A stretch of DNA of 59,807 nt from Spirochaetaceae bacterium (GTDB lineage Bacteria; Spirochaetota; Spirochaetia; SZUA-6; Bin103). Location: NCBI GenBank assembly GCA_028821475.1, contig JAPPGB010000110.1, positions 1 to 59,807 on the forward strand. The letters run 5' to 3'. Below, in pieces: positions 1-59,807 of this stretch. Position numbers and translations under genes: made by a program. Below the pieces are notes generated by a model. The model was not told where the DNA came from, did no database searches, and saw nothing but the letters and a program-made list of their open reading frames with translations. How positions within the stretch are numbered: position 1 is the first letter of the stretch; every line of letters begins with the position of its first letter.

Positions 1-269
1 TGGCGGTGCAGCGCAGCGCGGATGAGCAGCGCGCCCGCGATGGAGACTGCCTCCAGGGATTTTCAGTCCTCATCAGCATGGGATCGTCCTGGCATCACTC
101 CCCGACTCCTTTCCGTCAGGCGAAGCTCATGCTACGGTCACGGGGCAAGATGGCAGAGTCGGGAAGTCTCCGCGGCAGCGGAACCGCCAAGCGCCATAAC
201 CACCAACTGATCCTGTTTCTCCTGCTGGCGGACTTCGGGCGGCAGCGGTGAGCACCTCTACGGGGTAAG
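1..269. other. window edge, no supported gene
   Basis: Short open frames cross this stretch on both strands, but none resembles a known protein, has a convincing ribosome site or continues into the following gene. It may hold the upstream region of the ATPase/nuclease gene that begins at 270. Confidence 0.4.
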
Positions 270-1826
270 ATGAGCCCAATGGCCCGGCGTAGACTGCCGA
301 TCGGGATACAGACGTTCCGCAAGCTGCGGGAGCAGGACTGCTACTACGTGGACAAGACCGCCTTCATCGAGCGGTTGCTCTGCCGGGGCACACATTACTT
401 TCTGTCGCGGCCCCGGCGGTTCGGCAAGAGCCTGCTTCTTGACACGCTGAAGGAGCTGTTCGAGGGCAACGAGGCGCTGTTCGCGGGGCTCTACATCCAC
501 GACCGCCACGATTGGTCCGAGCGGCATCCGGTGGTACGGCTGAGCTTCGGCGGCGGCAGCTTCACCGAGCCCGCGACGCTGCATGAGGACGTGGCATTCC
601 AGTTGGAGGACCTGGAGGAGGCGGCGGGCATTGGATCCCACGACGGCGGCGCGGCGCCGCGTTTGCGCCGTCTGCTGCGAGCGCTGCATCGGCAGACGGG
701 GCAGCGCGTGGTGGTGCTGGTGGACGAGTACGACAAGCCGATCCTGGACGCGTTGGAGACGCCGGAGGTGGCACGTGACAACCGCGACTACCTGCGCGGC
801 CTGTACGGGGTGATCAAGGACTCGGACGCGCACGTGCGGTTCACGTTCCTCACCGGCATCAGCAGGTTCTCGAAGGTAAACCTCTTCTCGCAGTTGAACA
901 ATCTCACCGACCTCACGTTGGATCGGCGCTACTCGTCAATCTGCGGCTACACCGACGCGGATCTGGACACCGTGTTCGCGCCGGAACTGGCCGGGCTGGA
1001 CCGGGAACGGATCCGCGAGTGGTACAACGGCTACCGCTGGCGTGGCGAGGAGAAGGTGTACAACCCGTACGACGTGCTGCTGCTGTTCGACAGCCGCGAG
1101 TTCGCCGCGCACTGGTTCGAGACCGGGACGCCGGCATTTCTGGTGGACCTGCTGTTCGAGCGGCGCGTGGCGTCGGTGTCGCTGGACCGAATGGTGGGGA
1201 CGATGGAATTGCTGTCGAGGTTCGACGTGGGCCAGATCGGCACGCAGGCGTTGCTGTTCCAGACCGGTTACCTGACAGTCACGGGGGAAGAGGAGTTGGG
1301 CGGCAAGGTGCTGTATCGGTTGGGCTATCCGAACCGGGAGGTGCGCCAGAGCCTGAACGAGCATCTGCTGCGCCACCTGGTGCAGGACGTGGAGCGGCAG
1401 ACGGCGAACAGCATGCGGCTGCAGCGGCTGCTTGCCACGCACGACTGCGCGGGGCTGCAGGAGCTGTTCCACGCATTCTTCGCGAGCATTCCCTACGAAT
1501 GGCACACAAACAACGATATCGCGCACTACGAAGGGTACTACGCAAGCGTTTTCTATTCGTACTTCGCGGCGCTGGGGTACGAGATCGCGGTGGAGGAGTC
1601 GAGCAGCCACGGGCGCCTGGACATGGCGGTGCGGACCGGCGGGCACGTGTACCTGTTCGAGTTCAAGGTAGCCGAGCTGGCGGCGGCGGGGTCGGCGCTG
1701 GCGCAGTTGCGGGAGCGAGGCTACGCGGACAAGTACCGGGGGCGGGGTGAGCCCATCCACCTGATCGGAGTGGAACTCAGCCGCCGGACGCGCAACGTGA
1801 CGGCGTTCGAGCTGGCCGACGGCTGA
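270..1826 (+). CDS. AAA-ATPase-like / PD-(D/E)XK nuclease (DUF1703 type)
   Basis: The 518-residue protein has the architecture of the AAA-ATPase_like plus PDDEXK_9 family. The N-terminal block has the family opening IGIQTFRKLRE and YYVDKT, then a P-loop-like RPRRFGKSLL near residues 47-56 and a Walker B-like VVVLVDEYDKPI near 147-158. The C-terminal block (about 445-518) carries a PD-(D/E)XK core, with Asp in GRLDMAV and the E-x-K in LFEFKV. Length is typical, so it looks intact. The cellular role of this family is not established; such genes are often multicopy in accessory DNA. ATG at 270 follows a GGGGTAAG stretch; an in-frame ATG at 279 is an alternative. Confidence 0.9.
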   Translation: MSPMARRRLPIGIQTFRKLREQDCYYVDKTAFIERLLCRGTHYFLSRPRRFGKSLLLDTLKELFEGNEALFAGLYIHDRHDWSERHPVVRLSFGGGSFTEPATLHEDVAFQLEDLEEAAGIGSHDGGAAPRLRRLLRALHRQTGQRVVVLVDEYDKPILDALETPEVARDNRDYLRGLYGVIKDSDAHVRFTFLTGISRFSKVNLFSQLNNLTDLTLDRRYSSICGYTDADLDTVFAPELAGLDRERIREWYNGYRWRGEEKVYNPYDVLLLFDSREFAAHWFETGTPAFLVDLLFERRVASVSLDRMVGTMELLSRFDVGQIGTQALLFQTGYLTVTGEEELGGKVLYRLGYPNREVRQSLNEHLLRHLVQDVERQTANSMRLQRLLATHDCAGLQELFHAFFASIPYEWHTNNDIAHYEGYYASVFYSYFAALGYEIAVEESSSHGRLDMAVRTGGHVYLFEFKVAELAAAGSALAQLRERGYADKYRGRGEPIHLIGVELSRRTRNVTAFELADG

Positions 1827-1943
1827 CGTCGGGGCCACATAGCGCACGTCACGATTCCGGCCTCGTGCCGGCGGCCTCTGTCGGGTAGGCAGGGTAGGCA
1901 ATGTTGATGAGTCAATGCGCGTGGTTGACCTCCACCGGGGCGG

Positions 1944-2597
1944 ATGTCAGAGTTGGCGGAGAGCTGGTCGCAGCCCGACATCAATACCGTTATCGTCAAA
2001 ATCAGTCAGGGTGTTCACTGGCACGACAAGGCCCCGATGAACGGTCGAGAGCTCGATGCCTACGACGTCGAGTACAGCTTTCACCGGGTAACGGGTACGG
2101 GCAGCGGCTTTACCGAACCGAGCGCCTTTGCCTGGGTTTTGAAGAACTTCAAATGGGAATCGATCACCGCCCCCGACAAATGGACGGTCGTGTTCAAGCT
2201 GCAGGAGACCAGGCTGGATGCGCTGGGGACTATCCTGTTCGACGTCGCTGGGCAGATATACCCCTCCGACGTAATCAGAGAACACGGAGACGTTAGTGAT
2301 TGGAGGAACGTGGTCGGCACCGGACCCTTCGAGCTGGCTGACTACCTCGAGGGCACCGTTGTAACCTATACTAGGAATCCTGACTACTGGGGCTACGACG
2401 AAAAATACCCGGACAACCGGCTACCCTACGTTGACGAGGTAAGGGCCCCGATCATGCCAGAAGAGGCAACCCGGGTAGCGGCACTGCGCTCCGGTAAGGT
2501 GGATTTTCTCGGTTGGGCCAGTGTACTGAGGTCCGTCGACCCGCGGCTGCGGGGTGGTGGCGGTCGCCTGGGTGCCGATGCCGCCAGGTCGGTGTAG
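1944..2597 (+). pseudogene. fragment of ABC peptide-type solute-binding protein (SBP_bac_5)
   Basis: About 195 residues match the middle of the binding proteins encoded at 21933 and 23823: LAESWSQPD, HWHDKAPMNGR, VVGTGPFELADY, RNPDYWGYDEKYP and RLPYVDEV recur in order. There is no signal peptide, the first ~100 residues are missing, and the last ~300 are replaced after KVDFLGWASVL by an unrelated tail beginning DPRLRG, a motif typical of the C-terminus of peptide permeases. A stop lies in frame just upstream (1926). The stretch looks less GC-rich than its neighbours. I read it as a relic of a decayed importer operon, possibly a deletion fusion between binding-protein and permease genes. Confidence 0.8.
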
Positions 2598-2665
2598 CAG
2601 AGCCCGCATGGGAGCCACGCGGCCGCGCGCGTGGCCGTACGACCTCACACCACGGTTCCCCGCGT

Positions 2666-3679
2666 TTACTCTCCGGGATCGTCGGACAGGAAGATCCCGG
2701 AGCCGACGATGAGCTTCTGGTTGGAGTTCGGTACCGGGAAGCCCTTGGCGTAGCCGATCTTCGGAGATCCCGTTTCTTCATCTCCCTCGACCGTGGGATC
2801 GTCAAAGTTGTACTCGAGAAACTTGCCTTCCTCCTGCTCGCGCGCTCCCGTGATCATTTCGTGGACGAACCTGACTCCATTCACGTCCACCCGATCCACA
2901 TTGGCGAGCCTGCCCTCGAGCTCGCTGTCGGTGGCGTGAAACAGAATGATGCCCGCGCCGCTGACGAGCCACAGATAGATCGAACCCTGCTTCCAGTATC
3001 CGCCTTCCTGGCGAAAGGCGTTCCTGATCTCCGTCAGGCCGCTGAAGTTCTCGGACATTACGCCAATCTGGTAGGCTTTCGCAGCCTCCTCGACAAAGGC
3101 GATCAGGGTCTCCCGGTCCACGACCTCCGCCGCGGTAACGGCGGGCCGCGGAAGGTCGGCGTACTTGATCGGAACGTGGGAGACGTCCTGCACGTAGCCA
3201 CCGACCAGCACGAATGGTCTTCCGGTTATGCCCGAAGTGTACTCGACGGCATAAGCGGTCTTCGCACCGTCGACGTGGTACTCGACGAAGCCACCACCTG
3301 CTGCCGCGGCGGCGAACAGCTCCGCGACGACCTTCAACCCGCGCTCATCCTCGACAGCCAGCAGGTTCCTGCTCTCCGCGCTGCGGTCGTTGCCATGAAT
3401 GAAGGGGTATCCATTCTTCAGGAAGACCACCAGAAACGTCTCTCCGGACTTCCAGTCGCCCTCCTGCCTGAGCCGTTCCCGCAGCTTCGCGCCTTCGTTG
3501 ACGTCCGTGATCCCCTCGATATATTCCTTCGCTCCCTCCACGAACGCCTGCAGGCTGTCGCGGTCCGCGACCTGCCCGGCCGTCGTGCGCGCATGTGCGG
3601 CAGTGCTCGCGAGCACCCCCAGAACCAGGACGGCGAGCACCACCGTCGTCTTCGTCACCAACCGATTCGCCCGTGCCAT
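2666..3679 (-). CDS. exported tandem Cache-domain protein
   Basis: The 337-residue protein starts with a signal peptide (MARANRLVTKTT, a hydrophobic core, then an Ala-His-Ala cleavage region near residue 30). Two similar halves of about 140 residues follow. Each has a helix of the type REtLiaFVEeAakY, then an extended part with ESRNLLAVEDERG or a related element and a glycine-rich sheet, as in single-Cache (Cache_2) modules. Cache domains bind small extracellular ligands. No transmembrane receptor or signalling domain follows, so it is probably a free periplasmic or exported sensor or binding protein. The adjacent radical SAM gene is on the same strand but 115 bases upstream, so operon membership is uncertain. 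Confidence 0.75.
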   Translation of the reverse strand: MARANRLVTKTTVVLAVLVLGVLASTAAHARTTAGQVADRDSLQAFVEGAKEYIEGITDVNEGAKLRERLRQEGDWKSGETFLVVFLKNGYPFIHGNDRSAESRNLLAVEDERGLKVVAELFAAAAAGGGFVEYHVDGAKTAYAVEYTSGITGRPFVLVGGYVQDVSHVPIKYADLPRPAVTAAEVVDRETLIAFVEEAAKAYQIGVMSENFSGLTEIRNAFRQEGGYWKQGSIYLWLVSGAGIILFHATDSELEGRLANVDRVDVNGVRFVHEMITGAREQEEGKFLEYNFDDPTVEGDEETGSPKIGYAKGFPVPNSNQKLIVGSGIFLSDDPGE

Positions 3680-3794
3680 GGACGCTTGGATAGCACATAC
3701 TGGACGTGGCGTCTACTACGCCAGGACCCGCACGAGCCCCATGACCCGAGGCTCAAGCGCCGGCCGGCCTGCCGCCAAGCGGATCAGAAGCGCT

Positions 3795-5531
3795 TTACGG
3801 AGTGGCAACCGGCAGCGGCTCGGCGTCGTTGATCGCGGACCGGAACGAGGCCACCACGTCGTCGAGGCCGTCGGCGTCGAAGCGAAAGTCGGCCGGGATC
3901 GACCGGTAGCGTGAGTCGACGCGGGCCAGCAGCGCCTGCCTCCGGCTGGCGAAGCCATGCCCATTCGTGCCGGGACGGGACGCGGCGTCCCGGAACAGCG
4001 TCAACTCGGCATCCAGGAAGTCCTTGAACCCCTGGAACACTTGCTGATGCCGGGTGAACTTCTCGAAGTGATAGCCCAGCGCCGCCAGGCGGATCGCCTC
4101 CGCGAGCATGGATGGATGGTCCTTGGAGACCTTCGCGATGAACTTGCTGTAGGCCGGGATCTGGCCGGGCGAGAGGCGCCCGCGCACCATCATCAGTGCC
4201 GGGTAGACCTCGTGGGCGCGCAGGGACGGGGTCACGTGAGGCAGCGGCTTCAGGTGCCGGAACAAGGTCAGGCAGCGCTCGAAGTAATTCTCGAGGGAGG
4301 GGTCGTAGACGGTGGAGTTCACCCGCAGGTAGCCCTCGATCAGTTTCTGCGGGTCCATCTGCGGTACGAAGTTGAGGGCCGTCGTGCTGGTGCCGACGGG
4401 CACCTCCAGGAGCCGGCCCTCCGATTGCATCCGCTGGTAGAGATCCGTGCCCTTCAGGGCGGTCAGCAGCCCCACCAACGCCATCGGAATGCCGGCGTCC
4501 TGAATGAACTGGACCTGGGAACCGAACACGCGCTCGTCGTCTCCGTCCAGCCCCAGGATGAACCCGCCCATCACCTGCATGCCCTTGTGCTGGATCTTGC
4601 GCACCGCGTTCAGCAGGTAGTCCGGTTCGCGCGTGCTGATGTTCTGCGGTTTCTTGGTGATCGCCAGGGCTTTCGGGTTGGGCGTCTCGATGCCCAGGAA
4701 CACGCCGTTGAAGCCGGCCTCGATCATCGCGTCCATCACCGTGTCCATGCGCGCCAGGTTCACGCTTGCCTCGGTGAACAGCCGGAACGGAAACTGGTGC
4801 GCGCGCTGCCACTCGGCGACCACCGGCAGCAGCTTCAGGGCCTCGCGCTTGTTGCCTATGAAGTTGTCGTCGACCAGGAACAGGTAGCCGCGCCAGCCCT
4901 GCCGGTACAGCGCTTCGAACTCCGCCACCATCTGCTCCGGACACTTGGTGCGCGGCACGCGTCCGTAGAGCTTGGTGATGTCGCAGAACTCGCAGTCGAA
5001 CGGACAGCCGCGCGAGAACTGCACGCACATGGCGTGATAGTCCTGCAGCCTGACCAGGTCGAAGCGCGGGATCGGCGTGCGCGTGACATCCGGTTTGCGC
5101 GGCTCGCGATAGATCGGCTTGGCTCGGCCTGCTTGCAGGTCCTGCAGGAACCCGGCGAAGGTCTCCTCCGCCTCGTCCAGAATGAAGTAGTCGACGCCCG
5201 CGATCTCCTCGTGGCACGCGGTCGGGTAGGGTCCTCCCGCCACCACGGGGACGCCGGCGTGGTTGCAGCGCTCGATCACCGTGCGCAGCGACTCCCGCTG
5301 CACGATCATGGTCGACGTGAACACCATGTCCGCCCATTCGAGGTCGGAGTCCTCAAGAGGGGACACGTTCATGTCGACGACGCGCAGGTCGTACTGCGGA
5401 GGAAACATCGCCGCGACCGTGAGCAGTCCGAGCGGCGGGAAGGCCGCCTTCGCACCGAGCAGCTCCAGGGCGTAGTTGATGCCCCAGTAGGAGGGGGGGT
5501 AGTCGGGGTATACCAGCAGGGCATTACGCAT
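3795..5531 (-). CDS. B12-binding domain radical SAM protein
   Basis: The 578-residue protein has an N-terminal cobalamin-binding-like Rossmann domain (residues ~1-130, with RVVDMNVSPLED and VPVVAGGPYPT). A radical SAM core follows, with the C-x3-C-x2-C cluster site at Cys176, Cys180 and Cys183 (GCPFDCEFC). The C-terminal ~230 residues resemble the DUF4070 extension of this class. The classical DxHxxG cobalamin His is not evident, as in many family members. Substrate is unknown; relatives do methylations and other radical modifications. The open frame extends upstream to 5957, but that part is antisense to the amidase fragment. MRNALLVYPDYPPSYWG at 5531 matches the normal family N-terminus. 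Confidence 0.88.
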   Translation of the reverse strand: MRNALLVYPDYPPSYWGINYALELLGAKAAFPPLGLLTVAAMFPPQYDLRVVDMNVSPLEDSDLEWADMVFTSTMIVQRESLRTVIERCNHAGVPVVAGGPYPTACHEEIAGVDYFILDEAEETFAGFLQDLQAGRAKPIYREPRKPDVTRTPIPRFDLVRLQDYHAMCVQFSRGCPFDCEFCDITKLYGRVPRTKCPEQMVAEFEALYRQGWRGYLFLVDDNFIGNKREALKLLPVVAEWQRAHQFPFRLFTEASVNLARMDTVMDAMIEAGFNGVFLGIETPNPKALAITKKPQNISTREPDYLLNAVRKIQHKGMQVMGGFILGLDGDDERVFGSQVQFIQDAGIPMALVGLLTALKGTDLYQRMQSEGRLLEVPVGTSTTALNFVPQMDPQKLIEGYLRVNSTVYDPSLENYFERCLTLFRHLKPLPHVTPSLRAHEVYPALMMVRGRLSPGQIPAYSKFIAKVSKDHPSMLAEAIRLAALGYHFEKFTRHQQVFQGFKDFLDAELTLFRDAASRPGTNGHGFASRRQALLARVDSRYRSIPADFRFDADGLDDVVASFRSAINDAEPLPVATP

Positions 5532-5624
5532 GGCTGAGGAGAACCGCTCCGTCGGACACACCGTACTACAGAAACGGCGTTTGGTCACGCTTGGTCGCGG
5601 GGGCCTTGACGGCACTCGACTGAC

Positions 5625-6023
5625 ATGGGTCGCTGTCACGAACGAGATGGAGTCGGTGCCCACCGACCACGCGTGGAGCGCGCGTGTATGGACCGGGAAC
5701 GAGCGCAAGGCGGGCCGCGCGGGCCGCTGCACGGCATTCCGGTGGTGGTCAAGGACACCATCGACGTGGCCGGCATGCCGACGACCGGCGGCTTCACGGC
5801 GCTGGCCGAGTCCCGTCCGTTGCGCGACGCCGCGGCGATCCGGCGGCTGCATGATGCCGGCGCGGTGGTGCTGGCCAAGGTCAATGCCAACGACTGGTTC
5901 GGCAAGGCGCCGATGAGCGCGAGCACGCTCGGCGGCCAGACCCTGAACCCGCACCACCTGGACTACGTGCCGGGCGGATCGAGTTGCGGCACCGGCGCCG
6001 CGCGGGACCGCGCCTGGATCTAA
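5625..6023 (+). pseudogene. N-terminal fragment of an amidase-signature enzyme
   Basis: Residues RGPLHGIPVVVKDTIDVAGM contain the amidase catalytic Lys, followed by RRLHDAGAVVLAKVNANDW and PGGSSCGTGAA, which holds the cis-Ser of the Ser-cisSer-Lys triad. The frame then stops at 6021-6023, before the strand carrying the nucleophilic Ser, so about 130 of the ~450-500 residues of the GatA/amidase family remain and the product cannot be active. The break abuts the 3' end of the oppositely oriented gene at 6020-7060. This suggests a rearrangement joined that gene to the amidase remnant. The true 5' end is unclear; ATG 5688 is another possible start. Confidence 0.82.
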
Positions 6024-7060
6024 GCCCAGAAAGGTACGTATCCTGATCGCAGGTGGGCCGGATCGGCCGGTTTGATCAAGCCGCGATCCCGAGTGAGGCG
6101 GATGACCTGCGACACTTTGGCGCTGTCTTGCGCAATGAGACCAAATCGTTGCCGCAAGCTGGCGTTGGTCAATACGCCGCGCTCAAGAAATCTCAGGGCG
6201 GCGTGCTGATAACAAGCCCGCACCCGTTCCTGCATCATCATGTCCGCGAACCTTACTGGCGCGAAGAGAATAGCCCGCGTCGCTTCGATCCGGCCATTCC
6301 CCACCAGGAAGTCGGGTGGCGGCATGTGCTGGCGTTCCACCGCCGCTATCACTTTGTCGATTCCCGTACCCTGCTCTTCGCAGAGCTTCATACGGCGCAT
6401 GAATGCGGCGAGGGATTCGTTGCGCGAACGCGGTGGAGCGTCGATGAATCTGTTTGGGCTGATAAGTGGTGACCCGGGATTGGTGATCTCGATGCGGTTG
6501 CTGAACAGCTCGACCGATGGTCCGGCTCCCGTGATGGTCATGTCCTGGTGAATGAGGGCGTTTGCGATCAGTTCTCGAATAGCCACGGGAGGGAATCTCG
6601 GATGCTCGGTCCGGAATGCCTTGCCGATCTGTTCGCGCCTCGGTATCAGCCGGTCGACGTAGTCGACCAGACTCACGAAGCCGGCGCCATAGCCGCGCGG
6701 TTCATCGTACCGGTGGATTACCGCGTCCGCCCGGCTCGGCCCGTCGTAGGAGGTGAAGCGCACCGCTTTGCGGGCTATGCTCGAATCGAACTGGTCGAGC
6801 CGCTTGGCAAACAGTATTGCCCCGAGATGGGCAATGTTCCAGCGCCCGCCGACATCGGGGACAATGATCCGGTCGTGGCTCAGGCGTTCAACGATACCGC
6901 GTCGATTGTTCGGTAGCGGTTGGTCGGTGAGGTCGAAATAGCTGGGGTAGTCGATGCGGGTCAGTACCTCTTCTTCGGACAAGAAACTCGCGGCTATGCC
7001 GGTCTCCCACAGGAATGGCTGCAGCGCAACGGCGCGGTCGGAGTTTCCTGACGGCAGCAT
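6020..7060 (-). CDS. ATP-binding putative transcriptional regulator, likely 5'-truncated (AlbA_2/HATPase type)
   Basis: The 346 residues match the C-terminal two thirds of COG2865-type regulators, which usually have an N-terminal AlbA_2 (Schlafen-like) domain and a divergent HATPase_c_4 module. Recognisable parts are ETGIAASFLSEEEV, the DYPSYFDL region, REllANALIHQDMTITG (N-box-like, residues ~160-180), NRIEITNPGSP, EEQGTGIDKVI and a C-terminal winged-helix-like segment. The AlbA_2 domain is missing: the protein starts only a few residues before the middle region and no upstream frame continues it. It may be a functional shorter form, but truncation is more likely. The stretch seems less GC-rich than the flanks. 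Confidence 0.7.
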   Translation of the reverse strand: MLPSGNSDRAVALQPFLWETGIAASFLSEEEVLTRIDYPSYFDLTDQPLPNNRRGIVERLSHDRIIVPDVGGRWNIAHLGAILFAKRLDQFDSSIARKAVRFTSYDGPSRADAVIHRYDEPRGYGAGFVSLVDYVDRLIPRREQIGKAFRTEHPRFPPVAIRELIANALIHQDMTITGAGPSVELFSNRIEITNPGSPLISPNRFIDAPPRSRNESLAAFMRRMKLCEEQGTGIDKVIAAVERQHMPPPDFLVGNGRIEATRAILFAPVRFADMMMQERVRACYQHAALRFLERGVLTNASLRQRFGLIAQDSAKVSQVIRLTRDRGLIKPADPAHLRSGYVPFWA

Positions 7061-7164
7061 GGCTCTCTGAACCTATTTCCGAACCGTGGTGGCGTCAAGC
7101 AAGCAGCAGATTGCGCAGCAGCGGGGGCCCCCAAGGCGCTGCTGGCGACGGTCGGCGAATCCGG

Positions 7165-8148
7165 CTATTCGCGCCAGGTGAGGAGGACGCCGAGGGCATC
7201 CTGGGGGGAGTTCCACAGGAAGTCGTAGGCTTCCTTGGCGCGGGTGTAGGGGAAGCGGTGGGTGATCATGCGGTCGGCCTGGATCTGGCCGCTTGCGATC
7301 ATGGCGGCGGCGCGCAGCGCGACCTGCGACAGCGGTTCGTCCACCAGGATGCCGGCCACCAGCCGGCGATGCATGATCCGGGCGCTGTCCAGCGGCAGCG
7401 GGCGCTGCTGGTAGGCGGCGATCAGTTGCAGGGTGCCGCGGCGGCGCACCATCTCCTGCGCCTGCTCGAACGAACGCACGCCGTCGTAGCCGCCCACGCA
7501 GTCGACCACCAGGTCGGCCCCGGCGCCGCCGGTCAGCCGCGCCACCGCCGCCACCGGATCGTCCTGCGCAGGGTCGATCACCAGGTCGGCGCCCAACTCG
7601 CGCGACAGGCGCTGCCGCAGCGGCAGCGGGTCGACGGTCGTGATGCGGGCCGGCTCGTAGCCGCGCAGGATCTGCAGCATCAGGCTGCCCACCACCCCCT
7701 GGCCGAGGATCACGACGGTGTCTCCTTGCCTGGCGCCCGACGAGGCGGCCCACGCCGTGGCCTCGGTGGCGAGCCGCAGCAGAGTGGCCTGCTCGCTGGT
7801 CACGCGCTCCGGCAGCGGCACCAGCCGGGCATCCGTCGAATCGGCGTCGCCGACCGCGTATTGGGCATGCGGCGCGGTCACGAACACCCGCTGCCCTTCG
7901 CGGTACTCGCTGACCTCCGCGCCGACCCGCTCCACGGTGCCGGCGAGCGAGTAGCCCATGATGCGCTGCGGCACCGCCTCTTCCTTGATGTAGCGCCGGA
8001 ACAGCTCCGAGCCGCGGCTGATCAGGGTCGCCTCGGTACGCACCAGCACTTCACGTGTGCCGATCTCCGGGACCGGGACTTCCTGCAACTGGATGTTGCC
8101 GAACCCTTCCGGTTTGACGATGCGGATCACCTCCCTACCGTACCACAT
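7165..8148 (-). CDS. zinc-type alcohol dehydrogenase / quinone reductase family
   Basis: This medium-chain dehydrogenase opens with IRIVKPEGFGNIQLQEVPVPEIG and GTREVLVRTEATLISRGSE (GroES-like domain), followed by GYSLAGTVERVG and a Rossmann fold with VVILGQGVVGSLMLQIL. Classic catalytic Cys/His zinc ligands are not obvious, so it may be a zinc-independent MDR member. A related theme occurs in sugar or polyol oxidation genes. Start choice is uncertain: ATG 8148 is used, but GTG 8130 begins where relatives normally start. The open frame reaches 8256, into the promoter region of the divergent ABC operon. Confidence 0.8.
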   Translation of the reverse strand: MWYGREVIRIVKPEGFGNIQLQEVPVPEIGTREVLVRTEATLISRGSELFRRYIKEEAVPQRIMGYSLAGTVERVGAEVSEYREGQRVFVTAPHAQYAVGDADSTDARLVPLPERVTSEQATLLRLATEATAWAASSGARQGDTVVILGQGVVGSLMLQILRGYEPARITTVDPLPLRQRLSRELGADLVIDPAQDDPVAAVARLTGGAGADLVVDCVGGYDGVRSFEQAQEMVRRRGTLQLIAAYQQRPLPLDSARIMHRRLVAGILVDEPLSQVALRAAAMIASGQIQADRMITHRFPYTRAKEAYDFLWNSPQDALGVLLTWRE

Positions 8149-8182
8149 CCCGGCGTTCCGGCGTCCTGAAATCCTTCGTGGT

Positions 8183-8211
8183 TTGACGGCAGGCGATGGT
8201 GTGAGTACGAT
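8183..8211 (+). promoter_or_regulatory. predicted sigma-70-type promoter of the ABC importer operon
   Basis: TTGACG (8183-8188), a 17-base spacer and TACGAT (8206-8211) lie about 75 bases upstream of the GTG start at 8285. The 14-mer GGTTTGACGGCAGG around the -35 box recurs before the binding-protein gene at 23823. The start at 8285 has a good AAGGAG ribosome site. Confidence 0.5.
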
Positions 8212-8284
8212 GATGCTCGCGCCGTACCCGGTCTGGTGAGGCGCCAAGTCAAACAAGCGTAATTGCTATTTCCAAGGAGTAAGT

Positions 8285-10237
8285 GTGAATCTGCAACGTA
8301 ACGCGCATCTCAGGAACCTCGGCGTCGGGGTTCTCGCACTCGTTATCGGGCTTGCCGGTGTTCCGCTGTGGGCGGACTACCAGGAGGCGCCGATGCTGGC
8401 CGCGCGGGTGGCTGCCGGCGAGCTGCCGCCGGTCGAAGAGCGGCTGCCGGACGATCCGCTGGTGATCACGCCGGTGGAGCGCATCGGCAAGTATGGCGGC
8501 ACCTGGCGCCAGGGCATGCGCACCATCGCCGACCTGGGACTGGTCAACCGCCAGGCAACCCACCACGACGGGCTGGTGCGCTGGCAGATCGACATGACCG
8601 GCTGGGTGCTCAACGCGGCCAACAAGATTGAGGTCAACGACAACGCTACCGAGTACACGTTCCACCTGCGCCCCGGCATGAAGTGGTCGGACGGCGCGCC
8701 GTTCACGGCCGACGACATCCTTTTCTGGGCCGAGGACCTGGTGGCCAACGAGGAGTACGGGCTCAAGTACGCGCCGAGCAAGCGGTTCATGGCCGGCGGC
8801 CAGCCGTTCAGCGCCGAGAAGATCGACGACACCACCGCCAAGATCACGTTCATCAAGCCCAACGGCCTGTTCCTGCTGCACCTGTGCACGGGCGAGGCCA
8901 ACGGCGAGCCGGTCCGCTACCCCAAGCACTACCTGCAGCAGTTCCACCCGAAGTACAACACGTCCAACCTGGACGACCTGGTCGCCGAGGCCGGCGTCAC
9001 GAGCTGGCCCGAGCTGATGGGCATCAAGGGCGGCTTCTTCAACTCGCACGGCTCCACCGCCGACCCGCGCTACGATCCGGCGTTCCCGGTGATCGGCCCT
9101 TACGTGATTACCATCGGGCCGCAGCAGACCACCACCGCGCTGCTCTACGAGCGCAACCCTTATTACTGGAAGGTGGACACGGCGGGCAACCAGCTCCCCT
9201 ACATCGACTTCCAGGAATACACCCTGTATGAGGATCAGGACGCGGTGGCCCTGGCGGCCGCCAACGGCCAGATCGACATGGAGTGGCGCCATCTCAACGC
9301 GCCCAAGTTCCGGCCGCTGATCGTCGACAACCAGGACAAGGGCGACTACCGCATCATTCCCACCGATTTCACCTATGCCAACGAGATCGCCATCAAGCTC
9401 AACCTGACCCATCCCGACCCGGTGAAGCGCGAGGTGTTCCAGAACAAGAACTTCCGCATCGGCCTGTCGCACGCCATCGATCGCCAAGCGATCATCGATA
9501 CCGTGTACAGCGGCGTCGGCGAGGTGGCCAACATCAGTCCGCTGCGCAGCTCCGGCCTGTATACCGACGAGATGGCCAAGCAGTACACCGAGTACAACGT
9601 CGACCTGGCCAACAAGTACCTGGACGACGCGGGCTACGCGGAGCGCGACGGCAGCGGCATCCGGCTCGGCCCGGATGGCAAGCCGATCCGCATCGCCTTC
9701 GAGGTAATCGCCGGTTTCGTCGATCCCGGCGAGCTGATCGCCAACAACTGGCGCGTGGTCGGCATCGACGCACAGTTCAGCGAGGTCGAGCGCTCGCTGC
9801 ACATGACGCAGATCTTCGCCAACGAGCACGACGTGGTGCTGTGGTCGGGCGACGGAGGCACGCGCGGCGACCTGTTCCTGAACCCGCGCATCTACCTGCC
9901 GACGAGCCCGTTCGAGTCCGAGCACGCCACCCGCTGGGCGCTGTGGTACGACAACCCCGACGCGCCGGAGGCGATGGTGCCGCCGGAGTCGGTGCAGCGC
10001 CAGTACCAGCTCTACGACGACTTCAACGCGGCCTCGACGCAGGAGGAGCAGGAGCGGCTGATGCGCGAGATCCTGGCAATCACCGCGGATGACTTCCACG
10101 TCATCGGCGTCATGTTCCCGATCCCGACCATCACCATCGCCAAGAACAACTTCCGCAACCTGCCGGACAGGCTCATTCTGAGCTGGTCCTACCCCAGCGA
10201 CTCGCCGGTCGGCGTCGAGCAGTTTTTCTTCGATTAG
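8285..10237 (+). CDS. ABC peptide/oligosaccharide-type solute-binding protein
   Basis: This 650-residue SBP_bac_5 family protein has a signal peptide (NLQRNAHLRNLGVGVLAL and a hydrophobic core ending near LWA-DY). Family landmarks are KYGGTWRQG, TFHLRPGMKWSDG, PFTADDILFW, ERNPYYWKVD, NKNFRIGLSHAIDR and the closing LPDRLILSWSYP. It delivers a substrate to the permease pair encoded next. The family covers peptides but also sugars and opines, so the substrate is not fixed. GTG at 8285 is preceded by AAGGAG with good spacing. It is the first gene of a five-gene operon (binding protein, two permeases, two ATPases). Confidence 0.9.
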   Translation: MNLQRNAHLRNLGVGVLALVIGLAGVPLWADYQEAPMLAARVAAGELPPVEERLPDDPLVITPVERIGKYGGTWRQGMRTIADLGLVNRQATHHDGLVRWQIDMTGWVLNAANKIEVNDNATEYTFHLRPGMKWSDGAPFTADDILFWAEDLVANEEYGLKYAPSKRFMAGGQPFSAEKIDDTTAKITFIKPNGLFLLHLCTGEANGEPVRYPKHYLQQFHPKYNTSNLDDLVAEAGVTSWPELMGIKGGFFNSHGSTADPRYDPAFPVIGPYVITIGPQQTTTALLYERNPYYWKVDTAGNQLPYIDFQEYTLYEDQDAVALAAANGQIDMEWRHLNAPKFRPLIVDNQDKGDYRIIPTDFTYANEIAIKLNLTHPDPVKREVFQNKNFRIGLSHAIDRQAIIDTVYSGVGEVANISPLRSSGLYTDEMAKQYTEYNVDLANKYLDDAGYAERDGSGIRLGPDGKPIRIAFEVIAGFVDPGELIANNWRVVGIDAQFSEVERSLHMTQIFANEHDVVLWSGDGGTRGDLFLNPRIYLPTSPFESEHATRWALWYDNPDAPEAMVPPESVQRQYQLYDDFNAASTQEEQERLMREILAITADDFHVIGVMFPIPTITIAKNNFRNLPDRLILSWSYPSDSPVGVEQFFFD

Positions 10238-10264
10238 GAGTCGGTCGACGTGCGACAGACTCCT
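10236..10264 (+). other. stem-loop directly after binding-protein gene
   Basis: AGGAGTC and GACTCCT arms enclose an inner GTCG/CGAC stem, giving an 11-pair hairpin with one mismatch that overlaps the stop codon. There is no T-run, so it is more likely an mRNA-stabilising or attenuating intercistronic hairpin than a full terminator. Confidence 0.5.
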
Positions 10265-10349
10265 GATCGCAGGTGGGATGGGCCAAAGGCGTCGCTGGCA
10301 GGCGGCGGCTTTGGGGCGTAGACCGAAGACAGGACGTTGACGCGCTCCG

Positions 10350-10387
10350 GGGCTCCCCGGGTTTCGCACGGAACCCATCGGGAGCCC
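10350..10387 (+). other. second intercistronic stem-loop
   Basis: GGGCTCCC pairs with GGGAGCCC, with an inner GGGTT/AACCC stem, 19 bases before the permease ATG. Together with the hairpin at 10236 it sits between the binding-protein and permease genes, where differential expression is common. Confidence 0.45.
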
Positions 10388-10405
10388 TGGTGCCGTTGAG
10401 AGGCG

Positions 10406-11389
10406 ATGGGCCGCTATTTCATAAGGCGAGTTCTGTACGCGGTCCCGGCACTGCTGGTGATCTCGTTCATCTCGTTCCTGCTGATCCAGTTGCCGCCGGG
10501 CACGTTCGCCGACACGGTGGCGGCGGAGATGATGGAGTCGGCCAGTGTCAACGAGTCGGCGATCCGCGCCATCGAGGAGCGCTACGGACTCAATCAGCCG
10601 ATCATGGTGCAGTACTGGAAGTGGATCTCCGGGATCCTGCTGCGCGGCGACTTCGGCGAGTCGTTCATCTGGAACCGGCCGGTGGCGCCGCTGATGTGGG
10701 AGCGCCTCGGCCTGACCCTGATCCTGACCTCCAGCGCGTTCATCTTCGTGTGCGTGGTGTCGGTGCCGATCGGCATCTTCTCCGCGGTGCGGCAGTACTC
10801 GGTCGGCGATTACGTCGCCACCTCGCTCGGATTCCTCGGTCTGGCGGTGCCCAGCTTCCTGTTCGCCCTGATCCTGATGTACGTCGGCTTCCGCTACTTC
10901 GATACCAGCATCGGCGGTTTCTTCTCGCCGGAGTTCGCGCGCGCGGAATGGAGCTGGGCGCGCGTGGCCGACCTGCTGTCCAACCTGTGGATGCCGATGC
11001 TGGCGGTCGGGCTGGCCGGCACCGCTTCGCTGATACGCATCGTGCGCGCCAACCTGCTCGACGAGTTGCTCAAGCCGTACGTGGCGGCGGCGCGCGCCAA
11101 GGGGCTGTCCGAGTTGGGCTTGCTGCTCAAGTACCCGGTGCGGCTGGCGCTGATCCCGTTCGTGGCCACGGTTGGCTGGATGCTGCCGCAGCTCGTGTCG
11201 GGGGCCACCATCGTGTCGGTGGTGATGAGCCTGCCGACCACCGGGCCGATGCTGCTGCGCTCGCTGCTCGGGCAGGACATGTACCTGGCGGCGAGCTTCA
11301 TCATGATGCTCAGCGGACTGACGGTAATCGGTACCGTGATCTCCGATGTGCTGCTGGCCCTGGTCGACCCGCGCATCCGGTTCACCTGA
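10406..11389 (+). CDS. ABC transporter permease, DppB/OppB type
   Basis: The 327-residue integral membrane protein begins GRYFIRRVLYAVPALLVISF, the typical first helix of BPD_transp_1 permeases of the DppB class. A periplasmic region with RYGLNQPIMVQYWKWI and GDFGESF follows, then the core helices and the EAA-type loop AAARAKGLSELGLL that docks the ATPase. The end LLALVDPRIRFT is typical. It should form a heterodimer with the next gene product, which overlaps it by ATGA. GAGAGG precedes the ATG. The gap of 168 bases from the binding-protein gene holds two hairpins. Confidence 0.92.
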   Translation: MGRYFIRRVLYAVPALLVISFISFLLIQLPPGTFADTVAAEMMESASVNESAIRAIEERYGLNQPIMVQYWKWISGILLRGDFGESFIWNRPVAPLMWERLGLTLILTSSAFIFVCVVSVPIGIFSAVRQYSVGDYVATSLGFLGLAVPSFLFALILMYVGFRYFDTSIGGFFSPEFARAEWSWARVADLLSNLWMPMLAVGLAGTASLIRIVRANLLDELLKPYVAAARAKGLSELGLLLKYPVRLALIPFVATVGWMLPQLVSGATIVSVVMSLPTTGPMLLRSLLGQDMYLAASFIMMLSGLTVIGTVISDVLLALVDPRIRFT

Positions 11390-12534
11390 TGGCCGCCCCC
11401 GCCGCCGCGGTTCCCGCCGCCGCCGAGACCGCCACCGACGCTGCCGCAACCCTGCAGCTCGCCAGCCAATGGCGGCTGATCTGGTGGCGGTTCCGCAAGC
11501 ACAAGCTCGCGCTGGTCAGCGGCGTCGTGGTGATCCTGGTCTACCTGGTGGCGGCGTTCGTGGAGTTCCTGGCGCCGTTCTCGACCGACCGGATGATCTC
11601 CAAGCTCGCCTACGCACCACCGCAACGGCTTCGATTCGTGGAGCAGACCGACACCGGGCCGCGGTTCGGGCTGTACGTGTACGGGTACGCCACCGAAATC
11701 GACATGCTGTCACTGGAGCGCACGTTCAGTGTCGACGACAGTCAGCGCATCGACGTACACCTGCTCGCGAAGGGCCAGCCCTACAAGCTGTGGGGGCTGA
11801 TCCCGCTGCAGCGCCACCTGGTCGGCCCGGCCGACCAGGACGCGCCGTTCTTCCTGTTCGGCGCCGACCGGCTCGGGCGCGACCTGTTCAGCCGCATCAT
11901 CTACGGCACCCGCATCTCGATGACCATCGGTCTGGTCGGCGTCACGCTGAGCCTGGTGCTCGGCGTGCTGCTCGGCGGTGTGTCCGGCTATTTCGGCGGC
12001 ACCGCGGACCTGCTGATCCAGCGGCTCATGGAGATCCTGCGCTCCATGCCCACCATTCCGCTGTGGATGGGGCTGGCGGCGGCGATCCCGGACTTCTGGT
12101 CGCCGGTGCTGGTCTACTTCATGATCACCATCATCCTGTCGGTGATCGGCTGGACCTGGCTGGCGCAGGCGGTGCGCGGCAAGTTCTTCTCGCTCAAGAC
12201 CGAGGACTTCGTGGTGGCCGCCAAGCTGGACGGTTGCAGCGAGCTGCAGGTGATCGTCAGCCACATGGTGCCCTCGTTCGTGAGCCACATCATCGCCACC
12301 CTCACGCTGGCGATTCCGCAGATGATCATCGCCGAGACCGCGCTCAGCTTCCTGGGCATCGGCCTGCGTCCGCCGGTGGTGAGCTGGGGGGTGCTGCTCC
12401 GGGAGGCGCAGAACGTGCGCGTGCTGGTCACCTCGCCATGGCTGTTCCTGCCCGGCGCGGCGGTGATCGTGGCGGTGCTGGCGTTCAACTTCCTGGGTGA
12501 CGGCATTCGGGACGCCGCGGACCCCTACAAGTGA
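11389..12534 (+). CDS. ABC transporter permease, DppC/OppC type
   Basis: The 381-residue permease has an Ala-rich cytoplasmic lead, then WRLIWWRFRKHKLALVSGVVV, the OppC N-terminal helix. A long periplasmic insert (~residues 60-155) precedes FFLFGADRLGRDLFSRIIYGTRIS, the standard BPD_transp_1 entry. The EAA loop VVAAKLDGCSELQVI and the ending FLGIGLRPPVVSWG ... [16 protein letters not shown] are intact. This ending is nearly the same as the dead fragment at 19525-19716. The start was set by the ATGA overlap with the preceding permease; a longer frame from 10273 is not supported. Confidence 0.92.
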   Translation: MAAPAAAVPAAAETATDAAATLQLASQWRLIWWRFRKHKLALVSGVVVILVYLVAAFVEFLAPFSTDRMISKLAYAPPQRLRFVEQTDTGPRFGLYVYGYATEIDMLSLERTFSVDDSQRIDVHLLAKGQPYKLWGLIPLQRHLVGPADQDAPFFLFGADRLGRDLFSRIIYGTRISMTIGLVGVTLSLVLGVLLGGVSGYFGGTADLLIQRLMEILRSMPTIPLWMGLAAAIPDFWSPVLVYFMITIILSVIGWTWLAQAVRGKFFSLKTEDFVVAAKLDGCSELQVIVSHMVPSFVSHIIATLTLAIPQMIIAETALSFLGIGLRPPVVSWGVLLREAQNVRVLVTSPWLFLPGAAVIVAVLAFNFLGDGIRDAADPYK

Positions 12535-13562
12535 GCGCACCGATGGCTGCCGGCACCGGCGGGTCCGACCTGCTGCTGGAGATCAAGGGCCTGAAGACCC
12601 ACTTCTTCACCGACGAGGGGGTGGTGAAGGCGGTGGACGGGGCGGACTTCGCGATCGCGCGTGGCAAGACGGTGTGCGTGGTGGGCGAGTCGGGATGCGG
12701 CAAGTCGATCACGGCGCGCTCCATCCTGCAGATCGTGGACCGGCCGGGACGCATCGTGGCGGGCGAGATCCTGCTGCACCGGGAGGCGGGGGAGGTGGTG
12801 GACCTGGCCGCCCTGCCGCCCACCGGCAAGGCGATTCGCACGGTGCGCGGCGAGGAGATCGCGATGATCTTCCAGGAGCCGATGTCGTCGCTGAGCCCGG
12901 TGCACACCATCGGCAACCAGATCGTGGAGATGATGCGCCTGCACCTGCCGGTGAGCAAGGAGCAGGCGCGCGAACGCGCCGCCGAGCTGCTGGAGCGGGT
13001 CGGCATCCCGCAGGCCGGAACGCGTCTCGACTCCTACGTGTTCCAGCTTTCCGGCGGCATGCGGCAGCGCGCGATGATCGCCATGGCGCTGTCCTGCCGG
13101 CCCAACCTGCTCATTGCCGACGAGCCGACCACGGCGCTCGACGTGACCACCGAGGCCACCATCCTCGACCTGATCAAGGAGCTGCAGCGTGACCTGAACA
13201 TGACGGTGATGTTCATCACCCACGACCTGGGGGTGGTGGCGGAGATCGCCGACGACGTGGTGGTGATGTACCTGGGCAAGGTGGTGGAGTCGGCGGCGGT
13301 CGATCCGATCTTCCACGACCCCAAGCACCCCTACACGCGCGCCCTGCACCAGTCGATCCCAAAGTTCGGCGATACGCAGCGCGGCGCGCTGAAGGCGATC
13401 CGCGGCATGGTGCCGCACCCGTTCGCGCGTCCCGGCGGCTGCACCTACCACCCGCGCTGCGAGAGCTTCATGGCCGGCGACTGCGACCGCACCGAGCCGC
13501 CGGCAACGGTGCTGGAGTCGGGCGCCACCGTGCGCTGCCTGCTGTACGGCGGAGCGGGGTAG
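12531..13562 (+). CDS. ABC transporter ATP-binding protein, OppD/DppD type
   Basis: The 343-residue ATPase has Walker [16 protein letters not shown], signature [15 protein letters not shown] and Walker [14 protein letters not shown], followed by the switch His in [14 protein letters not shown]. The C-terminal oligopeptide extension has [11 protein letters not shown] and a Cys-containing segment ([12 protein letters not shown] ... DC). It powers the importer together with the next gene product. GTG 12531 overlaps the permease stop by four bases; ATG 12543 is an alternative start. Confidence 0.93.
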
Positions 13563-14602
13563 TGGCGTCCTCCCCGGCACCGGCAGTCCGCCCACTGCTC
13601 GAGTTGGAGCAGCTCAAGATGCACTTTCCCATTACCCGCGGGCTGCTGCACCGGGAGGTGGGCAGGGTGAAGGCGGTGGACGGGGTCGACCTGGCCGTGC
13701 ACGGCGGCGAGACCCTGGCCCTGGTCGGCGAGTCGGGCTGCGGCAAGACCACCCTCGGACGCTGCGTGGTGCGCATCTACGAACCCACCGGCGGGGCGAT
13801 CCGCTACCGCGGCGAGGACGGGTCGTTCGCCGACCTGACCGTGCTGCAGGGCGCCGGTCTGCGTCCCTACCGGCGCGCTATCCGGATGATCTTCCAGGAT
13901 CCGTACGCTTCCCTGAATCCGCGCAAGACGGTGCTGCAGATCGTCGGCGAGTCGCTGCGCCGGCACGACAACGTGCGCGGCGCCGAGTTGGAGCAGCGGG
14001 TCGCCGAACTGCTGCGCCGGGTGGGACTGCGCCCCGAGTACATCCGCCGCTACCCGCATGCGTTCAGCGGCGGCGAGCGGCAGCGCATCGGGGTGGCGCG
14101 CGCGCTGGCGCTGCGGCCGCGCCTGGTGATCGCCGACGAGGCGGTGTCCGCCCTGGACGTGTCGGTGCAGGCGCAGATCCTTACCCTGCTGCAGGAGCTG
14201 CAGGCCGAGTTCGACCTGACCTACCTGTTCGTGGCGCACGACCTGAGCGTGGTGGACTACATCAGCGACCGGGTGGCGGTGATGTACGTCGGCAAGCTGG
14301 TGGAGTTGGGCAGCCGCGCGCGCGTGTTCGCGACGCCGAAGCACCCGTACACCGAGGCGCTGCTGTCGGCGGTGCCCAAGCCCGACCCGCGGCTGCGCGG
14401 CGCCGGCGCCCGCGTCCGACTGTCCGGCGACGTCGCAGACCCGGCCGATCCGCCGTCCGGCTGCTACTTCCATCCGCGCTGCCGCTACGCACAGGACCGC
14501 TGCGCCGTGGACGCGCCGCCGCTACGCGACCTGGGCGACGGACACCAGGTTGCCTGCCACTTCGCCGAGGAGCTGGAGCTGGCCGGCGTCGCCGGCGCGT
14601 AA
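13562..14602 (+). CDS. ABC transporter ATP-binding protein, OppF/DppF type
   Basis: The 346-residue ATPase has [17 protein letters not shown], a Q-loop region FQDPYASLNPRKTV, signature FSGGERQRIGVARAL and Walker B LVIADEAVSALDVS (typical of OppF). The C-terminal oligopeptide domain has PYTEALLSAVPKPDP and the conserved Cys pattern GCYFHPRCRYAQDRC. The GTG start overlaps the stop of the oppD-like gene by one base, so the two are translationally coupled. It is the last gene of the importer operon. Confidence 0.93.
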   Translation: MASSPAPAVRPLLELEQLKMHFPITRGLLHREVGRVKAVDGVDLAVHGGETLALVGESGCGKTTLGRCVVRIYEPTGGAIRYRGEDGSFADLTVLQGAGLRPYRRAIRMIFQDPYASLNPRKTVLQIVGESLRRHDNVRGAELEQRVAELLRRVGLRPEYIRRYPHAFSGGERQRIGVARALALRPRLVIADEAVSALDVSVQAQILTLLQELQAEFDLTYLFVAHDLSVVDYISDRVAVMYVGKLVELGSRARVFATPKHPYTEALLSAVPKPDPRLRGAGARVRLSGDVADPADPPSGCYFHPRCRYAQDRCAVDAPPLRDLGDGHQVACHFAEELELAGVAGA

Positions 14603-14693
14603 CCTGGCACGCTCACACCGCTTTCCGAGAGCTCCGAATTTCTGTACAACGACACCCGGTCCCGTAAGCAGCGGGCGTACCGGAGGAGATTCC

Positions 14694-15530
14694 TTGAACG
14701 AGAACACGGCGGATACCGCCTACACGATGGGCCGGAGCGCCGCCGAGACCGAGCGGCTTATCGAGCAGTCCCACCTCTACGAGCGGGTCACCCTTCGCAT
14801 GCTGCGCAACGCCGGCGTCGAGGCAGGCATGAAGGTGCTGGACATCGGCAGCGGCGCCGGTGACGTGGCCATGGCGGCCGCGCAACTGGTAGGCCCGGAG
14901 GGTTCGGTCGTCGGCGTGGACATGAACGCCGCCATCCTGGAGACCGCCCGCTCACGCGTGCGGCAGGCGGGACATCACAACATCACGTTCATCGCCGGCG
15001 ACGCCCGCGAGGTGGAGCTTGCCCGCGACTTCGACGCGCTGGTAGGCCGCCTGGTACTGATGTACCTGCCCGATCCGGGCGCGGCGTTGCGGCAATTGGT
15101 CACCCACCTGCGGCCGCGCGGCATCGTCGCCTTCCAGGAGGCGGAACTGGTGTTGTATCAATCGGTTCGGACGCCGGAGACACCGTTCGTGAACCAGCTC
15201 GTGGAGTGGGGGCTGGAGGTGTTTCGGCGGTCCGGGGCCAACGTCGGAATGGGACTGGAGTTGTACCACGCCTTCGTGGAGGCGGGATTGCCGGCGCCGG
15301 TGTCGCACCTGGAGGCGCCCGCGGGCGGCGGCCCGGACTGGGTGGGCTACGAGTTTCTCAGGCACGGCTTTGCCAGCCTGTTGCCGCTCATGGAGGCGTA
15401 CGGCATCGCCACCGCGGAACAACTCGACATCGACACGTTTGCCGAGCGACTCCGGGAAGAAGCCGACGCCGCCGGGCGCCTGATCGTGCTGCCGCCGCAC
15501 GTCACCGCCTACACGAGGCTGCCGGCTTGA
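14694..15530 (+). CDS. class I SAM-dependent methyltransferase
   Basis: The 278-residue protein has motif I KVLDIGSGAGDVAMAAAQLVG, the acidic end of beta-2 in VVGVDMN and post-motif VGRLVLMYLPDP, as in UbiE/Methyltransf_11-like enzymes. The lead sequence YTMGRSAAETERLIEQS is common in this subgroup. The substrate is unknown. TTG 14694 is chosen because GGAGGA lies just upstream and the family N-terminus fits; the open frame extends to 14550 inside the oppF-like gene. It overlaps the following dehalogenase gene by four bases (TTGA). Confidence 0.85.
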   Translation: MNENTADTAYTMGRSAAETERLIEQSHLYERVTLRMLRNAGVEAGMKVLDIGSGAGDVAMAAAQLVGPEGSVVGVDMNAAILETARSRVRQAGHHNITFIAGDAREVELARDFDALVGRLVLMYLPDPGAALRQLVTHLRPRGIVAFQEAELVLYQSVRTPETPFVNQLVEWGLEVFRRSGANVGMGLELYHAFVEAGLPAPVSHLEAPAGGGPDWVGYEFLRHGFASLLPLMEAYGIATAEQLDIDTFAERLREEADAAGRLIVLPPHVTAYTRLPA

Positions 15531-16318
15531 ACCACCCACACGATTCGGCCGCCGTCACCCAGGCGCGGGATACCGGCACCGCGACGCAGGGTTCCGGTAC
15601 GGCGGCCTGCGGTGTCGGCATCAAGGCGTTGCTGTTCGACGTGTTCGGGACGGTGGTGGACTGGCGCGCCTCGGTGATCCGGGAGGCGGCGGCGTTCGGG
15701 CGGGCCAACGGCATTGCCGCCGACTGGGAGGCGTTCGCCGACGCCTGGCGCGGCAAGTACGGGCCGTTCATGGACAAGGTACGCAGCGGCGCGCTGCCGT
15801 GGACCAACCTGGACGGCCTGCACCGCCTCGCTCTGGAGGAATTGCTCGGTGAATTCGGGATCCGGGGCGTGTCCGAGGCAGCGAGGGCAGAGCTGAACCT
15901 GGCATGGCACCGGCTCGACCCGTGGCCCGACGCCCCCGCGGGACTGGCCCGGCTGAAGGCGCGCTTCATCATCGCCGCCATGTCCAATGGCAACGTGGCG
16001 CTGATGACCAACCTCGCCCGCTACGCCGGGCTGCCGTGGGACTGCATCCTGGGCGCGGAACTGGCCCGCGCCTACAAGCCGGATCCGGAGACCTACCTGA
16101 CCGGCGTGGAGCTGCTCGGGTTGCAGCCGGGCGAAGTGATGATGGTGGCCGCCCACGCCGGCGACCTGCAGGCGGCCGCGTCCCTGGGCCTGAAAACCGC
16201 CTTCGTGCCGCGCCCGCTGGAACGCGGCCCGGCTGCAGTGCCTGAGCCGATCGCGACCGCGTCATTCGACGTGGCCGCCACCGACTTCCGCGGCCTGGCT
16301 GCCCAACTCGGCGGCTGA
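15527..16318 (+). CDS. haloacid dehalogenase type II-like HAD hydrolase
   Basis: The 263-residue protein contains the HAD motifs: nucleophile Asp in KALLFDVFGTVVDW, Ser-type motif II in AAMSNGNVAL, Lys in YKPDPETY and the acidic/loop motif in MMVAAHAGDLQAA, which is close to the HAHDWDL region of L-2-haloacid dehalogenases. Likely activity is hydrolysis of a small 2-haloacid or phosphoester. TTG 15527 overlapping the preceding stop is the tentative start; the first ~30 residues before GIKALLFD are not conserved. It has no clear metabolic link to the methyltransferase beyond coupling. Confidence 0.8.
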   Translation: MNHPHDSAAVTQARDTGTATQGSGTAACGVGIKALLFDVFGTVVDWRASVIREAAAFGRANGIAADWEAFADAWRGKYGPFMDKVRSGALPWTNLDGLHRLALEELLGEFGIRGVSEAARAELNLAWHRLDPWPDAPAGLARLKARFIIAAMSNGNVALMTNLARYAGLPWDCILGAELARAYKPDPETYLTGVELLGLQPGEVMMVAAHAGDLQAAASLGLKTAFVPRPLERGPAAVPEPIATASFDVAATDFRGLAAQLGG

Positions 16319-16522
16319 CCCCGCGAGTCCGCTGCTGCTTCAACCATCCGTGTCGCGCTCCGTGGCGACGCGCTCCACGGTGACGAGCCCGCCGGCGCGC
16401 CCGTTCTCAAACGAGTCGATGGCGTGCGTGTAGCCGCCGCGGGCGGCCAGGGCATTGAGGAGACAGGTCCGCCGCGAGCTGCCGAGCACAGCGCTGGCAA
16501 TGCGTCATCGCTGTCGGCGGTG

Positions 16523-17023
16523 CTACGCAGCGCCCTCGCGCGGCTTGTCCGGCGGCTGGTTGCGCCCGCTCCAGAACATTCCCTCGATGATGCCTTCGAC
16601 CTTCGACAGCCGGTCGCCGACGTTGGTGACCCGGTCGCCGAGTTCCTTGAAGCCGCTGTGCATCTCCGCACGCAGGCCGGCGTCGGAGTCGCGGGTTTCT
16701 TCCCGCAGTTCCCTGATCTCGCCGCGGATGCCGTTCTCCATGGCCTTCATGTCGCCGCGGATGCCGTTCTCCATGGCCTTCATGTCGCCGCGGATGCCGC
16801 TCTCCATGGCCTTCATGTCGCCGCGAAGTCCGCTGTCGTCATCACGAAGTTCACCTCGCATCGCCTTCATGTCGCCGCGGATGCCGTTCTCCATGGCCGC
16901 CAGGCGGTCAAGCAGCTCGCTGCGTTGTTCTCGCAGTTCCTGCCGAAGGCTGCGTATCGAAGCAAGCCAGGCGGTCCCGAGGGCGATGGAAGCCGCGATA
17001 ATGCCGATCAACTCTACGCTCAT
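16523..17023 (-). CDS. small membrane-anchored coiled-coil protein with repeats
   Basis: The 166-residue protein has a single N-terminal membrane helix (ELIGIIAASIALGTAWLAS), then a long charged helix rich in Arg/Glu/Asp with an 11-residue repeat of the form GIRGDMKAMEN. It ends with KELGDRVTNVGDRLSKVEG, a coiled-coil pattern. This resembles small Apolipoprotein/DUF1640-like anchored coiled coils, but I cannot assign a function. ATG 17023 has GAGG upstream; GTG 17029 is the longer option. Repeats at DNA level (33 bp) indicate recent length change. Confidence 0.6.
   Translation of the reverse strand: MSVELIGIIAASIALGTAWLASIRSLRQELREQRSELLDRLAAMENGIRGDMKAMRGELRDDDSGLRGDMKAMESGIRGDMKAMENGIRGDMKAMENGIRGEIRELREETRDSDAGLRAEMHSGFKELGDRVTNVGDRLSKVEGIIEGMFWSGRNQPPDKPREGAA
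16721..16819. repeat. 33-bp tandem repeat inside the coiled-coil gene
   Basis: Three adjacent copies start at 16721, 16754 and 16787 and share the core CGCGGATGCCGTTCTCCATG with one base change (copy 3). A further near copy lies at 16874-16900. The repeat is an in-frame minisatellite encoding 11 residues. Confidence 0.85.
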
Positions 17024-17300
17024 GTACACCTCTTCCGACGCCCTCCGCTCCCGGCTGCGATTCTATCCTCTGCCGTGTCCGGTGTCACCGGCGGCGCCTT
17101 ATGTTCTACCTCCTGTAACGGGGATTCTCTCGCTGCCGCTTCAGCGGGCACGCGGAGATGGTGACCGCCGCCCGCGCCCGATCAATCTGCCACGCATCGT
17201 GCGCGGAATCCGTTGTCGCGCCGACCACGCATTGAGGCGGGGGTTGCGCTTCAACGGTGCTTCGACGCACGCTGCCGCGCAATGTAGGGAGGGCAATCGG

Positions 17301-18434
17301 ATGAGCGACGTCTCGCGCGAGCGGATTTCCCGGATCGAACGCATCGAGTTGCACAGCCCGCGGCCGCGCGACATCGGCTGCAACGCCCGCAGCGGTGCGC
17401 ATGGCACCGTGGTGCAGGACCCGGTGGTGCGCGTGCACACCGCGAGCGGCGCGGTCGGCGTCGGTTGGGCGCGGCTGGGGCGGGACGGCGCCGGGGCGCT
17501 GGTGGGGCGCCGCCTCGGGGAGTTGTTCCGGCTGCCGACCGGATCGCTGGCGGGGGGCGCGGCGATCGACCTGCCGCTGTGGGACCTCGCCGCGAAGCTG
17601 GAAGGGGTGCCGCTGTACCGGCTGCTCGGGGCGCGCGGCACCCGTGCGGTCGAGCTGTACGACGGTTCGGTGTATATCGACGACCTGGATGCCGACGACG
17701 AGGCGGCCCGCGAGATCTTCCGCGAAGAGGTGGCGACCGGCCACCGTTTTGGCTACCACAACTTCAAGATCAAGATCGGACGCGGGGCGCGTTGGATGCC
17801 TACCGCCGCCGGCCTGGAACGCGACGTGCTGGTGATCCACACCGTGCGCGAGGCGGCCGGCGCGGACGCCAAGATCCTGGTGGACGCCAACAACGGCGGC
17901 ACCCTGAACAGCACCAAGGATACCCTGGACGCGTGCGCCGATGCCGGCCTCTACTGGTTCGAGGAGCCGTTCGGGGAGGACCCTGCGCTCAACGCCGACC
18001 TGAAGCAGTTCATCCGCGAGCGCGGCTACGAGACCCTGGTCGCCGACGGCGAATCGGGACCGCCGCCGCCCACGTTCTTCGACATGGTGAAGGCGGGAGA
18101 CATCGACGTGGTGCAGCACGACTTTCGCGCCATGGGGCTCACCTGGTGGAAGGCCACCGCGGCGCGCATCGAGCCGTGGGGTGCGCGCTGCGCCCCGCAC
18201 TGCTGGGGCTCGATCATCGAGCGCTACGCGCACGCCCACTTCGCGGCGTCGGTGCCCAACTTCGCCGTGCAGGAGGCGGCGCCGGCCGATACCGAGGGCG
18301 TGCTGCTGGACGGCTGGGAACTGCGCGACGGCAAGCTGCTGGTGCCGGACACCCCCGGCACCGGCTTCGACCTGGAGCCGGAACTGATCGAGCGCGGCGT
18401 GCGCGCCAGCGGCGGCTACCGAGTGGAGGCATGA
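17301..18434 (+). CDS. mandelate racemase / muconate lactonising (enolase superfamily) enzyme
   Basis: The 377-residue protein has the enolase-superfamily barrel. FKIKIGRG (residues ~155-162) supplies the K-x-K base, and the metal ligands are Asp in VDANNGG (~194), Glu in WFEEPFG (~220) and Glu in VADGESG (~249). The C-terminal half continues to SVPNFAVQEA. It probably dehydrates or epimerises an acid sugar or related carboxylate; the exact substrate is not inferable. GGGAGG precedes ATG 17301. It is followed four bases later by the epimerase gene, so the two are likely co-transcribed for one catabolic route. Confidence 0.88.
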   Translation: MSDVSRERISRIERIELHSPRPRDIGCNARSGAHGTVVQDPVVRVHTASGAVGVGWARLGRDGAGALVGRRLGELFRLPTGSLAGGAAIDLPLWDLAAKLEGVPLYRLLGARGTRAVELYDGSVYIDDLDADDEAAREIFREEVATGHRFGYHNFKIKIGRGARWMPTAAGLERDVLVIHTVREAAGADAKILVDANNGGTLNSTKDTLDACADAGLYWFEEPFGEDPALNADLKQFIRERGYETLVADGESGPPPPTFFDMVKAGDIDVVQHDFRAMGLTWWKATAARIEPWGARCAPHCWGSIIERYAHAHFAASVPNFAVQEAAPADTEGVLLDGWELRDGKLLVPDTPGTGFDLEPELIERGVRASGGYRVEA

Positions 18435-18438
18435 GAGA

Positions 18439-19503
18439 GTGAAGATCCTGGTTACCGGTTCCAACGGGCGCATCGGCGGCAACCTGGTGCGCCGGCTGCT
18501 CGGGCAGGGGCACGAGATTCGCGGCTTCGTGTTCCCCGGCGACGCCAGCCGGGCGCACAAGCTGGACGGATTCACGAACGTCGAGCTGGTGGAGGGCGAC
18601 CTGCGCGACTACGCCGCCGTGCAGCGGGCGGTGCGCGGCGTCGACGCCGTGTACCACATCGCCGCGGCGTTCGCCTCGCCGCACGACAACGTCGAGTACC
18701 TGCAGATCAACGGCCTCGGAACCATCCACGTGCTGGAGGCGATCCGGGCCCACGCGCCGCACCTGCATCGCCTGGTGTACGCCTGCACGGAGGCGGTGTA
18801 CTGGCGCACGGAGGACGACGGACGCCTGTTCGAGCGTCCGATCCGCGAGCACGAGGTGAGCCACAGCAAGCTGATGCCCTACTTCCTGACCAAGTGGATC
18901 GGCGAGGAGCTGTGCATGAACTACCACTACCAGTACGGGATACCGACCGTGGTGTGCCGCTTCACCACTGTGCTGGAGCCGAGCGAGCTGCTCGACGAGG
19001 AGGGCATTCCGCAGCACTGGAGCCTGGGCGGGACGCGCGAACGGCTGCGGGCGCAGGCCGATCCGGCGCCGGCGGCGCGGGAGGCGCTGCGCCAGCTCGA
19101 TGCGGCATGGCAAGCGGGCAAGCGCCTGCTGATCAGCCGCTGTCCCGACGGGCGCACCTTCAAGCAGGAGTGGGCCGACGTGCGCGACATCGCCAAGGGT
19201 CTGGCCCTTGCGCTGGACGCAGACGCCGCGGTGGGCGAGGCGTTCACGGTAGGCGGCCTGCTTACCGTGTGGGAGGAGTTGGTGCCGGCGCTGGCCGAGC
19301 GCCTCGGCGTCGGTTACGCCGACGTGCGCATGCCGTCCCCCAACTACTTCGAGTTCGACCACACCAAGGTGCGCGAGCTGCTCGGCTACACGCCCGACCA
19401 CGACTTCTGGAGCACGTTCGACGCCGCCCTCGCCATCCGCGCCGGCCGCGAAACCGACGTGGTGCCCACCGGCCTCCGCTACGGCGGCGCACCGGCCCGC
19501 TGA
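18439..19503 (+). CDS. NAD-dependent epimerase/dehydratase (extended SDR)
   Basis: The 354-residue protein starts ILVTGSNGRIGGNLVRRLLG, the NAD-binding GxxGxxG. It has the extended-SDR catalytic pair in PYFLTKWIG (Y-x3-K, ~148-152) and substrate-binding regions such as VVCRFTTVLEP. It may act on a nucleotide sugar or free sugar acid. GTG 18439 follows the stop of the enolase-superfamily gene by four bases, with GAGAGA upstream. The same strand and spacing argue for one operon. Confidence 0.88.
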   Translation: MKILVTGSNGRIGGNLVRRLLGQGHEIRGFVFPGDASRAHKLDGFTNVELVEGDLRDYAAVQRAVRGVDAVYHIAAAFASPHDNVEYLQINGLGTIHVLEAIRAHAPHLHRLVYACTEAVYWRTEDDGRLFERPIREHEVSHSKLMPYFLTKWIGEELCMNYHYQYGIPTVVCRFTTVLEPSELLDEEGIPQHWSLGGTRERLRAQADPAPAAREALRQLDAAWQAGKRLLISRCPDGRTFKQEWADVRDIAKGLALALDADAAVGEAFTVGGLLTVWEELVPALAERLGVGYADVRMPSPNYFEFDHTKVRELLGYTPDHDFWSTFDAALAIRAGRETDVVPTGLRYGGAPAR

Positions 19504-19524
19504 CACCCAGCCGATGCTGTTCGA

Positions 19525-19716
19525 GCGGTCCTGGGGCTGGGCATCCGCCCGCCGTCGGTGAGTTGGGGTGCGCTGCTGAAGGATGCCCAGAGCGTGCGCA
19601 CCGTGGTGCAGAACCCGTAGCTGCTGATCCCGGGGCTGTCCGTGGTGACGGAGGTGCTGGCGTTCAACTTCCTCGGCGACGGCCTGCGCGGCGCTGCCGA
19701 CCCGTACAGACAGTAG
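19525..19716 (+). pseudogene. dead C-terminal tail of an OppC-type permease
   Basis: The frame reads LGLGIRPPSVSWGALL, then a stop, then LLIPGLSVV and VLAFNFLGDGLRGAADPY, then the final stop at 19714. It matches position by position the end of the intact permease at 11389-12534 (SFLGIGLRPPVVSWG ... [16 protein letters not shown]). The internal stop is TAG at 19618-19620 where the homologue has Trp (TGG), so a single base change explains it. Nothing of the other ~300 residues is present, so it is a truncated relic on the same strand as the enolase-superfamily and epimerase genes. Confidence 0.85.
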
Positions 19717-19783
19717 TCTGTCCGAGTACAGACAGTAGTCTGCCCGTGTACAGACAGTAGTCTGTCCGAGTATAAGCAGTAAC
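19704..19783. repeat. 22-bp tandem repeat with hairpins, 3.6 copies
   Basis: Copies begin at 19704, 19726 and 19748, and a partial copy at 19770. The conserved core is GTACAGACAGTAGTCTG. Each full copy contains ACAGAC-AGTA-GTCTGT, a 6-bp stem with a 4-base loop (5 bp in copy 2). The array begins within the last codons of the permease relic and ends just before the convergent gene at 19792. It may be a replication-slippage product or act as a bidirectional barrier. Confidence 0.85.
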
Positions 19784-19791
19784 CTCGCGCG

Positions 19792-20823
19792 TCAGATGCG
19801 GGGGTTGGCCCTTTTGATCATCGACATGACCTGGGGATCGGCGTTGATGGGAATGAGCGCGATGTCGGGGTGGGCGCGCGCGAATACCCGGAACACCTGG
19901 TCGGCGAAGCCCTGACCCACCTGGTCGACGTTCTTGAAGTTGAGCACAACGGTGTTGAACCGATCGAGGCGCGCCAAGACACGTCTCGCTTGTGAACGCG
20001 AAATCAACGCATCGTTTCCGTATCTCGCCAGATCCACCGGCACGACCGTCTTCGTGAATGCGTAGTCGTCGTCTCCCGTGAATGCGTCGAACACTTCTTT
20101 CGGGGTTCTCCCGGCGCCACTCGACAATTTCATGCGTACCCGAGTGCCGGCCACGAACTCGTCGTTGTCGAACACCCAGTACTCTTCTGTCGGACTGAGG
20201 TAAGACAAGTACACGCCGCCGGAGTCGATGGAGAATTCATCGAACATTCGAGAGGTGAAGAATATGCCTTCCCCGGTATGGTTGTCGGGATCGGTCGTCA
20301 GCTTGCCCTTGGTCAATTCGAATACCGCGTGGCGCTCGTCCTCAAGGTCCAGGGTCTCCTCGATCTTTTTGAAGATCCCGTATCCGTCATCCGTAATCGT
20401 CATCTCGGTAGAGGTGGTCGTGCGCTCTATGTCAACGGCGACGGTCATGCCTGATGAGTGATCGATCGCGTTGTTCAACATCTCCTGGAAGCTGTAAGCC
20501 CAGATGTCCATCGCGTTGCCGGCAAGGTCGGGAAGGAGAGGTACGATCTGTTGCCGCCACACCTGGTTCTCGTCGAGTTGCTTGCCAAGCTTCAGTGCAA
20601 TCGTCCGGCGATCGATGGTCGACAGCGAGTAGCGTCGATTTCGAGTAGTTCCCTGCACTGCTACGTGTCCATCGTCTACGAGACGGCGTAGGTGCTTGTT
20701 GACCGCCTGGCGGGAGATGCCGAATTCTCGCGCCGTCTCGCGGACGACCTCCTGAGAATCGGAGTCTATCCGCTTGGCGATGAAGCGCCGGATCAGCCTG
20801 CCTCGTTGCCGGGTACCTGCCAT
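19792..20823 (-). CDS. HTH / GHKL-ATPase / STAS-like regulator (DUF4325 type)
   Basis: The 343-residue protein has three parts. Residues 1-70 form a winged helix with EFGISRQAVNKHLRRLVDDG. Residues ~100-235 form a GHKL ATPase, with N-box FQEMLNNAIDHS, G1 DDGYGIF and G2 HTGEGIFFTSRMFDEF. Residues ~240-343 form the STAS-like DUF4325 module (PVDLARYGNDALISRSQ ... IPINADPQVMSMIK). This layout joins parts that anti-sigma/anti-anti-sigma systems use as separate proteins. The target is unknown. ATG 20823 is preferred over the longer frame to 21291, which is antisense to the PhyH gene. It diverges from the PhyH gene. Confidence 0.78.
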   Translation of the reverse strand: MAGTRQRGRLIRRFIAKRIDSDSQEVVRETAREFGISRQAVNKHLRRLVDDGHVAVQGTTRNRRYSLSTIDRRTIALKLGKQLDENQVWRQQIVPLLPDLAGNAMDIWAYSFQEMLNNAIDHSSGMTVAVDIERTTTSTEMTITDDGYGIFKKIEETLDLEDERHAVFELTKGKLTTDPDNHTGEGIFFTSRMFDEFSIDSGGVYLSYLSPTEEYWVFDNDEFVAGTRVRMKLSSGAGRTPKEVFDAFTGDDDYAFTKTVVPVDLARYGNDALISRSQARRVLARLDRFNTVVLNFKNVDQVGQGFADQVFRVFARAHPDIALIPINADPQVMSMIKRANPRI

Positions 20824-20833
20824 GGCAGCCCGA

Positions 20834-20862
20834 ATGGTAACGACGGAGGGGCATATTGTCAA
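20834..20862 (-). promoter_or_regulatory. predicted promoter of the HTH/ATPase/STAS gene, nearly leaderless
   Basis: On the minus strand TTGACA (20862-20857), a 17-base spacer and TACCAT (20839-20834) precede the ATG at 20823 by only 10 bases from the -10 box. Transcription would then start at or within a few bases of the start codon, and no ribosome site is visible. GGTAA/TTACC arms around the spacer are a possible operator. Confidence 0.55.
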
Positions 20863-20935
20863 CCTTACCACGGGCTCCCCGCGGAGTGCCGGGCTCTGGC
20901 GAAGTGGCGGCGTGGCTACTACACTCGGAGTCATG

Positions 20936-21892
20936 ATGGAACGCAGATCGGCGCGCGAGCGGCTGGCCGAGGGGTCCCCGCCGGCCTCCGTGCTGGACAA
21001 GGACATGGGTGCGCCGCTGATGACCGACGCGGCGCGCTTCGCCGCTACCGACTCGGAGGGCCGGCCGGTCGTGCCACTTACCGCGGCGCAGAAGTACCAC
21101 TTCGACACCAAGGGCTGGCTGGCGATTCCCGGCGTCCTGGACGCCGCCGAGATCGAGGAGATGCGCGAGTTCGTGCTGCGCCTCGCGGACGAGCCGGAGT
21201 CGATCCCGGAGCACCGGCGCGCGCCGGTGGGCGGCCCGCTGCAGCGGCTGACCGACCACCCGGTGGTGATCGGCTTCGCGCAGGAGTTCATCTACCGCCC
21301 GTTTACCGACGGCGGCGGCGGGTCGCTGGAGAACGATGCCGGCTACGGCTTCCGCCAGGAGCACAGTTTCGTCACGGTACGCCGGTCCGGCGGTGGCCGC
21401 CGCGGCGCCCAGGGCGACGGTACGTTCTCGCCGCACAATGGCAACGGCATGATGCGTCTGCCGGGCGACTGCCACCACTACCAGGCGTTCCCCGGGCATG
21501 CCTACGCCGGTATGACCCGCATCGTGTGGGAGCTGAACGAGGTGGGGCGCGACGACGGCGGCACGCTGCTGCTGTCCGGCAGCCACAAGGCCGCCTACCC
21601 GGCGCCGGAAGAGATCTTCACCGCCGAATCGTCCCTGTGGGAGACCTGCGCCTGTCCGGCCGGCTCGGTGCTGATGTTCACCGAGGCGTTGACCCACAGC
21701 GGCCAGCCGTGGCGCAACCCCGACCGGCCGCGCGTCGCCGTGTTCAATTGCTACAACTCGATCCACGCCAAGTGGCACAACTGGGACCCGCCGGCCGCAG
21801 TGCTCGCCGACATGCCGCCCAAGCGCCGCTCCCTCTACCGCCCCGTCTACGTCGCCGGCAACTGGATCCGGGACGGGGAGGCACAATCGTGA
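20936..21892 (+). CDS. phytanoyl-CoA dioxygenase (PhyH) family protein
   Basis: The 318-residue protein has the family layout: YHFDTKGWLAIPGVLDAAEIE at the N-terminus, then RIVWELNEVGRDDGGTLLLSGSHK and the distal His/Arg pair (ALTHSGQPW and DRPRVAVFN). The region expected to carry the iron-binding H-x-D reads CHHYQAFPGH, so the Asp is not obvious; a Gln or another residue would replace it. GGAG lies upstream, and ATG 20936 is spaced better than ATG 20933. Forty bases separate it from the following binding-protein gene on the same strand, so they may form one operon. The substrate is unknown. Confidence 0.82.
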   Translation: MERRSARERLAEGSPPASVLDKDMGAPLMTDAARFAATDSEGRPVVPLTAAQKYHFDTKGWLAIPGVLDAAEIEEMREFVLRLADEPESIPEHRRAPVGGPLQRLTDHPVVIGFAQEFIYRPFTDGGGGSLENDAGYGFRQEHSFVTVRRSGGGRRGAQGDGTFSPHNGNGMMRLPGDCHHYQAFPGHAYAGMTRIVWELNEVGRDDGGTLLLSGSHKAAYPAPEEIFTAESSLWETCACPAGSVLMFTEALTHSGQPWRNPDRPRVAVFNCYNSIHAKWHNWDPPAAVLADMPPKRRSLYRPVYVAGNWIRDGEAQS

Positions 21893-21932
21893 CACCGGGC
21901 GCCGCTACCGCGGAGGCTCGAAGGCGCATCGA

Positions 21933-23705
21933 GTGACAGTCCGTGCACGGACGGCACTGATCGCGGCTCTGACCGGTCTGGGCTTGGCGGCCGGTAGCGG
22001 GTGGGCCGCCGGCGAGGAGGGCAAGCGCGAGGCGGCGCCGGCGCAGGTCATGGTGACCGACCCGGCCACCGGCCGGGAGGTGCCGGCCGCGCGCTACGGC
22101 GGCACGCTGACTGTCGCCAGCGCCGCCGAGATACCCAACACCGACCAAGCGATCGGCGGCGCGGACGCCGGCGCGGTCAACTCCGGCGTGGTGGAGAAGC
22201 TGGGCATCGGCAACTGGGCCATCGACCGCGGTATCAATCCGCTGGCCAACCCGTACCTCGACGTTACCCACTACACCGGCGCACTGGCGCAACACTGGGA
22301 GGTGGTCAACGGCACCACCTACCGGTTCTCCATCCGTGACGGCGTGACCTGGCACGACAAGGAGCCGATGAACGGCCGTCCGCTCACCGCCGATGACGTG
22401 GTATTCACCTTCCAGCGGCTGACCGGCACCGGTCCGTTCGACGAGCCGCCGCCCAACACCGGCCGCATCCGGCAACTCGCGTTCACGACCCTGGAGGCGC
22501 GCGGCAACGAGGTCCACGTCGAATTGGCGGAGCCGCACCCCGAAGCGCTGCCGATCCTTCTGGACGACGCCTACGGCTTCATCCTGCCGCCGGAGGTGAT
22601 CGCGGCGGCGGGGGACGTGGCCGACTGGCGCAACCTGGTCGGCACCGGCCCGTTCATGCTCAGCGAGTGGGTCGCCGGCGAATCGCTCAGCTACCGGCGC
22701 AATCCAGCGTACTGGGGCACCGACGAGAAGTATCCCGAACACCGGCTGCCCTACGTCGACGAACTCAGGATCGTGGTCATGCCGGAGCCGGCCACCCGGC
22801 TCGCCGCGCTGCGCGCCGGCCGCGTGGACTACGCCGGCGCCAACGTGGCGACGGCGCTGGAGTGGTTCGACGAGGCGGCGGACCTGCTGCGCACCAATCC
22901 CGAGTTGCAGGCGCACCGCCACCACGTCCGCTCCGACCAGGTGTTCGCGATGTACGTGCAGGATGAGCCGTTCGACGACGTGCGCGTGCGCCGCGCCATG
23001 CAGATGGCGCTGGACAACGAAACGATCGCCGCGACCGTCTACCAGGGACATGCGCTGACCACCCCGCAGGGGGTGATCGGACGCTCGCAGCGCGGCTACA
23101 TCGTGCCCTACGAGCAGTGGCCGGCGGACTTGCAGCACGCCTACGGCTACGATCCGGCCGCGGCGGAGGCGCTGCTCGACGAGGCGGGCTACCCGCACGG
23201 CGCCGACGGCGTGCGCTTCACGGTCCCCTTGCAGTGGCCGGCGTGGGATGACATGGGCGACTACCAGCACATGGCGTTGCAGTACTGGCGCGCGGTCGGC
23301 GTGCAGGTGGAGGTGAACACCGTTCCCGGCCGCCGCTGGATCGCACTGCTCGGTGCGGGGCGACTGCACGGCCTGTCGCCCGCCGTGCTGGGCACGTCGG
23401 CCGATCCGCTCAGCGCCCAGCAGTGGCAGGAGCCGGGGCACCGCTGGAACCGCGGCCAGGTGGATGACCCGGTGTACAACGAGTGGCTGGCGAGGGCCCG
23501 CGCCGCCGTCACGCTCGATGAGCGCAAGGAGGCGGTCCGGCAGGCCGACTACCGGCTGATCGGGCAGCACTGGTTCACCTGGGGGCCGAGTGCGCCTTCC
23601 TTCAACGTCGTCCAGCCCTGGGTTCGCGGGTTCAACGGCGACACCTTCCTCGGCAACGGCCAGACCAACGCCGTATTCGCCCGCCTCTGGATCGACCGCC
23701 GCTGA
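21933..23705 (+). CDS. ABC peptide-type solute-binding protein, paralogue 1
   Basis: The 590-residue SBP_bac_5 protein has a signal peptide (TALIAALTGLGLAAGSGWAA). Hallmarks include RYGGTLTVASAAE, TWHDKEPMNGRPLT, VGTGPFMLSEWV, RNPAYWGTDEKYPEHRLPY, RRAMQMALDNE and the ending WVRGFNGDTFLGNG. It is closely similar throughout to the next gene product, so they arose by tandem duplication. Likely periplasmic; substrate unknown, no permease or ATPase gene is directly adjacent. GTG 21933 is used because it gives the full signal peptide. Confidence 0.88.
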   Translation: MTVRARTALIAALTGLGLAAGSGWAAGEEGKREAAPAQVMVTDPATGREVPAARYGGTLTVASAAEIPNTDQAIGGADAGAVNSGVVEKLGIGNWAIDRGINPLANPYLDVTHYTGALAQHWEVVNGTTYRFSIRDGVTWHDKEPMNGRPLTADDVVFTFQRLTGTGPFDEPPPNTGRIRQLAFTTLEARGNEVHVELAEPHPEALPILLDDAYGFILPPEVIAAAGDVADWRNLVGTGPFMLSEWVAGESLSYRRNPAYWGTDEKYPEHRLPYVDELRIVVMPEPATRLAALRAGRVDYAGANVATALEWFDEAADLLRTNPELQAHRHHVRSDQVFAMYVQDEPFDDVRVRRAMQMALDNETIAATVYQGHALTTPQGVIGRSQRGYIVPYEQWPADLQHAYGYDPAAAEALLDEAGYPHGADGVRFTVPLQWPAWDDMGDYQHMALQYWRAVGVQVEVNTVPGRRWIALLGAGRLHGLSPAVLGTSADPLSAQQWQEPGHRWNRGQVDDPVYNEWLARARAAVTLDERKEAVRQADYRLIGQHWFTWGPSAPSFNVVQPWVRGFNGDTFLGNGQTNAVFARLWIDRR

Positions 23706-23759
23706 CGCCCCGTCCACCCTGAACCGTCGCTCCCTGGCCGGACAGCATTCGCTCGCGGT

Positions 23760-23788
23760 TTGACGGCAGGACGGCGGCGGATTAGAGT
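23760..23788 (+). promoter_or_regulatory. predicted promoter of the second paralogous binding-protein gene
   Basis: TTGACG (23760-23765), a 17-base spacer and TAGAGT (23783-23788) precede ATG 23823. The GGTTTGACGGCAGG block around the -35 element is identical to that at the promoter of the importer operon at 8183. The ATG is preceded by a strong GAGGAGGA ribosome site. Confidence 0.55.
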
Positions 23789-23822
23789 GGGCCAATTACA
23801 CATCCAACATGAGGAGGATGGA

Positions 23823-25634
23823 ATGAGGAATTGCATTGGTCCGCGCATGTGGAGCCGCGTGGCACTGGCGCTGCTTGGTCTGACGCTGGCCGCCGGGGCC
23901 GCGTGGGCCGGAGCCGAGGCCGAGGCGCCCGCCGCGACCACCATGGAGCGGGAGATGGTGATCGACCCGACCACCGGCATGGAGGTGCCGGCGCCGCAGT
24001 ATGGCGGCACGCTGACCGCGGCCAACGACCGCGACATCGCCAACACCGACCAGTCGGTGGGCGGCCTGAGCGCGGGCTACGCCAATTCGGGCGTGGTCGA
24101 GAAGCTCGGCATCGCCAACTGGGGCATCGACCGCAGCATCAACCCGCTGTCGACCGAGTACCTGGACATCACCCACTACGGCGGAGCGCTGGCGCAGAGT
24201 TGGGAGCAGCCGGACCCGAACACGTTCATCTTTACCGTGCGCGAGAACGCGCACTGGCATGACAAGGCGCCGATGAACGGACGCAAGCTGACGGCCCGGG
24301 ACATCGTATTCAACTTTCAGCGCCTCAGCGGCACCGGCCCGTTCGAGGAGCCGCCGCCGAACACGAGCCGCATGCCGCAGCTCAACTTCACGAGACTGGA
24401 GGCGGTCAGCGATGACACCGTGTACATCGAGATCGACACGCCGCCCCTGGATGCGTTGAAGGTGCTGATCGACGACAATTTCGGCTTCATCCTGCCGCCC
24501 GAAGTGATCGAGGCCAACGGCGACGTGGCCGACTGGCGCACGCTGGTCGGCACCGGGCCGTTCATGCTGGTGGACTGGGTGGAGGCGGAGTCGCTCACCT
24601 TCCACAAGAACCCCGACTACTGGGGGCATGACGAAAAGTATCCCGGCAACCAGCTTCCCTACGTCGACGAGGTCAAGGTGCTGATCATGCCGGAGTCGGC
24701 GACCTACATCGCCGCGCTGCGCGCCGGCCGCATCGACTACATCGGCCACAACATGTCGACACACCTGAGCACCATCGACGAAGCGGACAGCCTGCTGCGC
24801 ACCAACCCGGAGTTGCGCGCCAACTCGTACTACTTCCGTTCCAACCAGGTGTTCGCCATGTACGTGCAGGACAAGCCGTTCGACGACATCCGCGTGCGGC
24901 AGGCGATGCAGATGGCGCTCGACAACGAAACCATCGCCGCAACCCTGTACAAGGGCCAGGCGCTGGCGACGCCGCAGGGCGTGGTCGGCCGGGCGTTGAA
25001 GGACTACGTGATCCCGTACGAGGATTGGTCGCCGGAGTTGCAGCACGCCTACAGCTATGATCCGGAAGGGGCGGAGGCGCTCCTGGACGCCGCCGGCTAT
25101 CCGCGCGGTGACGACGGCGTTCGGTTCACGGTACCGCTGCAGCAGTCGAGCACCGGGCCGCTGCAGGACTACCCGGCGATTGCGGTCGAATACTGGAAGG
25201 CGATCGGCGTGGAGGTCGTGGTCGACGCGGTGGACGGTGCCGAGTTCGTCAGCCGGCTCGACAACGGCCAGTTGTTCGGGCTGTCGCCGGCCATCTCCGG
25301 CACGCCCTACTTCCCGCTCGACTCGCTGCAGTGGCAGGAGCCGGGGGCGAAGTGGAATCGCGGCCAGTACGACGACCCGGTCTACAACGACCTGGTCAAG
25401 CAGGCGCGCGAGGCAACCAGCTACGACGAGTTGAAGGCACTGGTGAAGCAGGCCGACCACTACCTGGTGCAGCAGCACTGGTACACCTGGGGCCCGATCG
25501 CCCCGAACTTCAACTTCAGCCAGCCGTGGGTCGGCGGTTTCAACGGCGACTTCTACATGGGCGTATGGCAGAAGAACCAGGTGTTCGCCCGCCTGTGGAT
25601 CGACCAGGCCCTGAAGGCCGAAATGGGCTTCTGA
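23823..25634 (+). CDS. ABC peptide-type solute-binding protein, paralogue 2
   Basis: The 603-residue protein has a signal peptide (RVALALLGLTLAAGAAWA). It shares nearly every landmark with its upstream neighbour: QYGGTLTAANDRD, HWHDKAPMNGRKL, PPEVIEANGDVADW, NPDYWGHDEKYPGNQLPYVDE, RQAMQMALDNETIA and WVGGFNGDFYMGVW. Its own promoter and a strong terminator (25680-25711) suggest a separate, highly expressed unit. The truncated fragment at 1944-2597 belongs to the same family. Permease partners may be those encoded at 28094-30058 or elsewhere. Confidence 0.9.
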   Translation: MRNCIGPRMWSRVALALLGLTLAAGAAWAGAEAEAPAATTMEREMVIDPTTGMEVPAPQYGGTLTAANDRDIANTDQSVGGLSAGYANSGVVEKLGIANWGIDRSINPLSTEYLDITHYGGALAQSWEQPDPNTFIFTVRENAHWHDKAPMNGRKLTARDIVFNFQRLSGTGPFEEPPPNTSRMPQLNFTRLEAVSDDTVYIEIDTPPLDALKVLIDDNFGFILPPEVIEANGDVADWRTLVGTGPFMLVDWVEAESLTFHKNPDYWGHDEKYPGNQLPYVDEVKVLIMPESATYIAALRAGRIDYIGHNMSTHLSTIDEADSLLRTNPELRANSYYFRSNQVFAMYVQDKPFDDIRVRQAMQMALDNETIAATLYKGQALATPQGVVGRALKDYVIPYEDWSPELQHAYSYDPEGAEALLDAAGYPRGDDGVRFTVPLQQSSTGPLQDYPAIAVEYWKAIGVEVVVDAVDGAEFVSRLDNGQLFGLSPAISGTPYFPLDSLQWQEPGAKWNRGQYDDPVYNDLVKQAREATSYDELKALVKQADHYLVQQHWYTWGPIAPNFNFSQPWVGGFNGDFYMGVWQKNQVFARLWIDQALKAEMGF

Positions 25635-25679
25635 GCGAGGGCGACACGTATTGGCCGTGGTGCGAAGCGGCCACCGACG

Positions 25680-25711
25680 GAGGGCGGCTGAGCGATAGCT
25701 CAACCGCCCTC
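25680..25711 (+). terminator. strong stem-loop terminator, probably bidirectional
   Basis: GAGGGCGGCTGAGC and GCTCAACCGCCCTC pair over 14 positions with one mismatch and a GATA loop. It stands between the binding-protein gene and the convergent AbiE toxin gene. The following ATATTCGTTT is only a weak T-tract. Confidence 0.75.
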
Positions 25712-25755
25712 ATATTCGTTTGCGCTGGCGTGTCGAATGGATCGCCACGAGGCAC

Positions 25756-26673
25756 TCAGTACCGCGTGTCGACGAAGGTTGCCGCTCTCCCCGGACAGGG
25801 ATAGCCAGACCCATCCTTGTGGGGATTCAACCGGGAAGTCCGTTTCTTTCTCCTGAAGCGCTTGCCGCAGTAAGCGCACTCATAGATGTGATACGGCCCA
25901 TGTCGTGACCCTGACACGCGCATTGGGCGGCGTCGGACCCTTGGCAATGTCGATCGTCCTGCGGTGGGTGGGATAGCGATCGCCCCCTGCGGTTTAAGTT
26001 CGACCACGTAGCGCGGGATGAAGCTCTGGCCTGTTGTTTGCGCACCTTCGATGCGGTCTATGCGGTAGCTGCGGTGCTCGCCATCCGACTTTCTGATTGC
26101 GTGTAGGACGATATTCCCCTCACGCGTGCGACGTAGAGAATACGGTTCAATCCGCCGGACAGATCCTTGGTACCGCAGATCCACGCAAAGATGGTTGGCT
26201 GCGGCAAATCGGATGATCTCCAGGAATGACCGGGCAGCGGCAGCGATCGGCAGTCGCACTGTACGTTCTCTGATTACAGTCTCGCCGTTGGCAATCCGGT
26301 AGATCCCGGGCACGACGCGCGCCACGCCGGTTCGCAGCCAGGAAAAGAAGTCGGCAAGCTCGTTCCAGAACGAATCGACGGGTGGCAGAGCGCGAAGCTG
26401 GTGGCCAAGCATCGTCCGCCAAGATCCCTCCAGATTGTCCCTGGACTTCTCCAGTTCAGCGAGCGTCGGAACGGGGATGCCACGATGACTGCACTTCTGC
26501 TGTAGGACATCATGCAGCACGGCGGCCTGCGGACGCGCTTCGGTATTTCGATAGAGATTGATCACATCGTATAGATCGCGGGGACGCGCGCGGTCACCCA
26601 ACGCTCGGACCTTTTCTCCGAATGCCCTCCTCATAGGCGTAGCATCGGACTCTGATACCCTCTTGCGGAGCAT
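25756..26673 (-). CDS. C-terminal part of frameshifted AbiEii toxin with WYL-like and Cys-rich tail
   Basis: From AFGEKVRALGDRARPRDLYDVINLYRN onward this frame continues the AbiEii nucleotidyltransferase encoded at 26594-27163; the two are separated by one extra G in the GGG at 26625-26627. After the nucleotidyltransferase part (to residue ~125) comes a WYL-like module: FAAANHLCVDLRYQG, VRRIEPYSLRRTREGNIVLHA and HRSYRIDRIEGA. The last ~45 residues contain CAYCGKRFRRKKRTSRLN and a later Cys, a zinc-finger-like group. Whether it is translated alone (ATG 26634, overlapping the shift) or as one chain by frameshifting is unknown. The first 13 residues of this frame are probably not real. Confidence 0.65.
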   Translation of the reverse strand: MLRKRVSESDATPMRRAFGEKVRALGDRARPRDLYDVINLYRNTEARPQAAVLHDVLQQKCSHRGIPVPTLAELEKSRDNLEGSWRTMLGHQLRALPPVDSFWNELADFFSWLRTGVARVVPGIYRIANGETVIRERTVRLPIAAAARSFLEIIRFAAANHLCVDLRYQGSVRRIEPYSLRRTREGNIVLHAIRKSDGEHRSYRIDRIEGAQTTGQSFIPRYVVELKPQGAIAIPPTAGRSTLPRVRRRPMRVSGSRHGPYHIYECAYCGKRFRRKKRTSRLNPHKDGSGYPCPGRAATFVDTRY

Positions 26674-27163
26674 CGCTGTAGTCGTGAAATATGACGCGCT
26701 GCGACGGCCTTAGAACGAGAATCTCGTCGGGCGTAAGGTCCAGTTTGATACGCGGAAGGCCCCCTGATCGTGGCGCGATCGGCCCCCGATAACTGAGCTT
26801 CCCTTGGCAGGACACCGTGCCACACGGGTTTTCGAAGAGTTCGAAGTCCTGCAACTCTGCCGGGATCTCAATGCCAGTCCCCTCGTAAATCCATTCCGCG
26901 ATTTCGCGGAAGACCGAGCCAAGAAATTCCTGTTCAATGTGAGAAGCATCGGTGATCGTAAAGTCAAGATCTTCGGAGAATCGGTAGGTTTCGAAGTAGC
27001 ATTTCTTAAGACACGTGCCGCCCTTGAAGATCCACGTTTCGGCAAGTGCGACGTGTTGATAGATACCAGCGAGAACCCAGCCAAGCACGTAGTCCTTTTC
27101 GACGATCTGAGGGCGCAACCCAAGGGTGCCCGCGATGTCCAGAATCTCCCGCCGGTTAATCAC
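26594..27163 (-). CDS. AbiEii-type nucleotidyltransferase toxin, N-terminal part (frameshifted)
   Basis: The 189-residue product carries the AbiEii/MNT toxin core: IVEKDYVLGWVLAGI, the nucleotidyltransferase motif FKGGTCLKKCYFETYRFSEDLDFT (G-G-T with the S-E-D-L-D catalytic acids) and IKLDLTPDEILVLRPSQR. It ends early in another frame after CYAYEE, because of a single-base insertion at 26625-26627; correcting it restores EKVRALG ... RPRDLYDV. GTG 27163 overlaps the antitoxin stop by four bases (GTGA). AbiEii toxins transfer nucleotides to tRNA, and the pair acts as a type IV-like toxin-antitoxin and phage-defence system. The sequence looks less GC-rich than its surroundings. Confidence 0.8.
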   Translation of the reverse strand: MINRREILDIAGTLGLRPQIVEKDYVLGWVLAGIYQHVALAETWIFKGGTCLKKCYFETYRFSEDLDFTITDASHIEQEFLGSVFREIAEWIYEGTGIEIPAELQDFELFENPCGTVSCQGKLSYRGPIAPRSGGLPRIKLDLTPDEILVLRPSQRVIFHDYSDAPQEGIRVRCYAYEEGIRRKGPSVG

Positions 27164-27966
27164 GAGGACGCGACGGTTGCCCTATCGTCAGGGACAAGGA
27201 GGCGCCACCGGGAGATGAGGCGACAACAGGGAAGAGATCCGTCAAGCTTGGCGTTGCCTTGGGTGAGACGCTCCCGACATGCTTCTACGATGGTGTGAGT
27301 GTTAGGGAGCCGCTGTGCCAGGAATCCAAGGCGCTTAAATACCGCACCATTGCCGAGCCGTTCCGCATAGCCAATCAGCGTATGATCAGCTCTGTCCTTA
27401 CGTTCGAAATAGGTCGCAACGCAGTCGGCGACATGCTGGATACCGGCTCCGACATGTGGATCGTCGAGCATATCAATAATGGTGCGGTGAACGTCCGATA
27501 CGGCGATCTGCGTCCTTCCACGCCAGACGTTCTTGATGCCGAATATCCTGGATTCGTGGACGTGTTTCAGCGTGAAGTGTGCTCCGTGGTATTGCTGGCT
27601 CTTCGCTCGAACGGTCCGCCCGGTCATTACAACAGTGTCGCGAAAGATCTGCTCCGTCAGGCTCCAGTGTTCGGCAGCGGCCCGTCCGCCAACGTAGGCG
27701 GGTCCAAAAAGGACAGGCACCAGCACCCAGGGATCATCGAGAACCAACTCGCTTGCCAACGAGTCGAGCTCGACTGGTGCGTAGACCCCTGGACCAACGC
27801 GTCGTAGCCAACCCTGACTGCTCCACCGGGACAATAGCTTCGCAGCGGCGGTGCGGCTGACGCCCAGGGCCTGTTCAGCATTGCCGATCTGGATGATGTC
27901 GCCTGCCGACCGAACAACGGCGGCTAGCCGGCGCCGGCCCTTTGGTACGGCGGACAGCTGGTTCAT
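27160..27966 (-). CDS. AbiEi-type antitoxin / autorepressor
   Basis: The 268-residue protein begins with a winged-helix domain: IIQIGNAEQALGVSRTAAAKLLSRW and GWLRRVGPGVYAPV. A typical AbiEi antitoxin domain follows (VLVPVLFGPAYVGGRAAAEHW, VSDVHRTIIDMLDDP, CVATYFERKDRADH). AbiEi represses its own operon and neutralises AbiEii. Gene order (antitoxin first, overlapping toxin) matches AbiE systems. ATG 27966 has AGGAA upstream; TTG 27975 is possible. A palindrome at 27984-28002 is the likely operator. Confidence 0.85.
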   Translation of the reverse strand: MNQLSAVPKGRRRLAAVVRSAGDIIQIGNAEQALGVSRTAAAKLLSRWSSQGWLRRVGPGVYAPVELDSLASELVLDDPWVLVPVLFGPAYVGGRAAAEHWSLTEQIFRDTVVMTGRTVRAKSQQYHGAHFTLKHVHESRIFGIKNVWRGRTQIAVSDVHRTIIDMLDDPHVGAGIQHVADCVATYFERKDRADHTLIGYAERLGNGAVFKRLGFLAQRLPNTHTIVEACRERLTQGNAKLDGSLPCCRLISRWRLLVPDDRATVASS

Positions 27967-27983
27967 ATATACCAATTCCTATA

Positions 27984-28002
27984 ATTCACGAATTTTGTGA
28001 AT
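27984..28002 (-). promoter_or_regulatory. palindromic operator before abiE
   Basis: ATTCAC and GTGAAT arms are separated by seven bases in an AT-rich stretch unlike the rest of the window. It lies 18-36 bases upstream of the antitoxin ATG, as expected for autorepression by the AbiEi winged helix. No clear -35/-10 pair could be assigned. Confidence 0.5.
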
Positions 28003-28093
28003 ATAAGCACATAGAGTATACACCCATGTGTCGCTGTGGGAAAGTACCATAGCGACCCTTGCCAAGGGACACACTGGCAATGGGTCGCGGGTG

Positions 28094-29095
28094 TCAGGAG
28101 TTGCGCCTGCGTTGCTGGCGCCGTTCGGCGCGCTGCAGGGCACGGGCGGCGTCGCGGGCGGCGAGCCGGCCGTAGCTGCCGCCGCCGCTCGATGCTCCGC
28201 CGGCGCCGCGCAGGCGCGGATCGAGCAGGTCGCGCAGCGCGTCACCGAGCATGTTGAGACAGTACACCACGATGGTAAGCGCCAGCCCCGGCAGCATCGC
28301 CAGCCGCGGCGACACCTCCATGTACTTGCGCCCCTCCTTGCTCAGCATTGTGCCCCAGCTCGGCACCTCCTCCGGCAAGCCGAACCCGAGAAAGCTCAGT
28401 GACGCCTCGGAAATGATCACGCCGCCGATGGTGATCGAGAAGATCACGATGATCGGCGCGGTGATGTTGGGCCACACGTGGCGCAGCAGGGTGCGCTTCA
28501 GCGGGCTGCCGATGCTGCGCGCCGCCTCGAAGTAGGGGTTGGCCTTGATCGCGATCACCGCGCTGCGCACCACCCGCGCGTTGCCGATGCCGGCCGATAT
28601 CCCCAGGATGATGATGATCTGCAGCACCCCGCGCCCGAACGTGGACAGGATGGTGAGCAGCAGCAACAGCCCCGGGAACGACAGCCAGGCATCCACGAAG
28701 CGCTGAATGACGATGTCCAGCTTGCCGCCCACGAAGCCGCCGACGCCGCCGACCAGCAGCGACACCAAGAGGCTCACCGAGGTGGCGGCGATGCCTACCC
28801 CGAGCGACAAGCGCGCGCCGTGGATCAGCCGGCTGAGCAAGTCGCGGCCCAACTGGTCGGTGCCCAGCAGGTAGGTGGTGGTGGAGCCGGACAGCCGGTC
28901 GATCAGGTGGATTTCGCTGAACGGGAACGGCGCCAGCCGGTCGGCGAACACCGCCATCACGCACAGCACCAGCACCACCACGCCGCACCACGCGCCCAGC
29001 GGACGCTCGCGAAACAGGCGCACCAGCAGGTCGCGGGTAAAGCTTCGCTTGACTGGGACCTCCGTGGGCCGGGGCGCCGCCGATTCCGTCGCCAT
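28094..29095 (-). CDS. ABC transporter permease, DppC type
   Basis: The 333-residue membrane protein contains LFRERPLGAWCGVVVLVLCV (first helix), TYLLGTDQLGRDLLSRLIHGARLS and the EAA loop AARSIGSPLKRTLL. The ending is SFLGFGLPEEVPSWG ... GDALRDLLDPRLRG, followed by an unusual Arg-rich tail of ~40 residues. It pairs with the DppB-type permease encoded upstream on the same strand (29102-30058), with six bases between them. No ATPase or binding protein is directly adjacent. Confidence 0.9.
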   Translation of the reverse strand: MATESAAPRPTEVPVKRSFTRDLLVRLFRERPLGAWCGVVVLVLCVMAVFADRLAPFPFSEIHLIDRLSGSTTTYLLGTDQLGRDLLSRLIHGARLSLGVGIAATSVSLLVSLLVGGVGGFVGGKLDIVIQRFVDAWLSFPGLLLLLTILSTFGRGVLQIIIILGISAGIGNARVVRSAVIAIKANPYFEAARSIGSPLKRTLLRHVWPNITAPIIVIFSITIGGVIISEASLSFLGFGLPEEVPSWGTMLSKEGRKYMEVSPRLAMLPGLALTIVVYCLNMLGDALRDLLDPRLRGAGGASSGGGSYGRLAARDAARALQRAERRQQRRRNS

Positions 29096-29101
29096 GCCTG
29101 C

Positions 29102-30058
29102 TTACCCGTGCTGCACGCGCGGGTCGAGAAACGCGTACAGGATGTCCACGACCAGGTTGAGCGCCAGGACCAGCGACGCGAAGATCAGGTTCACCCCGGA
29201 CACCACCGGGTAGTCGCGGTCGATAAGGGCGTTTACCGCCAGCCGCCCGAGGCCGGGCAGCGCGAACAGGTTCTCGATGATCACCGAGCCGCCGATAATG
29301 ATCGGCACCTGCAGGCCGATCACGGTGACCACCGGGATGAGCGCGTTGCGGATCACGTGGCGCAGGATGATCATGCGTTCGCGCAGACCCTTCGACCAGG
29401 CGGTGCGGATGTAGTCCTGGCGCAGCACCTCCAGCATCATGGTGCGCATGATGCGCATGGTGCCGGCCGACATCGCCGTGCCCAGAATCAGGCCCGGAAT
29501 GGTGTACAGCCAGACGTTCTTGAGCGGGTTGTCCAGAAAGTAGACCAGGTCGGTCGGCGGCGCCCACGCCCACCAGATCGCCGGGTAGATCAGCACGATG
29601 GTGGCCAGCCAGAAGTTGGGGGTGGCCAGTCCCAGCACCGCCAACGTTCGTCCCGCGTAGTCGCCGGCGGTGTCCTGGCGCACCGCGGAGTAGATGCCGA
29701 CCGGGATGGCGATGATCAGCGCGATGAAGATCGAGATCAGGCCCAGCTCGAGGGTGACCCGGAAGCGCCCGGCGATCCGCTCCTCCACCTTGAACGCTCC
29801 CATGAACGAGTCGCCGAGTGTGCCCTCCAGCACGATGCCCCCGACCCAGTTGAGGTACTGCACGTAGATCGGCTTGTCCAGGCCGAGCATGCGCTCCACC
29901 TGTTCGCGGTCAATGTCCTGAATGTCGAACTCGAGCTTCGCCATGGTGGCGTCCACCACGTCACCGGGAATCAGCCGCACCGACAGGAACACCAGCATGG
30001 TGAGAATGATGAACGTCGGGATGAGCAGCAGGATGCGGCGGATCACATAGGCTTGCAC
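29102..30058 (-). CDS. ABC transporter permease, DppB type
   Basis: The 318-residue permease begins QAYVIRRILLLIPTFIILTML and has the periplasmic MLGLDKPIYVQYLNWVGGI, GDSFMG, the EAA loop IRTAWSKGLRERMIIL and the ending ILYAFLDPRVQHG. GTG 30058 is chosen; the frame reaches 30454 only because of antisense overlap with the FG-GAP gene. It is the first of a two-gene permease unit lacking its own ATPases. The paralogous binding proteins (21933, 23823) lie on the other side of the AbiE module and could be partners, but this is not proven. Confidence 0.88.
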   Translation of the reverse strand: MQAYVIRRILLLIPTFIILTMLVFLSVRLIPGDVVDATMAKLEFDIQDIDREQVERMLGLDKPIYVQYLNWVGGIVLEGTLGDSFMGAFKVEERIAGRFRVTLELGLISIFIALIIAIPVGIYSAVRQDTAGDYAGRTLAVLGLATPNFWLATIVLIYPAIWWAWAPPTDLVYFLDNPLKNVWLYTIPGLILGTAMSAGTMRIMRTMMLEVLRQDYIRTAWSKGLRERMIILRHVIRNALIPVVTVIGLQVPIIIGGSVIIENLFALPGLGRLAVNALIDRDYPVVSGVNLIFASLVLALNLVVDILYAFLDPRVQHG

Positions 30059-30351
30059 GGCAGGCCCCGACACATTAGATGCTGCACCTGCGGTTGGCAA
30101 GTTGAGGATGCCGTCGCTTGCCATCGCTGCCGCTGCGCCGTACGCCCTTCGCGAGTGCCGCGACGTATGGCCCGGGTGCAAGCGCGTGGACGCGCCTCCG
30201 GCACCGGCGTCACCCGCTACAACTTGGGCTATGCTGTGGTGGTGAGCACGCCGCCCGCCCCCTCGCGTATCCCAGGGCCGACCGCGTCGGGCCAGTATCG
30301 TCGCGATGGCGCGTGCCTGTGCATGGTGCCGCCCCCGGACGGAACGCGGCA

Positions 30352-32097
30352 TTGAAGCCGCACGGCGTCCGGCTTGCCGCCGTGGCGGCGTCGTTGTGGA
30401 CGATCGGCTCGATGGCCGGCGCCCAGGCAGCGGACGCTGACGCCTCCGAATCAAGCGCTGCCGAAGCAGCCGTCACGTTGGTCAGCGTCACCCGGTACCG
30501 CGGAACGGCCGCATGCTCCGGTCGATTCGTTCGCCATGTGCTCCCGCACACGACCCGGGCCAACCATCCGCGCCAGCCGTTCGACAGCAACGGCGCGGGG
30601 GTGGCGCTCGCCGACCTTGACGGCGACGGAGGCATCGACGTCGCCCTGGCCGGTCTCGCCGCACCGATGACCGTGCTCTGGAACACGGAACCGGGACTCC
30701 GGTTCACGCGCACGATGGTCAACGAGTTGCAGACCCGAGCCGTCAACGCGGTGGACGTGGATGGCGACGGCTCGCTCGACCTGGTGGCGACAGTCCGCGA
30801 TGGGCAACCGATCTGGCTGCGCGGGGACGGCGCCTCGCGCACCTTTGCACGGGTCGCGGACGGCCACTTCACCGCGCGGTTTCCGATCCACACCATGGCG
30901 TGGGCGGACCTGGACGGCGACGGGGATCTGGACCTCGTGGGCGGCACCTACGACGAGGAACTCGACGAGATCGAGCGGCGCGCACTGTTCCTGAGCCGGA
31001 TGGAAGACGCCGACCCCGACACCCGGACCCGGTTGCGCGGCGTGTATTACTACGAGAACCTTGGTGCTCGCGAACCGCGCGACGCGTTTCAGCCCGGCAA
31101 CCTGCTGTTCCGGCACCTGCGCATGTCGGGCGGTGCGATGGCGCTGGCGATCGCGCTGCCCGATCTGGACGGCGACGGGCGCCGCGACATCGTGGTCGGC
31201 AACGACTACGAGGTGCCCGACTACGTCTACCTCAACCGTCCAAGGCGCTGGGTGGCGGCCGCGCCGTTCCGGCAGACCACCTACAACACGATGGCGTTCG
31301 CCGAGGGCGACATCGACAACGACGGCCGCTTCGAGCTGTTCGCCGCGGACATGAAGCCGTACGCGTCAAGCCCCGAAGTGGACGACGCCTGGGCGCCGGT
31401 GCTGCCGGCGGATGCCGCGGCCACCGATCGCGAACAGATCTACGCCAACACGCTGCAGGTGCGAGGAGCCGACGGCACGTTCGCGAACCGCGCGGCAAGC
31501 GCCGGCGTGGATGCCACGGGGTGGAGCTGGTCGGCCCAGTTCGGCGACCTCGACAACGACGGCGACCTGGACCTGTACACGGTGAACGGCATGGTGGGAG
31601 AGGCGTTCGGACACCTGCCGGGCGCGGAGCTGGTGGAGGAGAACCAGGCGCTGCGCAACGACGGCTCCGGCGCGTTCGTCCCGGCCCCGGAGTGGGGTCT
31701 GGGCGCCACCGAGAGCGGCCGCGGCATGGCGCTGGCCGACCTGGACCTGGACGGTGATCTCGATGTCGTGGTCAACAACTTCCAGGCGCCCGCCATCCTG
31801 TTCGAGAACCAGGTGTGCGGCGGTGCGAGCCTGCAGGTGGACCTCGCCTGGCCCAAGTCGTCCAACCCGTTTGCCGTGGGCGCGCGCCTCGCGCTCACCA
31901 CCGACAAGGCCGCCTACCGGCGCGAAACGCGGGTCAGCAGCGGCTACCTGTCAAGCGACCCGCCGCGCGCCCACTTCGGCTTTGCACGCGGCGAGCGCCC
32001 ACTGGCCCTGTCGGTGTGGTGGCCGGACGGAGCCGCAACCACGGTCCCGCTCGCGACGGCGGACGTTCTTGTGACGGTGCAGCGCCGCGCCGACTGA
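30352..32097 (+). CDS. exported FG-GAP/VCBS repeat protein with ASPIC/UnbV C-terminus
   Basis: The ~581-residue protein has a signal peptide (VRLAAVAASLWTIGSMAGAQAADA). At least seven Ca-binding D-x-D-x-D-G type loops are spaced through it: DLDGDGGID, DVDGDGSLD, DLDGDGDLD, DLDGDGRRD, DIDNDGRFE, DLDNDGDLD and DLDLDGDLD, which implies a beta-propeller. The end (NPFAVGARLALTT, VSSGYLSSDPPRAHFGFA, LSVWWPDG) is the ASPIC/UnbV domain. Such proteins are secreted and bind calcium; a specific role is not known. The start is unsure: TTG 30352 gives the signal peptide, and a GTG near 30313 is another option. Confidence 0.8.
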   Translation: MKPHGVRLAAVAASLWTIGSMAGAQAADADASESSAAEAAVTLVSVTRYRGTAACSGRFVRHVLPHTTRANHPRQPFDSNGAGVALADLDGDGGIDVALAGLAAPMTVLWNTEPGLRFTRTMVNELQTRAVNAVDVDGDGSLDLVATVRDGQPIWLRGDGASRTFARVADGHFTARFPIHTMAWADLDGDGDLDLVGGTYDEELDEIERRALFLSRMEDADPDTRTRLRGVYYYENLGAREPRDAFQPGNLLFRHLRMSGGAMALAIALPDLDGDGRRDIVVGNDYEVPDYVYLNRPRRWVAAAPFRQTTYNTMAFAEGDIDNDGRFELFAADMKPYASSPEVDDAWAPVLPADAAATDREQIYANTLQVRGADGTFANRAASAGVDATGWSWSAQFGDLDNDGDLDLYTVNGMVGEAFGHLPGAELVEENQALRNDGSGAFVPAPEWGLGATESGRGMALADLDLDGDLDVVVNNFQAPAILFENQVCGGASLQVDLAWPKSSNPFAVGARLALTTDKAAYRRETRVSSGYLSSDPPRAHFGFARGERPLALSVWWPDGAATTVPLATADVLVTVQRRAD

Positions 32098-32153
32098 TCC
32101 GGCATCTCCAATCGCCGGGTCCGTCCGCCGAAGCGGAGCGCGCCTCGCTCGCT

Positions 32154-32444
32154 TTACGCGTCCGGGTCTTCCGGTATCTGCGCGCCATGCCACACTGCCA
32201 CAACCCACACTACGGGGTCTCTCACGCGGTAGAAGAAGCGGTAGGGCCGTACGATGACTTCACGATAGGGCAGGTCCGGAAACTCCGGCACGATGCGGCC
32301 CGAGTGTGGGAAGGGTTGCAGTCTGCGAAGGATCTCTTCCGCTCGGGCGCGGAACCGGTCAGCGGCCGTGGGATTCTCGCGCCGAATGTACGCAACGGCC
32401 TCCAGGAACTGGGTACGTCCGGCCGGGGTGAACCGGACTCTCAC
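32154..32444 (-). CDS. ParE/RelE-family toxin
   Basis: The 96-residue protein matches type II ParE-like toxins: VRFTPAGRTQFLEAVAYIRRENP, a mid-helix ADRFRARAEEILRRL, SGRIVPEFPD, YREVIVRPYRFFYRV and VVWVVAVWHGA. RelE/ParE toxins target ribosome-bound mRNA or gyrase, respectively; the helical hairpin at residues 8-45 is more ParE-like. GTG 32444 overlaps the antitoxin stop by four bases. Confidence 0.88.
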   Translation of the reverse strand: MRVRFTPAGRTQFLEAVAYIRRENPTAADRFRARAEEILRRLQPFPHSGRIVPEFPDLPYREVIVRPYRFFYRVRDPVVWVVAVWHGAQIPEDPDA

Positions 32445-32722
32445 GAACCATCGCGCGCAAGGATCGCATCCGCTTCGGCGAGGACGTCATCCAGATCGTG
32501 CCCGATCCCCGCGCTGATCTCCTGTTCGCCACGAACCAGGAGTCGTAGCACTTCGCGTTCTCGCTCGCTCCGCTCGTAGGCATCCAAGCTCAACATCACC
32601 GCTGCGGTCCGGCCTCGTTGGGTGATCACAACCGGCTTTCCGGACGCCTGCAGCCGGTGCAAGACCGCAGCGGTTTCCTGCCTGAGATCCCGGACCGGAA
32701 TGATATCCGGTAGCTGTGTCAT
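32441..32722 (-). CDS. Phd/YefM-type antitoxin
   Basis: The 93-residue protein has the Phd/YefM DNA-binding half (IIPVRDLRQETAAVLHRLQ, KPVVITQRGRTAAVMLSLDAYE) and a charged C-terminal neutralising tail. It precedes and overlaps the toxin gene. ATG 32722 is preceded by GGAGGATC with good spacing; the longer frame to 33214 is antisense to the PhyH gene. Twin AGTACACTTG repeats upstream are probably its operator. Confidence 0.9.
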   Translation of the reverse strand: MTQLPDIIPVRDLRQETAAVLHRLQASGKPVVITQRGRTAAVMLSLDAYERSEREREVLRLLVRGEQEISAGIGHDLDDVLAEADAILARDGS

Positions 32723-32734
32723 GTGTGGATCCTC

Positions 32735-32756
32735 CAAGTGTACTTTCAAGTGTACT
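32735..32756 (-). promoter_or_regulatory. direct-repeat operator of the YefM/ParE pair
   Basis: AGTACACTTG occurs twice in tandem, 12 bases apart (about one helical turn), just upstream of the GGAGG ribosome site. Autoregulation by the antitoxin (with toxin) at such repeats is typical of Phd/YefM families. Confidence 0.5.
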
Positions 32757-32826
32757 GCAGGGCGGCTCTTTGGAGCAACAACCGGCGGCGGCTGGCCGCG
32801 CCCGGTCGCATCCGGCCCGCCGGTCG

Positions 32827-33699
32827 TCAGCAGGTGACCGACTTGCCCTCGGAGCCGAACACGGCCATGCGCTGCTCGGTGCTGATGCGGCCGGCGCCGG
32901 CCGGGGCGTAGTGGAACTGCAGGGCGCGGCGGCGCTCGGAGCCGGTGTTGGTGGGCGTGCCGTGGTGCGTGAAGCTGGAGAACAGCAGGCAGCCGCCCGG
33001 CTCCAGCGGCACCGCAAGCGCGCCGCGCGTGTCCACGTGGGTGTCGCAGATCTGCCAGTCGCGGCGCTGGAAGTGGACCACCGGCCCGCGGCGGTGCGAT
33101 CCGGGGATGACGGTCATGCAGCCGTTGTCGGTGGTGGCGCGGTCGAGGGCGATCCACACCCCCACCACCGGGGTGTCGAGCGGCAGGTCGAAGTAGGCGT
33201 GATCCTGGTGCCACGGCTTCTCGCGCCCGATGCGCGGCGGCTTGAGCAGGGCCATGTCCTGGAACAGGGCCGGCCGCGCCCCGATCACGCGCGCCACCGC
33301 GTCCAGCAGGGCCGGATGCTCGGACAGGCCCTTGATGCGCGGCGCGAACTGCACGAAGTTGAAGAACTTGCGCACGTAGTCCTGGCGTACCTCCGGCGCC
33401 ATTTCCGCCAGCTTCTCGTTCGGCGCCAAGTGTTCGAAGTGGATGCCGCCGAACTCCGCCTTCGGGAGTGCGAGCAGATCCAGCATCTCGTCGAGTGCTT
33501 CCGCCACCTCCTGCGCGCCGAGCGCGTCACGGATCACCAGGTAGCCGTCGCGATGGAAGCGCCGTACCGCAGCGTCGTCTACTGACGCGAGGCCATCGAC
33601 ACCGTCCTCCACCACTCCCGCGAACCGGTACAGATCGGCGGGGTAGGGCGGAACGCCACCCGCCCGGAAAGCGACACCCGGTGTGGGCGGCAGCGTCAT
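32827..33699 (-). CDS. phytanoyl-CoA dioxygenase (PhyH) family protein
   Basis: The 290-residue enzyme has the classic metal site: H-Q-D in KPWHQDHAYFD (first His and Asp), the distal His in SFTHHGTPTN and the 2-oxoglutarate Arg in SERRRALQFHY. GYLVIRDALGAQEV and NGCMTVIPGSH are family signatures. It is a Fe(II)/2-oxoglutarate-dependent oxygenase of unknown substrate. ATG 33699 is preceded by GGAGA and overlaps the stop of a small upstream frame. Its intact HxD contrasts with the other PhyH protein in the window. Confidence 0.9.
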   Translation of the reverse strand: MTLPPTPGVAFRAGGVPPYPADLYRFAGVVEDGVDGLASVDDAAVRRFHRDGYLVIRDALGAQEVAEALDEMLDLLALPKAEFGGIHFEHLAPNEKLAEMAPEVRQDYVRKFFNFVQFAPRIKGLSEHPALLDAVARVIGARPALFQDMALLKPPRIGREKPWHQDHAYFDLPLDTPVVGVWIALDRATTDNGCMTVIPGSHRRGPVVHFQRRDWQICDTHVDTRGALAVPLEPGGCLLFSSFTHHGTPTNTGSERRRALQFHYAPAGAGRISTEQRMAVFGSEGKSVTC

Positions 33700-33875
33700 T
33701 GGCCGCGTCTCCGTGCGGCCGCAATGGTCGCGCACGCCGTCCGAAACGCTCGCTCCTGATCAACAAACTCCGCACGCGGGCTCGCCATTCGCGCGCGGAT
33801 TTCTTCGGCGAGCGTCTCAAGCACGTCACTCTGCGGCTCACGCTCGTTTCTGTCGTCCGCGGGGCGTGTCGGCAT
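33696..33875 (-). CDS. hypothetical small protein coupled to PhyH gene
   Basis: A ~59-residue frame overlaps the start of the PhyH gene by four bases (ATGA) on the same strand. The product is charged and helical (VLETLAEEIRARM, FVDQERAFRTACATIAA) without a recognised domain. No good ribosome site is seen, so it may be only a non-coding frame. Confidence 0.35.
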   Translation of the reverse strand: MPTRPADDRNEREPQSDVLETLAEEIRARMASPRAEFVDQERAFRTACATIAAARRRGQ

Positions 33876-33924
33876 CACCAGTGGATCATAACGTCGAACT
33901 CTGCCGAATCAAGTGGGGCGCGTT

Positions 33925-35301
33925 TCAGCCATCGTCAATTTGTGCCGCGGCCAGGCCGGGGAGGCGGCCCATGCGGTCGGCCACCTTGGTCAGGGAGGAC
34001 TCGTACAGGCCGGCGACGGTGGTGCGGATCTCGTCGTTGAACGGCGCCAGCCAGCGCCCCTCCGGCGGGCGGCCGTGCAGCACGCCGAGCAGCGAACCGG
34101 CGGTGGCGCCGTAGCTGTCGGTGTCGTTGCCCTGGCTCACCTGCATGCAGATGCCCTCCTCGACGCCGGCCGCGAAGCGCAGCGTGTTGATCAGGGTCCC
34201 GGTCTCCTGGTAGATCTGGCAGTGGCCGTAGCAGCCGTAGCGGTCGTGGATGCGGCGGTAGCCCTCCTGCCAGTCGCTCGCCGCCGCCACCTGCTCCAGG
34301 CAGTCGCCGACCCGCTCCCGGAAGCGGCTGGCCTGCGGCACGCAGCACAGCGCCATCCGGCACAGCTCCAGCGGGTCGTCGATCACGAAGGCGCCGGCGA
34401 TGGCGGCGGCGGTGAACATGGTGGCGTACACGCCGGTGGCGCGGTGGGTCCAGCCGGCGTCGCGCCAGGCCAGGGTGGCGGCCAGCCGCGGGCGCCCCGC
34501 GCAGGCGTAGCCGTAGGCGTCGGCGCGGATCTGCGCCCCGCACAACTCGTCGCCGGGGTTCCAGCTCGCCACCAGGTCGGCCAGCACCGGCTCCGGGTCG
34601 TCGCCGATCCCGGCCAGGCCGCGCCGGGCGTGCAGGCGTGCGGCGATGCCGACCGCCGAGGCCCGCGTCAGCAGCATCCGCTCCGGGCCGAAGGTGTAGC
34701 CGAGCGGCAGGTTGGCCAGCCACATCTGCATCACGTCGGCGCGCGTGAAGGCGATGCCGTGCTGCTCCAGGATCAGCATGCCGAGCACCGTGTAGTTGAT
34801 GTCGTCGTCGCGCGCCACGAAGCGGATGCGCTCGCGCACCGACTCGGGCCAGCTCCGGTGGCGGTCGCCGAGCGCGTCCAGCATGGCCTCGGACAGGTAG
34901 TCGCGAATCGGCCACTCGCCGGCCGCCTCGGCGGCGGCGCGCAGCTTCGCCATGGTGGTGCGCACCTCGACCGGCTTGCCGAGCACGCAGCCGCACACCG
35001 AGCCGAGAAACCCCGCCGCGGCGCGCCGCGCGGCGTCGTCCAGGTCGACCGTCTGCACGGGATCAGCGGGCAGGTCGGGACACTCGGCCCAGATCGCGTC
35101 CAGCTCCTCCGGCTCCACGTACGGCCAGTCGTCCCGGCGCGGCGCGGCGTCCAGCTCGCGGTGCAGGGCTGCCAGCGCGTCGTAGCTCTCCGGCGCCGCC
35201 GCGATCCGTTCGCGGAAGCCCTCCACCACGTAGCCGCGCTCGGCGCGGTCGGCGACCACGTGCTTCAGCACCACTCTCAGGTCTTCGATCCTCGGCAACA
35301 T
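33925..35301 (-). CDS. ADP-ribosylglycohydrolase family protein
   Basis: The 458-residue protein has the ADP-ribosylglycohydrolase helical fold: AAAGFLGSVCGCVLGKPVE near residue 90, ARDDDINYTVLGMLIL (first metal Asp cluster), GADAYGYAC-type helices and QGNDTDSYGATAGSLLG (second metal site, D-T-D-S). It is longer than ARH3-like enzymes by an N-terminal ~85 residues. Likely acts on ADP-ribose or a related N-glycosidic bond. ATG 35301 follows GAGGAGGAAG at good spacing. Confidence 0.87.
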   Translation of the reverse strand: MLPRIEDLRVVLKHVVADRAERGYVVEGFRERIAAAPESYDALAALHRELDAAPRRDDWPYVEPEELDAIWAECPDLPADPVQTVDLDDAARRAAAGFLGSVCGCVLGKPVEVRTTMAKLRAAAEAAGEWPIRDYLSEAMLDALGDRHRSWPESVRERIRFVARDDDINYTVLGMLILEQHGIAFTRADVMQMWLANLPLGYTFGPERMLLTRASAVGIAARLHARRGLAGIGDDPEPVLADLVASWNPGDELCGAQIRADAYGYACAGRPRLAATLAWRDAGWTHRATGVYATMFTAAAIAGAFVIDDPLELCRMALCCVPQASRFRERVGDCLEQVAAASDWQEGYRRIHDRYGCYGHCQIYQETGTLINTLRFAAGVEEGICMQVSQGNDTDSYGATAGSLLGVLHGRPPEGRWLAPFNDEIRTTVAGLYESSLTKVADRMGRLPGLAAAQIDDG

Positions 35302-35481
35302 GCTGTCGTCTTCCTCCTCGCGTATGCCGGGTGGCAGGATGTCCCGCTGCGCCACGCCCGCTGCCCGATTATGGCATAGTTGCGGGCGTCATGATGTTAC
35401 CCTGCGGAGCTTTCAGGTAGATCGGAAGGGGTCACGCCGGGCTGGGCTGATGCGGGCTTGGCGCTCGTGCCGCGGTACGGC

Positions 35482-36186
35482 ATGCTGCCGGCCATGCTTA
35501 CCCCGCAGCAGTTCGAGGCCCTCAGGGAGATCGATACGCCCACCATCTGCAACGCCATCGAGCCGTTCGAGGTGCGGCGCGACTCGGAGGGGTTCATGGG
35601 CTGGAACATCCGCTGCCAGTTTCCCGACCTCGGCGTGATGCTCGGCTACGCGGTCACCGCCACGGTCGACTCGATGACCCCGTCGCGGGAGCTGAGCCGG
35701 GCGCCGATGCTGCGCCTGTGGGAGGCGGTCGCAGCCGCCCCCAAGCCGGCAGTGCTGGTGTTCAAGGACATCTCGCCGCGCAATTCGCATGCCTGCCACT
35801 GCGGCGACGTGATGGCCAACACGGCCCACGCGCTCGGCGCCATCGGCCTCGTTACCGACGGCGGCATCCGCGACCTGGACGGCGTGCGGGGGCTGGGCTT
35901 CCACTACTTCGCGCCGGGCATGACGCCCGCCCACGGCCGCTTCCAGGTAGTCGACGTGAACGTACCCGTGGCGGTGAGCGAGGTGGAGGTGGTGCCCGGC
36001 GACCTGATCCACGGCGACGCCAACGGCGTGGTGAAGATACCGCTGGAGATCGCCGCCGACCTGCCGCGCGCGGCGGCCGAGGTGGTGGCCCGCGAGCAAG
36101 AGATGATCGACTTCGTGCGCGGCCCGGACTTCTCGCTCGACGGACTGCGCGAGCGTTTCGGGCTGGCGGATAGCTCGGTCGAGTGA
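35482..36186 (+). CDS. RraA-family protein (demethylmenaquinone methyltransferase-like / aldolase)
   Basis: The ~234-residue protein shows LTPQQFEALREIDTPTICNAIE, GDVMANTAHALGAIGLVTDGGIRD (with the R-D pair near the active site) and VVPGDLIHGDANGVVKIPLE, as in the RraA-like fold. Members are 4-hydroxy-4-methyl-2-oxoglutarate/oxaloacetate aldolase-like or RNase E inhibitors; an aldolase-like role is more plausible outside enterobacteria. No strong ribosome site; ATG 35482 or ATG 35494 may be the real start. It diverges from the ADP-ribosylglycohydrolase gene. Confidence 0.85.
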   Translation: MLPAMLTPQQFEALREIDTPTICNAIEPFEVRRDSEGFMGWNIRCQFPDLGVMLGYAVTATVDSMTPSRELSRAPMLRLWEAVAAAPKPAVLVFKDISPRNSHACHCGDVMANTAHALGAIGLVTDGGIRDLDGVRGLGFHYFAPGMTPAHGRFQVVDVNVPVAVSEVEVVPGDLIHGDANGVVKIPLEIAADLPRAAAEVVAREQEMIDFVRGPDFSLDGLRERFGLADSSVE

Positions 36187-36205
36187 CTGGAGGGCTGACG
36201 GCAGG

Positions 36206-36376
36206 GTGCGCTACGGCGTGATCCGCCACGGCAAGCTGGGCTGGACCGCCGCCGACCTGCTCGCCGGCAACCACCACACCCCCCACCGCCGCCGCCCCGA
36301 CGGCGTACCGCTCGTGCGGACTCACACACCACACGCGGAGCACACCGGCACACCGGTAGGGACACAAGCGTGGTAA
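36206..36376 (+). CDS. small frame, possible oxidoreductase N-terminal remnant
   Basis: A 56-codon frame starting at GTG begins RYGVIRHGKLGW, reminiscent of a Rossmann-fold opening of Gfo/Idh/MocA oxidoreductases (normally G-x-G-x-x-G), then becomes low-complexity with His/Pro/Thr. It is probably not functional. GGAGGG lies 11 bases upstream. Confidence 0.25.
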   Translation: MRYGVIRHGKLGWTAADLLAGNHHTPHRRRPDGVPLVRTHTPHAEHTGTPVGTQAW

Positions 36377-36424
36377 CATGAAACCGATGACTGAGAACGG
36401 CGCTGCGACCCGCAGGAGCACGGG

Positions 36425-36679
36425 ATGCTGAGCCGCGATTCGTCGCCCGAGGTGGAACGGTTGCAGATCGCCCTGTGGCGGCGAATGTCACCGCTCGAGA
36501 AGGCGCGTGCCGTGGATGGCCTGAGCCGTGCTGTTCAGGAATTGGCACTGGCCGGTATCCGGCAGCGTCACCCGCACGCCTCCGAGCGCGAGTGTCAGTT
36601 GCGCCTCGCCGTGCTCAAGCTCGGCCCTCGCCTCGCGGTTCGCGCATACCCCGAGGCAGCCGCCTTGCTCGATTCCTGA
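36425..36679 (+). CDS. small conserved hypothetical protein
   Basis: The 84-residue product (SPEVERLQIALWRRMSPLEKA, LSRAVQELALAGIRQRHP, ERECQLRLAVLKLGPRLA) resembles a small helical family often placed directly before a nucleotidyltransferase-like gene. Here the ATGA overlap leads into a truncated copy of such a partner. AGGAG precedes the ATG. Function not known. Confidence 0.6.
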   Translation: MLSRDSSPEVERLQIALWRRMSPLEKARAVDGLSRAVQELALAGIRQRHPHASERECQLRLAVLKLGPRLAVRAYPEAAALLDS

Positions 36680-36849
36680 TGGCGCCCGCCGACCCCCTTC
36701 AGGTGGCTCTACAGGTAGCGGCCGCACGGGAGAGGTGTGGAGTCGGGTATCTGGTCGGCGGACCATCCTCCAGGTCGCGCAGGTATACCGCCTCGTACTT
36801 CAGGGAACGCCACAACTGTACACGCGCACCGAGTCGGCGCCGATCCTGA
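36679..36849 (+). pseudogene. truncated partner (nucleotidyltransferase-type) of the 84-residue gene
   Basis: ADPLQVALQVAAARERCGVGYLVGG matches the usual start of the protein following the small helical gene. The conserved next segment (GSLAS...G-type, then D-x-D) is replaced by an unrelated Arg-rich tail, so only ~28 residues survive. The first codon overlaps the preceding stop. Confidence 0.55.
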
Positions 36850-36853
36850 AGGC

Positions 36854-38644
36854 TTACCGGGTGCGCGAGGAGGACCTGGAGTAGTCGACCGCCAGCCGCT
36901 CCGACAGCCCGGAGGATCGCGATGTCGTGCGCAGCACCGAGGTGCGCACGGCATCGGCATCCGTGAGCACGGTAACCTTCCGCCGCGCCCGGGTTACCGC
37001 GGTGTAGAACAGCTCGCGGGTGCATACGCGCGACTCCGGGTCGCCGGGAACGAACACCACCTCGTCGTACTCGGAGCCTTGCGCGCGGTGCACGGTGAGG
37101 GCGAAGAAGCTCTCGTGCTCGGGCAGCCGCGACGGCGCCACCAGGCACCGTTCGGCACCGCGGTCCAGGTCCGGGAACCACACCTGGCGGCGCTCCTCTT
37201 CGGCCGCCAGCACCACGCCCGTGTCACCGTTGGAGAGGCCGGTCTGGCGGTCGTTGCGGGTCACGATGATCGGCCTGCCGACGTAGAACTCCTCGCCGTC
37301 GAGCACGCCGCGCGCGCGCAGGCCGCGTTCGACGAGGCGGTTGAAGCGGCCAACGCCGAACGGTCCGCGGCGGTGGGCGCACAGGACGCGGCGCGCAGGG
37401 AAGGCGTGCGCCGGTTGCGCCGCCGCGCGCAGCGCGCCGATGTGCCGCTGCCACTCGTCCGCGCACGCCGCGGCGAACTGTTCGAACCCGGCCGCACTCG
37501 ACAGCGGCCGCCGTTCGGTCTGCCCTTCGCCGGGGTCGTCGAGGGTGGCCAGCGCCGCTCCGGCATCGCCGCGCACGACCGCGGCGGCGAGCAGTCCGAT
37601 GCCCCGGTCAGGCGCGAAGCGGTGGCTCTCGGTCAGGCGTACGACGCACGACGCCAGTGGCGAGCCGCGTCCGGCGGCGCACAGGTCGCGAAACACCGAG
37701 CCGGGCTCCACCGAAGAAAGCTGGTCGGTATCGCCGAGCAGGATGAGGCGACACGCGTCGGGCAGGCGCGCGATGAGGCGGTTCATCAACGGCAGGTCCA
37801 CCATCGAGCACTCATCCACCAGCAATGCGTCCAGGCGCAGATCGGGCCTGGTCAGCAGCCGGTGGATGGTGCCGGCCGCGGGCTTAAAGCCGGCGAGCGC
37901 CGGAATCCGGGAGCGCAGACCACCTCGATCGAGCTGCGTCGTGACCGCCTCCTGCAGCCGCGCCGCCGCCTTGCCGGTTGGCGTCACCAGCCCGATGCGG
38001 TGCGCCCTGGCAATGCCGAGGTCCGCGAGCAGCGCGATCAGCCCCGCCGCGAGCGTGGTCTTGCCGGTGCCCGGCCCCCCGGTGACGATGCACAGCCGGC
38101 GTTCGACCGCGGCTCTGGCGGCGGCCGCGGTTGCCGGGTGCGCGGCGCCGCCGAACACGCGCACGAGGGCATCGCCGAGGTCGCACGGGGTCAGGTCCGC
38201 GGCGCGGGCTCGCATGCGCGTGGCGAGCCCCGATTCGGCTTCGAACAGGCGGTGCAGGTAGAGGCGGTCATGGTCCAGCACGAACGGAAGTAGTAGGCGG
38301 TTGCGGTCCGAGCGACCGTTTTCGCCGCCGTTCGCGACCATCGGGCTGGCCTCGAGCGAGGCGAGCCAGGCGTCACGGGCCGGCAATCGGACCGCGCGCG
38401 CGCGCGCCGGCACCTGTTCGTCCTGCTCCGATGATGGCCGCTCCACGATGTCGGCCAGCGCCTTGCCGGCCTCGCTCAGCGGCAGGCAGGTGTGGCCGGC
38501 CCGGTGCAGCGCGCTCACCGCCGCCGCCGACAGCATCACCTCCGGGCCGGCCCCGAGGTCGGCCATCGAGAGGGCGAAGAAGCGGTCGATGTCCGCGAGC
38601 ACGCGGTCCTCGGTCAGCACTTTCAGCGCATCGCCGGCGTTCAT
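36854..38644 (-). CDS. recD: exodeoxyribonuclease V subunit alpha (RecD)
   Basis: The 596-residue protein is close to the usual RecD length. It has a Walker A site IVTGGPGTGKTTLAAGL (residues ~185-200), Walker B LLVDECSMVDLPLM, motif III GDTDQLSSVEPG, and C-terminal superfamily 1 motifs GDTGVVLA, FALTVHRAQGSEYDEV and FYTAVTRARRKV. It is the fast 5'-3' helicase of RecBCD. ATG 38644 overlaps the recB stop (ATGA); the longer frame beyond 39304 is antisense. It is the last gene of the recCBD operon. Confidence 0.92.
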   Translation of the reverse strand: MNAGDALKVLTEDRVLADIDRFFALSMADLGAGPEVMLSAAAVSALHRAGHTCLPLSEAGKALADIVERPSSEQDEQVPARARAVRLPARDAWLASLEASPMVANGGENGRSDRNRLLLPFVLDHDRLYLHRLFEAESGLATRMRARAADLTPCDLGDALVRVFGGAAHPATAAAARAAVERRLCIVTGGPGTGKTTLAAGLIALLADLGIARAHRIGLVTPTGKAAARLQEAVTTQLDRGGLRSRIPALAGFKPAAGTIHRLLTRPDLRLDALLVDECSMVDLPLMNRLIARLPDACRLILLGDTDQLSSVEPGSVFRDLCAAGRGSPLASCVVRLTESHRFAPDRGIGLLAAAVVRGDAGAALATLDDPGEGQTERRPLSSAAGFEQFAAACADEWQRHIGALRAAAQPAHAFPARRVLCAHRRGPFGVGRFNRLVERGLRARGVLDGEEFYVGRPIIVTRNDRQTGLSNGDTGVVLAAEEERRQVWFPDLDRGAERCLVAPSRLPEHESFFALTVHRAQGSEYDEVVFVPGDPESRVCTRELFYTAVTRARRKVTVLTDADAVRTSVLRTTSRSSGLSERLAVDYSRSSSRTR

Positions 38645-41600
38645 CGCGCCTCCCCTTGGAAACAGGCGTCGATCGCCTCGATGCAGGCGCGCGATGGACG
38701 GTCCCGATAGACGCCGCTGCCGGCGGCATCCGGGCGCATGCCGCGCAGGAACAGATAGAACGCCCCGCCGACGTGGCGGTCGTAGTCGTAGTCGGGCAGC
38801 CGTACCCGCAACAGGCGATGCAGCGCGACCAGGTACAGCAGGTACTGGAGGTGGTAGCCGTGCTGCGCCATCGCCCGCTCGACCGCTTCCGGCGAGTAGG
38901 CGGCAACGTCGCCGCCGAGCCAGTTGGACTTGTAGTCGATCACGTACCAGCGGCCGCCGGCGCGCGCAACGACGTCGATATAGCCGTTCAGGAAGCCGTT
39001 GATCTCGCCTGCCCGGCCGCCGAGCGGCACGTCGTATCCGTGGGCCTCGACCGCCCGCGCGAGTTGCGCCGGCCGCAGGCCGCTCACCGGCAGGTGGAAC
39101 TGCATCTCGGCGACCGGCCGGCCAACGTCGGCGAGACGGAACGTGGCTCCGCCGGAACGGAGCGCACCCGTGCCGCCGGCGCTGCTGCCGGCGGCGCCAT
39201 CGCCGCCGGCGGGGAGCGGCGTGTACAAGGCATTCGTCACCAGCGTGCGGGCGGCCCCGATCCACTCCGCGCCGATTCCATGCTTGGCCAGGGCATCCCG
39301 GCACTCCTCCTCCAGGCCGCGGTCCGGCTGCAGGCGGTTTGCCAGGATCTCGTGCAGGCAGTTGCCGGGCCGGCTGCCGGCGGGAAAGGTGAACTCGTCG
39401 CGTGCGTCGTCCGGCGCCGGATCCGCGTCGACGTGTGGGGCATCGTGGTCTCCCGGCGATTCCTCGTCACCGCCCCCGGCGGCCCCGGCAACGGCAGCGG
39501 CAACGGCAACGGAGCCGGCCGTGAGTGCGGTGTAGCTGGTCATCTGGCGTATCCGCGAGAGCCGGCGTTCGAGCTTGCGCGCGGTCAGCGACTCCGCTCT
39601 CGGGGGCGCCGCGCGCACCGGCACTGCACCGGTCTCCGGCGATTCCGGCATCCCGGTATCTCCGTGTACCGTGACCGAAATTGCGTCCGCGGCGCGCTCG
39701 CCGAACCGGCGCGCCTCCGCCAGCCAGGCAGCGGCGCTCAGATTCTTCACGTGCCGTTCGCTCGCTTTGCGGGTCTGCTCGCCGTGCAGGAGCCAGGCAA
39801 GCGGAGAATACTCCCCGTGCGTAACCCGCGCCCAGGTCACCTCGCAGCGGTACTGTGCCCGGGTCAGCGCCACGTACAGCCGGCGCAGCTCGTCGGAGTG
39901 CTGTTCGTCACGCTGCCGGTCGAGGGCCGCCGGCGACGGACACACATCCAGTACCGGCGTCGCGGCGTCCGAATCGTAGTATTCCGCCGTAGTCTCGGCG
40001 GTCGGTTGATGCCCGAACCAGGCGAACGGGCAGAATACCACCGGAAACTCCAGTCCCTTGGCGCGGTGTACCGTGACGATCTTCACCAGGTTCTCGTCGC
40101 TCTCCAGGCGAAGCTGCGCGGTTTCACCGCCGCGCTCGGGCTTCGCCTTGAAGTGCGCGAACCAGTCCATCAAGCCGCGCCGCGACAACCGTTCGCGGGT
40201 CTCGGCGTCGTGCAGCAGGTCGGTGAGGTGCAGGAAGTTGGTCAGCCGGCGCGGCCCGTCCGGATAGGCAAGCAGGTTGGCTGCGCACGCCGGGTGGTCG
40301 GCAAACAGCAGGTGGCGCATCAGGCCGGCGATGCCGTTTCCGGCCCAGATCCGGCGCCACTCGCGGGCGTGGCCGCTCCAGGCCGCCCACGCCCGGTCAT
40401 CCTCCCGCAACCGGTCGATCGCGCCCAGGCTCAGGCCGAACAGGTCGCCCGCCAGTGCGCCGCGCAGCCGGCCCGAGGCGTTGTAGTCGGACTCGTCGGC
40501 GGCGAGCGCGTGCAGCAGTTGGTGCAGGGCCTCCGCTTCCGGACTGTCGAACACGCTTTCCGTGCCCAGTTCGACGGTACGCACGCCACGCAGCCGCAGC
40601 GCGCCGGCCACCGCCTGGCCCTGCTGGCCGGTGCGAACAAGCACGGCAATGTCGCCGGCCGTCAGCGCCCTGCCCGCTGCCGGACCGGACGGGTCACGCA
40701 CCGATGCCGTTCCGCCGCCGCCCAGCTCCAGCAGCCGGACGATCCTTCCGGCCGCGTGCTCCGCCGCTACGCCGGTCAGGTTCCCCTTGGTCCACTTCTT
40801 GCCGTCGACCTCCGGAAACAGGTGCAGTTGGAACGGTTTCGGGTCGTGATTTCCGTCCCGCACGTGCAAGGCGCCGATGTCGTGTGCCGCGGCGTGTGCG
40901 GCCTCGAAGCCGATCTCCGGTAGCAGAAAGGGATTGTCCCTTCCGAACGTAACGTTTACGGCGTCCACCAGGTTGGGGTGGGACCGGTAGTTGGCGGTCA
41001 GGTGCAAGGCATGCCCCGCCGGTACCTTCGTCTTGGCGTCGAGGTACGCGAATACGTCCGCCCCGCGGAAGCGGTAGATCGACTGCTTGGGGTCACCGAC
41101 CACGGTCAGACCGCCGCCCGCGCGCCCGTGCGCATGGATCTTCTCGAATATCCGCGCCTGCAGCCGATCGGTGTCCTGGAACTCGTCGATCAGGGCCACC
41201 GGGTAGCGCGCTCGCATCCGGGCCGCCAACGAGAGCCCCCCGGAGCCGTCGAGGGCCCGGTGCAGTTGCGTCAGCAGCGCGTCAAAGCTCAGTTGCCGAG
41301 TGTCCCAGGTGGCCTGGAGCAGCGTTTCTCTGGCGTCCTCGAGCAGGCCGCGGCGCCGGCCGCTCAGCCACGACTCGCCGAGCCCGGCCGCCGCTTCTCC
41401 GAGCCGCTCGAAGCAATCGAACAGGGGTATATCGGGTGGAGGGTTCGCCTTGTACAGTTTGTCGGCAAGCGAGGTGCGCGCGAAGAAGCCGGCGTCCTTC
41501 AGCGACAGCAGCGCGGCATCGTTGGCGTCAAGGGCTCCGATCACCGCCCGGAGAACCGTTTCGTCAAGACGGCCCTTCTTCCAACGATAGCGCTCGATCA

Positions 41601-42327
41601 CGTCGTTGAACGTCCGGCGCTGGGCACGGTCGACCCAGGCGTCGCGCGTGGCGCCGAACGCCTGCACCCATGCCTCGCGCAGTGCGTGATCGCGGTGTTC
41701 GGAGTCGCCGGAGCCTGCCTCGGGACGAAACACGCCCGGTTTCGCATGATGCCGGCCGGTCCAAACCGCCGCCTCGTCGAGCACGAACTTCTGCTGCTTT
41801 GCGTACTCGAGCAGTGAAACCGGCTCCCGCACCATGCGCCGCCGCCAGAAGTCGCGCGTGGCGGACTCCACCTCCAGGGCCGCGTCGCCGCTTACCCCGA
41901 ACGCGAACGGCAGCCGGGCGTGGAGCGCGAATTCGGCCAGCGCGCGCTGGCAGAAGCCGTGGATCGTGGTGATGGAGGCGCGGTCGAAGTCGCGGATGGC
42001 GCGCGTCAGCCGGGCTTCGGCCTGGTCGATTCCGGCGTCCCGCCAGTGTTCCGCCAGCTCGTGCGCCTGGCCGCCGCCGGCGGACGCGTCGCCGCGAACC
42101 GCATCGCGCGCCGCGCGCAGGGTTTGCCAGACGCGAGTGCGCAATTCACCGGTGGCGGCGACGGTAAAGGTGACGATCAAGAGGTCTTCGATGCCGCGGC
42201 GTGCTTCGACCACCAGGCGCGCGGCAAGCGTGGTGAGCGTGTGCGTCTTGCCGGTCCCGGCGCTGGCCTCGATCAACAGTCCGCCGTCCAGCGGCGCGGA
42301 CAAGGGTGTCGGTCCCGCACCGTTCAT
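38641..42327 (-). CDS. recB: exodeoxyribonuclease V subunit beta (RecB)
   Basis: The 1228-residue protein has UvrD-like helicase motifs: EASAGTGKTHTLTTLAARL (Walker A, residue ~20), TTIHGFCQRAL, LIDEFQDTDRLQARIF (motif II), VVGDPKQSIYRFRGAD (III), TVHRAKGLEFPVVF (V) and LYVALTRAQYRC (VI). The C-terminal nuclease domain has GYIDVVARAGGRWYVIDYKSNWLG, the RecB DYK catalytic site. It is full length, with no frameshift seen. ATG 42327 overlaps the recC stop; the frame extends artificially to 44529. It degrades or processes double-strand ends before RecA loading. Confidence 0.95.
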   Translation of the reverse strand: MNGAGPTPLSAPLDGGLLIEASAGTGKTHTLTTLAARLVVEARRGIEDLLIVTFTVAATGELRTRVWQTLRAARDAVRGDASAGGGQAHELAEHWRDAGIDQAEARLTRAIRDFDRASITTIHGFCQRALAEFALHARLPFAFGVSGDAALEVESATRDFWRRRMVREPVSLLEYAKQQKFVLDEAAVWTGRHHAKPGVFRPEAGSGDSEHRDHALREAWVQAFGATRDAWVDRAQRRTFNDVIERYRWKKGRLDETVLRAVIGALDANDAALLSLKDAGFFARTSLADKLYKANPPPDIPLFDCFERLGEAAAGLGESWLSGRRRGLLEDARETLLQATWDTRQLSFDALLTQLHRALDGSGGLSLAARMRARYPVALIDEFQDTDRLQARIFEKIHAHGRAGGGLTVVGDPKQSIYRFRGADVFAYLDAKTKVPAGHALHLTANYRSHPNLVDAVNVTFGRDNPFLLPEIGFEAAHAAAHDIGALHVRDGNHDPKPFQLHLFPEVDGKKWTKGNLTGVAAEHAAGRIVRLLELGGGGTASVRDPSGPAAGRALTAGDIAVLVRTGQQGQAVAGALRLRGVRTVELGTESVFDSPEAEALHQLLHALAADESDYNASGRLRGALAGDLFGLSLGAIDRLREDDRAWAAWSGHAREWRRIWAGNGIAGLMRHLLFADHPACAANLLAYPDGPRRLTNFLHLTDLLHDAETRERLSRRGLMDWFAHFKAKPERGGETAQLRLESDENLVKIVTVHRAKGLEFPVVFCPFAWFGHQPTAETTAEYYDSDAATPVLDVCPSPAALDRQRDEQHSDELRRLYVALTRAQYRCEVTWARVTHGEYSPLAWLLHGEQTRKASERHVKNLSAAAWLAEARRFGERAADAISVTVHGDTGMPESPETGAVPVRAAPPRAESLTARKLERRLSRIRQMTSYTALTAGSVAVAAAVAGAAGGGDEESPGDHDAPHVDADPAPDDARDEFTFPAGSRPGNCLHEILANRLQPDRGLEEECRDALAKHGIGAEWIGAARTLVTNALYTPLPAGGDGAAGSSAGGTGALRSGGATFRLADVGRPVAEMQFHLPVSGLRPAQLARAVEAHGYDVPLGGRAGEINGFLNGYIDVVARAGGRWYVIDYKSNWLGGDVAAYSPEAVERAMAQHGYHLQYLLYLVALHRLLRVRLPDYDYDRHVGGAFYLFLRGMRPDAAGSGVYRDRPSRACIEAIDACFQGEAR

Positions 42328-45300
42328 GACGACGCTTCCCGCAACGGTCCAAGCAGGCGGCTCGCGAGTTCCATGAACGCGTCGTCGACCGGATCGTCGC
42401 CGAATATCATGCGGTGCACCGGGTCGCAGCCCTCGCTCCACGGCTGGCTGGACCAGCCGGACGTCACCGCCGAAGCTGACTGTCTCTCCGTCCACTTCCA
42501 CGAGGCCTCGGCGAACAGCGCCAGCGGCTTGCGCTGACCTTCGCGCCAGGCGGCGACCCAGTCGCCAAGCAGCGCACCGGCTTCGTCGGGCGCCGGCCCC
42601 GATATCACGAATGGATTGCCGCCGTCCTTGCTGCCGAACAGGTAAGCGGTAATCCGGCTGTCGCGCGCCACGGAGAGTGCCAGCAGGCGCAGCCAGGCCG
42701 CGATCCGGTCCTTCGCCCGGATCCTGCCGACGCGCCACCACATGAGTTCGTTCCTGCCGTCGTGGAATTGCTCCACGGCACCGACTATCCGAGTGTCGTT
42801 CATCGCCACGTCCACCTCCGCCGTGGCGGTATGACCGCTGAAGGGGAGCAATGCTTCCTGCAGCGTGGCGACCTCCCCCGCCGACTCCCGGTGCTGGATC
42901 TCCGCCAGGTTCCCCGGCGGAAGCAGCCCGCCCGCCGCGGCCAGCCGGGCGGCGCGACCCTCGCTCGGCCTGTCCCAGTCCGCCAGGCCGCTCTTCAGCT
43001 GCCACGCCTGCAGGGCGTCGAGCTGGAACGGCTCGTCGTCGTCCAGCTCGTCGTCGCGGACGTCCACGTGCAGCCCCAACCGATGGCGCGCGAAGTGCCG
43101 GGACGGGCTCACGGCGAAGCGAATCAGTTCCTCGAGCGCGACCTCCACATCCGGCGCGCCGGCACCACCGTCGAGTTGGCCGGCGAAGCGGTCGGGTGTG
43201 CCGCGGTCGGCGCCGACCGCGGTTGCGGCGGCAGCCATCGGCGCGGAGTAGCTGAACAGGGCGGGCTCTTCGCGCCGGAAGTAGCGGGGACTGAACGGCT
43301 GCAGGGGGTGGCGCGTCTGCCAGCGTCCCGGGGCGCCCGGGAACCGCCGGTCGAGGAATTCGACGAGTTCGCTCACCACCAGGGACGGTGGAATCGGCTT
43401 GTCTTCCTGCAGGTCGCGGCCGGTATAGGTCACCAGCAGGCAGCGGCGCGCGGCGAGGATCGCCTCCAGAAAGACATACCGGTCGTCGTCGCGCAGGTCG
43501 CGGTCGCCGAGCCGGCGCGCGTCCTCTCCGAACAGCTCGGTGAGGAATTCGAACGCCATGGCTCGCGGCCGGCGAGGGAAGGTACCGTCGTTCATGCCCA
43601 CGGCGCACACCACCTTGGCGGGCAGCACCTGCCCCACGGTAAGGCCCGCGATGGTCACGCCGTCCGCCAATCGCGGCACGCCGCGGGTGGCGGCGGCGGC
43701 GTGTTCCCGCAACGCGTCGCGCAGCACGTCGAACGGTACCGCCGCGTCCATGCCGGCGTGGTCGCACTCGGCCACGAAGTCGTCGACCAGGAGCGCCACG
43801 GTGCTCAGTTCCCGGCTCACCTCCGGCGCCGAGCCCGGCCGTGTGGCAAAGAATCGGTCCAGCACGTCGGTGCGCAGTCTCGCCGCCCACTCGCTCGGCC
43901 GGAGCGTGGCCTGCGGCCAGTCGTCGAGCGCGAACGCCAGCTCGCAGTAGCGCAGAAAGCGGCCCAGGCGTTCGTAGTCGGCGGCGCCGGAGCGGAAGCC
44001 CCAGCGGTCCAGGACGCATGGCGTGATGTCGCCGAGCAGCACGTCGCCGCCGGCGTCCGCGTCGATGGCGTAGCCGAGCAACAGCCGGCGCAGGCCGTGG
44101 CGCCAGTTGTGGTGGGGCGAGGCGGGCACGTCCAGTTCCGTGCGGTGCCCGGCGTCGAGGCCCCAGCGGATGCCGGCGCGCCGCACCGCGTCGCGGATGC
44201 CTTCCAGGTCGTTTTCGCCGATCCCGAAGCAGGCGCGCACCGAGGCCGCGCGCAGCGGCGCCAGCACCGCGTTGGCCGTGTAGCGCGAGCCGGGCAGGTC
44301 CAGCAGGTCGAGGAACGCGGTTACCGCCGCGCCTTCGCTGAACCGCCGGCGGCCCACCTGGAAGCGGATCCGATCGGCGGCGCCGAACACCGCGGCAATG
44401 ATCGGCGCATAGGTGTCGAGGTCGGGCGTCAGCACCAGCACATCCGCGGGCTGGATGTCGGGATGCACGTCGAACACGCCGAGCAGCCGGTCGTGCAGCA
44501 CCTCGACCTCGCGGGCCGGGGAATGGCACACGTGGACCTGGATCGAGTCGTCCGGTTCAGGCGGTGCCGGCGGTGGCGGCGATGCTTCGGCGCCCAGGAT
44601 CTCCGCCTGCACGGCGCCGAGGCAGGAATCGCCGGCCGGCTGTTCCGCCGCCGCGGGCCACTGCCCCTGAACGGGCGCGTGGTGACCTTCGAGCAGTGCC
44701 TGCAGGTCGCGTGCCGGCCTGCCCCACGCCTCCAGCAGTTCGTTCTGCTCGGCGTAGTAGCCGCCGGCCGTGCGCGCCGGGACGTTGGTCCAGAAGTCGC
44801 GGCGCGGGCTGAGCAGGAACAGGTGGATGTCCATCGCGGTGGCGGCAACGCGGAGCATCTCCAGGAATGACGGCGACAGCGCGGCGACGGCGAAGAAGCT
44901 CACCCGCGGGCGCTCCGCCCGGCCGGCGAGCGCGCCGCGGTAGCTGTCCACCGCGTCGACCCAATGCCGGCTGCCCGGCTGCCGATCCGTCTCCCGGTCG
45001 GCCGCCAACTCCGCCCACAGCCGCGCGTGCCAGTGCCGCGGCGACTCGCCCGCCTGCCATGCCCGGATGCAGTCGGGCCGGTACACCAGGCACCGGTCGT
45101 ACGCCGCCGCCAGCCGGTCCGCGAGCTCGAACCGCTTGCGCGCGTCGCCGTCCGCCAGGTAGCGCGAAATCTCGTCGTCGCCGTCCCAGCGCCCCAAGCG
45201 GTCGAAGATGCGCCAGCGCAGATACGCCGGTTCGAACGCCGCCACCGCGGACAACGCGGGTACCGCCTCGCGCATCGCCGCCCAGGCGAACTCGGCCGGC

Positions 45301-45497
45301 AGCTCGACGCGCAGGTGGGCGGCAATGCCCAGTTCGGCGGCCAGTTGCAGGCGCAGCCACTGCCCGAGCAGCGGATGCGGGACGACGATGCGCTCCGCCG
45401 CCAGCGGGTCGCCGGGCGTGCGGCGCATCTCGCCGGCCAGGCGTGCCGCCAGCGCTTCCAGGCGATGCGACGCATGTATGTGAAACGGATGTCGCAA
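42324..45497 (-). CDS. recC: exodeoxyribonuclease V subunit gamma (RecC)
   Basis: The 1057-residue protein begins FHIHASHRLEALAARLAG, the RecC start pattern. It contains AERIVVPHPLLGQWLRLQLA, VELPAEFAW, LSPRRDFWTNVP, LTPDLDTYAPIIAAVF, VVCAVGMNDGTFPRR and LAARRCLLVTYTGRD, matching the inactivated helicase and nuclease-like domains of RecC, which reads Chi-type sites. TTG 45497 is the start that fits the family; no good ribosome site is visible. recC-recB-recD overlap by four bases at each junction. Confidence 0.92.
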   Translation of the reverse strand: MRHPFHIHASHRLEALAARLAGEMRRTPGDPLAAERIVVPHPLLGQWLRLQLAAELGIAAHLRVELPAEFAWAAMREAVPALSAVAAFEPAYLRWRIFDRLGRWDGDDEISRYLADGDARKRFELADRLAAAYDRCLVYRPDCIRAWQAGESPRHWHARLWAELAADRETDRQPGSRHWVDAVDSYRGALAGRAERPRVSFFAVAALSPSFLEMLRVAATAMDIHLFLLSPRRDFWTNVPARTAGGYYAEQNELLEAWGRPARDLQALLEGHHAPVQGQWPAAAEQPAGDSCLGAVQAEILGAEASPPPPAPPEPDDSIQVHVCHSPAREVEVLHDRLLGVFDVHPDIQPADVLVLTPDLDTYAPIIAAVFGAADRIRFQVGRRRFSEGAAVTAFLDLLDLPGSRYTANAVLAPLRAASVRACFGIGENDLEGIRDAVRRAGIRWGLDAGHRTELDVPASPHHNWRHGLRRLLLGYAIDADAGGDVLLGDITPCVLDRWGFRSGAADYERLGRFLRYCELAFALDDWPQATLRPSEWAARLRTDVLDRFFATRPGSAPEVSRELSTVALLVDDFVAECDHAGMDAAVPFDVLRDALREHAAAATRGVPRLADGVTIAGLTVGQVLPAKVVCAVGMNDGTFPRRPRAMAFEFLTELFGEDARRLGDRDLRDDDRYVFLEAILAARRCLLVTYTGRDLQEDKPIPPSLVVSELVEFLDRRFPGAPGRWQTRHPLQPFSPRYFRREEPALFSYSAPMAAAATAVGADRGTPDRFAGQLDGGAGAPDVEVALEELIRFAVSPSRHFARHRLGLHVDVRDDELDDDEPFQLDALQAWQLKSGLADWDRPSEGRAARLAAAGGLLPPGNLAEIQHRESAGEVATLQEALLPFSGHTATAEVDVAMNDTRIVGAVEQFHDGRNELMWWRVGRIRAKDRIAAWLRLLALSVARDSRITAYLFGSKDGGNPFVISGPAPDEAGALLGDWVAAWREGQRKPLALFAEASWKWTERQSASAVTSGWSSQPWSEGCDPVHRMIFGDDPVDDAFMELASRLLGPLREASS

Positions 45498-45541
45498 GGG
45501 AGGTAATTCGCTTGAGAGTTACGACCCGGCGGCGGTGCCGG

Positions 45542-46537
45542 TCAGTCTTCGTGTTCCAGTGAGTCGTAGAACCGGACAACGTCGCCGCGGTGCGCGGACT
45601 CGTTGAACGCGATGCCGGCGCGCGGGTGCTGGTTGAGGACGCCGGTGATCATGTAGGGGTAGTCGAAGCCCCACTTGAGCTGCTCGCGCAACGGTTCGAC
45701 GTGGTGCTGAGCGCAGTGCAGGATCGGACGCAGGCGGAACTTGGGATTGTGCAGGAAGCTGAGCAGCAGTTCCATGGGACAGTTGCCGGCGCCGCGGCCG
45801 AGCCCGGCCACGCTGGCATCGAGCCGGTTGGCGCCGCGGATGGTCGCCTGGATGGTGTTGGCGAACGCCAACTGGCGGTTGTTGTGGGCGTGCATGCCCA
45901 CCTCCTTGCCGGCGGACAGGGCGTAGCTGCTGAACTTCTCCATGTAGTCGTCGATCTGCTCGCCGTACAGGGCGCCGAAGCTGTCCACGATGCAGATCAC
46001 CTGCGTCTCCGAACGCGCCACCAGGTGCAGCGCCTCGTTGAGCTCCCGTTCCGGCACGGTGGACAGGGCCATGAGGTTGAGCGAGGTCTCGTAGCCCTTG
46101 TCGTGGGCGTCCTTGATCATGTCGAGGGCGAGTGGGATCTGGTGGATGTAGGTAGCCACCCGGATCATGTCGAGCACGCTCTCCGATTTGGGGAGGATGT
46201 CCTCGCGGTAGTCGCTCTTTTCGGCGTCCGCCATCGCGGACAGCTTCAGCGGCGAGTCATTGTCACCCACGATGCGCCGTATGTCATGCTCCTGGCAGTG
46301 TTTCCACGGTCCGAACTGGCCCGGCGGGAACTGCTCGCGGGAGTTGATGTAGCCGATTTCCATGTAATCGACGCCGGCCTGCACGCACGCGTCGTACACG
46401 CCGCGCACGTCCTCGTCGCTGAACTGGTGGTCGTTCATCAGGCCGCCGTCCCGGATGGTGCAGTCGAGCACCTTGATCTCCGGGCGGTACGAAACCCACT
46501 GTCCCGCCGCGGTGGCCTGCGGCTGTTGCTCGCTCAT
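45542..46537 (-). CDS. HMG-CoA lyase-like / aldolase-superfamily enzyme (DRE-TIM)
   Basis: The 331-residue protein has VLDCTIRDGGLMNDHQF, the catalytic D-R-(E/D)-like start of DRE-TIM metallolyases, the metal H-x-H in VGMHAHNNRQLA and ASVAGLGRGAGNCPMELLL. It resembles the 4-hydroxy-2-oxovalerate aldolase/isopropylmalate synthase group but lacks acetyl-CoA binding features, so an aldolase or lyase is likely. ATG 46537 is used; GGAG is 12 bases upstream. Substrate unknown. Confidence 0.82.
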   Translation of the reverse strand: MSEQQPQATAAGQWVSYRPEIKVLDCTIRDGGLMNDHQFSDEDVRGVYDACVQAGVDYMEIGYINSREQFPPGQFGPWKHCQEHDIRRIVGDNDSPLKLSAMADAEKSDYREDILPKSESVLDMIRVATYIHQIPLALDMIKDAHDKGYETSLNLMALSTVPERELNEALHLVARSETQVICIVDSFGALYGEQIDDYMEKFSSYALSAGKEVGMHAHNNRQLAFANTIQATIRGANRLDASVAGLGRGAGNCPMELLLSFLHNPKFRLRPILHCAQHHVEPLREQLKWGFDYPYMITGVLNQHPRAGIAFNESAHRGDVVRFYDSLEHED

Positions 46538-46725
46538 CGTGCGTCCGTCTCCGTTTCCCCGTGGCGGAGGCACTGGCCCCCGCACGATAGCCGCGAAGTG
46601 TCGCGCACAACGCGGCCCTTAGCAACCCCTCGCGGCGCGGCGTGGCGCGGCGGGCGCGGCGAACCGGGTGGCGATGGGCGTGGTGCCGCGGCAGCCGGTC
46701 CCGTTCAGCCGTGCGACGAAGATGG

Positions 46726-47607
46726 TCAGGCGGTCGCCGCGTCGATCCGGGCGACGTCGCCGGCGTCGAGATCGAGGTCCGCGGCGCGTGCCGAATCCTC
46801 GATGGTGGCTGCCCGGCTGGCGCCGACAATCACCAGCACGTGCGGCCCCTTGGCCAGCAGCCAGGCCAGCACCAGCCGTTGCGGGCTCACGCCGCGATGC
46901 TCTGCCAGGCGCGCAATGTCGGGGTGCCGGCGAGCCAGGTTGCCTGCCCCCTGCTGCCCGGTGCCGCCGAGTGGGCTCCAGGGGATGAACGCCAGTCCGC
47001 GCTGGGCGGTAGCTGCCAGGGTACCGTCCCGCTCCGGTTGCCGGTGCGCCGGCGAGTATTGATTCTGGGTGCTGGCGATCGCGGTCACCGACTGCGCCTC
47101 GTCGAGTTGCGCAACCGAGTACTCACTGACCCCGATGAAGCGCACCTTGCCCTCGTCGCGCAGGCGGGCATACGCGCCGATGCTGTCGGCGATCGGAACG
47201 TCGGGATCGGGCCGGTGATGCTGCAGGAGATCCAGGCAATCGACGCCGAGGTTGCGCAGGGAAGCCTCGCACTGCTGTCGCAGGTACTCCGGGCGGCCGT
47301 TGGGAACCCAGGCGCCGCCGGGACGCGCATGGCCGCCCTTGGTGGCCACCACCACCCGCGCGCGCACGTCCGCGGGAAGCTGCGCCAGGGCGGCGCGAAA
47401 CAGGCGCTCGTTGTGCCCCATGTCCGCTTCGCCCTGGCCGTAGCTGTCCGCAGTATCGATGAAGGTCACGCCCCGGTCGATTGCGTGGTGGATCACCTTG
47501 ATCGCGGTTGCCTGGTCGGGGCGTGTCGCGGGTATGGACAGCGCCACGCCGCCGAGACCGACGGCGCTGACCGACAGGCCGGTGTTGCCGAGTGGCCGGT
47601 ATCGCAT
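46726..47607 (-). CDS. aldo/keto reductase
   Basis: The 293-residue TIM-barrel protein has the AKR catalytic set: Asp in FIDTADSYG, Tyr in the same motif, Lys in VVVATKGGHARPGG and His in LLQHHRPDPDVP. RYRPLGNTGLSVSAVGLGG is the N-terminal start. It is closest to AKR5/AKR11-13-like bacterial aldo/keto reductases with unknown small carbonyl substrates. It probably sits in an operon with the upstream aldolase-like gene only loosely, as 188 bases separate them. Confidence 0.9.
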   Translation of the reverse strand: MRYRPLGNTGLSVSAVGLGGVALSIPATRPDQATAIKVIHHAIDRGVTFIDTADSYGQGEADMGHNERLFRAALAQLPADVRARVVVATKGGHARPGGAWVPNGRPEYLRQQCEASLRNLGVDCLDLLQHHRPDPDVPIADSIGAYARLRDEGKVRFIGVSEYSVAQLDEAQSVTAIASTQNQYSPAHRQPERDGTLAATAQRGLAFIPWSPLGGTGQQGAGNLARRHPDIARLAEHRGVSPQRLVLAWLLAKGPHVLVIVGASRAATIEDSARAADLDLDAGDVARIDAATA

Positions 47608-47697
47608 GCCGCTCAGGGTAGCGGACTCCTGCCAAACACGAAAGCCCGAACCAAACCGGCCGGCGGTCGGGTCATGCCAATGGAAGCGCCAGGCCGA

Positions 47698-47781
47698 ATC
47701 CGGGCCGGGCGGCTGCCGACGGTGCTGCCGGTAGTGCTGTACAATGGTACCGAGCCGTGGACGGCGGTGCGCGAGTGCGTG
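47698..47781 (+). pseudogene. relic of Rpn/YhgA-type nuclease (PF04754-like)
   Basis: The frame RLPTVLPVVLYNGTEPWTAVRE matches the conserved Rpn/YhgA core LPxVLPIVLYNGxxPWT. Only ~27 residues remain, with no PD-(D/E)XK residues preserved, between convergent intact genes. The frame continues into unrelated sequence in the antisense of the downstream gene. Confidence 0.6.
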
Positions 47782-47785
47782 ACGT

Positions 47786-49639
47786 TCATGTCGGCTGCAC
47801 GGCGAGCGGGTGGGGAAGGTCGTAGCCGCGGTAGAGGGCGTCTTCCACTGCGCGCGACCACTGGTCGCCGGTGGCGGCGAGTACGTCGGCGGCGGCGGAC
47901 AAGGCGGCTGCGTTGCCGGTGCGACCTGCCTGGTGCTCCGCCCGGGCCGCGGCGCGGAACGTCTCGGTGCCTACCTCGACATAGGGAAGGTCTTCCAGTT
48001 GGGTGAGCACGAAGTGGGAGCCGAACGGGGCGCGGCGGCCGACGTCGCGGATCAGCTCGGGGGCGGCGGCGAGTCCGGCGATGCGGCGCACCATCCAGTC
48101 GAAGCCGATCGGGCCGCGGGCGTGCTCGGCGAGGTCGGCGGATGCGGGTTCCGAGGTGTTGGTGAGGTAATACGGCACCGTGGGGCCGCAGATCTGGTGG
48201 CGCGACAGGTAGTGTACGTGCCGTGAGCGGATGCCGATCTCCGTGCCGCCATCAAGGAAATTGACGGCGGCGTCGCGGGCCAACTGCTGTTCGTATTCCC
48301 GGTACGTGCGGGCGGCGGCCTCCCCCGTGCCGGCGATGAACAGGTCGGTGTAGGGCGGCGTCGCACCGAACGCCAGGCCTGGGAAGCGGCCCGCCAAGCC
48401 CGCGCCGGCGCCGGCCGCCCCGGGGCCGCCGCCGGCTACGGCCGTACCGGGGGGCAACGCGGCGAGCAGCGAGTCCACGCGCGCGTCACCGGAGCCGTAT
48501 CCGGCCAGTGCGACACGCGCCGGCGAGGCCAGCCCGCGTACCCGTCGCACGGCGCCGAGGGTTTCCGGGTGAATCATCTCGTCGACGGTGGCGCGTGAGC
48601 TGCCGGCGGATGCCCCGGCGACGGCGGGAATGGTCATCGGCAGGACGATTTCCGGGTCGCTGGCGCCGGCGAAGTTGTTGAGGTTGCCCCCGGGGCGCAC
48701 CAGCGTGGCTGCCAGGTCGTAGCTCTCCTGGTTGGCGTAGAAGGTAATGACCACGTCGAAGCGTGCGCCGGAGCAAAGCGCGGCCACGGCCGTCCGGTCG
48801 GCGCGGTCGACCAGGTTGACGGTCACGCCGCGGTTGCGCAGCGCCGCTACCAGCGGCGTTTCAGCAAGCTGGCGCAGCCGCGCGGCGCTGCCGGTGACCG
48901 CGATGCGGCGCGGGCGCTGCCGGCCGCGGGCGAGGATCGCCAGGGTGATCATCGCCATCCGGCCGGTGCCGCTGAGCATGGCCACGGATGCGTCCGGCGG
49001 CACGCCGGCCACCAGTTCGCTGCCGCCGGCTCCGCCGGCGCCGCGGGTGAACATCTGGCGCAGCGCGCCGCGGCAGCAGGCGAACGGCTCGGCGTGCGCC
49101 AGGGTCGCCAGGCTGGTGGCGGGATCGGCGCCGACGGCGGGCGGGATCGGAATGAACAGTTCGCCCATGCCCTGCTCGGCGACCACCCCGGCGACCCGCT
49201 CCGGCAGGCCGCTGTAGCGGCGCAAGCCGGCGGCGTAGCGGAACGAGTAGCCGAGCGCCGCCAGCACGCCGTTGTCGGGATCGGGCGCGAACGACTCGGG
49301 GTCGACCGGCGTGCTCGACAGGCCGGGCGTGATCAGCACCACCTGGCCGGGACGCACCGGCGTGTTGGGCGGCGCCGTCACCACGCGGTGCACGGTCTCG
49401 TGGCCAAGCGCCACCGCGGCGGCGTCGCCGGGGATGCGCGCGTGGCCGGTGAATTGCCGCACCGCCTTCTGGTCGGACGAGCACACCGAGTTGCCGAGCG
49501 ACTCGGTGATCACGTAGCCGCCGGCGAACCAGCTCTCCGGCAGGCGGTCGCTGCGCAGCTCCACCCGCCCCGGCGCGGTGATGAACACGCCGTGGTGAGG
49601 CTGCCGGGCCGCCTCCACGGCGCGGTCGGCCGGGCTCAC
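47786..49639 (-). CDS. SorE-like zinc-type dehydrogenase with C-terminal extension
   Basis: The 617-residue protein has an MDR start: GRVELRSDRLPESWF, SLGNSVCSSDQKAV, GHETVHRVV (the Cys and His-Glu zinc set) and VVLITPGLS. A Rossmann region follows (MLSGTGRMAMITLAILARG and RIAVTGSAARL), and motifs such as GGNLNNFAGASD match L-sorbose-1-phosphate reductase-like proteins. Normal length is ~400; residues ~420-617 form an extra module of unknown origin (TEIGIRSRHVHYLSRHQICGP, PYVEVGTETFRAAA). GTG 49639 overlaps the SDR stop by four bases, so the pair resembles a SorD-SorE unit. Confidence 0.7.
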   Translation of the reverse strand: MSPADRAVEAARQPHHGVFITAPGRVELRSDRLPESWFAGGYVITESLGNSVCSSDQKAVRQFTGHARIPGDAAAVALGHETVHRVVTAPPNTPVRPGQVVLITPGLSSTPVDPESFAPDPDNGVLAALGYSFRYAAGLRRYSGLPERVAGVVAEQGMGELFIPIPPAVGADPATSLATLAHAEPFACCRGALRQMFTRGAGGAGGSELVAGVPPDASVAMLSGTGRMAMITLAILARGRQRPRRIAVTGSAARLRQLAETPLVAALRNRGVTVNLVDRADRTAVAALCSGARFDVVITFYANQESYDLAATLVRPGGNLNNFAGASDPEIVLPMTIPAVAGASAGSSRATVDEMIHPETLGAVRRVRGLASPARVALAGYGSGDARVDSLLAALPPGTAVAGGGPGAAGAGAGLAGRFPGLAFGATPPYTDLFIAGTGEAAARTYREYEQQLARDAAVNFLDGGTEIGIRSRHVHYLSRHQICGPTVPYYLTNTSEPASADLAEHARGPIGFDWMVRRIAGLAAAPELIRDVGRRAPFGSHFVLTQLEDLPYVEVGTETFRAAARAEHQAGRTGNAAALSAAADVLAATGDQWSRAVEDALYRGYDLPHPLAVQPT

Positions 49640-50424
49640 GCGCGCGACTTCCCGCCTGAGACGTTGACCACCGTGCCGGTGACGTAGGAGGCGCGCGGCG
49701 AGGCCAGGAACAAGACCACGTTGGCGACCTCGGCCAGCGTGCCGGGCCGGCCGAGAGGGATCGCCGAAGCGTAACCGCGCTCGATCGCCGCCGGGGTGGT
49801 GTCGCGCGCCTTGGCCAGGGCGGCCATGTAGGCGGCGCCGGTCATGCCGGTGGGCTCCAGCGGCCCCGGCGCCACCCCCACCACGCGCACGCCCCGCGGA
49901 CCCAGCTCCTTGGCCCAGGAGCGGGTCAGGGAGTACACCGCCGCCTTGCTGGCCGCGTATACGCTCTGGCCGGCGGACCCCTCCAGGCCCGACTCCGAGG
50001 CCACGTTGACGATCACGCCGCCGCCGGCCCCCGCCATGCCGGCCGCCGCCGCCTGCGCGCACAGGATCATGCCGGTCTGGTTCACGGCCAGGGTTCGGGC
50101 AATCTGCTCGGCCTCGACGTCGAGCAGCGCCGCCGGCAGGTTCACGCCGGCATTGTTGACCAGGATGTCCACGGGTTCCGGCGCCGCGGCGAAGACAGCG
50201 CGGACGCCGTCCGGGTCGGTTACGTCCAGCGCCGCGAAGCGGTGTCCGGCCGGCGCACCGCCGGCCAGTTCCAGCGCCGCGCGGGCGCCGGCTTCGGTGT
50301 CGCGGTCCGCCGCCACCACCCGCGCCCCCGCCTCGGCCAGCGCACGGGCCACCGCGCGTCCGATCCCGGAAGCGGCGCCGGTCACCACGGCGGTCTTGTC
50401 CTCAAGCTGCAGCCAACTGTTCAT
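49636..50424 (-). CDS. SDR family sorbitol-6-phosphate dehydrogenase-like protein
   Basis: The 262-residue classical SDR has VVTGAASGIGRAVA, ILVNNAGVN, the Ser in NVASESGLEGSAG and YAASKAAVYSLTRSWAKELG (Y-x3-K), ending ASYVTGTVVNVSGGKSRA, very like SorD-type sorbitol-6-phosphate dehydrogenases. It probably oxidises a polyol or sugar phosphate with NAD(P). It is coupled to the downstream SorE-like gene by overlap. ATG 50424 is the start; the longer frame to 50553 is not needed. Confidence 0.82.
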   Translation of the reverse strand: MNSWLQLEDKTAVVTGAASGIGRAVARALAEAGARVVAADRDTEAGARAALELAGGAPAGHRFAALDVTDPDGVRAVFAAAPEPVDILVNNAGVNLPAALLDVEAEQIARTLAVNQTGMILCAQAAAAGMAGAGGGVIVNVASESGLEGSAGQSVYAASKAAVYSLTRSWAKELGPRGVRVVGVAPGPLEPTGMTGAAYMAALAKARDTTPAAIERGYASAIPLGRPGTLAEVANVVLFLASPRASYVTGTVVNVSGGKSRA

Positions 50425-50528
50425 GCCGATTCGCGGCCTCAATATAGCTCCGCGCCATCGTCGCCGGCCAAGCAGCCTCCGTGCATCGGCAGCGGCGCGT
50501 GGCGAGCCGTGGCGGCGGTGATTGCGCG

Positions 50529-51470
50529 CTAGCCGCGCGTCACCGGGTTCCACCGGCGGCGGTCAGGACCGGGCGCGGCGTTGACGAAGATCGCTCCCGC
50601 CACCAGCAGCGCGCCGACCAGCAGGCTCGGGCCGAGTGGATCGCCGACGATCCACCAGCTCAGAAAGGTACCGGACAGCGGCGTCGCAAAGAACATTACC
50701 GTGAGCCGGCTGGCGCGGTAGCGGGCCAGAATCGCGGTCCAGGTGAGGAAACAGAACCCGGCGATCACCACGCCCACGTAGCCGATGGCCAACAGTCCGC
50801 CGATGTCGAACCGCAGCCGTGCCGGCTCGCCGGCCAGCAGGCTCAGCACGATGGCCGCGGGCAGGCTGAGCAGCAGCATCCAGAACAGCAGCTTCTCGGC
50901 GCTCACCGCGTGCAGCATGCGCTTGGACACGGCGGTGCGCAGCCCGAGAAGGCCGGAGCTGCCCAGCACCACTGCGCTGCCGAGCACCGATGCCGGGGCG
51001 CCGCCGGCAATCAGTTCCGGGGCGAAGGTAGCGAGCACGCCGGCGAATCCCAATGCCAGCCCGGCGACGGTGCGCGGCGTGAGCCGGTCGCCGGCGATCA
51101 GCAGGTGGGCAAACAGCGACGTGAACAGCGGGTAGGTGCTCATCATCACGGTGGAGTGGGCCGCCAGGGTGAAGTGGGTGCCGCCGTGCAGCGCGAGCAC
51201 CTGTACCAGAAACAGGCCGGCCAGCGTGGCGTGCGGCAGCAGCTCGCCGGGTTGCAGGCGCAGCGGAATGCGGCGCACCACCGCCCAGCAGCCGATCACG
51301 GCCAGGCCCAGCGCGAGGCGGGCGGCGGTCAGCGAGAACGGCGGCATGGCGCGCAGGCCCACCTTGATGAACACCGAGTTGCCGCCCCACAGCAGCGCCA
51401 GCAGGGTGACCAGCGCCACGATCGCCGGCGTCGGCGCCAGGATGTTGTGCGCGGGCGTCGCGGACTTCAT
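50529..51470 (-). CDS. EamA/DMT-superfamily exporter
   Basis: The 313-residue protein has about ten membrane helices in two EamA repeats: LVTLLALLWGGNSVFIKVGLR with FSLTAARLALGL in the first, and LAIGYVGVVIAGFCFLTWTAILARYRASRL in the second. It is likely a metabolite exporter. ATG 51470 is chosen over the longer 51560 frame, whose first 30 residues are not membrane-like. Confidence 0.88.
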   Translation of the reverse strand: MKSATPAHNILAPTPAIVALVTLLALLWGGNSVFIKVGLRAMPPFSLTAARLALGLAVIGCWAVVRRIPLRLQPGELLPHATLAGLFLVQVLALHGGTHFTLAAHSTVMMSTYPLFTSLFAHLLIAGDRLTPRTVAGLALGFAGVLATFAPELIAGGAPASVLGSAVVLGSSGLLGLRTAVSKRMLHAVSAEKLLFWMLLLSLPAAIVLSLLAGEPARLRFDIGGLLAIGYVGVVIAGFCFLTWTAILARYRASRLTVMFFATPLSGTFLSWWIVGDPLGPSLLVGALLVAGAIFVNAAPGPDRRRWNPVTRG

Positions 51471-51865
51471 TCGCCGGTACTCGGCGCGCGGCGCCGGTGT
51501 GGGACGGCGCGGCCGCGCGCGTAGCGGCGGGTAGCGGAAGCGGCACTCAAGGTGGCCCAAGCTACTGCCGGCGCCGTACGCCGATCAACGCCCGCCGGCA
51601 CAAGCGGGGTGTACCGGAGTTGGTGCGGCGATGCGGGATGCGACACCCGGTGCGCGGCCGGCGAGCCCGCCGATCGTTGGATGATTTTGGGTCAGCATGT
51701 CTGTCAATCTGCCGGTGACGCGGGGGCAGCCGCGCCGGTGTCTACGTGTTCACGCAGTGTTCATGGCGGCCGGCCCCAACGTACGATATTGTGTAGCGTG
51801 ATGCAGCGCGCACCACGGCACCACCCGACCATCGCTCCTGGAGGCGACGGTGGGGAGCCGCGACC
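51471..51865. other. 395-base intergenic region before the RND operon
   Basis: No gene is recognised here. It holds the direct repeat GTGTTCA at 51746 and 51757 (11 bases apart) and a weak -10-like TACGAT near 51780. The ribosome site GGGGAG precedes GTG 51866. It likely contains the promoter and operator of the efflux operon; a divergent regulator gene is not seen. Confidence 0.4.
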
Positions 51866-54800
51866 GTGAAGATCGTGTCGGTGGCCACCCGCCGTCCGGT
51901 GACGGTGGTGGTGTTCTTCGTTGCCCTGGTGATGTTCGGCGTGATCTCGTTCCGCGAGCTGCCGGTCGACCTGCTGCCCGACCTGTCGTTCCCGACCCTC
52001 ACCATCCGCACCGAGTACCCCGGCGTTGCCCCCGCCGACGTCGAAACCTTCGTTACTACGCCGATCGAGGACGCCGTCGGCATCGTGTCCGGGGTGGTGG
52101 ACATTGCCAGCGTTTCGCGCGCCGGCCTGTCCGACGTGATCATGGAGTTCGCCTGGGGCACCGACATGGACTTCGCGGCCATCGACGTGCGCGAACAACT
52201 CGCCCAACTGGGCCTGCCGGCCGCCGCCGAGGATCCGATCCTGCTGCGCTTCGATCCGGCGCTCGATCCGATCATGCGCATCAGCGTGGGCAGCGCCGTA
52301 CCGGGAGACGTGACGGTGGCCGATCAGGCCGGGCTGCGCCTGCTGGCCGAGCAGTCGATCAAGCAGCGGCTGGAGAGCATCGACGGCGTGGCCGCGGCAA
52401 TCGTGGCCGGCGGAGTGGAGGAGGAGATCCAGATCAACGTCGACCAGAGCCGCTCGGCGCTGCTCGGCATCCCGCTGTCCCAGATCGCCAGCCGGCTGCA
52501 GCGTGAGAACGTGGACGTGACCGGCGGCAGCATCGCCGATGGCGCGGCGGAGTACGTGGTGCGCGTGCTGGCGCGATTCGCCGACCTCGACGAGATTGGG
52601 CGCATCGTGGTGGGCGAGGTGGGCGACGTGCAGGTGCGGCTGCAGGATCTGGCCGACGTGCGCAGCGGTTACCAGGAACAATCCACCATCACCCGTACCA
52701 ACCGCCGGCCGAGCGTGGAAATATCGATCCACAAGGAGGCCGCCGCCAATACGGTCGCCGTCGCGCAGGCGGTAAAGGAGCGCTTGGGCGAAGTCGAACA
52801 GGAGCTGGAGGGGGTGGTCGACGTGGAGTTGCGGGTGGTGTCCGACCAGTCGCGCTTCATCGAGCAGTCGATCCGCGACGTGATCCAGGCCGCCTTGCTC
52901 GGCGGCGTGCTGGCAATTGCGGTGCTCTACCTGTTCGTGCGCCGGCTGCGCAGCACGCTGGTGGTGGGGCTGGCAATCCCCATCTCGGTGATAGCGAGCT
53001 TCTTTCTGATGTTCCTGGGCGGCGTGTCGCTCAACATCATGTCGCTCGGCGGGCTGGCGCTCGGCATCGGAATGCTGGTGGACAGCTCCATCGTGGTGCT
53101 GGAGAGCATCGAGCGCCACCGTGTGGCCGGCGCCGATCGTGGCACCGCGGCCCGTACCGGAGGCGCCGAGGTGGGCAGCGCCGTGGTGGCCGCGACCCTG
53201 ACCACCCTGTGCGTGTTCATCCCCGTGGTGTTCGTGAGCGGCATTGCCGGCCAGTTGTTCGTGGACCCGGCGCTTACCGTCACGTTTTCGCTGCTGGTCA
53301 GCCTGGCGGTGGCGCTGACGCTGATCCCGATGGCCAGCGCCGTCGGAGCCGCGACCGACCCTCCCGTGGCGCCGCCGGGTGCGCAGGTTGCGTCCGACCG
53401 GCCAGCGCCTGCCGGTGCGGCCGCGGAGTCCGACGGGCGGGTGGACGGCTCGGCGCCGCCCGAAGCGGCCGAGGATGTCGCCCGCGAACTCCTGTCGGTG
53501 CGCGTGGCCGCGGCGCCGGGGCGCGGAATGCTGGCGGTCGTCCGCGGCGCGGGTGTCGTGCTGCGCCTGCTGGTCACGCCGTTGGCGTGGCTGTTCGAGA
53601 ACCTGTACGGGGTGGTGAACGTCGTCTACCCGCAGGTGCTCGGCTGGGCGCTCCGCCGCCGCCTCCTGGTGATTGTGCTGGCCGTGGTCCTGCTGGCCGG
53701 CTCCCTGAGCCTGGTGCCGCTACTCGGCGCCGAGCTGATCCCGGAAATTCGCCAGGGCACGATCGTGGTCGACGTGGAGTTGCCGCCCGGTACGCCGGTG
53801 GCGCGTACCGACGCCACGCTCGCGGAGATGCAGCGCCTCGCCGCCGAACTGCCGGCGGTGGCGCAGACCTACGCGGTGGCCGGCTCGTCGCGCACGGGCG
53901 ATGAAGAGGTGCGCGAGAACAGCGGCCAGATCCTGATCGACCTGCACCCGGAGTACCGGCGCCGCGCCGAGGACCGCGCCCTGGCTCAGCTTCGCGAAGC
54001 GCTGGCCGGCGTTCCCGGCGCCGCGGTGACGTTCGGCCGCCCGCCCCTGCTGACCTTCGATGCCGCCGTGGAGGCGCGTATCGGCGGCGCCGCGCCGGCG
54101 GTGCTGGAGCGCGCCGCGCAAGCGGTTGCCGGGCGCCTGGCGGAAGTTACCGGCCTGGCCGACGTCAGCGCCCGGGTCGCCGGCACCAGTCCGGAGGTGG
54201 TGATCCGCCTCAACCGCGGCCAGCTCGCGGAGCTGGACCTGGACGCCGAGGCGGTGGGCGAGATCGTGGCCGCCAAGCTGCAGGGCGAGGTGCCGACCGA
54301 GCTGGAGCGCGGCCGGCAGGACGTGGCGCTCCGGGTGCGCACGCGACCCGAGGATCGAGCCACCATAGAGGACCTGGCGGGTCTGATCGTTACCACGGTG
54401 GGAGACGTCCCGGTGCCCCTGTCGGCGGTAGCGGCGGTCACCGTGGCCGACGGCGCCAACGAGATCCGCCGCGTCGATCAGCGCCGGGTGGTGCTGGTGG
54501 CTGCCAACCTGGACGGGCGCGACCTGGGCAGCGTTACGGACGAAGTGCAGGCGGTGCTCGACGGCGTGCAGGCCGAATTCGGCGTGGATGCCGAGTTGGC
54601 CGGTCAGTGGCAGGACATGGTCGAGTCGTTCGACAGCATGCAACTCGCGCTCATCCTGGCGCTGATCCTGACCTACCTGGTGATGGCGGCCCAGTTCGAG
54701 TCGCTGCTGCATCCCCTGATCATACTGGCGGCGGTGCCGTTCGGCCTGGTGGGCGTGGTGCTGACACTGGCGGTGTTCGCCGTCCCGGTGAGCGCCATCG

Positions 54801-55177
54801 CCCTGATCGGTGTGATCATGATGGCCGGCATCGTGGTCAACAATGCCATCGTCCTGGTGGACTACATCAACCAGTTGCGCCGCCGTGGAATGGATCCGCA
54901 CGCGGCGATCCGGCAGGCGGCGGTGACGCGGGTGCGCCCCATCCTGATGACCACCGCGACCACCGTGCTGGGGCTGGTGCCGCTGGCCCTGCGCCTGGGT
55001 GACGGTTGGGAGCTGCGCCAGCCGCTGGCGGTGACGGTGATCGGCGGGCTGCTGTTCTCGACCTTGATCACGCTGGTCCTGGTTCCGATTCTTTACTCCC
55101 TGATTGGCGGTCACGGCGTGCGCCGTGACACCGCGCGAGCGACCGCGGACGACGCGGCGCTGGAGGTAAGCCCATGA
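51866..55177 (+). CDS. RND efflux permease 1 (HAE1-like)
   Basis: The 1103-residue protein starts VATRRPVTVVVFFVALVMFG with the RND ELPVDLLPDLSFPTLTIRTEYPG. It has LALGIGMLVDSSIVVLESIERH (TM4, where one of the two AcrB Asp remains and the other is Ser) and the second-half equivalent ESLLHPLIILAAVPFGLVGVV ... VVNNAIVLVDYI. A ~75-residue Pro/Ala/Glu-rich insertion lies at residues ~495-570 between the halves. It is an inner-membrane proton-driven exporter, probably forming trimers with the second permease. GTG 51866 has GGGGAG upstream; its stop overlaps the next ATG. Confidence 0.92.
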   Translation: MKIVSVATRRPVTVVVFFVALVMFGVISFRELPVDLLPDLSFPTLTIRTEYPGVAPADVETFVTTPIEDAVGIVSGVVDIASVSRAGLSDVIMEFAWGTDMDFAAIDVREQLAQLGLPAAAEDPILLRFDPALDPIMRISVGSAVPGDVTVADQAGLRLLAEQSIKQRLESIDGVAAAIVAGGVEEEIQINVDQSRSALLGIPLSQIASRLQRENVDVTGGSIADGAAEYVVRVLARFADLDEIGRIVVGEVGDVQVRLQDLADVRSGYQEQSTITRTNRRPSVEISIHKEAAANTVAVAQAVKERLGEVEQELEGVVDVELRVVSDQSRFIEQSIRDVIQAALLGGVLAIAVLYLFVRRLRSTLVVGLAIPISVIASFFLMFLGGVSLNIMSLGGLALGIGMLVDSSIVVLESIERHRVAGADRGTAARTGGAEVGSAVVAATLTTLCVFIPVVFVSGIAGQLFVDPALTVTFSLLVSLAVALTLIPMASAVGAATDPPVAPPGAQVASDRPAPAGAAAESDGRVDGSAPPEAAEDVARELLSVRVAAAPGRGMLAVVRGAGVVLRLLVTPLAWLFENLYGVVNVVYPQVLGWALRRRLLVIVLAVVLLAGSLSLVPLLGAELIPEIRQGTIVVDVELPPGTPVARTDATLAEMQRLAAELPAVAQTYAVAGSSRTGDEEVRENSGQILIDLHPEYRRRAEDRALAQLREALAGVPGAAVTFGRPPLLTFDAAVEARIGGAAPAVLERAAQAVAGRLAEVTGLADVSARVAGTSPEVVIRLNRGQLAELDLDAEAVGEIVAAKLQGEVPTELERGRQDVALRVRTRPEDRATIEDLAGLIVTTVGDVPVPLSAVAAVTVADGANEIRRVDQRRVVLVAANLDGRDLGSVTDEVQAVLDGVQAEFGVDAELAGQWQDMVESFDSMQLALILALILTYLVMAAQFESLLHPLIILAAVPFGLVGVVLTLAVFAVPVSAIALIGVIMMAGIVVNNAIVLVDYINQLRRRGMDPHAAIRQAAVTRVRPILMTTATTVLGLVPLALRLGDGWELRQPLAVTVIGGLLFSTLITLVLVPILYSLIGGHGVRRDTARATADDAALEVSP

Positions 55178-58100
55178 CTTCGTTTGCAGAGTTCTCGGTG
55201 CGGCGTCCGCTTGGCGTGATCCTGGTGATCGCCGCCATCTGCCTGTTCGGGTTCTTCGCGATCGGACAACTGCCCCTCCTGTTCCTGCCCGAGATCGAGA
55301 GTCCGGGGCTGACCGTGACCGCCCCGTTCCCGAACTCGTCGCCGGAAGAGGTGGAGCGCCGCGTGGCCGCGCCGCTGGAGGGTGCGATTGGCGGCATGAG
55401 CGGGGTCGAGTCGGTGAGTTCCACCTCGTCGGCCAACTCGGCGCGGGTCCGTGCCCAGTTCGTGGTCGGTACCGACATGGACCTGGCGGCGGCGGAGATC
55501 CGCGACCGCATCGATCGCATCCGCGGCAGCCTGCCGGACGACGTCGGACGCATCCGCGTGCGCAACTTCTCCACCACCGATATCCCGATCCTGCAACTCA
55601 GCGTGAGCATTGACGGCTCGCGCGCGGAACTGGAACGCCTCACCGAGGATCTGATCATGCCGCGGCTGCTGCGCCTGGAGGGCGTCGCCGACGTCGAGGT
55701 GCGCGGCCTGCAGGAAGAGCAGGTGACGATCGACCTCGACCCGGAAGCGATGGCTGCGCTCGGCGTGACCGTGGACGAACTGACCCGCAGCCTGCGCGTC
55801 AACAACGTGGATCTGGCCGGCGGCTACGTGATCGACGGCGGCCGGCGCTACTTCGTGCGCTCGGTGGGTTCGTTTACCGACTTGGAGGAGATTGCCTCCC
55901 TGCCCATCGCCGGCGCCGGCGGCGTGCGGATCGGCGACGTCGGGGTCGTGCGCCGCGGCGTCGGCGACCAGGACAGCGTGCAGCGGCTCAACCTGGCCGA
56001 GGCGGTCACGGTGCGCGTGTTCAAGGGCTCCGACGCCAACGTGGTCAGCGTAGTCCGAGCCGCGCGCAGCCAACTGGCACAGATCGAAGCCGCCGAACCG
56101 AGGCTGGCCACGTTCGTGTTCTTCGATCAGTCCGAGGAGATCACCACCAGCCTCAACAACCTGCGCAACTCAGGACTGATCGGGGCGGGGCTGGCGGTGC
56201 TGGTCCTGTTCGCCTTCCTGCTCCGGGTGCGCGCCACGCTGGTGGTGGCGATCGCCATTCCCATTTCCATCATTGCCACCTTCACGGTGGTGTACCTGAT
56301 GCGGCGCGTCGGCGGGCTCAACTTTTCGCTCAACGTGATTTCGCTCAGCGGCCTGATGCTGGCGGTGGGAATGCTGGTGGACAACAGCGTCGTGGTGCTG
56401 GAGAACATCTACCGCTACCGGGAACGCGGCCTGGCGCCACGCGCGGCGGCGATCCGCGGCGCCGGCGAGGTAACCACGCCGGTGGTGGCGGCGACCGTTA
56501 CCTCGATCATCGTGTTCGTGCCGGTGCTGTTCAATGCGACCAGCACGTTCGGTCGCTTCATGGGCGATTTCGCAACCACCCTGGTGGCGGCGATGATCGC
56601 CTCCCTGGTGATATCTCTCAGCCTCATTCCCGTGGTCAGTTCGCGCTTCCTGGTGGCGGCCGGCGGTGGACGGCACCGCGTCATGGACGCGATCGCGGCC
56701 GTCTACCGAACCGTGCTGCGGTGGACGCTGAGTCACCGGCTGATCACCGTCGCCGGCATGCTGGCGGTGCTCGCCGGCGGCATCTACCTGCTCACCAAGA
56801 TCGAGCGCGAGTTCACTCCACCCACACCGGCACGACGCATGTCGATCGCGGTCACCGCCGAAAACGGGGTGACGTTCGAAGAGACCCGGCAGGTGTTCGA
56901 CGCGTTCGAACGCGATCTGCTGGCGCGCACCGGGGAACTGGAGATCGACGCGGTATCGGCCAACTTCTCTGCCCGCAGCGGCAACGTGACCGTGTACTTC
57001 CGCGACGACGCCTCGACGCAGCGCTCCACCGCCGAGCTCACCAACGAGATTCGTGCCATGATGCCGCAACTGCCCGGTTACAACTTTTCCGTCGGGCGGC
57101 GCTGGGGCCGCGGCGGCGGCGGCGCACTGGGCGTGTCGGTCGACATCACGGGTCCGAACACCGAGGTGTTGGCTCTGTTCGCCGAGGACATCGGCGCCCG
57201 GCTGGGGGCATTGCCGGGGGTCAACGACGTGAGCACCAACCTGGAGTCGGGCGACGAGCAGCTCCAGGTGCGGGTCAACCGTGACCGCGCCACGGCCGCC
57301 AACCTGACCCCGACGGCGGTGGGCCAGTTGTTGAACTCCAACCTGAGCGAGAGCAGCGCCGGCAGCCTGGCGGCCGGCGACGACGAGTTGCCGATCCGGG
57401 TGCGCGTGTCCGAGGCGGCGCGGGTCGACTTGAGCGGTCTTGCGCAACTGCCCGTGGATCAGTCCGCCGGCGCGGCACCGCTCGGTGCGCTGGCCACCTT
57501 CGAGCGCCAACCGGGGCCGCGCACCATCCAGCGGGACGGCGGCAGCGAGATCGTCTCGGTCACCGCCAACACCGACCTCCGCGGCATGTTCCGGCTGCGC
57601 GGACAAATCCAGGGCATGCTCGCGCAGCAGCAGTTGCCGCCCGGGTACACCGCGGAGGTTGGCCAGAACTTCCGGCGCTTCCAAGAGTCGGAGCAGCAGT
57701 CGCTGTTCGCGCTCATTCTCGCCGCCGCCTTCATCTACCTGGTGATGGCGGCGCTGTTCGAGTCGTTCGTGCATCCGATCACCATACTCACCTCGCTGCC
57801 GTTCTCGCTGCTCGGCGTCGCGGTGATGTTCCACTTCACCGGCACCACGCTGAACACCAACTCCTGGCTCGGGATCATGGTGCTGGCCGGAGTGGTGGTA
57901 AACAACGGCATCATCCTGGTCGACCACATCAACCGGTTACGGGCCGGCGGCATGGCGCGCACCGAGGCGATCATCACCGGCGGCCGCGACCGCCTGCGCC
58001 CGATCCTGATCACCGCCTGCACGACGCTGCTGGGACTGTTCCCACTGGTCGCGCCGTTGGTGGCGCCGGGCGTGTTCGGGCCGGTCGAAGGGCGCGCCGG

Positions 58101-58296
58101 CATCTGGGGGCCGATCGGGCTGGCGGTGGTCGGCGGGCTCACCACATCGACCTTCATGACGCTGGTGGTGATGCCAACCATCTACGCGCTGCTGGACGAC
58201 CTGGCGGACTACCTGCGCCGCGTGGTCCGGGCGATGCGGCCGGCACGACCGGCACCCCGCCGGCCGGTGCAGCCCACCCCGGAGGCGGAGCGTTGA
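55174..58296 (+). CDS. RND efflux permease 2 (HAE1-like)
   Basis: The 1040-residue protein starts FAEFSVRRPLGVILVIAAIC and has LPLLFLPEIESPGLTVTAPFPN, VGMLVDNSVVVLENIYRYRERG (TM4) and the second-half VNNGIILVDHINRL with FESFVHPITILTSLPFSLLG. It differs from permease 1 enough to suggest a heteromeric pump, as in MdtB/MdtC. ATGA overlap with the first permease couples translation. The gene is followed two bases later by the adaptor gene. Confidence 0.92.
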   Translation: MTSFAEFSVRRPLGVILVIAAICLFGFFAIGQLPLLFLPEIESPGLTVTAPFPNSSPEEVERRVAAPLEGAIGGMSGVESVSSTSSANSARVRAQFVVGTDMDLAAAEIRDRIDRIRGSLPDDVGRIRVRNFSTTDIPILQLSVSIDGSRAELERLTEDLIMPRLLRLEGVADVEVRGLQEEQVTIDLDPEAMAALGVTVDELTRSLRVNNVDLAGGYVIDGGRRYFVRSVGSFTDLEEIASLPIAGAGGVRIGDVGVVRRGVGDQDSVQRLNLAEAVTVRVFKGSDANVVSVVRAARSQLAQIEAAEPRLATFVFFDQSEEITTSLNNLRNSGLIGAGLAVLVLFAFLLRVRATLVVAIAIPISIIATFTVVYLMRRVGGLNFSLNVISLSGLMLAVGMLVDNSVVVLENIYRYRERGLAPRAAAIRGAGEVTTPVVAATVTSIIVFVPVLFNATSTFGRFMGDFATTLVAAMIASLVISLSLIPVVSSRFLVAAGGGRHRVMDAIAAVYRTVLRWTLSHRLITVAGMLAVLAGGIYLLTKIEREFTPPTPARRMSIAVTAENGVTFEETRQVFDAFERDLLARTGELEIDAVSANFSARSGNVTVYFRDDASTQRSTAELTNEIRAMMPQLPGYNFSVGRRWGRGGGGALGVSVDITGPNTEVLALFAEDIGARLGALPGVNDVSTNLESGDEQLQVRVNRDRATAANLTPTAVGQLLNSNLSESSAGSLAAGDDELPIRVRVSEAARVDLSGLAQLPVDQSAGAAPLGALATFERQPGPRTIQRDGGSEIVSVTANTDLRGMFRLRGQIQGMLAQQQLPPGYTAEVGQNFRRFQESEQQSLFALILAAAFIYLVMAALFESFVHPITILTSLPFSLLGVAVMFHFTGTTLNTNSWLGIMVLAGVVVNNGIILVDHINRLRAGGMARTEAIITGGRDRLRPILITACTTLLGLFPLVAPLVAPGVFGPVEGRAGIWGPIGLAVVGGLTTSTFMTLVVMPTIYALLDDLADYLRRVVRAMRPARPAPRRPVQPTPEAER

Positions 58297-58298
58297 GT

Positions 58299-59807
58299 AT
58301 GCACAGTATCAGAACCGGACTGGCAGTTGCAGGCGTGGTGTCGCTGGCGGTGGCGCTCGGCGGCTGCGACGTGGTGAACAACATCCTGGGCCGTTCCGAG
58401 GGCCAGGCGGGGTCTGCGGCCGGAGGCTTCGGAGGGGGAGGTTTCGGCGGCGGGGGTTTCGGCGGCCAGGCCTCGGCCCTTCCGGTGGTGACCGCGGAGG
58501 TGGCGCGGCAAACGGTGTCGAGCTTCCTGGTGGCGACCACCACGCTGAGCCCCGAGCGCGCCCTGGACGTGGTGGCGCGTGCCGGTGGCGAGGTGACCGC
58601 CGTGCTGGTGGAAGAGGGCGACGCCGTGCGCGAGGGCCAACTCATGGCGCAGTTGGATCCCAGCGACGCACGTCTGGCGCTGGCGGAAGCCCAGGCGCAC
58701 TACGACAACATCCAGCGGGAATTCGCCCGCACCAGCGAGCTCGCCAAGCATGGCGGGGTCACCGACCAGGAACTGGAGAACCAGCGCTACCAGATCGAGT
58801 TGCGCACCATCGCCTTGGAACGCTCCCGCCAGCAACTGACCGATACCGAGATCCGTTCGCCGATCACCGGAATCGTCGGCGAACGCTCGGTGGAGCCCGG
58901 CGCTACCATCTCGTCGAACGCGCGCCTGTTCCACGTGCTCGACCCGGATCCGCTGTTGGCGGTGATCCATATCCCCGAAGCCGGCCGCCGGAGCCTGCGC
59001 GTGGGGCAGGATGTTCAGGTTCAGGCGGCAGGCGGCGTGCAGGCCTCCGGAACGATCAACCTGATCAGCCCGGTGGTCGACGCGGAGTCCGGCACGGTCA
59101 AGGTCACCGTGGAGCTCGCGGGGGCCGGCACGCTGGTGCCGGGGTCGTTCGTGACCGTTCAGGTGCCGACCGAGACCCGCGAAAATGCCCTGGTGGTGCC
59201 CAAGCGTGCGATTCTCCTGGAGCGGGACCAGAGCATCGTCTATCGCGTCCAGGAGGGTGTGGCGGTACGCACGCCCGTGGCGGTGGGCCTGTCGGCACAG
59301 GACACGGTCGAGGTCACCAGCGGCCTGAACGCCGGCGACGCGGTGGTGACGGTCGGCCATGAGTCGTTGCGCGACGGCGCCGCCGTGCGGACGGCCGGCG
59401 AGCCGTTGCCTGAGACCGCTACGGCGGGCGGTGCGCGTGGCGGCGGCGCCGGTGCCGGGGGCTTCGACCTGTCGCAATTGCCGGCGGAGCGGCGCGAGGC
59501 GTTGTTCGAGCGGCTGCTCCAGAATGCCGACTTCAAAGAAGCCTACGATGCCAAGCTGGAAGAAGATCCGGCAGTGGCGAGAGACGACGACAAGAAGCTC
59601 GCCTTCATGCAGGAACAGATCGCCGCGATGGGCGGTATGGGGGCGATATTCGGCGGCGGTGGTGGTGGCGGCGGGGCGCGAGGAGCGGCCGGCGGCGGTC
59701 AAGCGGGCGCCGGTGGCCAGAGCGGCGGCGGTCAGGCGGGCGGCGGCACACAGAGTGGCGAGGCCGGTCAGGCTGCCGAGAGTGCGCCGGCCACCACGGC
59801 CGCCGCG
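58299..59807 (+). CDS. RND periplasmic adaptor lipoprotein (HlyD/MFP type), runs off window
   Basis: At least 503 residues. The signal peptide with lipobox VALGGC (Cys23) is followed by a Gly-rich linker, then the adaptor core. The beta-barrel/lipoyl-hairpin part shows VVTAEVARQTVSSFL, AGGEVTAVLVEEGDAVREGQ and IRSPITGIVGERSVEPG (lipoyl halves), and FVTVQVPTETRENALVVPKRAILLE. Past residue ~370 it becomes Gly/Gln/Ser-rich. It links the two permeases to an outer-membrane channel not in this window. The open frame reaches the last base with no stop. Confidence 0.9.
   Translation, partial: MHSIRTGLAVAGVVSLAVALGGCDVVNNILGRSEGQAGSAAGGFGGGGFGGGGFGGQASALPVVTAEVARQTVSSFLVATTTLSPERALDVVARAGGEVTAVLVEEGDAVREGQLMAQLDPSDARLALAEAQAHYDNIQREFARTSELAKHGGVTDQELENQRYQIELRTIALERSRQQLTDTEIRSPITGIVGERSVEPGATISSNARLFHVLDPDPLLAVIHIPEAGRRSLRVGQDVQVQAAGGVQASGTINLISPVVDAESGTVKVTVELAGAGTLVPGSFVTVQVPTETRENALVVPKRAILLERDQSIVYRVQEGVAVRTPVAVGLSAQDTVEVTSGLNAGDAVVTVGHESLRDGAAVRTAGEPLPETATAGGARGGGAGAGGFDLSQLPAERREALFERLLQNADFKEAYDAKLEEDPAVARDDDKKLAFMQEQIAAMGGMGAIFGGGGGGGGARGAAGGGQAGAGGQSGGGQAGGGTQSGEAGQAAESAPATTAAA

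Follow-up and report, generated by a model that had tools for sequence, protein, structure and literature searches.

By domain content, the closest known system to the regulator analysed here is CapK/CapS, the Controller of associated/adjacent pathways (PMC13373217, EMBO J 2026). There, CapK carries its domains in the order HTH-STAS-GHKL and CapS in the order STAS-wHTH, the two genes are always adjacent and mostly lie beside immune operons, CapS is phosphorylated on Ser54, the operator sites are palindromic TTAA sequences, and the activation of CapK by single-stranded DNA involves W68 (PMC13373217). One further domain of interest bears the Pfam name DUF4325 (PF14213), which carries no function; the name DUF4325 is used in PMC5982333 and PMC7924643, and the term "STAS-like domain" in PMC7367683 and PMC9341999. 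No description of a family joining winged helix, GHKL and STAS-like domains in a single chain was found in the open PMC literature.

Within the window, i.e. the whole stretch of 59,807 nucleotides under analysis, one gene encodes such a single-chain protein. Like CapK/CapS, it brings HTH, STAS and GHKL domains together in a putative transcriptional switch, with a GHKL part resembling SpoIIAB, and its sequence predicts a winged-helix repressor acting on repeated sites over its own promoter, hence autoregulation. It differs from that system in several respects: the order is wHTH-GHKL-STAS in one chain instead of HTH-STAS-GHKL; no partner gene is present, whereas capS directly follows capK; the canonical phosphorylation site lacks Ser in 83 of 87 homologues, whereas Ser54 of CapS is conserved; no immune-operon location appeared when PADLOC was run on the nearest open reading frame (ORF) on each side; and direct repeats 21-22 bp apart take the place of palindromic TTAA sites. 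Since it differs from CapK/CapS in domain order and in partner gene and lacks the phospho-serine, we consider the regulator, by analogy, a single-chain relative in working style and not a member of that system. The explanation that we favour, and hold to be reasonably probable, is a stand-alone, horizontally spread and self-regulating switch protein, whose winged helix would repress its own gene through a direct-repeat operator.

Domain architecture and conserved residues

The coding sequence (19792-20823, minus strand; 343 aa) starts at a conserved ATG (20821-20823), and the homologues begin at the same codon. Three Pfam families matched above cut-off, HTH_24 (residues 28-52), HATPase_c_2 (111-202) and DUF4325 (278-332), the C-terminal domain being a clear member of PF14213 (E 5e-12; 45.8 bits against a gathering score of 23). 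A full-length AlphaFold2 model, based on an alignment of 87 homologues, reached a pLDDT of 90.0 and a pTM of 0.85. Its N-terminal winged helix (residues 1-70; 20614-20823, minus strand; HTH_24/MarR_2) comprises helices 2-20, 26-34 and 38-50, the last corresponding to the recognition helix (~38-50), and wing strands 54-57 and 64-67. The following GHKL ATPase/kinase-like domain (residues 71-240; 20104-20613, minus strand) belongs to the SpoIIAB/RsbW type by its fold and by its N, G1 and G2 boxes, having an N-box at E114..N118, the G1 motif DxGxG at 145-149 and the lid GxG at 184-186; the best structural match of this middle part was SpoIIAB (1til_E, Z 15.9, rmsd 2.1 over 133 residues). The STAS-like domain (residues 258-343; 19795-20052, minus strand), predicted by itself with a pLDDT of 81.2, matched RsbV (6m36_D, Z 8.4), RsbS (6jhk_B, Z 8.3) and SpoIIAA (1h4y_A, Z 7.8) with rmsd of 2.4-2.7 over 81-82 residues. 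As nearly all remaining top matches were also STAS domains, "STAS-like" is here a statement on the fold, beyond a mere name. A sequence search of solved structures with the whole family returned weak GHKL and HTH matches and none for the STAS-like part, and a viral fold library searched with the model contained no full-length match.

The protein thus shares its ATPase and STAS-like folds with the pairs SpoIIAB/SpoIIAA and RsbW/RsbV, from which it differs by holding both partners in one chain, by a DNA-binding domain that replaces the sigma factor as output, and by the absence of the canonical phospho-serine. The initial annotation had read these three domains in a single chain, which Pfam, the AlphaFold2 model and the fold matches bear out, and had noted that they are usually split between proteins, as is the case in the characterised systems CapK/CapS and SpoIIAB/SpoIIAA. 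Its partner-switching interpretation fared less well in the classical form: the canonical STAS phospho-serine position, taken as 305 from helix 53-66 of the STAS-like domain model, holds Ser in just 4 of the 87 homologues (Ala in 69, Gly in 13, Pro in one), and the adjoining position 304, assigned in the same way, is Gln in 82, Arg in 3 and Pro in 2, never Ser.

Eight GHKL residues (E114, N117, N118, D145, G147, G149, G184 and G186) are invariant in 87/87 homologues, so that ATP binding is predicted to be retained, as, probably, is turnover. Invariant positions of the STAS-like domain are R276, S277, A279 and R281, then G303, F306, D308, F311 and R312. S277 belongs to an SRSQA(K/R)R motif where the first STAS-like helix begins, and S275 is kept in 86/87; phospho-acceptor and interface residue are both candidate roles for S277. 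Residue 89, a possible counterpart of CapK W68, is a conserved aromatic (Trp in 57, Tyr in 22 and Phe in 2 of 87).

Distribution, descent and genomic context of the family

Searching one collection of genome contigs produced 234 relatives of the single-chain regulator. The best 80 of them, retained for analysis (40-58% identity, nearly all aligned end to end), span Binatota, Cyanobacteriota, Planctomycetota, Pseudomonadota, desulfobacteria, Nitrospinota, Chloroflexota and others. The domain fusion is a wide family and not a peculiarity of the window's genome. Its occurrence is sporadic at closer range: a near-full match was present in 9 of 61 genomes of relatives, the own genome counted, or in 11 of the 61 if two short weak matches are included, while the gene was detected in 2/194 cyanobacterial and 7/398 Pseudomonadota genomes, figures that each include the centre genome, a known carrier. 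One cyanobacterial homologue (L110) carries a single internal TAA, suggesting that the gene may sometimes be lost.

In the tree, the window's protein forms one group with three Binatota proteins and the congener's homologue (support 99/99), apart from the seven other homologues of its own order. Horizontal acquisition is the simplest reading of this grouping with Binatota, and the window's gene was probably acquired in that way. The regulator loci are mostly chromosomal or prophage contigs, and relatives occur on 19 viral contigs; tblastn at 1e-5 gave no match to the regulator in 72,556 plasmid records, nor in phage records.

The surroundings of the gene vary widely. Of 143 listed immediate neighbours, 116 were kept after near-duplicates or short ones (27) had been removed by hand, and no recurrent neighbour was found among them, the commonest Pfam family accounting for 3 of the 116 proteins from 71 loci. 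When ORFs within 6 kb were clustered, no family occurred in more than 11 loci and the largest clusters lay at scattered distances and strands. PADLOC, applied to the nearest ORF on each side, assigned every model to at most 1/116 neighbours, with no recurring defence family. An identity of the regulator itself as a defence gene was also set aside, PADLOC having returned just weak HTH matches to CARF/Csa3 models.

These data bear on an alternative in which the protein is the kinase of an unlinked partner switch, its GHKL domain phosphorylating or holding a target encoded elsewhere (a STAS protein, a repressor or a sigma factor), its winged helix serving for autoregulation alone. Such a role would suit the invariant GHKL motifs, N-box Glu included, the proximity of the fold to SpoIIAB/RsbW and an own STAS-like domain devoid of canonical phospho-serine (Ser in 4/87); in CapK/CapS, moreover, the CapK kinase acts on a separate STAS protein (PMC13373217). 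It fits poorly, however, with the lack of a recurrent adjoining partner gene, with a spread across phyla as a lone gene, which is rather that of a protein without dedicated partner, and with the presence of a single DUF4325 gene, the regulator's own, in the window's genome, where no second such protein was found. We judge this alternative unlikely, and retain a regulator acting chiefly on its own gene as the better account.

Direct repeats ahead of the gene

Alignment of the homologue upstreams at the start codon revealed TTGACAAT-like direct repeats ahead of most of them. A chain test in which no motif was named (an 8-mer, at most one mismatch, steps of 19-24) detected at least three copies in 51/86 homologue upstreams, against 2/619 control upstreams (those of further long ORFs at these loci) and 16/1720 Markov shuffles. 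With one protein per 70%-identity cluster, at least three copies remained in 27/51, with steps of 22 (44 times), 21 (15) and 24 (1). Direct pairs of TTKACAA (TT(G/T)ACAA) spaced by 20-24 bp were present in 61/86 upstreams (33/51 clusters) and in 0/619 controls. For the family, sites repeated over the gene's promoter therefore exceed chance, a result to be read with the fact that the motif was first noticed in the very upstreams later used for counting. Sets outside motif discovery gave a weaker signal. Among 18 further loci (17 from viral contigs and the cyanobacterial L110, two more viral loci having too little upstream), 14 showed at least two copies and one at least three, compared with 156/619 controls with at least two; the alignments of 3 of the 18 begin deep within the protein, so their upstreams are possibly misplaced. 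Six further Pseudomonadota loci included one with at least three copies and four with two.

The period is more widely kept than the core. One subfamily variant has the core TTTACAAT, another (L053/L056) the core TTGTCGAT together with K38/A42 in place of R38/N42, and the Nitrospinota loci L080/L084/L089 the core ACTAGTTRTAA (read by eye). Recognition-helix residue 42 follows these cores, Asn occurring with TTGACAAT in 36/48 and His with TTTACAAT in 19/27, a covariation that is not independent evidence, since whole subfamilies differ and descent confounds it. In most upstreams, the hexamer 17-18 bp past an iteron is the TACAAT/GACAAT of the next one, and a perfect TATAAT is present in 5/80 homologues. 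As read from the alignments, the repeats of most closer relatives are shown to sit just before the start codon and to overlap promoter hexamers. Iteron-type plasmid replication initiators also combine a winged helix with ~20-bp direct repeats at their own promoter; the regulator differs from them in having no Rep domain (Pfam) and no match in plasmid records.

At genome scale, the paired repeats produced 33 matches in 27 gene-holding genomes, of which 28 lie upstream of the gene, one downstream (G010) and four elsewhere, positions relative to the gene having been compared by hand. A pair precedes the gene in 22/27 of these genomes, and the reversed-pattern control gave one match; the pattern is absent at the gene in the other 5/27, including the window's own genome (G000) and its congener (G002). 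The four matches away from the gene are located as follows: in G000, at an ABC permease promoter (L093); in G005, close to one alcohol-dehydrogenase-like and one other ORF (L096); between clpS- and clpA-like ORFs (L094); and ahead of a small exported protein (L095), the genes having been named by eye. A wider regulon was rejected on this basis, as the four share no theme and at least L093 and L095 resemble ordinary sigma-70 promoters. In L093 (5831-5861), the TTGACAAT pair of the window's own genome stands before the ABC permease gene and is followed by TATAGT 17 bp on; it may be a plain promoter or else a second target.

The resemblance to promoters raises the question of whether the repeats are simply stacked sigma-70 elements (TTGACA/TTTACA with TACAAT), bound by RNA polymerase alone, in which case the window would have a plain and nearly leaderless promoter. 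A period of 21-22 bp does set -35 and -10 hexamers 17-18 bp apart, some homologues (5/80) have the perfect TATAAT, and pairs away from the gene look like ordinary promoters. Yet the conserved element extends beyond a -35 box, by AAGG in front and AAT behind, two subfamilies hold the period with cores that are not -35 boxes (TTGTCGAT; ACTAGTTRTAA), such pairs occur in 0/619 other upstreams of the same loci, and 3-5 copies are more than an ordinary promoter needs. We regard polymerase as the sole binder as distinctly improbable, and an operator read by the regulator's own winged helix as the preferred interpretation of the repeats.

Upstream region of the window

In the window, one good copy of this conserved candidate iteron/operator survives, the octamer TTGACAAT at 20855-20862 (minus strand; assigned from the family repeat and its score), extended as TAAGGTTGACAAT at 20855-20867 and including the -35 TTGACA. 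Located 39 nt ahead of the start codon, it scores 18.9 against a unit median of 18.7, and the congener's octamer at the same place scores 25.4. No second strong site was found upstream of the gene in the window or in the congener. A possible degenerate second copy, TTACCATT (20833-20840, minus strand), lies 22 bp downstream, where its position fits the period; its score falls between the 95% and 99% background levels, and it includes the -10 TACCAT (20834-20839), for which the congener has CACCAT. The chain test for at least three copies finds no array in the window, just a spurious pair, and TAAGGTTGACAAT with at most one mismatch has a single match in G000, at its own gene, a number that the reversed control equals (one match). 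Taken by itself, the promoter match is not what exceeds chance here; that is the TTGACAAT octamer, seen as one unit of a conserved repeated element.

This modifies the strong TTGACA-17-TACCAT promoter proposed by the initial annotation. Hexamers and spacing are indeed present (TTGACA at 20857-20862, 17 bp, then TACCAT at 20834-20839, 4/6 to TATAAT, ending 10 nt before the ATG); what does not stand is TTGACA as mainly a strong -35 box, given that it is the family-wide core of a candidate operator repeated every 21-22 bp. The promoter reading is incomplete, not wrong, candidate operator and promoter overlapping; the initial annotation had picked out a genuine conserved element by its smallest part. 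If this is the promoter, the distance of 10 nt to the ATG implies a leader of ~3-4 nt, and a nearly leaderless message is plausible in the window, where no Shine-Dalgarno-like match was found before the ATG. Such a match precedes the start in 34/86 homologues, so leaderlessness is not a family trait.

A probable self-regulating switch

As the repeats overlie the promoter, autorepression by the regulator's own winged helix would be the likeliest mechanism, and the regulator probably controls mainly its own production. The winged helix would bind the direct repeats; at their spacing of two helical turns, several protomers would stand on one face of the DNA and, joined through GHKL/STAS contacts, would shut off RNA polymerase. 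A signal, perhaps single-stranded DNA by analogy with CapK, may trigger ATP binding or turnover in the GHKL domain, alter the GHKL-STAS contact and loosen the oligomer, resulting in a burst of the regulator protein itself. One chain would in this way combine the tasks shared out between the kinase CapK and the STAS repressor CapS. In the window, transcription would begin a few bases ahead of the ATG, and repression may be weaker there, since one good operator copy is left. Against self-repression, it must be said that an autorepressor without other target has no explained purpose.

A bolder reading, which we advance tentatively and consider rather doubtful, is that a whole partner switch is contained in one gene, with sensor, ATP-driven switch, STAS partner and repressor, that its own promoter is the sole DNA target and its own sudden abundance the output (DNA damage might, for instance, release it as a lone stress or anti-phage protein), and that it passes between phyla as a gene-plus-operator unit. 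If this were true, GHKL/STAS partner switching would no longer be confined to exchanges among two or three proteins; a single self-regulating chain would perform it too, and its recognisable DNA site, as a 60-bp array, would be a handle for finding the releasing ligand. It would also be a first lead on the function of DUF4325. A protein whose one apparent DNA target is itself, and which has yet passed between phyla, is worth following.

Repeats on both sides of the gene

A clade of the window's order has iteron clusters on both sides of the gene, at L103 5317-6438, L104 3367-4469, L105 8837-9949 and L005 1177-2281, with steps of 23-24 and 11; the TGA stop codon falls within an iteron core in L103 and L104. 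That the same cluster recurs there in direct orientation at a constant offset of 1071-1079 bp, with a 45-bp exact repeat in L103, could mean that the repeats are mobility sites and that gene and array form a one-gene mobile unit, to which a lone, sporadic and cross-phylum distribution and the common block of Polynucleobacter strains, little more than the gene and its upstream, would conform. We consider this very improbable: the protein has no recombinase domain, repeats on both sides are found in one clade only, the sole possible empty-site comparison gave no clean junction, and in Polynucleobacter the gene seems, by eye, to move as integrase islands at a tRNA end do. In that comparison, the left flank of L103 matches G017, with homology stopping ~180 bp short of the array and a different right side; an empty-site search with the L104 flanks found nothing useful. 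In the Polynucleobacter locus L059 (8837-11145), the gene is located between repeats resembling tRNA 3' ends and behind the N-terminal remnant of an apparent integrase (both by eye). An operator under autorepression remains our preferred reading of the repeats.

Neighbouring genes

A PhyH-family protein (PF05721; 20933-21892, plus strand) is encoded divergently from the regulator, with which it shares the intergenic region, and two SBP_bac_5 proteins (Pfam) come after it; on the 3' side of the regulator gene, the next ORF is an epimerase on the opposite strand. The PhyH and binding-protein genes had been suggested as targets, with conserved co-occurrence as the check. A PhyH orthologue (E ≤ 1e-30) was found in 2/26 genomes, the own and one congener (G002), and seven further genomes of the order have the regulator but no such PhyH. 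The three genes adjoin the regulator in G002 alone, within a syntenic block (~13.9 to 25.6 kb; PhyH identity 76%), an arrangement not conserved outside the genus, and the proposed targets are not upheld. Although an operator copy lies within the shared intergenic region and the arrangement is kept in G002, control of these genes is extremely improbable, because that adjacency is not independent where the whole block is syntenic, the seven other genomes of the order lack this PhyH, and no neighbour family exceeds 3/116 proteins from 71 loci.

Several other features were observed near the gene. Just 3' of it, three copies of the hairpin ACAGACAGTAGTCTGT (ACAGAC-AGTA-GTCTGT), spaced by 22 bp, occupy 19706-19765 (no strand assigned), and their CAGACAGTAGTCTG is found nowhere else in the 5.7-Mb genome. 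Next to them, 19531-19716 holds what is left of a DppC-like permease, a decayed C-terminal end containing an in-frame stop; by eye, it resembles the permease at 10273-12534. A 621-aa ORF occupies the corresponding gap in the congener. About 5 kb away, an AbiE type IV toxin-antitoxin locus (25756-27975) encodes an AbiEi antitoxin and an AbiEii split across two ORFs, the second of which carries a WYL domain.
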